From Mortierella sp. BCC40632 (taxonomy: Eukaryota; Mortierellomycota; Mortierellomycetes; Mortierellales; Mortierellaceae): a DNA stretch of 64,000 nucleotides. Both the position numbers and the translations under genes were made by a program. The DNA lies in NCBI GenBank assembly GCA_011634665.1, contig WAEK01000006.1:329001-393000 (forward strand). Reading direction: 5' to 3'. Each line of letters starts with the position of its first letter. Within the stretch, counting starts at the first letter, position 1. Of the stretch, positions 1 to 64,000 are shown piece by piece. The notes under the pieces were generated by a model. The model did no database searches and was not told the origin of the DNA. It saw only the letters and a program-made list of their open reading frames with translations.

Positions 1-568
1 GGTCCATGGTCCAGTGGCTGTCTACCCTGAGTCAGCTCACCAGAAAATATCACGCTGTCCCCCTCCCCCTCCCTCGCCTGCTTGTTTGATCAACAGACCA
101 CTCAATGCCCTCGATGGGGAGAGAGGCAAACGCAGTCTCGAGTTGACAAAGCGAAGCTTGCTAATTTCATCATCTTTTATCATCACTGAGGGCGTCCCAC
201 ATTTTGGCTTGTGATGGTAAACGTCGTATCGAAGGCGGTCACTGTCGCGCTGGGAGATATAAATACAGAGACCTCTCCCCCCCCAGGCCTCTTTTTTTTT
301 TTCCTCATCACTCTTCTTGCTACAGCTTAAGACGCCAGGCGGTATTGATCGGTGGGCCTGGTAAGTGCAGCTGACTTTATCCGCTTGGGGTGGAGTGGTT
401 GTAGCAAGGAAAGAGGTGGAGTGGCAGCTTTTTAAAACCCTTATTTTTTTTCCTGCCTCTCCTGCTCGCGCTCACCCGGGCTAGCGACCTGGTTGTATGA
501 GCGGGAGTAAGCCTTTACAAATACTCAAACCAAAACACTCTCTCTTCTCTCCCTTCTCTCTCTTCTCT

Positions 569-614
<46 letters not shown>

Positions 615-1440
615 CTTACTCGAGCCATCCCTAGCTCTCTCTGGAGGTAAATTAGAGGTGATCTTGTCCAGAATGAACTCCTTAGCACTCTGTCGCACCG
701 GCCATCTGTCCCCCTTCCTCTCTTTGTCTCCATTGTATTTTCTCCGCAGGAGCCATGGTAGCCAAACAAAACAAGAGTGACCATCAATCTGGCTAGTGCT
801 TTTGATTATCTTGAAGCACAACTGACGATTCTCTCTCCTCTTCTATCTCTCTCTCTCTCTCTCTCACTCACTCCTTCACTCCTTCACTCTCTCACATACT
901 TTCACTCTCTCTCTTTTCATAGAGATGATGAGACGCGTCTTGGTTAATATGATACCCTTCCTCACTCTAGCAATCCCCTTTCCAATAGGATTTATAAACT
1001 CGCCTAACCGAGCGGTGGGAACCATTTCCGCGCTGATGGAAATAGTTGGGTATGGGAGGTATAGTCAATATGTCAGGGTACGGTACGGTAGGTATGCTAA
1101 GTTGGGCTGGAGTAGGGTTGGAGCTGGCAAATAAGAATGATGGTAAAAGTATTAAGTGGAGTTTATTGTTTATCCGATCTTCTGGGGAGGAAGAGGATGA
1201 TGCTGATGAATGGAAGTGAGTTGGTGCCACTGCCATACAGCGTAGCCTGCCGCACGCGCGCCCACTCGTGTCGATCTTGGGAACTTTGACCAATGGCAAG
1301 GCAACGCAAAAAAGATCGAAAAAAGAAAGGAAGATGGCGCATGTCGGATGCATAGACAAAGGTGAGGTGGTTGATACATTGCTTTCTGCACCCTTACCAA
1401 TCGCCAGGCTCGACGTTGGTGGTGGGGATAGATTCAGTCG
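1..1440. other. Unresolved 5' region, low complexity
   Basis: I find no gene I can support here. It contains a TATA-like element (258-265), a good donor-like site at about 361 (gtaagt), a 44-nt poly-T tract (about 571-614), an acceptor-like CAG at about 750 followed by a 13-codon ORF starting GCCATGG, and CT-rich DNA at 845-920 ending in another acceptor-like TAG before an ORF at 925-1134. This could be the 5' end of a plus-strand spliced gene, but no peptide resembles a known family and the frames do not join convincingly. Confidence 0.3.
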
Positions 1441-1474
1441 TCATTCGAACTTTGCGTTCTCGAACGAACTTCTC

Positions 1475-2508
1475 TCAGACCATGGGGTCGTCCGTTACGA
1501 CGGTATCCTTGATCGTAGATGCAAGGGGCCGAAAGCAGCCACGGAAATGGTGGAAAGGCTTTTTGGTGGCTTCCTCAGGAACAGGTTCGTCTAGACGTCG
1601 CCTGCCTCTACCATTCAGTACCTGACTAGTACGGCCAAGATGGCGTGAAACCAAGTCGATATCGGTCTAGCCAGCAAAGTCTACTACCATCTCCAAAAGC
1701 TTGCTTGCCTGGTACTCCTCCGCAGCATGCCTGGAACCAGATGCTGTGCCTCTAAACAAGGACAGCTCGAACAAGCTCAGGCCAGTAGCGCAGGGCGTAG
1801 CACAAATGCTGTCCAGAGAAGCATCACCAGCGAGGCGTTTGAAGGTAAAGGGAACAGGAGCTGACACTGGCCGGACAGTTCCTATGTCGATGTCGAGGAA
1901 TGTCTCTGAGAGAATCCTGTCGAGGAGTTACGACTCGTCAAGAATCACAAGGAACCTGGAGCGAACGCCAAAAGATGGTAAAGGGTTGCGAAGAAGCTTT
2001 TAAACCTTTCTGAATTGCTCCTGGATAGCGATCAACATGGCGCTTTCCATAAAAGTGCCCATGGAGAGGCGAATGTGCAGGTAATCACTGAAGGATTGGA
2101 AGAGCACTTGAAAGACATCCTCGAAGGCTGGTGTGGCAACTTGCAGGATCATCCATCTCTGGGCAGGAAAAGGTGTCCTTGCCTTCACCAAAGTATTGGC
2201 AAAGGAGGAGAGCGTGGCTGACAAGTTATTTTTGTCTGATTTACCAGTAGGGCGCATTTAAATCTCTACTGCTCCAGCCGGCGCGTCTCCATCTTGACCC
2301 GATCGGGTCGGGCATTGTCAACAACCACTGCTGTGGTGAGCTCGACACTGACTGCTTGTATATCTAGATTCTCCATCTGAGAGTATTTGCCGCCTTCAGT
2401 GCAACGATCGATTCTTTTGCCATTTGGACAAACTCGAATTTTCAGTTCTCTATAGTTCTTCTTGGTCGTGCTCCCTTCAGGTTGTTCAGGCTTTGTTGTA
2501 TCGTCCTC
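1475..2508 (-). pseudogene. Decayed P-loop NTPase-like gene, possibly Crinkler-type
   Basis: Reading 2257 down to 1475 on the minus strand gives one continuous frame of protein-like sequence. It is broken by TAA (2000-2002), TAA (1928-1930), TAG (1667-1669) and TGA (1475-1477). Just before the second stop is a hydrophobic strand ending FLVILDES, which resembles a Walker B motif, with the stop where a Gln of a DEAQ motif might stand. Later come TGLSLFEL and a FRGCFRP segment, the layout I associate with the NTPase part of Crinkler-like proteins that are multicopy in some early-diverging fungi. An upstream stretch (2266-2508) is open in a different frame, so an intron or indel separates them. 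The stops are seen directly. The family assignment is from memory and tentative. Confidence 0.45.
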
Positions 2509-3034
2509 TCCTCACCCAGGCAATCTTTTACTAACCTCTTCAAGCCCCTCTTTGGTAGTAGCAAAAGCCGAGCCTAACGAGTCAAACTGCCCTCGGAAGC
2601 TGAAATATCGAAGGTCTCCCAATTCAGGTGGTTCTGTCGTAGTTGGCCATTTACCTTCCTCCGACAAAGAAACTGTAATATTTTTCGCCTGGATAGTCGG
2701 ATGAATACATGATGGCTACTCTCGGAGTGAAGTGTGATGTGGTAAATAAGTTTGGGTAAATATCTTCTAGTACTTTGGGGCCTTTTTGCCATGGGGGGAG
2801 GAGGGGATTTGCAAGTTATGTTTGATTCAACAATGTGTAAGATTATTGAGCGAACAATTCTATCAGCTCTCTCTTTTCTTTGGGTGTGCGTATGACAACC
2901 ATCTTGACTAGAGATCAAAGGATTTCCTATTGCGAAACACCCCCTCCCACCACCAGAAATAAAGAGAGGCGATGATGACGATGATGACAAAGACGACGGG
3001 AGAGGTTTTTATTTATTTATTTAATATCCCTCTG
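2509..3034. other. Spacer between pseudogene and MCM10
   Basis: No supportable gene. The segment nearest 3034 is the 3' flank of MCM10. Short open frames on both strands look like composition effects. Confidence 0.35.
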
Positions 3035-6000
3035 TCACTTCTTTGGTATGGTCCCCATTTTCTTGGCAGCCTCTCTCAGATTCTTGGCCCGTTGTCGTGC
3101 AAGGGTCGACAACCGACCACCATCAGGGCCCTTTTCCGAGTCTTCACCAGAGCTATCCGACAAATCAATCCATTGTTTCGAATCAGTACTCGGTTGAGAT
3201 TGTGACACGGTCCCTGTTCGTGTCGCTGCAGGTGAGGGTGTTGGAGATCCACCACGTCTTCTCCCTTGTAACAAGGAGCTGGCAGAGAGACTCCTACCAC
3301 CTTCGGCCCTACCACGACCTGGTCCTTTCCCTTGAGCCTGGAAAAGGGCAGACAATGGACTAAGGGATTGAGGTGGAGATTTGACTCGTTCAGCCAAAAG
3401 TCGAATTGACCGCTCTCGTGCCTCAGGGTCATCTCCTGAACGCTTGGGACTCCCTGGAACAAACTTTCCAGTGACTGGATCATATCCCATGCGACGAACC
3501 ATCTCTGCTGGGAATAGTTCTGTGTTATCAGTCTGTGCTTCTATAAAAGAAAAAGCAAAAGGATAGGACAAAAGATGAGTAATGGAATAGTGCAGGCAAC
3601 TTAGTCAGCTTCTCGCAGGTTAACACAAATCAAGAAACAGAGAGGCCTTACTCTTGGGAGAAGTAATGTCTTTGGCCCATGCAACATCCTTGCTAGTCAT
3701 GGCCTGCTTTAGATATTGTCCACCCAAATTATTCTGCTTCATCAAGTAGTTCGATAGACTGTCGTCCGTTGGTTGCAATCGTTTGGAACCTCCAACTGAT
3801 GTACTTGTCTGTGAAGATGTCGCTATCTCTCCATCCCCGAGAATATATGTTCCCTCACCCACAGATCGATCCATTCTCTTTTTGGGGTCTGCAAAGGCCG
3901 CCTGTGGAGGACGTGTGCCGCGGCCGGGCCCCCGGACTCCAGGCGCTGTACGAGCATCCAGGTCATAGATAGAACTTGTCCCCACAATCAAACTTCCGCG
4001 TTGATTACGCTGCTTGTTGGCAGCCATCATGACATGTTGCATACAATAGACAGATCCTCGTTTGTCAAGAACCTTGCCACAGTTTTGGCCATTCATTTTT
4101 ACGGCCTCACACTGTCCAAAGTCCATGCTTGCACCCAAGATGAGTAAGCGGTTTGGATGGTCGACCTCTGTGCCAAGTACACCTGTACGCTATAGAAGAG
4201 CAAATAAGCAAATAAGCAAATAAGCAAATAAGGAAAAAAAAAAAAAAAAAAAAAGATGGATTGGTTAGTTATGAAAATGGATAGGGGCTATTCCATGTAC
4301 AAGGAAAATCAAAGCAATTGACTTTTCTTACCTCTGCCAGATCCAGGACTCTTGGTTCCAGAATAACCACAATATCACCTGTCTGGATTTGGTCATAGTA
4401 TTGCTCCATCACAGACCGAAACATAAACACATTGACGAGACCCTGACGTAGATCCGAAAGTTGAAAGTGACAATAGGGTGATTTCCGTGCTGTCATCCGT
4501 TTCGGTGACTTGGTGCCTACTACACCCGCAATCACCCACGACGTTGTCGAGGATGGCTCCGTCGAATCGTCTTTGGAGGGTCCTTTTTGTGCAAGGGGTA
4601 ATGTTCCTTGTCCTGACGCGGGGCGTATATTAGAAGGCAGTAGTCCTGAACGACCAGGTTGTTGACAATGCTCTCGGATTCGAGTCTCTTCCATAAGGGG
4701 TATAATGGTGATATCCTTGGTCAACCCTGCAATGGTCTCGCAGGGAATGATGCGATTTCTATTCAAGAGACAGGATGCCAACAGGTTTAGCAACTTGTAA
4801 CAGTGGACATTATGACATTTGCCCTTTTGCAGACTTGCAAAATAGTAAAAAAAAAACAGCTGGGGTGCTATACCGTATCCGAAGGCCTGACAAAGGATCA
4901 TATTCTGGAGTGTGGTTGAGTTGAGCAGCCTCTTGAAGCGAAAGCGGGGATGCGTCGGCAACGGAAAACGTCGGTTTGTTATCCACTACATTGGTCGGTG
5001 GATACCAAACTGGTTTCTTCTCTGTCACTGTTATCCTTGGTTTCTTTCTTGGACCTGCCGAATCCCCTCGATCAAGTCCTGTCGTGGAAGTTGATGTCTT
5101 GGTAGGGACAGCCTTTCCATGAACAGGTGGGCCAGTTGGAGTCTCCTTCCTTGGTTCGGATGAGGGTGCCAACTCTGGAGCGGTGGATGACTGAGAGGAT
5201 GGTTCATCATCAAATACGTCCTCATCAAGCATTCTTTCAAATTCCTTGTCATCTTCCCAAAAGTCATCAAAGTGGTCCCCTGTATCGATGCCAATTGTAG
5301 TCTCTTCGAGTTCCTTTGATGGCGTTGAACTGTAGGACGCTTTAACAGCCAATAGTCGATCCTCGAATGATCTTATGGGGCTAGTAAGTCGACTAGAGCG
5401 TCTAACGGTGCCTGGTGTAAGCTGTCGAGGCAATGGCGATGGACTATGTTGTCGTTTTCTGGAAACAGATCCCGACGGCGGTGACGTTAGATACCGTGTC
5501 CGAGGAGGTGGGGATGGTGTCCGAAGTCCAGGTGACACAAGAGGATTGGGTGCTATAGGCGGTGTTACAGTTTCATCCACAAACTCTGATGACAGAGGAC
5601 GAGGTGGAGGAGTCGTAGGGATGTTCTCAAGATAGTCGGTGTGCTCCTGACTCTGGGCTGAACAAGTATCGACCGAGGCTGAGGTGGGTGAGTCTGACTT
5701 TGAGGTTCGTCCTGTAGCAGTCCCTCGTTGCTTCTTTATGTTGACTCTTGTTACCAGTCTTGCCTTTATCCGCTCAATCTCCTTCAGCAGTACCACTATT
5801 GTGATCAAGGACACAAACACAACCGGCGACAGGAAATTAGTGGTACAGTATTTGTCTGTCGTTTGTTGCGAGGTAGTTGTCACAGAAGAAGAAAGAAGAA
5901 CGAGTAGCCATACATACAATCCTCGGTTTCAGAAGAAGACGAGCATGACGAGAGATATATCCTCTCAGCACTCTCTTCGTGTATTTCCTCCTTTTGAGTA

Positions 6001-6071
6001 GACCGGGTAATGGCGGCGATCACCTTGGCAGTCGTGGAGGACCTCTGTTGGGCCGAGACATCTTTACCCAT
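3035..6071 (-). CDS. MCM10: Mcm10 replication initiation factor
   Basis: Mcm10 binds DNA and the CMG helicase and promotes origin firing in the nucleus. Five exons join in frame: 6071-5918, 5795-4874, 4758-4332, 4189-3652 and 3540-3035, giving 848 residues. Every intron is GT-AG and 111-142 nt. The first splice restores a short helix (LLKEIERIKARL) typical of the N-terminal coiled coil. The OB-fold region lies at about residues 430-520. The Mcm10 zinc finger follows, with C528, C538, C550 and H553 matching the C-x9-C-x11-C-x2-H spacing exactly. A GYDPVTGKFVPG segment near the C-terminus also fits the family. The middle is Pro/Ser-rich and likely disordered. It is divergent from BMT2, with 282 bp between start codons. 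Intron 3 carries a small tandem repeat at 4198-4232. Confidence 0.93.
4198..4232. repeat. Tandem 8-mer in an MCM10 intron
   Basis: The unit CAAATAAG is repeated about four times, followed by a poly-A tract, inside the intron between MCM10 exons 2 and 3. Confidence 0.8.
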
Positions 6072-6353
6072 CGGATGGCGTTTTCGGCAGGATTATGTGG
6101 TTGTATCCTGATTTGGTGTTCCTTTGTTGGAATGGTTCCGGTGGTAGGCGAGATCCTTTTGGGAAAAAGATGCAGACAAGATAAATGGCCTGCATTACTC
6201 TTTGAGCATAAAAAAAAAAAAAAAAAAAAAAGTCCCAGTCCCATCGTGCAGAGTGAATGAAGCAGATCTCGAGATCTTCAAGACAACTTGGAAAAGGACA
6301 CCACTCAAGTCAGGACACACTCGAACACACACAACCATAAAAAGAGATAACCC
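6072..6353. promoter_or_regulatory. Shared divergent promoter region MCM10/BMT2
   Basis: These 282 bp separate the start codons of two divergent genes, so both promoters must lie here or overlap the 5' exons. A poly-A tract sits at about 6210-6230. I see no convincing TATA box. Confidence 0.5.
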
Positions 6354-7559
6354 ATGGCGATAAAGAAGAAAAGTTCACGACCCTCAGCCAAACGGAAACG
6401 GATCTCTGTCACCGCACAAGGACCACTTTCGCCGTCTGTGGTCAAAACGAACACTGTGGCACCTTCAGAAATAATCTCGACTTTGTCTCAACAGGTCGAT
6501 CCTCTCTCAGCACTTAAACTCTTTACCTCAAAGGATGCCGAGACCACTTCCACAACCTCCTCGCTCTTGACGGTCAAGGGCTCACAATCCGCCTCTCGCA
6601 AGAAGTCATCTCTTGCCACTGCACAGTTGATCCGGCGGTACCATACTCTCAACAAAGAACTCTCCAAATGTCTGGCTAAACTAGACAATAACAATGGGCA
6701 ATCAACCCATCCAGCCACTAAAAAGTCCACACCTGGTCAAACGTCCAAGGAGTTGGCTAGGATTGCAGAGATCAGGAAAGAGATGGATGACCTTGGAGGC
6801 CTAGATATGTACCAAAAGGCATCTACTCTGGGTCAGTCAAAGCAAAGAGGAGGCGACTCTAGCAAATGGCTCATCCCTGTCCTCGAATCCTGCCGTCCCA
6901 ATATGAACAAAAAGGTTGGTCTTTATCTCCTCTTCTCGAGGGGTTTGAATACAATAGGAAGTGCGGAGCAATTTCTTTTTTTGTCCTTTTCAATAGCCTA
7001 TTCCTCCATACTATTCAGAGGTCTGATATGAATCCATTGCTTTCTCTAGACAGATCCTCCCCTTAGACTACTAGACGTTGGAGCCTTGTCACCTCACAAC
7101 TACCAACGCTACTCAAGCTGGATCACCACCACACCCATCGACCTCAATCCACAGGATCCTTTAATTACGAAAATGGACTTTTTAGAGATGCCCATCCCTC
7201 CCCAACAGGACCAACTCTTTGATGTCGTCTGTCTTTCTCTTGTCGTGAATTTTGTAGGGGATCCAGCTCAACGGGGTGAGATTCTTCGTCGATCGACTCG
7301 ATTCCTAGTTCCTGGTTCGGGTATTCTCTTTTTAGTCTTGCCATTGCCATGTATTCAAAACTCGAGGTATATGGATCATGAACTGCTTGTGGAGATGATG
7401 ACTTCGCTTGGTTACACGACCTTGGTGAAGCATCATTTTGCCAAGAAGTTGGCCTATTATGCTTTCCAACTTGATTTGGACCCTACAAGTCGGTCAAGTA
7501 AAAAAACCCGACCCTTTTTGAAAAAATTACGACATGATAAACCCAATAGGAACAAGTAA
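6354..7559 (+). CDS. BMT2: 25S rRNA adenine-N1 methyltransferase Bmt2
   Basis: Bmt2 methylates N1 of an adenine in large-subunit rRNA in the nucleolus. The animal relative is SAMTOR. Two exons, 6354-6914 and 7050-7559, give 356 residues across a 135-nt GT-AG intron. Family marks are visible: GLDMYQKAS followed by GQSKQRGGDSSKWL at the end of exon 1, the SAM-binding glycine strand LRLLDVGAL just after the junction, an acidic IDLN motif, and FDVVCLSLVVNFV with DPAQRG. The N-terminus is Lys/Ser-rich and basic, fitting nucleolar targeting. The C-terminus is also basic. It converges on DPH7 across about 580 bp. Confidence 0.92.
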
Positions 7560-7664
7560 GTTTGGATCTTGGAGATACTTTTTATTATTATTATTATTAT
7601 TTCGAACCTTCAATTCCGATTATGTCTCTCTTTCTAACCAAACTCTCTTTTCTTATCTCTGTTT

Positions 7665-7705
<41 letters not shown>

Positions 7706-8142
7706 GGCATTTAGCTTTTGCATCATTCTCTCATAACATCCCAAAAAAAAACCCCCCCCCCTCTCTTTCCAGGTTCATCGAATCTGCGTCAAGCCTCAAG
7801 GTCCTTGATTTATAATCCATAGCAAACTCGACGATTAAACTGGGCGACTGAGGTCCAAAACTAGTATTGAAATAGAGTCAGTTTATTAGAGATCCTCTGT
7901 GAGCCATCGAAATTGCTCGGACTAGAGGAGGGGGTGGGGTGGGAATAATAATAACAATAATCCTTGAATACTGTGGTCCCCGTTTTACATCCAAATCTAT
8001 GAAAGAGGTGTCGATGTTTCCTTTGGTCGCCTAGTTACACAGAAAGATCCCCCCCAGACACTGTTAAAACATCGAAAAAAAAAAAAAAAAAAACGTTCAC
8101 CTAAGGATAATCATGTCAAACGACTTTTCACATTAAAAAGTC
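7560..8142. other. Convergent spacer BMT2-DPH7
   Basis: This is the 3' flank of both convergent genes, with poly-T (about 7671-7704) and poly-A (about 8074-8091) tracts. No coding sequence seen. Confidence 0.6.
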
Positions 8143-10130
8143 TTACCACAAATGAATCAGATGATCGTAAAAAGAACAGCTTACGACCAAGGGCAATTCT
8201 GAAGAGGATTCCGGTTGTTCGTAGGACCAATCGACACCATAGGCTAAGCTCTCGTGTTCCATAAAGCTAGACACAATCTCTCCAGACCAGGTATCTATAT
8301 TATTTTTTTTTTGTGGTTATCGTGCAACATAGATTCTTATAGCGTTAGCCTATGAAAAAAAAATCACTTTTGAATTCAAAAAAAACAGACTCTGGGTTCT
8401 CTCAAGTCTTCGCATCTAGCCCAAGAAAGGGGAAAGCAGAGAGGAAATTACCATCATAAGAGAGCACATGGAATCCATTGTGCATACTGCCGGTCAAGAG
8501 AACATCTTTGCGGGTAGGGTGCCACTTCAATCGCCAGACTCCTCCTCCTGTTTCCATCGTGCTCAGTGGTTGCCGCATGGATCGTGTATCCCAAATAAGT
8601 ACATTCTCGTCATAGCTAGATTCCAAAAAAAGACAATAGAACAAGAGTTGGTTGAGCATTACAGCTCCGTCTGCTGTACTTTGTTTGATCATCCATTGAC
8701 ACACAATACTGAAATTCTTGGGGGGAAGGGGAAAGATGCCGCCGCTTTACCTTCCAGTAGCCAGGATATGTTCGTCGTGTGGGTTGGACTGAATACTACA
8801 AACGCCCATCTGGTGTCTATTGAATCAATAAATCAGAAGGGAGTCAATCATCAGACAAATAAACCCTTTTTGGTTCATACTCCAAGGTTACTGTAGGAAA
8901 AAAAAAAAAAAAAAAAAAAGGAGAATATCACGCAGAAAGAAAGAAGGAGAGGAAAACACATTCCACAAGTCACTTACGCTTTGCTAGTAAATGTAGCATA
9001 GCTACAATCCATTCGTCGATCCCATCCTTTCAGTCGACAGTCATCGGCACCAGTGTAAAGAATATTCGTATCATGATAGTTCCATCCAACGATCCACGCC
9101 TCAAGATCATGGGCATGCCATGTCAAGACTTCAGTGAGTGTGGCAGTTGATGGATTCAGCTCAAGAATTGTAATGTCTCCTGAACTAAGAGATACTGCGA
9201 TCTGGGTTGGTTCACTGAAAGCGGTATAGAATAGAAAAAAAAAATGGAAAGAATCCAAAATCCAAGATAGTCAGACTGGCATGTAGAGATTGTCTGTGAA
9301 CAGAGATGGATCGAGTTGGCGAATACCCAGTGCGCTTGAAAGACTTGGCTCTCTCACAAGTCTTACCTCACATCGACACGGTTTGACCAATCCAATGACA
9401 ATGCAAGCTTGTTCTCTGTGTTTGTCTGGTATTTGCTGACAATCTCCAGAGTGGTTCCATTGTCTTTGAATTGATAAAGGCTAAGGTCTCCTGAAGCATC
9501 TGCTACTCCCAAGGTTGGGTTGCCGTTGATGAGTTGGTGGCACCTGTCGTTCAAAAATGGGGTTTAAAAAAAAAAAAGATAAATGAAAGAGTTTAGATGA
9601 TCCGATCTGTCGGAGAGAACTCTTCATGATCGCTGGAAAGTATTTCAAACGGAGGTATTTCGTACCACTTCATGTCCAAAACCGCAGCAGTCTCGATGCA
9701 CTGCGTGTCCTTACTATCCAGGATATCAAAAAGTTAAGAAAAGCTTTAGTACCAACGCGTGCACCGAGGTAGCTTTTGAAGACCAAAAAAAAAAAAAAAA
9801 AAAGTCGTACAGTTTCCGAGATTCATCGTCGTCGCCTGCAACGTCGTAGATCAAGATTCTGCCCAGTCTAATATGCGGCTTCTCCACTTTGACCTCTTCA
9901 TCATCATCGCTATCACTGTCGATCTGGCCGTCTTTATTGTCACCTTGGTCGGTCGAAGGACTGGTCTCTGGCGCAGACGTGCTTGAACTATCTTCGGATT
10001 CGTCCTTCTTGAGCTGATAAGTTCCGCAAGCCAACAGGTGAGCGTGACTCTTGAAGGGACAGAATTCAATACTGTCTGCACTGTAGATAGTGTCTCCTGA
10101 ATCGATCGACTTTGGATTGAACACTGCCAT
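8143..10130 (-). CDS. DPH7: Diphthine methylesterase, WD40 protein Dph7
   Basis: Dph7 hydrolyses the methylated diphthine intermediate on eEF2 so that the final amidation step of diphthamide synthesis can occur. Seven exons join in frame: 10130-9811, 9713-9666, 9543-9367, 9214-8978, 8816-8751, 8615-8452 and 8294-8143, giving 387 residues. Recognisable family segments are LLACGTYQL near the start, AVLDMKW across two junctions, WHAHDLEAWI, TGADDCRLKGWD, GSYDENVLIWDTR, GGGVWRLKWHP and a last WD-like strand ending SCSFYDHLIHLW. An acidic insert sits at about residues 35-75. Most introns carry a poly-T tract on the sense strand. It shares a 213-bp divergent spacer with GCP4. Confidence 0.93.
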
Positions 10131-10343
10131 GCTCGAAGAAAAGAAAAGGACGTTCTGCCATTCAAAAGGAGAAGTGGAGGGAAAGCTTAACCAAAGTGCA
10201 AAGCCACTTTGCCTCTTTTTTTTTGGTCCCTGCACTATTTAAAAAAAAAAAAAAAAAAGGCGCCTTGAACAAAAAGGGTCATGGCCATGCGGGACATGAA
10301 TGAATGAACAAGGATTTGATCAGACGACGCGATTCTTTGGACC
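10131..10343. promoter_or_regulatory. Short divergent promoter DPH7/GCP4
   Basis: Only 213 bp separate the two divergent start codons. The spacer holds a poly-A tract (about 10241-10258) and no obvious TATA box. Confidence 0.5.
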
Positions 10344-13300
10344 ATGCTGCACGAACTCCTTGTGGCGCTTTCAGGATACCCGGGTGACATCTTTCGACCA
10401 TTTCCACCTGAACCCGCAAGGGCCACCACGTTTGCCATCCAGGATTTTCCATTACTTCATCCAGCTGAGAAAGCAACTCTGGACCGTCTTGCCCAACTCG
10501 GATTCTACTTTCGAGAATTTGGCGACTTTATCCTGTCCTGTCGAACACTTAGTCTCTCTCGCTCGTCTATTGCCCCATCTTCATCACGATATTCTCCAAG
10601 GACTCGGATAGAAGATGATTCTTCAAAATTACCGGGACAAAGTCTTTACTTGATGGCCTTGGCCAATGCGCTCGAACAGAAACTTCAGAGCTATCGCCAA
10701 GTGATTGTCAAGACTGAGGCAGCGATCCTTTCAGGAGAAGACAACCTTGGAGGCATCGTCCCTTTGTCCATGATTGCAGCTCGGTTTGCACCCTATGAAC
10801 TGATCTTTCCGGCCATCTCTAGTTTACTTCGAGAAATCCAGAAAACACCTACAGAAGGAGAGCCTCCATACAAAGGCGGACAGCTCATTGAACTTTTGCG
10901 AGACAGAGCATCTTCGGGTGTACCTCTCCAAAGAGAATGGATGGGAGAACTCCTCAAGGGCTGTTGTGCAGTGATGATGCGACAAATCGTCGCCTGGGTC
11001 TTGTATGGCCAAATCCAGGATCCATACCAAGAATTCTTTATTGTCTCACGCGCCGCTGGAGCAGGGTTGACATCTTTTCCTTCACCCCAAGCCCAGGACT
11101 CGAACACTTCCAGAGATTTTAACCGACGGAAACGACAGGCGTCTGAAAGCGCGTTGTTACGATCCTCGACATGGCATTCTTCTTTGATGACCTCTACTTC
11201 ACCTGGAGAACCCCTGACAGGAACTAAAACTACTAAATGGCAGGACGAATATGGAGTCGCTGAAGACAGGATTCCTTCCATGATTCCCCTGGATCTCGCG
11301 TATACCATCTTGTTTATTGGAAAATCTGTTGCGACCGTACGGGAAGCCAAGCCAAAGCCATTGCCGATTCCATCATCGACCACTCGGCATCATCTGAGTC
11401 TAATCCTTCCTCTGGTCCCAACGGTCACAGTCGAGGTAGAGGACCAGGGGGACATGGACATGTTTTCGCAGACTAGTGAAGTGTTGGACATGCATCGACT
11501 CACAACCGTGCTTCATGAAATCCGAGGCGATGTAGCCAACCATCTATGGAATGTTGTTCAGATTGGCAAAAGTGTTGTCTCTGCTTTGGAATCATTTAAG
11601 CGATATTTCCTGCTCTGTGATGGCGAGTTTGGATTAAAGTTGATCGGAACTCTAGAGGAATTTCGAAGACATCGATTGTCAAGGATTCAAGTTCCAGGAA
11701 TGGCTCGTGGAGGACGAGAAGGAACCCGAGGCGATCTATCCTCGTCACTATCGGCGTCAAGAGTCGGTAGCGCTGGAGTCAACATTCGAGATCATGATTT
11801 GGGAGGGCTCTTGATCAGAGCTTCTCAGGGGACCTCGGCTCAGGACGATCCTTCGTTACGCCATTTCGAGTTTAGAATTTCAAGACCAGAGTCACTCGGG
11901 AACCATCGAGAAAAGCCAACGCGGTCTTCTGAGCCTAGTTCAGAGACCCCACGGAATTCAAACATTGGACAGGAAGAAGACGTTGGCATTTTCGATGATC
12001 AGTTATTGGGTATCCCTGTCCGACTAGTGTACACACTATCCTGGCCGCTAGACTTTTTCCTGACGGTGGAGGATCTGGGACACTATGGTGATATCTTTGC
12101 ATTCTTGATGACAGTCCGCAAGACCCAGACAAAACTACAACAGACATGGGTAGATATCCGATCAATGATGCAACAGACACGTATCCGGCAACGGCAGCGC
12201 CTTCAATCCAGGTCAGCTCAAGGCGGGACCACTCAGAGAACAAGATCCCTTTCCGGTACAGGACCGCGGGAATATGCTCGGAAAGTGAAAGGAATCGAAG
12301 ACGAGATAGACACGTTGATTGAAGAACAGGAGACCGAGATTTTGAAGCATGTGGCGACGATTCGATCCGACATGGGCTTTGTAGTGGATTGTTTATGGGC
12401 ATATCTTCAGGTACCGAGGAACAACATTCATACTCACACCGGATCGACTCACAATATTGTTTCCCGTGCGCGGGGAAAATCAACAACTATGCTTATCAGT
12501 TATTCTGAATTGTGTATCTACCTAATAGATGGATGTAGTCGAGCCAACCTACAGCACACTTCTTCAGACGGTTGCTGGAAACAAGTCACCTCAGGAAAGA
12601 CAGCATGATTCACAGTATCGACAAAGTTCTTTTATGGCTGGGACTTTATCGGCATCCACGTCATCCTCTATGGATATAGACATGGAATCTTCTTCCACCA
12701 CCACCTCCTCCCAGAGTTTTGATCAGATCTATGGAGCTCATGTGGAGGCGCTTCATGAGGTTCGACGGGCTTGTTTCCTGACCTCGGAAGGTATTTCGAT
12801 GACTCTGAAAAATATTTTTGTTGGAGTGGAGCGATACTGTGGAATTGTCAGTCGCCGTGCTGCAGGTCAGGATGGTTTCCAAGCTGGACTTGGAGAAGAA
12901 CAAGACGAAAGCATGTGGCAGGATTGGATGGACATCACTCATCTCAACAAGGTAAAAGCATTTTGCCATATTGTTTAGAGTTTCTTTTTTTTTTTTTTTT
13001 TTTTTTTTCTGGCGTTTGAAGAACAAAGGTCATCTCACTGCAAAGGTGCCTCTTTTTTTTTTTTTTTTTTATTTTTATTTTTCTTTTCTACTGGGTGTCT
13101 ATGTGATGATGATAGCTTTTTCGCGAGAACACGGACAAATTGTATTCGGAGCTTACAGAGATTTCACGCTCTGGGATCATGAATGATGGACCAGTGCTGA
13201 AACGGAGTACGTCAGGACTAGGGTCAAGCGTTCTAGGTAATCGAGCTGGGTCCTTTGAGGTTCTTCGGCAGGTGGACCAACTGTTGCTTCGGTTAGAGTT

Positions 13301-13379
13301 TTCCAAGAGTTTGTGGTTTCGAACACCATCCAGGTCGACGGAGCCAGAAGAAGAGGACCCCAATGAAATAAAATCTTAA
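10344..13379 (+). CDS. GCP4: Gamma-tubulin complex component 4
   Basis: GCP4 is a spoke of the gamma-tubulin ring complex that nucleates microtubules at spindle pole bodies. Three exons, 10344-12410, 12529-12951 and 13116-13379, join in frame to 917 residues. The start MLHELLVALSGYPGDIF closely matches the GCP4 N-terminus. Further marks are IQDFPLLHPAE, the GRIP1-type region, SWPLDFFLTVEDLGHYGDIF with the helix after it, and a C-terminal segment ending in LLLRLEFSKSLWF. It is longer than the human protein (about 667 residues) because of Ser/Arg-rich low-complexity inserts, for example around residues 245-300 and 450-540. Intron 2 contains two long poly-T runs. Confidence 0.92.
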
Positions 13380-13698
13380 ATATGTAGTTAAGGGTGTACC
13401 TTAGAATAAGTTAAGTAAGGTTCAAAGCCACCAAGATGAATAGGTTTTGTGCGGCATCCACTCAACTTCTTGGGAATGATGCTTTCGATTGACTTGATCA
13501 CCTCTCTTTTTTTTTTTTTTTCTCTCTCTCTCTCTCTCTTTCTATTACTCTCTATCCTCCTTCAGAGCTGTTCTTTGGCGTCGAAGCAGACACCCTTAGT
13601 CGGTTCTCTCAATTCAGGAAGCATCTCTGACGACTCTTCACCAAACTCGTCCATCACACATCTATACCTTGTCCATAAAGTTACGCGCCACCTCACTC
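13380..13698. other. Spacer and 5' leader upstream of SF3B2
   Basis: This is the GCP4 3' flank and SF3B2 5' leader, same orientation. It has a T/CT-rich tract at about 13508-13545 and no other coding sequence. Confidence 0.5.
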
Positions 13699-13949
13699 AT
13701 GGCCATTGCAGAGGCAGAAAGCACGGCAGTAGCCGAGGCAAACGCTAACCATGCGACGACCAGCTCTGACAATGCCAACGACAACGACAATAACAATAAC
13801 AATAACAACCATCAGAAAAAGGATAAAAACAAGAATGCAAAGACTCGTAGAAAGAAAAAAAAGGCTACCTCGGGTGATGCCAACGGTCAGTCTACAGACG
13901 AACCTTCCAAGGGGGACGAGCCAAAGGTAAATCACCAGCATTTGTGCTA

Positions 13950-13984
<35 letters not shown>

Positions 13985-15826
13985 TTGCTCTATTCTATTC
14001 GGCGTCATCCACAACAAATCGCCACCCTATTCATTTATCCTTGTTCTCTCAGACTCTTAACTCCTTTTTTTTTGGTATCTGTACTTACGATGTCACTATC
14101 ATTCTCTCTCTTTATGTTGCTTTCTGATCACGATAGAAGCTAGATGTTCAGGTAGAGTGGGTCCCTGAAAGACCCATGGAATTGGCGCCCGGATTCGAAG
14201 AGTTCCAGGATGTGTTTAAACATTTTATGATCCAGGATGCTAGCACAGAGGTAAGTCCCCTCCTCCTCTTCCTCCTCCTCCTCCCTTTTTTTTTTTTTTT
14301 TTCTCGAATCACAAAAGCGATCAAGCGGATGCTTCTCCAAGCTGGTTCGTTCATATTACTAACTCTAATCTCTCTCTCCCCTCACTCTTCCTCCTTTTTT
14401 TTTTTTATTTTTTTTTTTAAAAAATAATAATAATAATAATAGCTTAAGGCAGCAGAGGCCGAGGATGACTCAAAGGGAGGGGCCAGTGGCGATAAAAACA
14501 AGGACTCGGACGACTCTGATTCCGATTCAGATGACGCATCAGGAAAACAATCCACCAGCAAAAAGAAATTGAAACGATTGAATCGGATGAGTGTCGCCTT
14601 GTTGAAACAAATGGCCAAACACCCAGAAGTGGTTGAATGGATGGACGTCACCTCCTCGGATCCTAATCTGTTGGTTCAACTGAAGGGTTATCGTAATACG
14701 GTCCCTGTACCAGCGCATTGGAGTCAAAAACGGAAATATTTGCAAGGAAAGCGAGGTATTGAGAAGCCTCCATTCGAGCTGCCAGATTTTATCAAGGACA
14801 CGGGTATTATGGAACTCCGGAATGCAGTCAAGGAGAAGGAGGATGCGAGCAAGCTCAAGACCAAGACTAGGGAACGTGTCCAACCAAAGATGGGAAAGAT
14901 TGATATCGACTATCAGAAGCTGCATGATGCCTTTTTCAGGTACCAGACGAGGCCACGTCTTACCATCCATGGTGAACTGTAAGTCCAAGAGGAGAGGAAA
15001 GGGAGGAGGGTGAGGTGGGGTGAAGTGATGATGGTGATGATGATGAGTGCTATTTCTTTTTCTTTTTCTTTTTTTTTCTTTGTCTTCATTTTTAGATGTA
15101 GAAGAGACTAACAAAGTGATTCTGAATGTCGCTTAGATACCATGAAGGAAAGGAGTTTGATACAAAGGCCAAGGAAGTCAAACCAGGACAGCTCTCGGAG
15201 GAATTGATTGCAGCCTTGTCAATCCCACCTCTGGCTCCTCCACCTTGGTTGATCAACATGCAGCGATATGGTCCACCTCCTGGGTACAAGAACCTAAAGA
15301 TTCCAGGATTGAATGCACCGATCCCCGAAGGAGCACAGTGGGGTTATCATCCTGGTGGATGGGGCAAGCCACCTGTTGACGAGTTCAACCGTCCTCTCTA
15401 TGGAGATGTCTTTGGAACCACGCAAACAGAAGTGCAGACCGCATACATGGAGCCTGTCGAAAAGACTTTGTGGGGCGAGCTGGATCCAGAGGAAGAAGAG
15501 GAGGAAGAGGAGGAAGAAGATGAAGAGGAAGAAGAAGAAGAAGAAGAGGATGGAGAAAAGGAGGAAGAGGATCTTCACGAGGGACTTGCTACACCGAGTG
15601 GAATGCAGAGTGTGGCCAGTGGATTGGAGACACCCGACTATATCGAGCTACGCAAGGAGACGAGGCGGAGTGCACACGACGAGGACGACGATGGTGCACC
15701 CAAGTCACTGTATACAGTGGTTCCTCAGAAGCAGACCAACATTTCTGGATTCATGGGTTCTCAGCACGTCTATGACATTTCTGCAGCAACCGCTGCCTCG
15801 TCTTCATCAAAGAAGGTAACCACCAG

Positions 15827-15862
<36 letters not shown>

Positions 15863-16173
15863 CCGATACAACTCTATTGCTTCTTACCATGTTATCTAAC
15901 ATTTCTTTTGCGTGCTGATCTATTATTTTTTTCTCCTTTATTGCACAGCGCAAGAACATGGGCGAAGTCGATGTATCGTTGGATGTGTCCGAGTTGGAGG
16001 ATATGGATACAGAAACCTTGCAAGAAAAGTACGATTCAGGACTTCAAGCAGCATTACCCGAGTCTCACAAGGAAGATATGAGCGATTTGATGGGCGAACA
16101 TTTTGCCAAGGAAGCCAAGAAGAGGAAGCAGGCTCAGGACAAAAAGTCGAATGCCAAGTACAACTTTTTTTAA
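13699..16173 (+). CDS. SF3B2: Splicing factor 3B subunit 2 (Cus1/SAP145)
   Basis: This component of the U2 snRNP SF3b complex contacts the branch-site region. Five exons, 13699-13926, 14137-14250, 14443-14978, 15137-15815 and 15949-16173, give 593 residues. I chose the ATG at 13699. Exon 1 encodes an Asn/Lys-rich low-complexity head. Exon 2 gives VEWVPERP and the following helix. Exon 3 carries the DUF382 region (about residues 160-285: SVALLKQMAKHPEVVEWMD and VPAHWSQKRKYLQGKRG). Exon 4 carries the PSP domain with PPPWLINMQRYGPPPGY and EGAQWGYHPGGWGKPP, then a long Glu run. The C-terminus, with ETLQEKYDSGL and ending KKSNAKYNFF, fits the family. Confidence 0.95.
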
Positions 16174-16479
16174 TCACTGCAATTTCATTCTTGTCGACTA
16201 TAAAAAAAAAAAGAAAAAAAAAAAAAAAAAAAAAAGTCTGGTCAATGTACGGATGAGGGGGGATAATGGAGAGTGTGTGCGTGCGGGAAAAAAAAAAAGA
16301 CTGCGAGTGATATTCGAGTGAGTTCATATCGGGTATATCCTTTTTTTTTTTTTTTTTTTTTGTGGTAGAGTGAAAGAACAAAAGACTATGAGAGACCAAA
16401 AGAAGGAAAAAAACATTTGTACTCGTTCTTTTTTTTTTTTTTTTTTTTTCTTCTTCTTCTTCTTCTTCTTCAAACTATC
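16174..16479. other. Convergent spacer with A and T tracts
   Basis: This spacer between SF3B2 and the first nucleotidyltransferase contains several long A and T runs and a (TTC)n tract at about 16450-16471. No gene seen. Confidence 0.7.
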
Positions 16480-18114
16480 TTAACCAAGAACGGACAGATC
16501 GCCTTCTTCCAAGGAGGAATAGGCTTCTTGGAAACATTGCTTGATCTTTTGCACACTGGAATCCCGACAATTGCCAGCCACGTTCCTCATTGGCAAAAAG
16601 GGGTCAATGATACAAATAGGAGAATCCCGCAACTTGACGATGGCATCTTGAAGCAATCGACGCTCTTGACCATTTCGAGGCATCGTGACCTTGGGAGGTG
16701 TCGAACTTAAATGAGGTCGCATACGAACCTCTCCCAGCTTTGGATTCACTTCATGACGTCGATAGTCAAATGTGTTGCCAAAATAATCACAAAATTCAAG
16801 TAGGAGATCGGCAGCCGTCTGAGTATTCTGTTGTGCAGCCGCTCGATAGTTGGACCAGTTCCGATCAAATCCACAATTGACTGAACCCTCATACACTTGA
16901 ACCAATCGATGAGGTGGTTGAAGTTGTAACATTGGTAGAATCGCGGGCGAGGCTCTGTATTGAAGAAAGGTGATCAGCATAAGAAGCAACGCATACGAGC
17001 TGAGAAAACCTGTACTGCCGGAAAGGATCCCATGATGCTTGGCCAAAGACTTTAATGTCAACCAGAGTGGGACAACCCGATCGTCAATCTTGCAATACGT
17101 CGCAATCAACTTGGAGTTGTGAAGACCCATGAATTCGTTGATACACATATCACATTGGATAGAGCCATATTTGAACACCACAATCGGAATACGAGCCTTG
17201 TCAACAATGTTCAGGATCGAGATCCCAGGGATTTGTCGAAGTACAGAGGCCAAGCTCCTGACGTTGTTCAGAGAATAACAAGGGTCTCGGACCACGAAAT
17301 CAGCATCACTCGAGTCATTGGCGAGTCCGGTGGTGAAGGATCCATAGAGTTGAACAGTCAAATAATCGTCATTAAAATGCTCCTGAAGTCGACGAGAGAT
17401 TAATGTGCCAAGGGTTTGGATTTGTTGAAGTCTTGTTGAACGAGTCATGGATTGAGCATGTTGATTCCCTAGGACCTTGATATGATCGTTGAGAATCTTT
17501 CCGTAATCTGGACGAGGTTGTTTTGAAAGGGCCATGGCCTGAATAAGTCCCAAAAGTGAGTTTTGGAGATATTCAGATTCAAACTCTTGACGTTGACTTC
17601 GTTTCTCCAACTTTTGTTCACAATGATCTCTTGTGAATTTGGTGACGCCGTCCAGACCATTGTCCATTGTGGAGAGGGTTCCACCCGAGTTCCCAAAATC
17701 ATAGATATCGGATCGAAGACGATAGATAATATAAGCGATATCATCTTGAACCTCCTCATCCACATCTTCTGCATACCCCCACAGAAACTCTTGAATCTCA
17801 ATGTCTTCGAGACCTCGGACTCGGACTCCTGTTCGGGTCGTGCCCTCGATAAATGGACAAAAACCTTTCAGCTTGTCCTCACGACTCTGGATAAAGAGTT
17901 GGACCATGCTAGCATATTCAAGCATGGTTTGAGAGATATAGATGTCTGCGGGGACATTGAGGTCCTCGGATTCGTAGTATTCCGTAATCATTTCGAAGCA
18001 TTCGGCAAGGGTCTCATATTTGATGGTGATGGCGAATTGGGGTCTCAATTTCGCTCCGTACTCGAAAAAGATGACAGTAAGAATGTCCTCGACTATCTGG
18101 TATCGGGGAGGCAT
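16480..18114 (-). CDS. Non-canonical nucleotidyltransferase (Cid1/Trf4-like), copy 1
   Basis: This intronless gene of 544 residues encodes a DNA polymerase beta-like RNA nucleotidyltransferase, of the poly(A)/uridylyl transferase type that adds 3' nucleotides to RNA. Catalytic marks are G258-S259 in LYGSFTTGLA, the D270/D272 pair in SSDADF, and a third Asp at D322 in IQCDMCINE. After it come PLWLTLKSLAKHHGI, a helical SSYALLLMLITFLQ segment, and a PAP-associated region with LLEFCDYFG and DPFLPMRNVA. The N-terminal 230 residues match nothing I know. The preference for A or U cannot be told from the sequence. It lies head-to-tail with a paralogue 361 bp upstream, which suggests local duplication. 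Confidence 0.85.
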   Translation of the reverse strand: MPPRYQIVEDILTVIFFEYGAKLRPQFAITIKYETLAECFEMITEYYESEDLNVPADIYISQTMLEYASMVQLFIQSREDKLKGFCPFIEGTTRTGVRVRGLEDIEIQEFLWGYAEDVDEEVQDDIAYIIYRLRSDIYDFGNSGGTLSTMDNGLDGVTKFTRDHCEQKLEKRSQRQEFESEYLQNSLLGLIQAMALSKQPRPDYGKILNDHIKVLGNQHAQSMTRSTRLQQIQTLGTLISRRLQEHFNDDYLTVQLYGSFTTGLANDSSDADFVVRDPCYSLNNVRSLASVLRQIPGISILNIVDKARIPIVVFKYGSIQCDMCINEFMGLHNSKLIATYCKIDDRVVPLWLTLKSLAKHHGILSGSTGFLSSYALLLMLITFLQYRASPAILPMLQLQPPHRLVQVYEGSVNCGFDRNWSNYRAAAQQNTQTAADLLLEFCDYFGNTFDYRRHEVNPKLGEVRMRPHLSSTPPKVTMPRNGQERRLLQDAIVKLRDSPICIIDPFLPMRNVAGNCRDSSVQKIKQCFQEAYSSLEEGDLSVLG

Positions 18115-18475
18115 CTTGGTGGTGGTGGTGGTAGTGGTGGTGGGAGTCTGCTGGTATTCTTGACAAATGGGATGCCTCTCTTCTTTCTTTCTTTCTTTCT
18201 TTCTTCTCTCTCTCTTCTCTCTCTTTCTCTCTCTCTCTCACTCTTGATGGGAAAGGGAGGGATGTCAAAGAAAAAACAATTGCGTGAGAAGGTCAAAAGA
18301 CTTTTATGACTGCTTTTTTTTTTTTTTACTTTGCCTTGCTTTGCCTTTGCCTCCTTCTAAAATCTCCCTTTCCTTCATTGAGCAGATATGTCGATCCTCT
18401 CTCTCTCTCTCTCTCTGCTTATATATAAGATATATACATGGCCTTGCTTGCTTTCCTGTTCCTCAAAATCCCCCC
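18115..18475. other. Spacer between tandem nucleotidyltransferases
   Basis: The spacer has TTTC and CT microsatellites (18180-18242 and 18398-18416) and a poly-T tract. It serves as the promoter of copy 1 and the 3' flank of copy 2. No gene seen. Confidence 0.6.
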
Positions 18476-20248
18476 TCATAGGAACGCTTTCTTGAAATCC
18501 TCCGATTCCAGTTCCCTGCAGGCGCTCTGGAAGGCCATCTTGATAATTGTCACGTTGTCTCCATACACCATCTGAGCCACGTTCCGATTCTGGATAAACG
18601 GATCCATGACTCGCATCGGCTCCTGATACATCCCAAATCTCCCACGTCGACCTATCGTCGTTGTCGTCGGCGCCAGTCGGATAACACCCAGTCGCGGATT
18701 CACCTCCTCATCATCGTAATTGAAGGTATGTCCAAAGAACCGACAAAACTCGATCAATAACTCTCCAACACTCTGCTTATTCCTCGCTGACAATTCCTTG
18801 TGCTGCCCCGAGCTCTTGTCAAAAGTACAGTCCCAGCCTCCGATCATCTTTTTGGGTGTGTACATCACAAAGTGTTCGCTCTGGAGTCTTGGAAGCACTG
18901 CTGGTTGAACGTTCGACTGCAGAAATGTGATCAACATCATAGTCAACGCGTACGAGCTCAGTTTCCGATCCTTGGCATTGAGGATACGATGTCTCTTTGC
19001 AATAGCCTTGACAGCAAACCAAAGAGGTCGGAATCGAGGCGTAATGTCCTTGTAGGCCTCGATCAACTTCGTGTTCTCAACCCCCAATGGTTCATTGATA
19101 CTGAGGTCGCAGTGGATACGCGAGACTCGATCTTGAAACATCACAATCGGGACCTTGGCACGAGGAATCGATACCACGTTGCTATAAGTCCCATGTAATT
19201 TCGACGCGACACTATCCACACTGTAATAAAATCCGCTCGAGATCAGGGTCAGATCCACATCCGAAGTATTGGTCGCCATTCCTGAGGCCGTTGATCCAAA
19301 CTGTTGAACAGAGATTGAGAATCCTGGAAAAGCATCCCTTAGAAATGTCTCGAGGTCACGGATGATGTTCGAGATGGTCATGGCCCGGGTATCATTGGTG
19401 AGCTCGATCTCTCGGTCATAGATATACTGACATAGTCGCTCCATTCGCGTCAGCTGTGGACTCACGCTCTCGGTCACTGCTGATGCCGTCAAAGTCGAGG
19501 ATGATGGAGACAGCGAGAAGAATGGATATGGATCCGTCGAGCTTCTCGTGGCAGTAGTGCTGGTGTTAGGTGTTGGGCGAGACGAGTTGATGCGAAGAGA
19601 ACGAAAAGTCGACTCCAGAGTCGGTGAAGAGGACTGTCTAATGGAGTATGTTTTAATCCCCTGCAGACCGTCCGAGTTGGTGAACCTAGACGCTTCCTTG
19701 GGTACAGTATCTAGCACGTTGAGATGGAGGTCGAACATCAAGATGGCAAAGTCTTCTTGAACTGAAGGTTCGATCCTTTTCTGGTATTCTTCCCAAAAGC
19801 GGGCATCCTGTGAGGCAGAAAGTTGCGGGATTAGAAAATACGAGTCCAGGGGGTTGAGTTCTCGATGGAGGTAGGTCTCCTTGCCCTGAGAAACCGGGCG
19901 AAGGCGTGCTGGGAAGAGGTCCAATAGCTCAGCACAGGATTCAATAAATGAGGCCAGAGACTCGGTGGAGGTGAGTAGGCGAAGGGTGGTGATGACACTA
20001 AGGGTGTCGATGGTCTCTGGGTCGAGATATGTCCGATGAGAGGATATAAAAGTGTTGCACGATTTGATACAGTCTAAGAGGACATGTAGGGTGACCTTGC
20101 AGTAGACCTTCAGGGTGAAGACGCCTTCGACGACATGTGAGATTGGGTGGTGGTCGAGAGGGAGATGAGCGAGCTCAAAGAAGATGCATTCAACGAGTGG
20201 GTAGAGCATCAGTGAGCTATCCTCTTGTATGCTTTGGACCAGACTCAT
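18476..20248 (-). CDS. Non-canonical nucleotidyltransferase (Cid1/Trf4-like), copy 2
   Basis: I chose the ATG at 20248 (MSLVQSI), which gives 590 residues. The frame stays open to 20602, but that extension would translate a CT microsatellite into Glu-Arg repeats. Catalytic marks are G318-S319 in QQFGSTASGM, D330/D332 in TSDVDLTL, and D381 in IHCDLSINE. PLWFAVKAIAKRHRIL, SSYALTMMLITFLQ, LLIEFCRFFGHTFNYDDEEVNPRLG and DPFIQNRNVA align segment by segment with copy 1, so the two are paralogues. The N-terminal 270 residues are divergent and Ser/Thr-rich near 205-265. Role inferred: RNA 3' tailing; substrate unknown. Confidence 0.85.
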   Translation of the reverse strand: MSLVQSIQEDSSLMLYPLVECIFFELAHLPLDHHPISHVVEGVFTLKVYCKVTLHVLLDCIKSCNTFISSHRTYLDPETIDTLSVITTLRLLTSTESLASFIESCAELLDLFPARLRPVSQGKETYLHRELNPLDSYFLIPQLSASQDARFWEEYQKRIEPSVQEDFAILMFDLHLNVLDTVPKEASRFTNSDGLQGIKTYSIRQSSSPTLESTFRSLRINSSRPTPNTSTTATRSSTDPYPFFSLSPSSSTLTASAVTESVSPQLTRMERLCQYIYDREIELTNDTRAMTISNIIRDLETFLRDAFPGFSISVQQFGSTASGMATNTSDVDLTLISSGFYYSVDSVASKLHGTYSNVVSIPRAKVPIVMFQDRVSRIHCDLSINEPLGVENTKLIEAYKDITPRFRPLWFAVKAIAKRHRILNAKDRKLSSYALTMMLITFLQSNVQPAVLPRLQSEHFVMYTPKKMIGGWDCTFDKSSGQHKELSARNKQSVGELLIEFCRFFGHTFNYDDEEVNPRLGVIRLAPTTTTIGRRGRFGMYQEPMRVMDPFIQNRNVAQMVYGDNVTIIKMAFQSACRELESEDFKKAFL

Positions 20249-20396
20249 TCGGGTAAGGAAGGTTATACGGAGAAGAAGGAGAAGGAGAAGACGAAGAAGA
20301 GAAGAAGAGAAGAAGGAGCAGATAACAAGGGATGGAGTGGGGATAGTGGTAACAATAAAAGTACAAATGCAATGTGATTCAAAAAAAAGAAAAAAG

Positions 20397-20431
<35 letters not shown>

Positions 20432-20490
20432 GAGATGCACCCAAGAGAGATGAAATGTCGGGCGAAGATGAATGAAAGCGCCCTTCGTCT

Positions 20491-20550
<60 letters not shown>

Positions 20551-20812
20551 CTTCTTTGTGTCCCTTTGTTTGTTTTGTTTGACACGAACACGCACGCGTC
20601 ACCCACTCCTTCCTCCGATGATTTTCTCTTTTGTCTCTTGTCTCTCTCTATCTCTCTCTCTCTCCTGCTCCCCCCCCCCAGACCCCATCCCATCCCTCCC
20701 GCACGAGCCCCCGAGCAACGCGCGTGTGAATTTCTATCAATTGCGCGGATCTTTTTTTTTTCTTTTCTTCTTTTTCTTCTTTTTTATTTGACTCTCATTT
20801 TTTACAAGCCTT
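20249..20812. repeat. CT/GA microsatellite spacer
   Basis: This promoter-side spacer holds (GGA/GAA)-rich DNA at 20265-20312, (GA)n at about 20413-20434 and a long (CT)n at about 20491-20548. No gene seen. Confidence 0.75.
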
Positions 20813-26936
<6,124 letters not shown>

Positions 26937-28709
26937 GGTGACGAACATAGTCCGCCCTGCGCCGTAGCCCAAATTAGATTCTTGGCCCACAGCCCGAACC
27001 AAGGACTCTCTACTCCCCTTTCTCTTGAGCAAGCATGGCGCCAGCCCACATGGCACTTCACCACTACACCACCACTCTCGTGTACGTGTCTCCTTGTACG
27101 GCGTCCATAGGACACGCGTTGTTCGAGCCAATGCGCTGCTCTACCACCGCAAAGATCCCCTCTTCAGGGCTCACTAGTGAGGTTGTTGTTGTTGTTGTTG
27201 TTGTTTTCTTGAATCGTCTTTGGGTGGGCCTCTCTTAGTGTATTCTGCGCTTCCTCTTTATTCTCTTCTTTCGAGGGACAATAGTCGGAAGGGAGATCAA
27301 CTCCAAAGCATCTCCTCTAGTCTTGGATGACCAGCATCTCCAAGATTTCCTCCTTGGATCCAGTCTTGTCTTGTGGCAAGGTAGATCAACCAAGTGGTTA
27401 TTGAATTATTAAGAAATCTCTAGGGATACAACGGCCATGTACCATATTACTCGAAGAAATGCTCGACTAGCAAAGAGTTCAGGTGTCCGTTTTGATGAGA
27501 AGCAGGAAGCTTAGCTAAGCAACACCGGAATGAATCTTGACTGACAAAAAGCTTAGAAAGTGTTTTAGGGAGGAGGAGGAGGGGGGGGGGGCAATACTGT
27601 ATAATCGTGTAGTATGGTGGAGACTGTCGACTGTAGATTCACACAATTGCCACTCCTTCTTGAAAGAGAGTGTAAAGTAGAAGTGTCTACTACTACCAAC
27701 CTTGCCGCGGATCTATTACACTCTTTTGTGCCTCCACCAAGGCCAGACACAGCAGCTCTACACCGTGGAGACATTTCAGCAAATTGATCCAAAATTGTAG
27801 GTGCTCGAAAAGATTGAATGCCATCCTGACATCTGACAATCGCTTCAACAGAGGCAGATGTGATGGAGAGCTTGGTTCTGTCGAGGGCTAGATGAGTCAA
27901 GCACCATCTCTGAGCAGAACCTTGTCGTAGCTACTATTCCAACAAAGTCAGGGGGATCACACATGGTTTCCGTAGAAAGAGCTCTTTCTCTCTTTCTCTA
28001 TCTGCCTCTCAGATCGATCTGGATACTGTGATTGCGCTGGGAATGATCCTTGGCTGGCCTGTGGTCTCAAGTCCAACACTCCCAACACAGAGCCCCTGAC
28101 AGGAGGACAAGGGAGTCGTGTTCTCCCCCATTGCTGCTCACTCGGTCCAGTCCAGTCCAGACGACGAAATAGAAAAAAAGAAAGAGAGCAGAACAGAGCG
28201 CCCCTGGTCCTCCTCCTCTTCTTCTTCTCCTCCTCAAAGTCCGAGGAGGGCTGTGCCCTGTGCTGCCGAGGCGCTCTCTCTCCTAACGCCATGTTTCTCC
28301 GCGCGCCACTTCTTTTTTCTTGGATGGTAGTGGTAGAGGTAGTAATAGTAGTAGTGTAGTGTGCACGGGACTGAGTCTACTCAATGGAGACTGGCATCAT
28401 CAGGACATGTGTGCCTGTCATTTCGCTCATTTCATTTTATTTCATTTCATCTGTCCTCTTTTTTTTTTTTTTTTTTTCTTTCTTTCTTTTTCTCTAGACC
28501 TTGAATCTGATTCCCTTTTCTCTTTCTCCTTCTCTTTCTTACCTCATTCGCTCTTTCTTGCCTCTTACGCTCCTCTCCACTCACTCTTACTCACGCTCCT
28601 CTCCACTCACTTCTCACTCATTCTCTTTTCTCTCTCTCTCACTCTCTTTCCTCACTTTTTCTACCCTTCCCCACTCTTCGCTTCCCTTTTGTATTGCTTC
28701 TTTATTGAG
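26937..28709. other. Divergent spacer ankyrin gene / hydrolase
   Basis: About 1.8 kb holds the promoters of two divergent genes. It contains (TTG)n at about 27183-27206, a G run near 27583 and pyrimidine-rich DNA from 28450 to 28700. A 111-codon minus-strand open frame (27565-27900) has no recognisable family. Confidence 0.5.
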
Positions 28710-29291
28710 ATGCCATCTGCTACCACCGATACCACCACCACCTCTGCCGCCGGTTGGTTGCCAAGTCTTCGTGCAGCTGATCCGTCTATCCTCTCGAAGA
28801 GTGCCTACCCAGAAGACTTTTATCCAGGTGGTGCCTATGCTGCACTCACCCATGGAGAGACGCATTACTTTCTTTTTGGTCCTGAGGATGGCAAAAAGGT
28901 AACAACGGCGCATTCTCTCTGTCTCTCTCTCACCCGTCATCTCACTCTTCCGAGCCTCCCTATCCTATCCTTTTTTTTTTTTTTTTCTTCTCCTCCGGGC
29001 CGATCAAAGCCGTGTCAAAGAGTGCTCAAACCCTGTTACCTAAGCTCCGTTGTGTCTCAGTCCTGGAATGACAGGATGAATTTGTGTTGTTGGACTCTTT
29101 GCATTTTTTTTTTTTTTTTTTCATTAACATACTCTTTCTCTCTCTCTTAACTCTCTTATATTTGCTAGGTGGTGCTCGTGCATGGCCTCTCCACACCAGC
29201 CTCCGTTTACAACAAGGTTGCACGCCATTTATCATCTGAGCATGGTTGTCGAGTTTTGCTCTATGGTATACTTCCGCGGTCTTTGGCTCTC

Positions 29292-29327
<36 letters not shown>

Positions 29328-29945
29328 GTGCTTGTGAATCGGTTGTTTGCTCTCTCTCACGACGTCTTTCAAGTGAACAAACCAGGCTTGGCTAAACATG
29401 TCATGATGGGGGGACTCATTTCTCTCACTTTCTCTCACCCTCTGTATCCCTAGACTTGTACTCCCGAGGTTATTCGAACAGCCCCCCAGAGAAACACGAC
29501 CAAGCGTTGTATGTGTCCCAATTGGAGGATCTGTTGAAGCACGTAGGCTGGCGCCAATGCAATGTTGTTGGACTCTCCGTGGTACGCGTCTCTGTGATTT
29601 TTTTTTTTTTTAATAGTCGAAGAAGAGAGTTGGTCGACCCTTTTTGTATTGTCGCTTTTGGCTGTGCAATGCGCAGGTCGTTTGCCCAATGATGGAGCAG
29701 TCCTGAGCCTTCCTCTCTCTCTCTCTCTCTCTGATGAAATGTGATATATGAATGACCCAAATGTGGCTAACAACTCTGCTTTGTTTGGCTGATAGGGCGG
29801 AGGCATTGTTGCCTGCTTTGCCCAGGCGAACCCAGATATCGTTCTGTCCCTGACCTTTGTTGCTCCTGCAGGACTACTGAGTGTAAGTCGACAACGTTCC
29901 TACAAGCAGTACACACACGCCCGTTCTTGCCCCAACATCCAGGAC

Positions 29946-29977
<32 letters not shown>

Positions 29978-30672
29978 AAACACATGTTGCTAAGAACCAT
30001 TGCACAAAACACACATGCCATATCATATCCTTCACACCACATCTCACACGCACGCACGAACGTACGCACGCGCCTCCTCCTCCTCCTCCTCTCTTTCACA
30101 GAGTTCCGAGATTCCGTTGGTCGGTCGAATTTTCCAGTTACCTTACAGTGTCGAGTTTTTCTCATACCAAGGATTTCGAGGTTACTTTTCACGCAAGAAT
30201 ATCGAATCCATGCGCGCAGAGTTTGCAGAGGAAGGATGTGTTCCCGAATGTATCGACCAAGCAGGTCAAATCCTTGCCTTGCAATTCCAACATCATCCAG
30301 GCTATGCTCGGGGTGTCATGTCGACTCTGAAGCACTTTCCTTTTACGGCGTTGGCACCTACTTATGGAGCTTTGCAGGACCAAGGATTTCCTGTGCAGGT
30401 TATTTGGGTAAGAAAAGTTTTTTTCCTTGGTCCAAGACCGTTTGGATTGGTTGAGTGGAAAGAGCAATTGGGCACTGATATTTTTTTTTCTTCTTCTCCT
30501 TTCTTTCTTTTTGTAGGGGACAAAGGACACGGTTGTGCCTGGAACAAGCGTGGATACGGTAGAGAGGGTACTCCCACGAATTAAAGTGACCAGGGTCGAG
30601 GGGGCGACGCATAGCATTGTGATGACCCATCCAGAGACGATTGTCCAGAGACTGGAAGGGTTTGTGGTGTAG
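28710..30672 (+). CDS. Alpha/beta hydrolase fold protein
   Basis: Six exons, 28710-28898, 29169-29265, 29454-29581, 29796-29882, 30102-30407 and 30517-30672, give 320 residues. The oxyanion HG dipeptide is at 68-69 (VVLVHGL). DLYSRGYSNSP follows. The nucleophile elbow GLSVGG places Ser137 one codon from an exon junction. Catalytic Asp273 lies in WGTKDTVVPG and His301 in EGATHSIVM. The fold fits serine hydrolases of the monoglyceride-lipase/epoxide-hydrolase superfamily. The substrate cannot be told from the sequence. No signal peptide is seen. A short (AGGAT)n repeat begins at the stop codon (30671-30694). Four introns carry poly-T tracts. Confidence 0.88.
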
Positions 30673-30869
30673 GATAGGATAGGATAGGATAGGATGGGGC
30701 ACAGGAGGAGGAGTGAGTCGAGTCAAGAAGGGTCTGGTTTTTTTTTTTTTTTTTTTCTGTCTGGAGTATGGATCAAGCTTTGGATTAGGTCAGCAGAACC
30801 CATAGAGATGCAACAAGAGAAGGAAAAGAACTCCATAAATGCAATCTCAATAATGTTCGTTGGCGTAGA

Positions 30870-30915
<46 letters not shown>

Positions 30916-31166
30916 ACACACACTCTCTCTGTGGACCTGTTTGTCAGAGAGTGTTCTCCTCCTTCTCTCTCTCCCTCTTCACGCGCTCTTTCTCTATTTC
31001 ACTCCATCTCTCATCGGATCAGCAACCATTTTTTTTTTTTCTTTTACTATCCCGTGCCAAACCACTTGTCCTCCTCCCCCTCCTCTCCCTCCCCCTCCCG
31101 CCTGTCTGCATCCATCCCATCCACACCTACCTTATCTCGAGAGAGCACCAGAGAAACTCATCCACA
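30673..31166. other. Spacer upstream of TMEM33-family gene
   Basis: Contains the AGGAT repeat, a poly-T run, (CT)n at about 30878-30910 and a pyrimidine-rich leader up to the next start codon. No gene seen. Confidence 0.6.
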
Positions 31167-31503
31167 ATGCCTGCTGCCAACGCTGATTTGAGCGCACGTC
31201 TCCAGGCCCTTGTCAAGGTATATCTCAACCACCCTATTTTCCTGTGATCTCTCTCTCTCTTTTTCTCGCTCACATCGCATCCATCGGGACTCTTTTCTTT
31301 CTTTCTTTCAAAAAAAAAAAAAAAATATACAAGGACTCGTTCACCAACCAACTCCAGAGACACCCCTGGCCAGGAGATGCTCTACCTCAGCTGACTCGAG
31401 AAAGCATCGCGACTATCAGGAGAAAGAAAAAAGAAAAAAGAACCCACCCCTCCGTTTTTTTTTGTCCAACGTGGCAAGAGAAATGGGGGAAGAGAGAGAG
31501 AGA

Positions 31504-31558
<55 letters not shown>

Positions 31559-32431
31559 TAAAATCTTGATATCGGTCTGGAGCCTTCTGGTTATATGACG
31601 TGGTCGGTTAATCTTGGGCGGAACCCCATCCTTCTCTTTGTCAAACCCCCCCCTCTCACTCCAGAACAAGGCAGAGCCAGTCTCTGCGCCATTGTGACTA
31701 GCAGAGATGATAAAGATGAAGAGAAAGACAAAGATGATGACAAAGATGATGTCATTCGTCGTTCTTGTTGTTGCTGCTTCTGTTGATAATGGATGGAATA
31801 GGCCTTTTTGTCACGGGAGATGCAGTCTAGGACAGCAGAGATGATGAAGACACCAAAAAAAAAAAAAAAATGGACCGGAAACACAGCTGCCCGGCTTCTC
31901 CGACTCTACAAACAGGAATCTGGTTGTTCTCTCTCTCTCTTTCTTTCTTTCTTTCTCGCTCTTTCTTTCTCGCTCTTTCTTTCGGAAGAAAAAGACAAAA
32001 GAGTTAGAAATACAGCTGTGGGCAAAGGGAGAAAAAAACGGTTTTTCGCCCTCCCTCCCCTACCCCAACAGCCCACCTTGTGTGGCGTTCGCCATTTGCT
32101 CATACTCATCATGCTCCACACGCTTCTTTCTCTTTCTATCTTTTTTTTTTTTTTTTTTTTCTTTTATCTTTTTTCATAATCCACAACCTCACCACAAACA
32201 GGGCCCCCAATTCGTATGGTGGTTGGGTCATGTCACACTATTGTTCTGCTCAGCATTGTACTTGCCCTACTGGTTGACTTTTAGCGCAAAGGCCGGTGCC
32301 CACTGGTACTCTCGTGCCTTCTTTGGAGCGCTCGTCAGTTACAGTGTTGTTGTCTACAAGTCTTTCCCTGTAAGTCTCTCGAACGTGTGTTTGCTTTCTT
32401 TTATCAATATCCCAAAACGGTCCTTCTGACT

Positions 32432-32479
<48 letters not shown>

Positions 32480-33574
32480 ATTGACAGAATGTTCAATTCA
32501 CAGCCCAGTTTGCGCAAACAGTGTTCACGGAGGAGAATGTCCAGTACTTGTTGATGGCCATCTACTGGTGGCGCACCACTCCTTTTATCGGTAACTTTTT
32601 TTTTTTTTTCTTTCTTTCTTGTTTGACGGGAATTACTCAGCAACGCAAATCAAGGACAAACGGAGTGTCAGGAGAAGATGAGGAGAAAAAAGGGGGGAGA
32701 GAGAGAAAGAGAGAGCAGAAAAAAAAAAAAAAAAAAAAAAAAAAAGAGATCTAACGCTCATCCTGATGGATTGGATATCTCTCCTCCTCCTCTTCCCCCT
32801 ATATCTATTAGCCGCCTTGCTTCCCTATGGAATCTTTGCCTTCTTCAACTCGATCAACTATGTGCGCACCAACCTGATCCCTACCTTCTACCCACCGGGT
32901 CCCGATGGCAAGCTTCAGGGCTTTGGAGCCGAGATCTCGCGCAAGATCCAGGTCTGGACTGAGAAGAACCACACCAAGGCCATGGCTTTGGTTGCCTATA
33001 TCGAGATTGTTGGTGTTATGGGTTCGCTCATCCTTGGAGCTATCACGTAGGTGTTCTTTCTCTTTTATTTTATTTTATTTTTTTTTTTTTTGGTGTTTGG
33101 TTTGTTGTTTACTCTGGATCTTTGAAGCGTGGGAACAATCAATACTTTATTTTGTAATTTGCACCTATGGTTCTCCAATTCACTTTATACTCACTACTAC
33201 CTCTCTCTTTCTCTTTCTCTCTCTCTCTCTCCGATATCTTCATTCATTAATGGATCTGGAAATCCCTCTATTCGAACGGACAAAAAAAAAAAAAAAAAAA
33301 AAAAATAATATTCAACCCCCCTCGTAGTTTCCAGTCGTCGTTGTTGTCGCCTATTGTGTACGCCAACTTTTTGCGTTTCCGGTATTTCTTCTCGCTTCAT
33401 CATCGGGCTGCCTTTGAGGTGTTGAGAGCCCGTTTGGATAACTGGATCGTACCTCCCGGTGGTAACCCCAAGATGCATCCTCAGGTGGTCAAGGCCTATC
33501 AAGTGGCTCGTGGTGCCATCACTCGTTTTGGTATGGCTGCTGTTCAGCAGCCTGCTGTCCCTCCTCGCGGTTAG
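31167..33574 (+). CDS. TMEM33/Pom33 family ER-nuclear envelope protein
   Basis: Proteins of this family (yeast Pom33/Per33, animal TMEM33) are multi-pass ER membrane proteins that shape tubules and help nuclear pore distribution. Five exons, 31167-31217, 32202-32369, 32488-32590, 32812-33046 and 33328-33574, give 267 residues. Predicted membrane segments include FVWWLGHVTLLFCSALYLPYW, the following AFFGALVSYSVVVY, LLPYGIFAFFNSINYV and VAYIEIVGVMGSLILGAI. The C-terminal YANFLRFRYFFSLHHRAAF and helix fit the family. Intron 1 is 984 nt, long for this window, and holds an open segment discussed in the findings. Confidence 0.88.
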
Positions 33575-34147
33575 AGAAAGAGAGAGAGAGAAACACACAC
33601 GCACACACACAAGAGAATCTTCCTCTTCCCTCCCTCCCCTCCAAAACAACAACAACAGAAAACAGAAAAAAAAAAAAAAAAAAAAAGATAGAAAGATGAA
33701 GTATAAAGGTCCAAGGAACGAATGCTTATGATCAGGAGAAGAAACAGAGATGAATACAGGCGAGAATGAATTTTTTTTTTTCACTCCCTTTCTTCCTTCT
33801 CTCCTCCTCTTCCTCATCTTTGAGAAGATTGACACGTTTGTAGCGCTTTGTGAGGTGCGGACAAAACTATTTTTATTAAACGAAAAGAAAAGAAAAAAAA
33901 AAAAAATAAGAACAGAAAAATGCCAGGTGTAATGTGTAATGATCCAAGTTTGGCCTTTTTTTTTAAAAGGAAGTGGAAAGGGGATATGAAGAAATGGGGA
34001 AAGGAAGGGGGGATATGAGGCCGATTTTTTTTATGAAGTGTCAGTGCAAAAAAAAAATTGTGGTAGAAGGGGGGAGTACAAAGAACAAAAAAGAGAAAAA
34101 AAAAAAAAAGAATTGGTGAATGATAGATTTTAACAAACACTGACAAC
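33575..34147. other. Convergent spacer TMEM33-family gene / importin
   Basis: The 3' flanks of both genes, with CA/GA repeats and several A and T runs. No gene seen. Confidence 0.65.
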
Positions 34148-37100
34148 TTATTGGGGAGCAGGCTCGAGAGCAGCAGCCTCAGCAGCCTTGACAGCATTGG
34201 TCTCTGCAGTCGAGATCAAGTTCATGATATACTCTTGCTGCTCAGCTGTAGTCTCCTTGGTCAGCTCATTGTACGAGGCAGGGTGATGTTGCTTCAAACC
34301 TGTAAACACATCCCTGAAGAGAACATAAGGATCAACCTCATCCAAGGGAGACTCAAAGTAAATCTCTTCCTCAAGCTCATCGTACTCGGACTCGATCTCA
34401 TCATCATCCTTATCGCTAGGGCGGGATCGGGAGGCCTGCTGAGCCAAATATTCGAGGTATTCGTTGGACTCGTCAAAAACGTCCTCCTCATCATCGACCC
34501 ACTCCTCCTCAACAGCACCATCGCCAGACAAGGCAGACTCGAGAGCTGCCTGGCCTTCGCTCACATTGTCATCGTCATCCTCATCCTCATCATCCGATCC
34601 AATGTTGTAAGCCTTCTCCATCTCCTTGCGCTCTATTACACGAGGTAGTGAGAAAGAAATACTCTGTCAGCCATTCATGTCCAAAGACATCAAAAGGAAG
34701 GAAGAAAAAAAAAATATAAAAAAACCAAACATATCAAAGGAAAAAAGGCATGTTCAAACTTACTGGCTTGAGCCATGGGGAGACCCTCAAAGTTTCTCAA
34801 GATACCGTTCAAGACCTGAGGCCATCCGCTCTGGAGTGCAGGGGGGAGCTGCTCCACGGGGACACTCAAGATCGAGCAAAGGGCAACAATGGACAACTTC
34901 TTATCATGGACACGCGAAAACTTGTCCAAGTTGGCGAACCAGACACTCAAGAATCGCTGAGTCCAGCCATTCTCCTCCAACAGACGCAGGGTCGCGCCAG
35001 GGTTGTAGTAAAGACAGTTCATCACGACCTCGATCGCCTGGATCTTGAACTCGGTCGTCTTGATCCTCTCCTCCACAGACAAGTACTCAAAGACCAATCC
35101 CATGATAGGTGCCAAATACTTGTCCACACTACCACGGCAGTTCAACAACAACGACTCGGCCAACTTGCATCCTGAAACGCGATCATTCTCTCCCAAACGA
35201 TCCGACTTCATGACCGTCTCAATAATATCGTAGATCATCACCTGAACACCCTCGTTCTGGCTGACAACATCCTTGCCGTACGAGATATAGTTGTCGAGCG
35301 AGGGGAACATCTCCTCCATAAAGTCAAGCGCAGACTCCTTGAAGGTCTTGTAGATCAACTCAAAGACACCCCACATGTTGACCGAGATGGTCTTGCCCGA
35401 GAACGTGCAGCTGTCAATGATCTCAAAGACACCATCAAACAAGTCCAAGAGCGCGTTCTGGAGGGTAAAGGTAATCACGGGCATAAGAGTCAACTCGAGC
35501 TGGTTCAAGACCTCGGGTGTGCTCTCGAGCGAGAGGATCAGCGTACCCATCGTCTTGAGAACACCCATCGCCGCCATGGTCTTGTCCGAAGCCTCATCAA
35601 TGGCGCTATCGGAAAGATCATCCTCCGCATCTGGATGCTTGGCCATGTCCTCACAAATTCGGAGATAGGTATCACGGAGCTGCTCGCACAATTGAACAGC
35701 AAATGGTGCCAAGTCCTCAGCAAAGATCTCGACAAATTCATCCATGACCTCGGACAAAGTGTCGACATCGATCTGGTTCGTCATGGCCAAAAGCTCATGC
35801 ATAATGAACTGGAGATGAGGCTTCATTGCCTCACGGATGGCCTCGTGACGGATCATGGGGCGAAGAGCCAGAGCGGCGGTCACCTTCACGGGCAACTCTG
35901 GGTCTCTCAAGCAATCCATGAGACCAGCAAAGGCAATGGCAATGTTGTTGGGATCCTCAAAGTCCAAGTCTGAGAATTGGTTGATCATCTCACAGGCACG
36001 GGCACGGAGGAAAGGATGCTGGCTCTTGAGCTCTGGGAAAACGTGGTTGACAAAGAAGGGCTCCATCATGCTCACCAATGACTGCTTGCGGAGGATCAAG
36101 GACGACAAGCTGCCGACCACCACCAAGGCACCATCCTTCTCCCTTGGGTTCTTGGCCTCTGCAGGAGACTCGTTGTACTTTTGAAGGGCAGCGTTGGCGA
36201 GGTTGAGGGCCTGCATAAAGGCGTTGCGACGGTAACGGGCCATGACGATCAAAAAGTTGACAGCGGCGGTCGAGGGGCTAGTAAAGTCCTCGAGCATGTC
36301 GATCCTGGAGTGAACATACTCGACTGGGTCATCAACCCAAAGAGCCTCATCCGCAGCCGTGAAGCACAGTTGGGGGAAGACAAAGTGTGAAATCAAGGTC
36401 TCTGAGTGAGGCTTGATGATTGCCCAAATGCTCTTGTCCTTGACACTATTCATCCGCGCGTGAAAAAGGACAATGGGTTTAGACTCTTGTCTATTCCTTG
36501 CTCCGCACAGATGGTCCGAGAAATGCATAGATAGAAAAAAAAAAAAAAAAGGGGGGAGTATATCTTGTTTCTTACCTCTCCTCGAAAAAGTTTCCAATGA
36601 GGCAAAGGACACGAGGGCTAAGCCAGGATTGCTTGGCAACCCAGAGCTCGACCTGCTTCAAGTACGAGGTCAAGATGTTGGGAGCAAAGTTGGCTGTGAA
36701 TGCCTTGGCAAAGGCCTTGAACTTTGAGTTGGAGGTGAGGGCGGTTGGGTTGCCATATCTGGTGTAGAGTCTGTTCAGGCACTGGTATGCCCAGCGCTTG
36801 GCCTTCCACCAGGGATGCTTTTCCAACTCTTCGGGCTCGGTGGGGAGACCCTCTGTGGGGATCGTCTTTTCAACCATCTGGATGAACAAGGTGCCCCAAG
36901 GGATAAGAGAGGCGTTGTCCATCTGTCTGTTGGAAAGGTCGACCTGGATGGTGTAGTGATAGCACTTGAAGATGATCTTGAGCATCTCTGCAGCCTCGAC
37001 ATTGTTGGCAGTGATCAAACCAGCTCCAATCTGCTGGATGGCGGGGAAGAAGTTGCCAATGATCTCGTCCAGGGGCTCCCGTTCCTCAATCTTGAACCTA

Positions 37101-38109
37101 AAGATGAGCAACAGCAAAGTTTTGTCCGCATTAGGATTGTGTAGCCCATGGATCGGTGGAGGGAAGAAAAAAAAGAAAAAAAAAAGTATAAAGTGACTTG
37201 ACTCTTGCTAGACCCCATTCTTACTTGTAAACACGAAGGACTTCCTTCAAGCCCAACAATCCAACAAAGACAATCTTTGGGTCCTGGGACTGAAGCAAAG
37301 TCTGGACCTGAGCAAGGTAACCAGGGAACTTTGTAGGAAAGTCGTTGGCCAAAATAACTCCCAGAACAGTCACCAATTGAGTGCTAGAGAATATGCGATC
37401 GATATGTAAAAAGAAGAGAGAGAGAAAAAAAAGATGAGTATTATGTTGGTGAATTTAGGTCACACTTGAAATGTGCTAGGGTATTAGAGTTGCCTGTGTC
37501 CATTTGTCCTTACCGAACTGCAGCGGGGGCAGCTGCGATCAACTGAAGGATATTGCTCTTGATCGCATCTTTGTCTCCATCCGAGATCTTCAAGTGAGCA
37601 GGCGTAGACTCCACTTCATACCAGTAGCGTCGAACGGCATTCTTGAAGTAAATGGAGGCTAAATGGACGACAAAAAGGTCAAAGCGTTTAGTAGGCTTGC
37701 TATAGTGGAGAGATAGAAGGGTCTCTGTTCCTGGGTAAAAAAAAAAAGTAGAGTCTTACCGGCTTGGCGGACATGGAGTTCAGATTCGTCCGAGCCAATG
37801 ATCTGCATGGACTGCAAAAGGGTTCCCTGGGAACTCTCTAGCTAGTATAGAAAGAATGAAACCAACCATGAGCCTTTTTTTTTTTTTTTTGGCCACCCTG
37901 TTTTTGTCCGTGTTGAGTTGATCCTAATGGTTCCTCTCCCTCCACTGACTACAAAGTCATATTAACAGTTTTTTTTTTTTTTTTTTATATTTTTGCTGTT
38001 CCGAAGGACAAGGAATTACCTCCTTGAGCTTCAACTCTGCAGCCATGCGGACATTGGCGTCCGGCTGCAATGTCGCCTGAAAGAGGTGGTAGAGTGCCTG
38101 AATGTCCAT
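34148..38109 (-). CDS. Importin-7/8 type karyopherin (Nmd5/Sxm1-like)
   Basis: This importin-beta superfamily receptor carries cargo into the nucleus under Ran control. Seven exons join in frame: 38109-38020, 37841-37760, 37658-37514, 37383-37225, 37097-36576, 36445-34764 and 34632-34148, giving 1,054 residues, a normal family length. The N-terminal importin-beta domain is recognisable from LYHLFQATLQPDANVRMAAE, SELHVRQAASIYFKNAV and FPTKFPGYLAQV. HPWWKAKRWAYQCLNRLYTRYG and FTAADEALWVDDPVEYVHS are typical of importin-7/8. HEAT repeats fill the rest. The C-terminus ends in a strongly acidic stretch (about residues 895-965), as in Nmd5 and importin-7. Only about 208 bp separate its start from the upstream Fanzor stop. 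Confidence 0.92.
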
Positions 38110-38216
38110 GTCTGCTCGCCCTGAAGTGAATTGAGAGGGGGGGATTGGTAAAAATGGACAAAGGAGTGAAGGCAAAGCGGATCAAAAAAAAAATTTTTTT
38201 AAACTTCAACTGAGAA

Positions 38217-38222
38217 TTTATT
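38217..38222 (-). terminator. AATAAA polyadenylation-like signal of the Fanzor gene
   Basis: AATAAA on the minus strand about 95 nt after the Fanzor stop codon and about 110 nt before the importin start codon. Confidence 0.4.
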
Positions 38223-38316
38223 GGTTCTACTCAATTATGTATGCAAGAAAAAAAATAAAGAGTTAGGATTTGTTGTTCACGTGTTTTGCCAGACAAGCAT
38301 GAAACTGGAGGGGTTC

Positions 38317-41300
38317 TTACCATAATCCCAACTTCCGACCGGGGGCTTCAGCAGGAATCAACTTTTGATGCTGTGAGCTTGATGGATCCAATGCAGAGGA
38401 GCTGGTGTTGATAGTACGAGAGAAAGGAGGCAGCCTTTCCCGCATGTTGCTGAGGAGTTGGTGTGCACCTGCAATCGCAATCGCCACTGCCGCATGTGTG
38501 TCTCGAGGTTTGAGACAGTACCCGGACTTGAACGATATGCAGTCGACGTTGACACACTCGACTGCTCCATTGGCAGTGACAATCCTGGAACCTCGACGAT
38601 ATCGCCCTTGACGGACTGGACTAAAACAAAAGACGCATGTCTTGGACGTCCGATACTCATCCGTCATCCCAATAGTGCAGTATCGAAGGTACTGGTCTCT
38701 CATTTTGCCACCTCCCCTACGCTGATGGCCCCGTATCCTGCTACCTATCCCTGTGCCTACTTCGCCAATTAGAAGCACAGGCCGCACAGCAGGGCGATCC
38801 CTTGGACAGTCCTCCACGTGTCGAAAGCCAGAAGACGTGGGGTCGCCTGGAATGTGGTGACAATGGCACTGAGTGCACCATCCGTCCATGTTGGATACAA
38901 TTGGTAATGAAATATGGGAAGGTGCTTGCTCCGATGCTTGCTCTTGCCGCAAGGACTCGAGAGCGTGCTGTTGCACATATCGTCGCTCAGCTGCACACAG
39001 CTTCGCCCTTGTGCGGTTGGTGCGGAGCCTTTGAGTGTGGTGCATCTTGTTCAGCGAGGTCTCGAACTGTTGAAGAGTCGGACGCACACTACTGCGTGCT
39101 TTATGTGCTGTATCCATGGCACCTAAGGTTGGAGCTGCAGCAAACGAAGCTCTGAGATCTGATAACTGTACGAGTGCCTCTTGGACATTCTGGTTCTCTT
39201 CGCGTTTGAGCCTCCGTTCCCTCAGACGAGCCAGTTTTCGTGTGTGAGATACTTCGTTGACTTGGCGCGCCGTCATTTTGTGTGCTTTTTTGAGTTTCAG
39301 GCTCGCGGCATCCAGTCTGCGAGATCTTGCCATTGACTCGTCCGATTCGTTGTCGCTGGCTCCTGATCGATCGCTGTCTGAATCAACGTCGTCCATACTC
39401 TCGTTACTCGATGTCCTGTCAGAACTGCTTTCTTCCACACTACTGTGTGATTCATCTTGCTCTATCAAGTGTTGAATGAATGAAGAAAAGCATCGTTAGT
39501 CCCTCGTCTTCACTTGGTTTTACCACCAGACAGAAAACTGTATTTCGTACCTTGAGAAAGCAGCTGGAAACGGTTCGTGTGGGTCATGATCTCTCTTGGT
39601 GTGAGCGCCACTGTCTCGCTCATGGTGCGAACGCCATAATCTGTGCCACCAAAGACTATGATTTTGTCCGAGTCTTTGGATTGGTTGACAAGATCTTGGA
39701 TGTCGAGCAGTGAGGTATGATCTTCTACTCTCGGTCGGTCCCAAGTTGCCACTGTCATGCTCGGAATGGTCCCGGGCGCCCTTTGACTGCTTGGCTGTTG
39801 ACTTTGGGCAGACTGTGCTGCCTTGAGCATCTTGTTCCAGAAGAACCTGCTCTGGCGAAGCTGTCGCAGTATCTCTTCGTTTCGGAGTAGTTCTTTTCTC
39901 TCGATCCGGAGTCTTTTTCGAGCCGCCTTTAGGCTGCCATAGTCCGCGCCATTCTTGACCTGAATGCTGGTGATTGTCTGTGCCTGTTGGAGTTGGCCAA
40001 CCGACTTTCGAAGTGGCCTAACAACCTTCTCTTGTTCCTTGACCGCATCCGCCGTATCTGTCGCCTTTTTTTCCACTTGAGCCTTGGTCAAGCGAAGTTG
40101 AGAATACTCGTCTGCCCAAGAGGTACCGGACGTGTGGCGACTTTTTTCTTTTTTCCGGATATTGTAACGGCTTTCCGTAGGATGTCCAAGGCGTAAGGGG
40201 CCATTGTCAGGGTCTCCAAAAGACTGGTTGTGCCTTACGACCTTTCCAACAATGCGCACTGTGTATCGGTCAACAAAGGTCATCCTAAAAAAAATAATTA
40301 AATAGACAAATAAAAGTCAGAGTCAGAATGTTAATCAAATCTCTCAAGTAGGAGGGAGCTTTACATAAAGGGAATGTACCTGTCTGCAAACTTTAGACCA
40401 TGATCATTGCAGAACTTTTTGACTTTGGATAGGTCAAAAAATGCGCTGTAAATTGCTCTTTTGTTTGAGGGTGGCGTTGTAACTTGCGGTAATGATGTGA
40501 AAGTGTTGCCAAATGTGTCAACTGCATCAAAACAACCACGTTTGGTTGAGCAAAGGGCCTCGTACAGTGTTGTGGCACTGAGATGGAGACTTTGCAAAGC
40601 CGCTCCAGATACTTGGGGTGTTGTCTTCTGTGTGAACTGATGATATCCGGTCGCCCTTAGGACTGCATTGGCGATAACGACAATCGGAGCTCTTGTCACG
40701 ACGTGGGGTGTGTGGTTGCGATCTCCAGAACCACCTTTGTTTGGCCATCTCTTGGGCACAAATGCCCGCAAGGCATTCCCAATCGTCACGACTGCCTTGA
40801 TCTCTTCTCTGCTGAATTCTTCTCCTTTAAAAGCCGACTTTTTGACCCAGTTTTGGTTGATTTGACCATTGATGTGGTTGGACTCGAGTAGTGTTCTCAA
40901 AATCGCCTGGAGGGAACGGAGTCGCGCTCTCGAAGGTTCTTTCGCTTTGTCCGTGTCTTCAACGCTTTGGCTCTCCGAGTCCAACTCTTCATCAAGCTCT
41001 TCAAGTTCCTCGAGTGTAAAGTCAAAATCACCCACTTGTAGACCGTTGTCGCCTGAATCGCTCGTTCCTGCATTGCTTGAACTCGTTTCTTCTTCAACAT
41101 CGCCCGTGCCAGTCTCCTCCTCAGCCTCGCTTGATTCAGTTTTGTCTTCAAGCTCGTTCTGCAGTGACGATAACTGATTGATCACATAGCCAGCTCTGAC
41201 TCTGGAGTCGTTGAAACCTTGCTCCAATCCTTGCAAATGGTGCGAAAGTTCTCTACAGAGCTTCTTGACCCTTGATCTTTTCAGTGCCTTCGATGATTGG

Positions 41301-41344
41301 CCAGGATGCTGTTCATCGGAAAGCTCTGTTTTCTTGGCTGCCAT
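38317..41344 (-). CDS. Fanzor (eukaryotic TnpB-like) RNA-guided nuclease, catalytic part
   Basis: Three exons, 41344-40380, 40284-39551 and 39461-38317, join in frame (phases 2 and 1) to 947 residues. RuvC-I Asp is D537 in VFGGTDYGV, RuvC-II Glu is E800 in LLIGEVG, and RuvC-III Asp is D887 in KPRDTHAAVAIAIAG. The family-typical DEYRTSKTC lies at 834-842. Zinc ribbon cysteines are C842, C845, C869 and C874. Thus the nuclease core and ribbon look intact. His replaces the Asn common after the last Asp. Acidic, low-complexity inserts lie at about 55-140 and 570-605. The chosen start has a strong ACCATGG context, but the same frame continues upstream beyond one UGA (41375-41377), so this may be the distal part of a longer protein. 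By analogy with described Fanzors it would cut DNA using a guide RNA from its own 3' end. That is family knowledge, untested here. Confidence 0.82.
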
Positions 41345-41374
41345 GGTCCGTAGCCGTTCCTTGAATCTTTTCTC

Positions 41375-42543
41375 TCAAGCAGGAGCCAAGTGAATGCGCA
41401 GAAGAATACGCAGCAGATAATCAAGAGATTTTCTGTATATCGATCCCACCCAAAGATTGGTAACTGCTGTCGAGTACTGGCGAATGTGTGTTGTTATGGT
41501 TGACGTCAATCCTTTTGGTGAATGTGGAAACTCGGATACGTCTCGTTCGATTATTGCAGAAATTCCTGTCCACAGTGGCATTCCTCGTGCTTTTGAAGTG
41601 GAGAGATGCCTGGTGTGCAAGAACTGAATGTGGCGCTGCGATAAGATGAGGCTCAGTGCTTGGTCGAATGGACTCCTGGAGGCTTTGTCCTGGATATCCT
41701 CGATGCGCTTCTGTGCGCCCTTGTCGATGTTGTTGACTGTGATTTTTGTCTCGGTACCATCTGGGATCTCAAAGTCTTTTGGCAGGAGTTGCCTTACATC
41801 CACTTGCTCAGAATTGTTCATTCCAAGTCCTTGACCAGTTGCGACCTAAAAAATAGCGAGTTTTTTTTTTTTTTTTTTTTTTTAGACCCATTGAATCATT
41901 GATCAAAAATGCTTACAAGGTGGGTAACCATGTGAGCCAAGGTCGATAGCTCGACCTCAACATTCGTTATGTCCGTCTGTGTGTCTTCGATGAGCGCAAG
42001 GACAAGGTCAAAGTCGCACTGTCCTTCTTCGTCTTGGTTGAGATGGTCAGGGTGGATGATTTGTTTCAACGTGGCTGTACATATTCGCAAATCATCGCGC
42101 TCTTCCTCATCTTCGCTCACACCTCGATCCTCACCGTCATCATTATCATCACCGTCATCGTCGCCATCGTCTTCCGCGCGTACTTCCTTTCTACGCTTCC
42201 CTTTCTTTGTCGGGCTTTCCGCAGGTTCTTTTTCTCTCTTGGCCAGCACTTGGTTCCAGCTGGTACTGAAGTCGCTGCGAACAACGCTTTTCCATTTCTC
42301 CACGGATCCAGATGGTCCCCCGAGTTGCTTCATCATTTGTTGTCTGGCCGACCCAATGGGTGCATGCGGTAATTCTGACTTTAGGGCGAGTGGGTAGACT
42401 CCTCGTGGCAACCGCTCGGTTTCGGTAAGGCTATTCTTCAGTTTTTCTTGGCTCGACTTGATAATAGTCGTTCTTTGTTTCGGGTCCTTGTATTCTCTTT
42501 TGTTGAAGAGTGTTTTGATAGAACCTTCGATCTTCTCCTTCAT
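41375..42543 (-). CDS. Upstream coding block, in frame with the Fanzor
   Basis: Two exons, 42543-41917 and 41845-41375, encode 365 residues and end in TGA at 41375-41377. After that TGA the same frame runs ten sense codons straight into the Fanzor start at 41344. The first exon is Lys/Asp/Glu-rich with a basic KKGKRRKEVR cluster and a highly acidic Asp run. The second has helical segments (QYSTAVTNLWVGSIYRKSL and DYLLRILLRIHL) of the kind seen in Fanzor N-terminal regions. The simplest reading is that this is the Fanzor N-terminal region, cut off by a nonsense codon, giving a protein of about 1,320 residues if read through. Alternatively it is a separate small gene. The frame join is seen; the interpretation is inference. 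Confidence 0.6.
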
Positions 42544-42558
42544 GACATCCGGCTAATT

Positions 42559-42595
<37 letters not shown>

Positions 42596-42644
42596 CGATG
42601 AGTAAAAGCTGCAAAGCTGCAAAAGATCCATTGAACAGTTTAAA

Positions 42645-43478
42645 TCAAATCAGACCATCATACCATGCTTTCTTAAACGCTCTATTGGACTCGAGGACAC
42701 TCATTGCAGGCCGTTTCCTTCGAGGATTGGTGGGCTCGTCATCATCGTGCGTGCTTCGTTTTCTTGTTACCTTGGATGGTCCCACAGTCTCGGCTCTGGC
42801 CCTCTTTCTTGGGTTCTCGTCGTCACTGGTAGACCGTTCTCTTTTTTCGAGCCTGGGCTTTCCCCTTGGCTGGGCTCGAAAAACAGCGGGGTTTGTTGGT
42901 GGGATTGGAGGTGGGAGTTGGGGTGGGGGGATTGGGATGGGATCGCTCTTCGCTTGTCCAAGTACCAGCCATTGTGAAGTTTGGCGATACGAGTCCACAG
43001 AATGAAAGAATGCGACGGTACAGACCGGGCTTCTTGCCTCAAAGAAGCGAGCCTTTCGTCTGGAGGAGAAAAGATAGATGGATATATTGAGAAAACGCGA
43101 TAGCAAATGCAAAAAAAGCTCACTATGAGCATGAATTTGGAAAAACCCATTGCCACGGGTTTGAACTTTGAACCCTTCAGGACGTAGGGCTTGAGGGAGC
43201 TCCTTGTTCATTGTCGCGGCGATGAACCAGGAGTAGGAGCGGCGATCTGGGTCAAGATCGATTATCAAACCATGACTGCGGAGCACATAGAGTGCTCTGC
43301 GAGTGGTCTCGGCAAAGTTTGATGTCCTTGGGTCGCCGAACGCAGTTCGGAGACGAGTCTCATAATTGGCTGAACGACGAGTAGCTAGTCTAGACCTCGC
43401 AGCTGCAACCCATGCATCACCATCCACCTCAAAGGTCAGCCGAAGCTGACCAAAGCGAAGGTCTGTAGAATGGGGCAT
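42645..43478 (-). CDS. Unrecognised ORF upstream of the Fanzor block
   Basis: An open frame of 277 codons starts at 43478. The first 100 residues are compact and protein-like (FGQLRLTFEVDGDAWVAAAR, then an Arg-rich helix). The C-terminal third has a Pro-rich linker and several basic clusters (ENPRKRARAE, TRKRS, NPRRKRP) resembling nuclear localisation signals. I do not recognise the family. A good donor/acceptor pair (GTGAGC near 43124, CTCCTCCAG near 43060) could remove about 65 nt and shift frame, so the exact protein is uncertain. It ends at its own stop 102 bp before the next coding block in the same orientation. I could not join it to that block by a canonical intron. Confidence 0.45.
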   Translation of the reverse strand: MPHSTDLRFGQLRLTFEVDGDAWVAAARSRLATRRSANYETRLRTAFGDPRTSNFAETTRRALYVLRSHGLIIDLDPDRRSYSWFIAATMNKELPQALRPEGFKVQTRGNGFFQIHAHSELFLHLLSRFLNISIYLFSSRRKARFFEARSPVCTVAFFHSVDSYRQTSQWLVLGQAKSDPIPIPPPQLPPPIPPTNPAVFRAQPRGKPRLEKRERSTSDDENPRKRARAETVGPSKVTRKRSTHDDDEPTNPRRKRPAMSVLESNRAFKKAWYDGLI

Positions 43479-44247
43479 TTTTTCAAACTACATAGGACAA
43501 GGTGGGTAAACAAAGAAAGGAAAGTGACAAGGAGAGTGGGACAAACAGAATGAGGGCAGTGGACAAGGCGAAGACAGAGAACAACGAAGTGTGGCCAAGC
43601 TTCATAAGAGGACAGAGAGAGAGAGAGAGAGAGAGATGGAGGAGGGAGTGAGAGGGAGAGATGGAAGAGGGAGTGTGTGTGAGAGAGAAATATTTGCAGG
43701 CAAGGGCCTATTTATCTAGATTTTTTTTTTTTTTTTTTTTTTCAACATGGATCAACCTTTTCTTGCATGCAAACGTTTAAGATATGTGGTTATGTCCAAG
43801 GCTTGTCCCTTTGACAGATAAAAAAGGCAATGTGGCTATTACCGAAGGAGGAACGTGCTGTGGTCCCCAGCAAACTGATTGCGTTCGAGCCTTTCAGGAA
43901 CAAAGCGAGAGTAAACAAATAATCGAAGAGATCAAGCATTCATTTTGCACCAATTAAACTTTCAGATATGGATCTATCAAACCGACAAAGAAACTGGCAT
44001 GGACACACGGCTTCAGGACTAGTCGGGAAAGAAATGATGAAGAGGGGCTGCGCCTACACGGTTGCCGAATTTCCTGCTGCGGAAGTTGTCCACACCCACG
44101 CATCCCGAGAAAAGGAATTCTCACCTCCCCCGTAAAATTGAAAAATCACTAAAAAAGCGACCCTTTGATCGAAAAAGGAAGAGTGACCCTTCGATGAAAA
44201 GAATAAGAATGGCTACTTGAAAAAGGCGACAGGTTGAAAGGGGTTCG

Positions 44248-44467
44248 AAAGGGCTTATTTGAAGAGTCTTTGGAAAGTTGCAGGAAGTTGTGGCCCAGCT
44301 TCAGGAGTTCACGCTCCAGGAGTTGATGGGCATTGTCGATGTCTTTTGTTCTGCGTTTCACGTGGCTAGAATGCGATCCAAGGGATTGATAGGAGAAGTA
44401 GGCACATGAGGGTTTAGCTGAAGATCTCACCAGTGGTGAAAAAAAAAAAAAAAAAAAAAAAAAAAAA

Positions 44468-44508
<41 letters not shown>

Positions 44509-44527
44509 CTCTTCAAAGGGCTTATTT
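44248..44527. mobile_element. Putative small non-autonomous insertion with 13-bp target duplication
   Basis: The 13-mer AAAGGGCTTATTT occurs at 44248-44260 and again at 44515-44527. The 254 bp between them start with GAAGAGTCTTT (44261-44271) and end with its reverse complement AAAGACTCTTC (44504-44514). The interior ends in a 68-nt A-rich run (44439-44506). Direct repeats outside terminal inverted repeats look like a MITE-type insertion. The A-tail would instead fit a SINE. No coding capacity. Confidence 0.45.
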
Positions 44528-44928
44528 GATCCCATTTATGTTGTTGTGTGCAAAGCCAGCTCCGCGAAAGCGGACAGCCCAGCCCTTCGGAGATGATTGC
44601 AACAGAAAAGGCGACCAAGAAAGTGCAAGCAAGTCTGCTTTATTAAAGTATGTATTGAGGTAAGAGGTGGGCAAAGCGAGGTGGCAAAGTAAGACGGTTG
44701 CGATATATCTGACTGTGCAATCCCCTTTCCCAAAGGGCCTACCCGACTTCAGACGACAAGGATCTCCGTCCTTCACAGCAATTCCACAGGTGCATGGCTA
44801 AATTTTTTTATTTTTTGTTTGCGATAATATTTGAGTAGACCCATTGGCAGTGAGCACCATCATTTAGCATTACCGCGTATTATCCTTAATCTCGTGACCA
44901 TACATCTAAAATCGTTTAATGTTATAAT

Positions 44929-44985
44929 TTTATAGGAGATATTTGAATGGGGCCAATTTTTATAGGAGATATTTGAATGGGGCCA
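44929..44985. repeat. Tandem 27-bp repeat, period 30
   Basis: Two identical 27-bp copies (44929-44955 and 44959-44985) containing the core TATAGGAGATATTTGAATGG. Confidence 0.9.
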
Positions 44986-45075
44986 TTTTAGCAAGGGAGG
45001 ACAGAGAGGCTCAATTTTTTTTTTTTTTGATCTATGCCCTTTGTAATTCAAACTGAACGCGACCCACACCATGTT

Positions 45076-45122
45076 TGTTCTACGTTCACGTGGCTGGAAT
45101 GTGGATCAAAGGGAATAGCTAG
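45076..45122. repeat. Diverged second copy of a 47-bp motif
   Basis: This segment resembles 44347-44392 inside the putative insertion. Both run TGTTCT-CG-TTCACGTGGCT-GAATG with similar flanks, about three quarters identical by eye. Confidence 0.5.
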
Positions 45123-45342
45123 AGGATACCAGGCTGGACACACACAAACCCAGAGCAATAATGAACCTTAGGAATGTAGTAGCCTACGACTAGCAATAAG
45201 AAAGGGAAAAAAAAAAGAAATACCCTCCCCTCCCTTCCTCACCTGTACTATAACAATCAATTAGGGCTACTTGTAACAATCGAGTACTCTAAACAAAACA
45301 ACCAACACCGACCATTGGATGGGGAGAGTAATCAAAAGAAAG

Positions 45343-45378
<36 letters not shown>

Positions 45379-46059
45379 AGCTAGACAGTAGTTTGGATCA
45401 ATAGAGACAGCTGTTCTATTGCTGCAGAAGAAGGACCGTCGAAACAAAGGTGTAGTATCGTCGACATTGGCGATGGACAAAACACTTGTCGCGTCGCATT
45501 CTCTTTCTCCTGATCCATCTCATTCTCTGATGAAAATGTAGTCCTTCCTATTCAGTTGCAAATCAGTAGCTTGTCCATACAACACACTCTTGACTCCCTA
45601 GCTCTTCTTGAAAAGGAAGCAATCTAAACTCGATCCAAAGTTTTTTTTTTTTATGTTTCGTATAAGATTAGCCTTTGTGCTATAGCTAGCTAAATACTTC
45701 AAAGTCATCAAGACTCTCGAGAAGAAAAAAGAAGAAAAAAAAAAAAAGACTCTTTTATGGTCAACTTTGATCAATCGATTTTGGACAGAGGGCTCCTTTC
45801 CAAGCGCCTCCTCCTCCTCCTCTCTCCCCCCTTCAAAGTCACCGCTTATAGAGTCAATTGTCGATGGGAGATACACAAAGGCAGCGGATGGCTAAGACCA
45901 CCTGAAAAGATTCAAGCGAGGGCAGTGAAATGAGATGCAGAACAAGTGAAGCAAAATCCTCTTCTTATGCAAAGCAAACGCAACTATGCGACTACTTTTG
46001 AACCGCCGCAACACGCTAAGGTCAAGGTTTTGTAATCTGATCTCAAGGATCTCGAGTTT

Positions 46060-46098
<39 letters not shown>

Positions 46099-46687
46099 AG
46101 GAGCAATGTGTGTCCATCTATGAACGTCTACTTGCGGCGAAACATTACAAAAAAGGGATACTTAGTTCTTGAACAAGCTTGTCCACCCAAGCCAAAAGGC
46201 CTCATGTACCTCGTTCTGGTCAAGCTTAACGACCAATGAGGGTGATCGGCAAAGGAGCCCACTTTTTAGTCCTGTCAAGGAAAGGGCTGGATATTCTTTG
46301 TTGCTCGGATTCTGAACGGTTGAAGCAAACAAGGTCCTCAAGCTAATTGTTGTTAGCAGACGGGAGAGAGAGAGAGAGAGAGAGAGAAAGTCTCCTGATC
46401 TTTGACTCATCCGTGAGAGGACCCACCATAGAAGAGTCTATAGAACAAGGCGCCATTCTGCCGGGGCGCTTTAGAGTCATGAGTTCGTTTTGAGAGAAGA
46501 GCTGCAGGCAGGGCTGTCAGAAGGGAAGGCGGGCGCCTTTTCGCCTGTGGGGGGAGCGGGATTTTGACTTTTTTTAAGCCACACACCTACGCCAAAAGCT
46601 GTCAGAGACAGGCTTCTATATTCTCCAGTGATGGGGCCGCTCTTGTTTGCAGCTCATGATGGAGAAGACTTGCATCACTCGACAGAA

Positions 46688-47080
46688 ATGTTGCGACGCG
46701 ACCCATCGAGACTGGAGCTCAAGGCGAGCGACATTATGGACCTCGATAATACTCGAGAAAAATATCTCGAGTCCGTCAGGATAAAGACTAGAGAGGCTCA
46801 GTTACTCATGGTCACCCCTGGTCCTCCTCCACCCACCCCCGCTAATCGCCATGAGCCGAAAGCTGGTGTAGTAGGGACAGGCACGGGTCAGACCTCGAAC
46901 AAAGGGAGTGGTGGCAGCAGTAATAACACCGGTGGTGCTGGCTCTGGCTCTGGCAGTGGAGCCAACAACCCACCACAGGTGGGATCAGCCTCCACGACGA
47001 CGATGCTCGATCCTATTGAGATTGCCCATCTGGAGCGAAAGGCCAAGAGCACTAGAGAGCGTATCGGACTCGGGCGATAG
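46688..47080 (+). CDS. CDC26: Anaphase-promoting complex subunit Cdc26
   Basis: Cdc26 is a tiny APC/C subunit whose N-terminus threads into the TPR groove of Apc6/Cdc16 and stabilises it. I chose the ATG at 46688 because MLRRDPSRLELKASDI is the conserved Cdc26 N-terminus. The frame is open 20 codons further upstream, which is probably 5' leader. The product has 130 residues. A Gly/Ser/Pro-rich middle insert precedes a C-terminal helix with RERIGL, matching the conserved RIG motif. Single exon. An AATAAA signal lies at 47236-47241, and the dehydrogenase gene starts about 420 bp downstream in the same direction. Confidence 0.85.
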   Translation: MLRRDPSRLELKASDIMDLDNTREKYLESVRIKTREAQLLMVTPGPPPPTPANRHEPKAGVVGTGTGQTSNKGSGGSSNNTGGAGSGSGSGANNPPQVGSASTTTMLDPIEIAHLERKAKSTRERIGLGR

Positions 47081-47235
47081 GGGGGAGAATGTATCAGACA
47101 GGCGGCCTTTTAGACCTGTACAATTTTCCGAGGTACTTTTGCTTGTGCATCGATCCCACCGCCCCTTGGTGCCGTTCTTCCTCTTCTTCCCCCCATGGCC
47201 ACTCATCGCTGTGCAAGAGTGGATGGGATCAACTG

Positions 47236-47241
47236 AATAAA
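47236..47241 (+). terminator. AATAAA polyadenylation-like signal of CDC26
   Basis: AATAAA 156 nt after the CDC26 stop, followed by a T-rich stretch. Confidence 0.5.
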
Positions 47242-47496
47242 GTTTCTTTTTTATTTTTTTTTTGCTCATACTCATTCTCCAACTAGTTTTACCCAGGTTC
47301 ATCCTTTGTTTTTTTCCCACAAGAGCCAAAAACGGCATTTCTCTACTGCTGACATTTGACATGGAAGTATTTAGACCATGTAGCTCCGAGTGGAGTGACT
47401 CTTTCTCTCTTTTCTTTCTCTCTCTCTCTCTCTCATTTTCTTATTCTCCACTCTTCTCCACTCTTCTCCACTCTTACCAACCACACCCTCAGAACT

Positions 47497-50125
<2,629 letters not shown>

Positions 50126-50226
50126 ATCAAAGCTCAACCTGTGTGATAGAAAAGAGGGAGAGGGAGATGTAGAAACGAGCTGGTGAATCTGATCGTAAAA
50201 GCGAACATTGTGTTATTGACAGGGGC

Positions 50227-50232
50227 AATAAA
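50227..50232 (+). terminator. AATAAA polyadenylation-like signal of the dehydrogenase gene
   Basis: AATAAA 102 nt after the stop codon, just before the convergent CD2BP2 gene end. Confidence 0.5.
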
Positions 50233-50269
50233 GAGTGATGATGAAGGGGATGATGAAGAAGAAGGATAA

Positions 50270-51568
50270 CTATTTGAATGTAACTGCTGACTCGGGTTCA
50301 AATGTCGTGTCACCAACCATCCTGACCAAAATCCCTTGACTAAAGAATCCTTGATCTTTCCAAGACTTCATCTCTGCTCCTGAATATGGCCCATAGACCG
50401 TCTCCGCGTCCTGACCCTCACCTGGATTGGCCCATTTGTATTCCCAGCTTACTGTCGTCGAAAGCAGTGGGTCTTCCTCAAGTGCTGGCGGTGGTTGTTC
50501 TCCAGGCTTCAACACTGGTGTTCCAATCTCCCAATCATCTGGAATCACATCAGCGCGTCGAAGCATACGAACAAATTGTTCATATGTACCCTCATAGATC
50601 TCGAAATGACCCTTGGCCATCATTCGATCGCATAGATCTGTCAGTTTTTCAATCGTCTTTTTCCGTGCCTTGTCCTCTTCAGAGTCCTGTTCCACAGCGG
50701 CTGTTTCTGGAGCATCCTCGTCCATTTTGTTCTTTTGCCAACTCTTCTTTTTCGATTTGGATGCCTTGTTGCCTGCCTTCTTTCCACCACCTCCAACCCG
50801 TTGAAGAGCCTCGACCACGGTCTCACCGGGCTTTAGGATGTTGACAAGCTCAATGTAGATATCAACCTCTGTCATGTCATTAGCAGCTGCCTCTTTTTCT
50901 TCTTGTTCAGCCCTTTTGTTTCTCCGTTCATGAGCTAACCGTGCCTCTTGAATCTGTTTCCTTGAGACGCCTTCCAGCCAATTGTCATGGAATCTCTCTG
51001 GGTCGAGTTTCCTGATAAAGTTTCCAGACTCGTCAATCTCGCCACCTTCATCCAGTTCCTCCTTCATATTGAATGCTTCGATCTTGAGGTTACCCTCGGA
51101 ATCATAGTCGTCCTCGTCAAGTTCATTCAAGTCGAGATCTTCTCCTTCGATTTCCGACTTGTCAAATCCTTTGCTCTTGTGTTTGTTCTTGAGTGCCTCC
51201 TTGCGTTTCTTGATCGCTTCCTTACGCGCGATCTCTTCTGGATCTGCAAACATATCAATTTCGTCATCGTCTTGAGCAGCACCCCCATTTCCGTCCTCGT
51301 TTTCTGGATCTGGGTCGTCCACAAATACTTTTTTCTTTTTTTGAACAAAAGTATCTTCTTCGTCACTGCTCTCTTCGCCCTCGACGATCGTGACGGCGCC
51401 TCGTCGGGTTTTGCGCGTCTCTAAAAGGTCCGAGTCGTCAATCTCTTCTAGGTTGGACCGAGGATGCTGGTCTCCGAATCGGATTCTTTTGGAACCTCGA
51501 GATGAGCCCTCGCCAGAATTGCTGCTCTCTGCCAGAGTCGATCGCTTGTTGCTGCCGTTGGACGCCAT
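50270..51568 (-). CDS. CD2BP2/Lin1 (Snu40) GYF-domain U5 snRNP protein
   Basis: This is the homologue of human CD2BP2 (U5-52K) and yeast Lin1/Snu40, which binds Prp6/Dib1 in U5 snRNP assembly. Intronless, 432 residues, start MASNGSNKRS. The N-terminus has RIRFGDQHPRSN, then acidic stretches and DEIDMFADPEEIARKEA. ESGNFIRKLDPERFHDNWLEG is a family signature. The C-terminal GYF domain spans about residues 374-432, with SWEYKW, VYGPYSGAEMKSW and QGFF visible. It is divergent from RIC1 with 399 bp between starts and convergent with the dehydrogenase gene. Confidence 0.93.
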   Translation of the reverse strand: MASNGSNKRSTLAESSNSGEGSSRGSKRIRFGDQHPRSNLEEIDDSDLLETRKTRRGAVTIVEGEESSDEEDTFVQKKKKVFVDDPDPENEDGNGGAAQDDDEIDMFADPEEIARKEAIKKRKEALKNKHKSKGFDKSEIEGEDLDLNELDEDDYDSEGNLKIEAFNMKEELDEGGEIDESGNFIRKLDPERFHDNWLEGVSRKQIQEARLAHERRNKRAEQEEKEAAANDMTEVDIYIELVNILKPGETVVEALQRVGGGGKKAGNKASKSKKKSWQKNKMDEDAPETAAVEQDSEEDKARKKTIEKLTDLCDRMMAKGHFEIYEGTYEQFVRMLRRADVIPDDWEIGTPVLKPGEQPPPALEEDPLLSTTVSWEYKWANPGEGQDAETVYGPYSGAEMKSWKDQGFFSQGILVRMVGDTTFEPESAVTFK

Positions 51569-51765
51569 GCAGTTATTGAGTTGATGTCCGGATGGGGTGA
51601 GAAAAAAAAAAAAAAAAAAAAAAAAAAGAGTGTCTAGGGAAGAGGGGAATTGTGCATTGGAGGAGGAGGTACTCCTTTCTGGGCGCAAGACTTTACTGAC
51701 TTCTAAGCCACGCCTGACTGGCAAAGATGACCGAGCCAAGAAAAGGTGCGCGAGAATAGGTGTAG

Positions 51766-51808
<43 letters not shown>

Positions 51809-51967
51809 TTTCCCTTTTCTTTCTCTTGTTCATCATTTCCATTTCCACACATAAAAGTCAACTTCATTTCAACCCAGCAACGACCCATCGCCATCTCTTC
51901 CAGGCGGGGGAACTAAAAATAAAACTCATTTCAACGTGCTCCAACAACAAAAAAAATATATATATAA
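51569..51967. promoter_or_regulatory. Divergent promoter region CD2BP2/RIC1
   Basis: These 399 bp between two divergent start codons contain a 27-nt A run (about 51601-51627), a (GA)n array (about 51771-51805) and an AT-rich ATATATATAAATG just before the RIC1 start. Confidence 0.5.
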
Positions 51968-53254
51968 ATGCATTGGGCTACAGGAGCGGCGCGTGTCCTG
52001 GCTGTGGAGCCCTCGATGCTCAAGCCTCTGACCGACAATGATGAAGAGGAACTAGAGCTTGTGCTGCCAGTCATCTCTACAGGAGTACAAGGAGTCTCTG
52101 GCGATAGTGAGATTGAACCACATACAGGCATCCAATCCAGGATAGTCAAGGGTACCGGAAGCGGGATCGTGGATATGGCGCGTAACGAACAGGGTTCACT
52201 CTGGGCCACGATCACAAGAGAGTCTGTCCAGCTTTGGGTCCACCGTGTAAGCCATGTTCTCACTTTCTTTTCTTTTCTTTTCTTTTCTTTTCTTTTCTTT
52301 TCTTTACTCAGTCAAACTCACTGATGGTCTTTTCTTCTTCTGTGGGCGATACTTTTTCATTCTACTAGCCAGTGGGCATCATCTCCAAGGTCGTAAGGAC
52401 TCCAAAGTCGCTGCTGGACCATGGAGCCAACAAGCGTGTCTTTTGGAAGCCAGACTCGACCATGCTCGTCATTGTTGTAAGTCAATCTAGGTCACTATGA
52501 CCTTGCTCTCTCACTCTACGCTTGGATTCCTGCTTTTTTTTTTTTTTTTTTATCAACAGGAATCCTGTTGTATTATTTTTCTTCTTCCAAAGAGACAAGT
52601 CTAATCCTCTTTTTTCTAAACCATGTACATCCAACTCTGCAACAACAACAAAATCAACAACAACAACAAAATCATGACCGACAAAGACAGAGCAAAGCTT
52701 TCTACATCTCTACAAAATCGTTCCTCATGGAGGCGAGGGTGCGAGCTATCAGTTAGCCAACAGTAAGAGCTATGCACTCGGACCAGGCGAAGGTGTTGGG
52801 TTCCCTGATCTCACTATCAAGTTCAAAATGACCATCAAGATGGATGCTGGAGTGTCAAGGTGATTTTTTTTTTTATTTCCTTCTCTCAACTTGAGACTTG
52901 GGGGAGCACTTCTAGTCTTGTCAATGAGCTGCTTTCACAGGAACCTGGTATTTCATATCCCTTTACTAATATTTTTTTTTCTCTTTGGTATCTAGCATTG
53001 TCGGATTGGAATCGGATATTGTTGTGGCGACCGTGAACCCTCCAGCAGTCCAACTTATTCCATGGATGGGCAAAGTCGATGTGAAAACATGTCTTATCCG
53101 ACATATGAATTTTTTGTTGGACAAGTCCGTGATGATTGTGGCCATGAGTCGTTTCCAGAATTCGACCACACAAATTTGGTGCATGTCGGATGGCAAGGCA
53201 TACATCGTTTATTATACCCCTAATGCAACAGAGAGCGAGTCGACTGGTTCAGTA

Positions 53255-53293
<39 letters not shown>

Positions 53294-56200
53294 TGACAAC
53301 CAAGCACATTGGGATTGCTGCTGGATCAATGGTTACTAAAACACACACACACACACATACACATGTGCGCACAACCACTTTGTTTCAGGTCTCGAACGGA
53401 GATAGCTGGTATGGATTCTGTTTTCACGGCAACCCTGAAGGGTTTGACAAGCAAGATGCAGGCGTCATTGCTGCCAGTAATCCGGAATACAGTCTTTTGG
53501 CTATTGGAACACGAGGGTGAGTCGTGAATCCAAATTGAAATTTGTCTTCTTGTCGACCAACTCTCGGCTTTTCTGACGCATTTTTTTTCTCCTATTTTAT
53601 TCAGTGGCGATGTCCGTATCTTCAAGTCTGGAGAGCATGCAGGACAGTGGGTGTTCTCGCACAAGCTACCACTGAAGGAATCTCAGAGTTATGTCAGTGG
53701 TTCACCAGACAAGATCATTTCATTGTCATGGAATTCAGACGGAACTGTGTTGGCCGTTGGACAGAAACATCGTTGTCCATCAGTTTGGAGTGTCTATGGT
53801 CGCCGACTTTTCCCATCTGCTTCTCATGACATGCCTATTTTGTAAGAGCCACAACAGGGGGGTTGTCCTCTTTTTTTGAGAATGTATACACCCAAGCCCC
53901 TTTGTCAATTTGAAAACTCGACTAACATGAAAAAATTACATGTTGTTCATGCTCAGGAAAAATGCAACGGAGGATCCATATTTACAAGGAAGCCGTGCAC
54001 TAGTAAGCATCCGAGCCTTTCTATTGACCGATCTCAAAAAGCCAACGATTTGTGTTTACATGGAGGTCCTAATGCAGGATATACTTTTTTTTTTGTCTCT
54101 ATTAGTTCTGGAGTGCAGGGAATATGGATCTTATTGTCCTCGGTCCTGATGATTCTAGTAGTAGGTGACATTTTGACTGTTCGCCATGCTTGGTTTTGAT
54201 CATGTTTGTTCGACCCGCAATAGTTACTATTGTCTAACTCGTCTTTGCCTTGATGGTAGCTAATTTCTATGCGATTCCATTCGCCAAAGCATTGCCATCC
54301 GTCCAGAATTACCTCGTAAGTCTTTGACGAATATGGACAAAAAAAGAACGTCAGTAGTGATGAATGACTCCTGAAATGCTCACACCCTTCTTTGACTCAA
54401 TTTATTACAATTATTATTATCATTATAGAGCTCAGCCCCTCAGTGTTTGCTGCATCTTAATGATCGACTCCTTGTATACTCGGAAGGACATCGTCAGGAT
54501 GTATCTTCTACCATTAATCCTGATACATTTGTTTGGAACAATGTCATGGTACGATCATGGTGATTCAATGGAATCAGCGGGACCCAAAAATTCGGAGAGC
54601 GTTCGACTCATTTTTAGTACAACCAATTCTACCTCTAGGTCCCCACAGTCTATCTGAGTGACAACTGGCCCACGCGTGTAAGTAGAATATGACTTTTGCC
54701 TTTCAGGTCTACTATCAACCGCCTCTTCTTAGCCACTGAAGCTAATTCTTTTATCTTTTATTCTGCTATTGTTTTTTTTTAAAAAAAAAATCAAACCTGG
54801 ACTCTCTCGGTTGCCAGTATTCATGTCTAAGCCAGGATGGACACTATCTCGCTATTGCAGGAAGACGTGGACTTGCGCACTATAACCTCCACTCTTGTCG
54901 TTGGAAACTCTTTGGAAACTGGCAACAGGAACAGTCTTTCCGTGTTCAGGGTGGACTTGGTTGGTTCAAGAACATTTTGATTGCAGGATGCGAGACCATC
55001 GAAGATCAAAAATTTGAGGTAATATTGCCGTTTGCAAGCATTGTCCTCGCTAGGAAAAATAATAATTCCTTTTCATGACCCCCCTAGTGCTAACCCTCTA
55101 CTCTTCCAAACCACTTTCTTGATAGCTGCGATTGTATGCTCGCGAGAACAACCTGGATAATAACGAGGTGATCTACACGGAGCAGTTTGAATCTCGGATC
55201 GCCCATATCTCTGTGTGGCGGTCGTCGCTATTAGTCTACACGGCCAACAATACCCTCTACTGCTATTCTCTTGGAACAGGTATTGATTACTCCAGCAGCC
55301 TCACTCTTGACCTCTTTGAATATGTCGCCGATGGCCACTTTTCATTGTTCTATTAAGACCCACTAAAATCAAGACATCTCTGGTATTCTAGCAAAGCACA
55401 TTGATCTTCAGCTCATCTGGAAAACTTCGCTCCAGGACATTGTTGACTCGCCCCTACTCTTAAAGTCTGTCTCGATCTTGACAACAGAGAATACGGACGG
55501 CGAGGATGCCACTCATATCTCGTTGCTGGTTGATGGGAAAATTTATTTTCTCCGCCCAGAGTTCCTGGTAAGTCTTTGATCGAGTCTTCTAGACTTTTTC
55601 TATTTCCTCGGGAATGTCAGACATAGGTAGAAAACAAGGATATACGTACGGGGTTACCAACCTATTCCTCTCTCTTTTTTTCCTTGGTTCTAGCCCGATG
55701 GCAATGTTAGACTATCCTTTAGGCAAATCACCGAAAAGATTGAGTACTATTGGATTACTCGATCGGCACATGATGCCAACGACTTTTCCTTGTGGGCCTT
55801 TAATGGCAAGACTCTTAAGGTACGCCGAGCAAAGATTTTACTCTTTTTAAGTGGAGGGAAGGGACTGTATTCATGCTGTAGAGGGAGACTAATAGGTAAA
55901 AATGACATCTTTGGGAATACTTTTTTCTTTTTTTTTCTTTTTTTTTTTCGATTGAAACATGACATACATAGATGTGGTGGCATGTGTTTGGGCCAGGTGG
56001 GGGAGAGCAAAGTCTAGCCTCGTTTGCAAAGCACAGCTTTCTGGAAATGGATATCGAGTTTTATCCACTTGGTAAGTCAAAACCGACTCCCCTTCTTCCT
56101 TTCCTCAGTCAAGTGAAACCAGTGTCCTTCCGCTGGGTGACTGAGACATCCAAATAACTCTAGTATACCTTTCCCTCTGGGAAAAACGGCTAACCAATCG

Positions 56201-57493
56201 AAACCCGGCTCTCTCTCTCTCTCTTTTTTTTTTCTTTTTTTTTTTTAAAAAAAAAGAAAGAAGAGGCATCGTTCTAGGCTTGGAGCCTGAAATTGCCATC
56301 CACAAACCCAAGGCACTTGCCACATTCAAGATGGCTACCAAGGTATAAACAACTTTCATGTGTCTTTCAATGCATCTTTCCTTCATTATTTTTCTTTTCT
56401 TTATTCAAGGATCCGTCTAAACCCTTTCCTTTCCTTTTTTTTTTTTTTTTTTTTTTTGACAATGATTCTAGACCCATTTATTCCTGCAGACTATTCTTCG
56501 ACATTTGTTGACCCACAACGTGGATGGTGAGTGGGAGGCGTACGAGTTTGCAAAGCATTACCAAGAACTGGGTTACTTTGGACATGCTCTTGAAATCTTG
56601 CTCCATAATGTCCTGGAAGACGAGGCTGAATCAGGCATTGGATTCAATGAAGGTAAGAAGAGGGGGAAAAAAATATCCATCAAGGAGCTTGATTGAATCT
56701 TTTGTTACAAGGAGGGTTTTTTTTCCCTAGTTTTCTGAAATATAAATCAACTTTGGTCTTCTAGGTGCTGTCCTTCCTCGAGTGGTTAGCTTTTTACAAC
56801 AGTTTCCACATTTCTTGGATGTCATTGTGTCGTGCGCACGCAAAACGGAGGTTGCCCTATGGGAGTATTTGTTTTCCATTGTTGGTGCACCAAGAGACTT
56901 GTTTTGAAAAAAAAAAGAAGCTTGAGGTACTGGTCAATTGGATGCAACCTTGCTGATATAATACCTTCCCCCTCCCCCCCTTGTCTTCTCTTTTGTTTTT
57001 AGCGTTGTCTGGAGGCAGATCAGCTCAAGACAGCGACTTCATATCTGCTGATCCTGCATACGTTGGAGCCTATTCAGACAACAAGTCAGGATACAGTGCG
57101 TCTTCTTGAGAGAACGCTTCAGGCACAGGATTTTGAGGTAATCATTTCGTTGCGAGTAAGGGACATTCAAGATTAATTTTTTTTTTTCTTTATCTTTTTC
57201 TAACGCGAGGGTCCTTTTTTTTTTTTTTTTTTTTTTTTGCATGCATGATAGCTATGCAAGGAGCTTGTCCGTTTCCTTAATTCGATCGATTGTAAGTATT
57301 TTCAAACACAAAGTTTCTTTTTTTTTTTTTCTCTCACTTTTTTTGTCAGACTGGTAGTGGGATCATGCGGACCAAATTTACATTTCTGATAATAACCTTT
57401 CTTTTTTTCCCCACCTTCTCTCTATGATCCAAAATAGCCACGGGAGCAACTCTTCAACAGGCCTTGTCCATGGTTTCTGTCTCCAACTCGTAA
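51968..57493 (+). CDS. RIC1: Ric1, subunit of the Rab6/Ypt6 GEF at the Golgi
   Basis: Ric1 pairs with Rgp1 to activate Ypt6/Rab6 on the Golgi. I trace about 22 exons, starting 51968-52246, 52369-52476, one or more within 52561-52859, 52996-53251, 53389-53516, 53605-53841, 53957-54002, 54106-54160, 54260-54315, 54429-54548, 54639-54677 and 54818-55018. They continue 55126-55279, 55392-55567, 55694-55819, 55972-56071, 56278-56342, 56472-56652, 56765-56926, 57003-57137, 57252-57291 and 57438-57493, about 975 residues. The N-terminal WD40 part has [12 protein letters not shown] and [13 protein letters not shown]. The RIC1 domain has [28 protein letters not shown] and [18 protein letters not shown]. 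The frame does not join cleanly around 52477-52700, and a T run at 56902-56905 carries one base too many. Confidence 0.88.
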
Positions 57494-58513
57494 AGAGACA
57501 GAGAGAGAGAGAAAAAAGTAATAATTGAGGTAAGCCTGCGTGAATGTGAGATTCACAATTACCAATACCGTCCCCTTCCGATGATGATTTTTGTGTAAAA
57601 GGTTTGAGAGGGCCAGAGTTTCTGGGGAGAGTATGCCTTGCTCCTATTTTCTTTTTCTTTTTTTTCTTTTTTCTTTTTTACTTTTTCTTTTTCTTTTTCT
57701 TTTTCTTATATCCCTTGTTCTTGTTATTTTTATTCATTCTGTACGCTCCTCATTTGATTCCTTCTTCTTTGGGCGAGATCCTTTCTATTGTCATGTGTAT
57801 CCTATGTCTATTTCTCTTTTCCGTTTCTTCCTCCCTTCCTGGTCTTTCCTGTCGTGTTTGTCTTTTCCAACTTTTTTTTTTTTTTTTTTTTTTTCATTCT
57901 TACTTTATTCCTTCCCTCCCCTCTGTTTTTTTCCCCTATGTTAACTCGAGCACATTCCCAGCACGTTGTTCCTTCCACTGGCCGTATTGCTATGATTGAA
58001 ATGGGGCCTTGATAATGGAACATACATTCAACAGAGGAAGATTTCCTCTCTTCTTGCCTTTTTTAACAATTTTTTTTTTATTGTTGGGGCAAGAAGGCGA
58101 TCAAATCCAAGGGTCCACGAAATTATGCTAACATTGGCGTACGGATCAAAGGCCGATTGCACATCCCCCCCCCTTTTTTTTTCCCCAAGTTGCTGGAGAG
58201 TGAGCGAGAGATATAGAGAGATACAAAGGAAGAGAGAGGATGGAAAATGGTTGATGAGGATTGAGTGAGTGGAAAGGGAATCTAGCAAACAGTAGGAGAA
58301 TGACCAAGAGAAATGAGGGGGGGAGGGGGCTCAGAGTGAAAAGAGAGGATGCTCTGGATAGACAAGGGGGAGAGAGAGATCAGCCTTGGGACCCTGTTGG
58401 CGCATGAGTGAGCGGAGAAAAAAAAAGTAATAATGAGCAAGAAAAGAGATGAGCGACCTCTGTACCCTTGTTTAGGGGGGTTTGTAGGAGACGTTCCCTG
58501 TTGTAAGAGAAGA

Positions 58514-58555
<42 letters not shown>

Positions 58556-59217
58556 AATGAATTATCTTGGAGCAGGCAAATGGGAACCAGAAATGAGGAT
58601 GGCCCGAGATGAGACCAATTTTTGATTGAAAAACTGAGGAAGTCAACCGACCAAAACCCTGGACGATTGCAAGTACCTTCTTTTGGTAGTAACTGAACGG
58701 ATGCTCTCCTATATTTTGATACTTACCTCTCTCTCTCTTTTCTCTTTTTCCTCTTTCCTCTTTCTCTCTCCTTCTCTCTCTCTCACTCTCTCTCGCCAAT
58801 ACTACACACGCATTTCCATTTGCATTGGTCTGCTCAGAGCCATTAGGTTACTTTTATTTTTTTTTTTTCTTTTTTGTATCATTCTGTTTTCTTAGTTAAG
58901 GATTGACCTTCTCTTTTCCCCCCGATAACGACAACAAGGAGCAAGAGGAGGCGGAGAGACTGGTCTGGTCTGGTCTGTTTTTTTTTTCTTTCCCTTTTGA
59001 CAGAGGATAAATAATATAAACATACCCTATAGGATCATAGACGTTTTTGTTGTTGCTGTAATTGCTATTTTGCTCTCAGGAGGGAATGGATCCCCTATTA
59101 AAAAAAAAAAAAAAAAAATGAAAAAATGAAAAAATGAAAAGCGTAAACGTTCAATGATTAATAGTACACTATCGTAACGGAAGGTCGTTCTTCCTTTCTT
59201 TAACTCTCTTTTTATCG

Positions 59218-59258
<41 letters not shown>

Positions 59259-60600
59259 GAGTTCGGTGTATTGGCCAAAAGCGGATATGAGAGAGATAGG
59301 CGATCGGGTTTGAGCATGTGCGTATGTAATGAGAGACACCTAAAAAAGAGCGGAAAAGAGGGGAGAGGGCACATGAGAGAGTGAAAAAATGTGGGATGGT
59401 GTCGGGGAAGGGAGTGCTCTGGTTTGTAATGATCGGACCAAGGGTCCGAGACGTATTCATATGGCGACCCTTTTTGTTGTTGTTGTTGTTGTTGTTGTTG
59501 TCGTTGTCGTTGCTGTTACTGTTGTTGTTACTGTTGTTGTCAATGTTGTTGATGTTTTCATTTTACGAGTGGATAGACTCTGATTGCAATGAACCTGAAA
59601 GAGCCCCGTCATTGTCGTTGGGAGGGTGAGCGAGAAGGGCCGGTAATGTAAGTGAAGATGTAGAGCAAAAGGAAAGGAGGAAGAGGGGGGGGGGCATTGA
59701 GAGAGAGAAGAAGGTGTGAGATCCAGAAGGGTCTACTGGCATGAACATATCCAACTTGCAGGCAACAGAAGCAGATGTAAGGGAGAAAAAAGACGATAGC
59801 CAAAAAAAATGACGAGAGCCACTTCTGTGCTCCACGCGGCTCACCAAGAGAGAGAGAGAGAGGCATGCGTATGTGTGTATGTGCGGCTCTCACGATCTGG
59901 AGCAACCATGGACCAAAAAAAAAAAAAGAAGGGGGAGAAAAAGAAAGAAAGAAAGATAGAATAAGAAAACGACAAACACGATCTCGAATGTGGAGCTTGC
60001 ATTACAATATTACTGGGCGTCTGCAGCCCTGGAAGACGAGCCGCACCCCTAACCCAACTTTCTTCTCCCCCACCTCACCTCCACCTCCACTCCTACTCCA
60101 CCCCCACCCCCCGTGTGTCTCATCTGCTGTGAGTGCGCTTTTGCGATGTATCCGCGCGCACACACGCCCAGAGTACGCTGGACGAGCCCAGATGTGCATT
60201 AAGCGACTGACCTGAGAGGGTTAAAGTAACAGGGGCTCGGAGAAAGGAAGGAAGAGGAGGAGGGGCGGGAAAGGAAGAGGGGGGGGGAGGGGTAGGCACC
60301 AGGATGGCGACTGGGGCCGTCTCAAGGAGAGGGAGAGGAGGTTGCAGTTGCAGTATCTCCTTGTTGCATAATGGCTTCATGCGAGCTGAAAGCGATCGAG
60401 TGATTAGAAAGAACAAGAGAACGAACAGAGTAAGGCTAGACTTGAAAGAGAGAGAGAGAGAGAGAGAGCGAGTGAGAGCGACGACGACGTGACTTTGTGA
60501 GGACTGAGATTCGACTCGGCCGCTTGTCCGAGCGGCGCCAGAGGGCGGCCAGCCAAGTAGCCATTCTCTAGCCAGCCAGCCAGCCAGAACCTGTGGGGGT
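57494..60600. other. Microsatellite-rich intergenic DNA
   Basis: No supportable gene. It is a mix of TTTTC-type pyrimidine tracts (57650-57720), GA arrays (58517-58545), CT arrays (59225-59255), TTG/GTT trinucleotides (59473-59550) and A/T runs. Open frames here are translations of these repeats. Confidence 0.65.
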
Positions 60601-62888
<2,288 letters not shown>

Positions 62889-64000
62889 ATGACCACTGAC
62901 GACGATGCCTCCTCCTCGGCCACAAGCTTCCGCCAGCGGACTCGCAAATCCAGCAAGGCCAGCTCGGTCCCTTCTCCCCTTTCCGTCCATAACCACGGCC
63001 TCGGCTCAAGTAGTAGTGCTGCACCCTCATTCACAACCACAACCAGCAGCCACATTGGCCTCTCCAACTTTTTCCTTTCAGCCGACAAGAAGAGTTCTTC
63101 AGCCGCTGCTGCTGTCGCTGCTGCCGCCGCAATGGATCCCCATGGCAAGGTCCCATCACAACTCAAAGTGAGGCATCTGGAGCACGACAAGGCGTACGCT
63201 GGCTATTTGACAAAGTTCACCCCCAGGACCTTCTTCTCGCGCAAGCAATGGAAACGACGATACTTCATCCTCCACCACCAGGCACTGCATTGCTTCAAAT
63301 CCTCTGACCCACAACACCCACTGCTCGAGTCCATCGCATTGACAACAGAGTCCATTATCTGCGTGACAGACATCTTTTCTGGGAAACGGTACTGTCTCCA
63401 GGTCTCCTCACCGGGCGAGAAGAGCTGGTTTGTTCTTGCCGACACTGCCTCAGAGATGGCTGGCTGGTTGCGTGAACTCAAAGCAACAGTCCAGCGCACT
63501 CGTGGACACCATCCAATGCTACACCCGCTCGATGTTCGCCCACGGACAGAATACTCAGATTCGTCAGAGCTCTCGGAATTGACCTCGTCCTCGCACGCGA
63601 CTCGTATCCCAATCGCTCCCTCCGCGCTCTCTTCCTCTCTCGATGCTGGTCAACTCTCGCGGGGCTCACCACTATCGGTCGTCTCTGTTTCGAGACCGAC
63701 TCTTTTGCACCCACACCAGCATCCAAACCAACATCCGAACCAGCACCAGCACCAGCACCAGCACCAACACCAACACCAGCGCCAGGCATCACTCCAGGAC
63801 TTTCCACCCACGAGTCTGAGTCCTCCTCCAAGGGCCATTACTCCCAAACCCGGATTGCCTCCTTCAACCTCTGTTAATCCACAGCGGCAGTCAATGCTTC
63901 CCCAGCAGCATTCACAGCCCCAGCAACCTCAGCGTCAGAACCAACAGCCCGACCAAAGAAGACGAAACAGCTCACTCTCTGCGGGCGCATCGAACCCAAC
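62889..64000 (+). CDS. PH-domain protein, 3' end outside window
   Basis: An open frame starts at 62889 (MTTDDDASSS) and runs to the window edge with no stop. After a Ser-rich head and an Ala run, a pleckstrin-homology domain occupies about residues 103-200: YAGYLTKF, KQWKRRYFILHHQALHCF, a central strand with KRYCLQVSSPGEKSWFVLAD, and the C-terminal helix with the conserved Trp (AGWLRELKA). The following sequence is Ser/Pro-rich with an (H/N)Q-rich run (about 63711-63785). PH domains bind phosphoinositides or proteins at membranes. The specific role is unknown because the rest is missing. Confidence 0.85.
   Translation, partial: MTTDDDASSSATSFRQRTRKSSKASSVPSPLSVHNHGLGSSSSAAPSFTTTTSSHIGLSNFFLSADKKSSSAAAAVAAAAAMDPHGKVPSQLKVRHLEHDKAYAGYLTKFTPRTFFSRKQWKRRYFILHHQALHCFKSSDPQHPLLESIALTTESIICVTDIFSGKRYCLQVSSPGEKSWFVLADTASEMAGWLRELKATVQRTRGHHPMLHPLDVRPRTEYSDSSELSELTSSSHATRIPIAPSALSSSLDAGQLSRGSPLSVVSVSRPTLLHPHQHPNQHPNQHQHQHQHQHQHQRQASLQDFPPTSLSPPPRAITPKPGLPPSTSVNPQRQSMLPQQHSQPQQPQRQNQQPDQRRRNSSLSAGASNP

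Follow-up and report, generated by a model that had tools for sequence, protein, structure and literature searches.

A decayed DNA transposon of Mortierella sp. BCC40632 and its probable giant member of the Fanzor/TnpB lineage

Gene structure of the locus

The window, a 64,000-nucleotide stretch analysed as a whole, comprises bases 329001-393000 of contig C6 (WAEK01000006.1) in the 49.9-Mb genome of Mortierella sp. BCC40632. An element of approximately 6.6 kb with one recognised gene occupies 44845-38220 on the minus strand. A sequence-only reading had described three spliced exons of this gene; they were confirmed on the minus strand at 41344-40380, 40284-39551, and 39461-38317, their introns are GT..AG, and joining them gives a 947-aa frame. 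GTDYG (D537), DEYRTSK, CxxC...CxxxxC, and RD (D887) are all present in this frame at the earlier numbering, with DEYRTSK at residues 834-840 and the zinc-ribbon cysteines at 842, 845, 869, and 874. According to the model of a relative, P0006, the exon at 39551-40284 encodes strands, a long helical hairpin, and the RuvC-I motif GTDYG, whose D537 codon is at 39641-39639. The last exon (38317-39461) carries RuvC-II, E835 (codon 38658-38656), the zinc ribbon C842/C845/C869/C874, and RuvC-III RDTH with D887 (codon 38502-38500), and ends with the stop codon of the gene at 38319-38317.

The same frame runs upstream of the 947-aa start through 41845-41378 and ultimately to a Met at 43478, and all coding pieces on the minus strand sum to about 1,600 codons. 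The first open frame, of 277 codons (42648-43478), could be aligned to relatives (alignments A2/A3); a tentative OTU-like domain, with its fold seen in the model of P0017, covers approximately residues 1-173 (43478-42960) and is followed by a linker. An intron at 43123-43060, present in the first splice model, was rejected because it breaks the frame and relatives code through that stretch. The next junction, at 42553-42663, contains a long A/T run and represents a nonstandard intron or a frameshift, since no GT-AG intron tried between 42664 and 42553, with donor and acceptor choices around 42663/42552, keeps the frame. A coding exon at 41917-42552 encodes a helical region and an acidic stretch, as judged from alignment and the P0017 model. 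It is followed by an intron (GTAAGC..TTTAG, 41846-41916) across which relatives continue, and by the exon at 40380-41845, possibly part of a REC/WED region. The earlier start Met at 41344 lies inside this exon, as does an in-frame TGA (41375-41377) through which relatives read when compared by eye.

The description of the locus as intact therefore had to be given up: the TGA stops the frame where relatives continue, and the junction at 42664-42553 fits no in-frame GT-AG intron. Because of these two defects, the window copy is most likely a pseudogene and probably does not make the full-length protein. Long open frames are found in same-genome relatives, up to 979 aa and 1,122 aa from stop to stop.

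The transposable element, its copies, and its surroundings

The two ends of the element were located on the minus strand as follows. The left end has a 3-bp target site duplication (TSD; 44843-44845, AAT in gene sense), which is a direct repeat of its right copy at 38220-38222 (also AAT), and a terminal inverted repeat (TIR; 44808-44842; GGGTCTACTCAAATATTATCGCAAAC...), for which the pattern gave 14 genome-wide matches at up to 3 mismatches, the window's included, versus 0 for a reversed control. The 5′ non-coding part (44151-44833) recurs, whole or in part, in other members at 85-92%. The right TIR and 3′ end (38223-38262) are delimited by homology breakpoints of sister copies: DNA shared with the copy on C10 (97%) and with a fragment on C24 stops at 38216/38217, and homology to the C8 copy already stops at 38333. 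The inverted ends are imperfect (27/38 bases); the best other match of the left 38 nt in the window, on both strands, is the one at 38220, with 27/38, versus 25 for the next best. In a group with about 41% protein identity, all nine copies read end with the reverse complement of the window's left end (44845), with no mismatch over 20 nt including the TSD in seven and one mismatch in two.

Direct 3-bp duplications flank all five copies for which both ends were read (AAT in the window; ATT on C12, on C24, and in two copies on C6), although the right flanks of the two C6 copies agree over more than 1 kb, so that these copies are not independent, and a 3-bp match alone is weak. The repeats are read as duplications because they are direct, not inverted, in all five. 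A 3-bp TSD is typical of the PIF/Harbinger superfamily, and from its length we would guess at a Harbinger-type transposase acting in trans. Pfam found no DDE transposase among the pieces and ORFs of the element that were searched; in the genome, DDE_Tnp_4 has 38 matches, the nearest lying 9.9 kb from one of the family's loci. As for a guide RNA, the 3′ ends of five out of five copies fold no better than shuffles, and Rfam and tRNA scans gave no match.

With the translated last two exons as the query, the same genome gave at least 91 protein-level matches, two of which are the window itself; this is a lower bound, as 70 of 286 candidates were scored. The matches cluster into at least 59 loci, window included (at least 58 further). 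The family matches exceed chance, given their number and the E-value of the best match outside the window (1.2e-244). Among nine sister copies, dN/dS was 0.19-0.44 in the 23 pairs listed out of 36. Comparisons of the window gene with the C10 copy gave 0.07 and 0.51 for two exons, and those with the C8 copy 0.60 and 0.31, each resting on few changes. Such values would be expected of genes that were under selection during their active period.

Some copies show rearrangements. L025 and L026 (C6, approximately 1.12 and 1.13 Mb) are 1.8-kb elements that retain both ends but have lost internal sequence; their right flanks are common over more than 1 kb, and their left flanks diverge exactly at the element end. 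In L020/L045 (C10) and L019/L047 (C24), a right end of the 41% group joins a window-type gene without a gap at a codon inside that gene, at MTFVDRY in C10 and at GMTDEYR in C24. For the C24 chimera, the left flank of which is unrelated to the disrupted gene, the idea that one element had simply inserted into another was rejected; left of the C10 copy, the stretch examined showed no TIR.

The locus had been placed among housekeeping genes, with no transposase seen close by. Ordinary genes do adjoin it, including gamma-tubulin complex, poly(A) polymerase-like, Cse1/importin-like, GYF, and PH genes, but the locus itself sits inside a TIR-bounded, multicopy element; the presumed start of the Cse1/importin-like gene follows about 100 bp downstream of its right end. 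Elsewhere in the window, 24001-30000 shows a strong strand bias in composition, GC skew changing from +0.31 to -0.18 and AT skew from +0.29 to -0.33, and an open frame at 61679-62521 contains a long IYIYIY run, corresponding to a (TA)n-like repeat.

Searches of the protein database that returned 13, 2, and 10 proteins yielded 21 different homologues; the profile search with A1 was the one that returned only 2. Of these, 19 carry an organism name, all assigned to Mortierellomycota; they have up to 1,823 residues, and those with a protein name are called "hypothetical protein". Five genera were placed there by taxonomy look-up, and Mortierella, Actinomortierella, and Entomortierella were assigned by name. 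In P0009, part of a DDE_3 transposase domain (residues 15-54, E 9.4e-6, below cut-off) precedes the giant Fanzor. In P0019, the C-terminal 250 residues, which follow the giant Fanzor, presumably resemble the N-terminus of a fungal Crypton/tyrosine recombinase, with no match from any tool; this stretch may be a gene-model fusion.

Nuclease identity, active site, and N-terminal region

Among the TnpB/Cas12 enzymes, Fanzors are the branch found in eukaryotes. The earlier assignment of the gene to them is favoured by fold, by co-linear profile-profile alignment, and by the position of the Glu together with the ribbon, but not by sequence-profile searching: a search against Fanzor/TnpB sequence profiles, set beforehand as a refutation test, gave no significant match. 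Pfam detected no family at cut-off in any of the six pieces of the window gene, and Pfam and NCBIfam detected nothing above cut-off across the family. The four zinc-ribbon cysteines are present, and PF07282 matches one of 12 members, at E 0.15. In the genome, PF07282 has 48 matches (42 above cut-off), all of them more than 2 kb away from the 59 loci; a giant-family relic outside the list of 91 lies within 0.2 kb of the canonical match L008 (C5:2061543). Solved structures were also searched by sequence, with the window protein and with profiles of the family and of its N-terminal part; this gave no Fanzor and no OTU, in a library that is insensitive, since a canonical Fanzor of the same genome obtains from it only a TnpB-like PDB chain at E 0.005 and no Fanzor1.

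The family profile aligns co-linearly with the canonical Fanzors of the same genome. In Foldseek with a low-confidence model of a relative, the top five matches were Fanzor1 structures (best E 1.2e-4), all ranking above every Cas12, and the model of P0017 gave weaker support for the Fanzor fold. On these models, the nuclease half is predicted to have a Fanzor-like fold.

D537 and D887 hold as motif positions. The sequence-only reading had chosen E800 as the catalytic glutamate, which was rejected: its column has E in three of 19 own-genome copies, all window-type, and otherwise T, S, D, or A, although it is often acidic in other species (D 5, N 2, E 1, S 1, and T 1 among 10 lettered rows of database proteins). 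In contrast, the E835 column within DEYRTSK has E in all 19 own-genome copies read, window included (counted by eye), in all eight rows with letters among database proteins (A1; 4 of 12 rows are gaps), and in P0019. Judged from these alignments, the conserved glutamate is E835, where Fanzors have it. The fingerprints of Fanzors, in the excerpted text of Yoon et al. (PMC10711439), are DPG in RuvC-I and a Glu six residues before the zinc ribbon, DYG being the TnpB-like form of RuvC-I; SpuFz1 uses D383, E541, and D606, according to excerpts of PMC10432273 and PMC11423790.

RuvC-I reads DYG, not DPG, in the window copy. Own-genome copies have DYG in 7 of the 12 read and DPG in 5, and database proteins have DYG in 14 and DPG in 2 of the 16 readable among the 21 homologues (P0009 has lost the motif and four end short of it). 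Since DPG is missing from most members, the family is filed as a variant of the Fanzor lineage and not as a canonical Fanzor1 member. The canonical-size Fanzors L001 and L004-L007 of the genome read DLG, not DPG, in 5/5. The His found in place of Asn after the last catalytic Asp had been regarded as peculiar to the window gene, which does not hold, as RDxH occurs in all eight lettered database rows. In its own genome, His two residues after the last Asp is found only in window-type copies and one copy on C1; the others have Asn, Ser, or Gln. The WED motif TDG is absent from the 947-aa frame, in which TFVDRY lies at its likely position.

The N-terminus had been described as merely acidic and of low complexity, a view that must be revised, as this half models as a structured region. 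The P0017 model tentatively indicates an OTU-like domain without a conserved Cys: no column has Cys in at least three of eight rows, and one column has His in seven of eight. The helical region that follows may be an enlarged REC/WED lobe.

Interpretation and comparison with known systems

The locus is, with good probability, a decayed DNA transposon, about 6.6 kb long and non-autonomous, in which the one gene recognised codes for a giant protein of the Fanzor/TnpB lineage. The protein would comprise, in order, a possible OTU-like domain, a helical region (probably an enlarged REC/WED lobe), a helical hairpin, and the RuvC domain with the alternative Glu and the ribbon. A DDE transposase acting in trans, Harbinger-type to go by the TSD length, would have moved the element, and the intact nuclease, by analogy with Fanzors, would have cut the vacated site, or a matching one, under the direction of a guide RNA encoded in the element. 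Repair after the guided cut would restore a copy of the element, as proposed for TnpB. The N-terminal domain would serve as a binding module, not as a protease.

A domesticated, single-copy host gene derived from a Fanzor, fixed among housekeeping genes, would account for the several ordinary neighbours (a Pfam match in 7 of 9 neighbouring ORFs), but the TIRs, the 3-bp TSD, the dozens of further loci, and the in-frame stop make it very improbable. The gene might otherwise be two, an upstream one ending at the TGA at 41375 and the 947-aa Fanzor starting from Met 41344; stop and Met are about 30 nt apart, and among database models P0006 begins close to this Met and P0003 a little further downstream. 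We consider this arrangement unlikely, because both parts are in one frame and both halves are carried contiguously by single database proteins (P0002, 1,467 aa; P0007, 1,345 aa; P0019, 1,823 aa, partial).

Returning to the single giant gene, its product could be a RuvC/zinc-ribbon nuclease with its closest kin in Cas12 or another TnpB branch and not in Fanzor, or a convergent one. The DYG form of RuvC-I agrees with this, as does a second look with VIA, in which Cas12j rows tie with SpuFz rows (13.5 vs 13.3). The same rows have 18-20% identity for SpuFz and only 11-13% for Cas12j, and together with the Foldseek ranking, the invariable Glu before the ribbon, and the DPG of five own-genome copies, they leave this reading little probability. 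The N-terminal domain is harder to place, as a private fold of the family unrelated to OTU has almost an even chance; against it, among the matches listed for the P0017 model, OTU or OTU-like proteases account for 10 of 36 with Foldseek and 13 of 50 with VIA, the VIA ones covering residues 24-172 of the model.

Beyond the Fanzor-lineage transposon itself, it is conceivable, though we lean against it, that the giant Fanzors of mortierellomycetes make up a large clade, so far undescribed, that has escaped profile-based surveys: single-gene TIR transposons for proteins of about 1,500 residues with an inactivated OTU-type domain and an expanded RNA-guided RuvC nuclease. If so, the inactivated domain perhaps binds ubiquitin or a host repair factor. 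The family is about twice the usual Fanzor size, has dozens of copies in the genome, and falls below the cut-off of the domain model from which a published survey started, as the excerpts of PMC10711439 describe it; this size and sub-threshold score indicate that the known range of Fanzor sizes and active-site variants may be too narrow. According to the same excerpts, the survey went on to iterate its models and to include BLASTp matches, and may thus have met some members. In the open-licence literature, no paper was found linking Fanzor with Mortierella or the ovarian tumor domain, or TnpB with Mucoromycota. The DYG/DPG switch within one family and the possible OTU-type module are directly testable on intact sister copies.

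With Fanzor1 (SpuFz1 and PpFz1; Bao & Jurka 2013, Saito et al. 2023), the family shares the RuvC motifs with the alternative Glu before a putative C4 ribbon, a predicted Fanzor-like fold of the nuclease half, and carriage by a eukaryotic DNA transposon with TIRs. Fanzor1 proteins mostly have 600-700 residues (excerpt of PMC11423790) and reach about 800 (excerpt of PMC10711439), whereas the longer database models of the giant family, with completeness unchecked, have 1,275-1,823. The family also differs in the DYG of most members, the RDxH in other species, the possible OTU-like N-terminus, and its escape from PF07282. The canonical Fanzor1 family of the same genome has the same Glu position, ribbon, and RD motif and a weakly alignable profile, but 522-561 residues in four spliced members, endings such as HRDVMAGHNI, and TDG in four of the five read (TNG in one). 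An OTU-type domain in a transposon protein is likewise known from Ginger1 and some Helitron transposons (PMC2836005), C-terminal on the transposase in Ginger1 or within the Helitron protein, whereas here it would be N-terminal to the Fanzor and without a conserved Cys. Mucor MCi-5 and MCi-2 (PMC3627910) are also fungal Fanzor transposons of uncertain superfamily, and three MCi-5 copies encode a Harbinger transposase; they have putative TSDs of 6 bp or 11-12 bp and no clear TIRs, whereas the window element combines a 3-bp TSD with TIRs.
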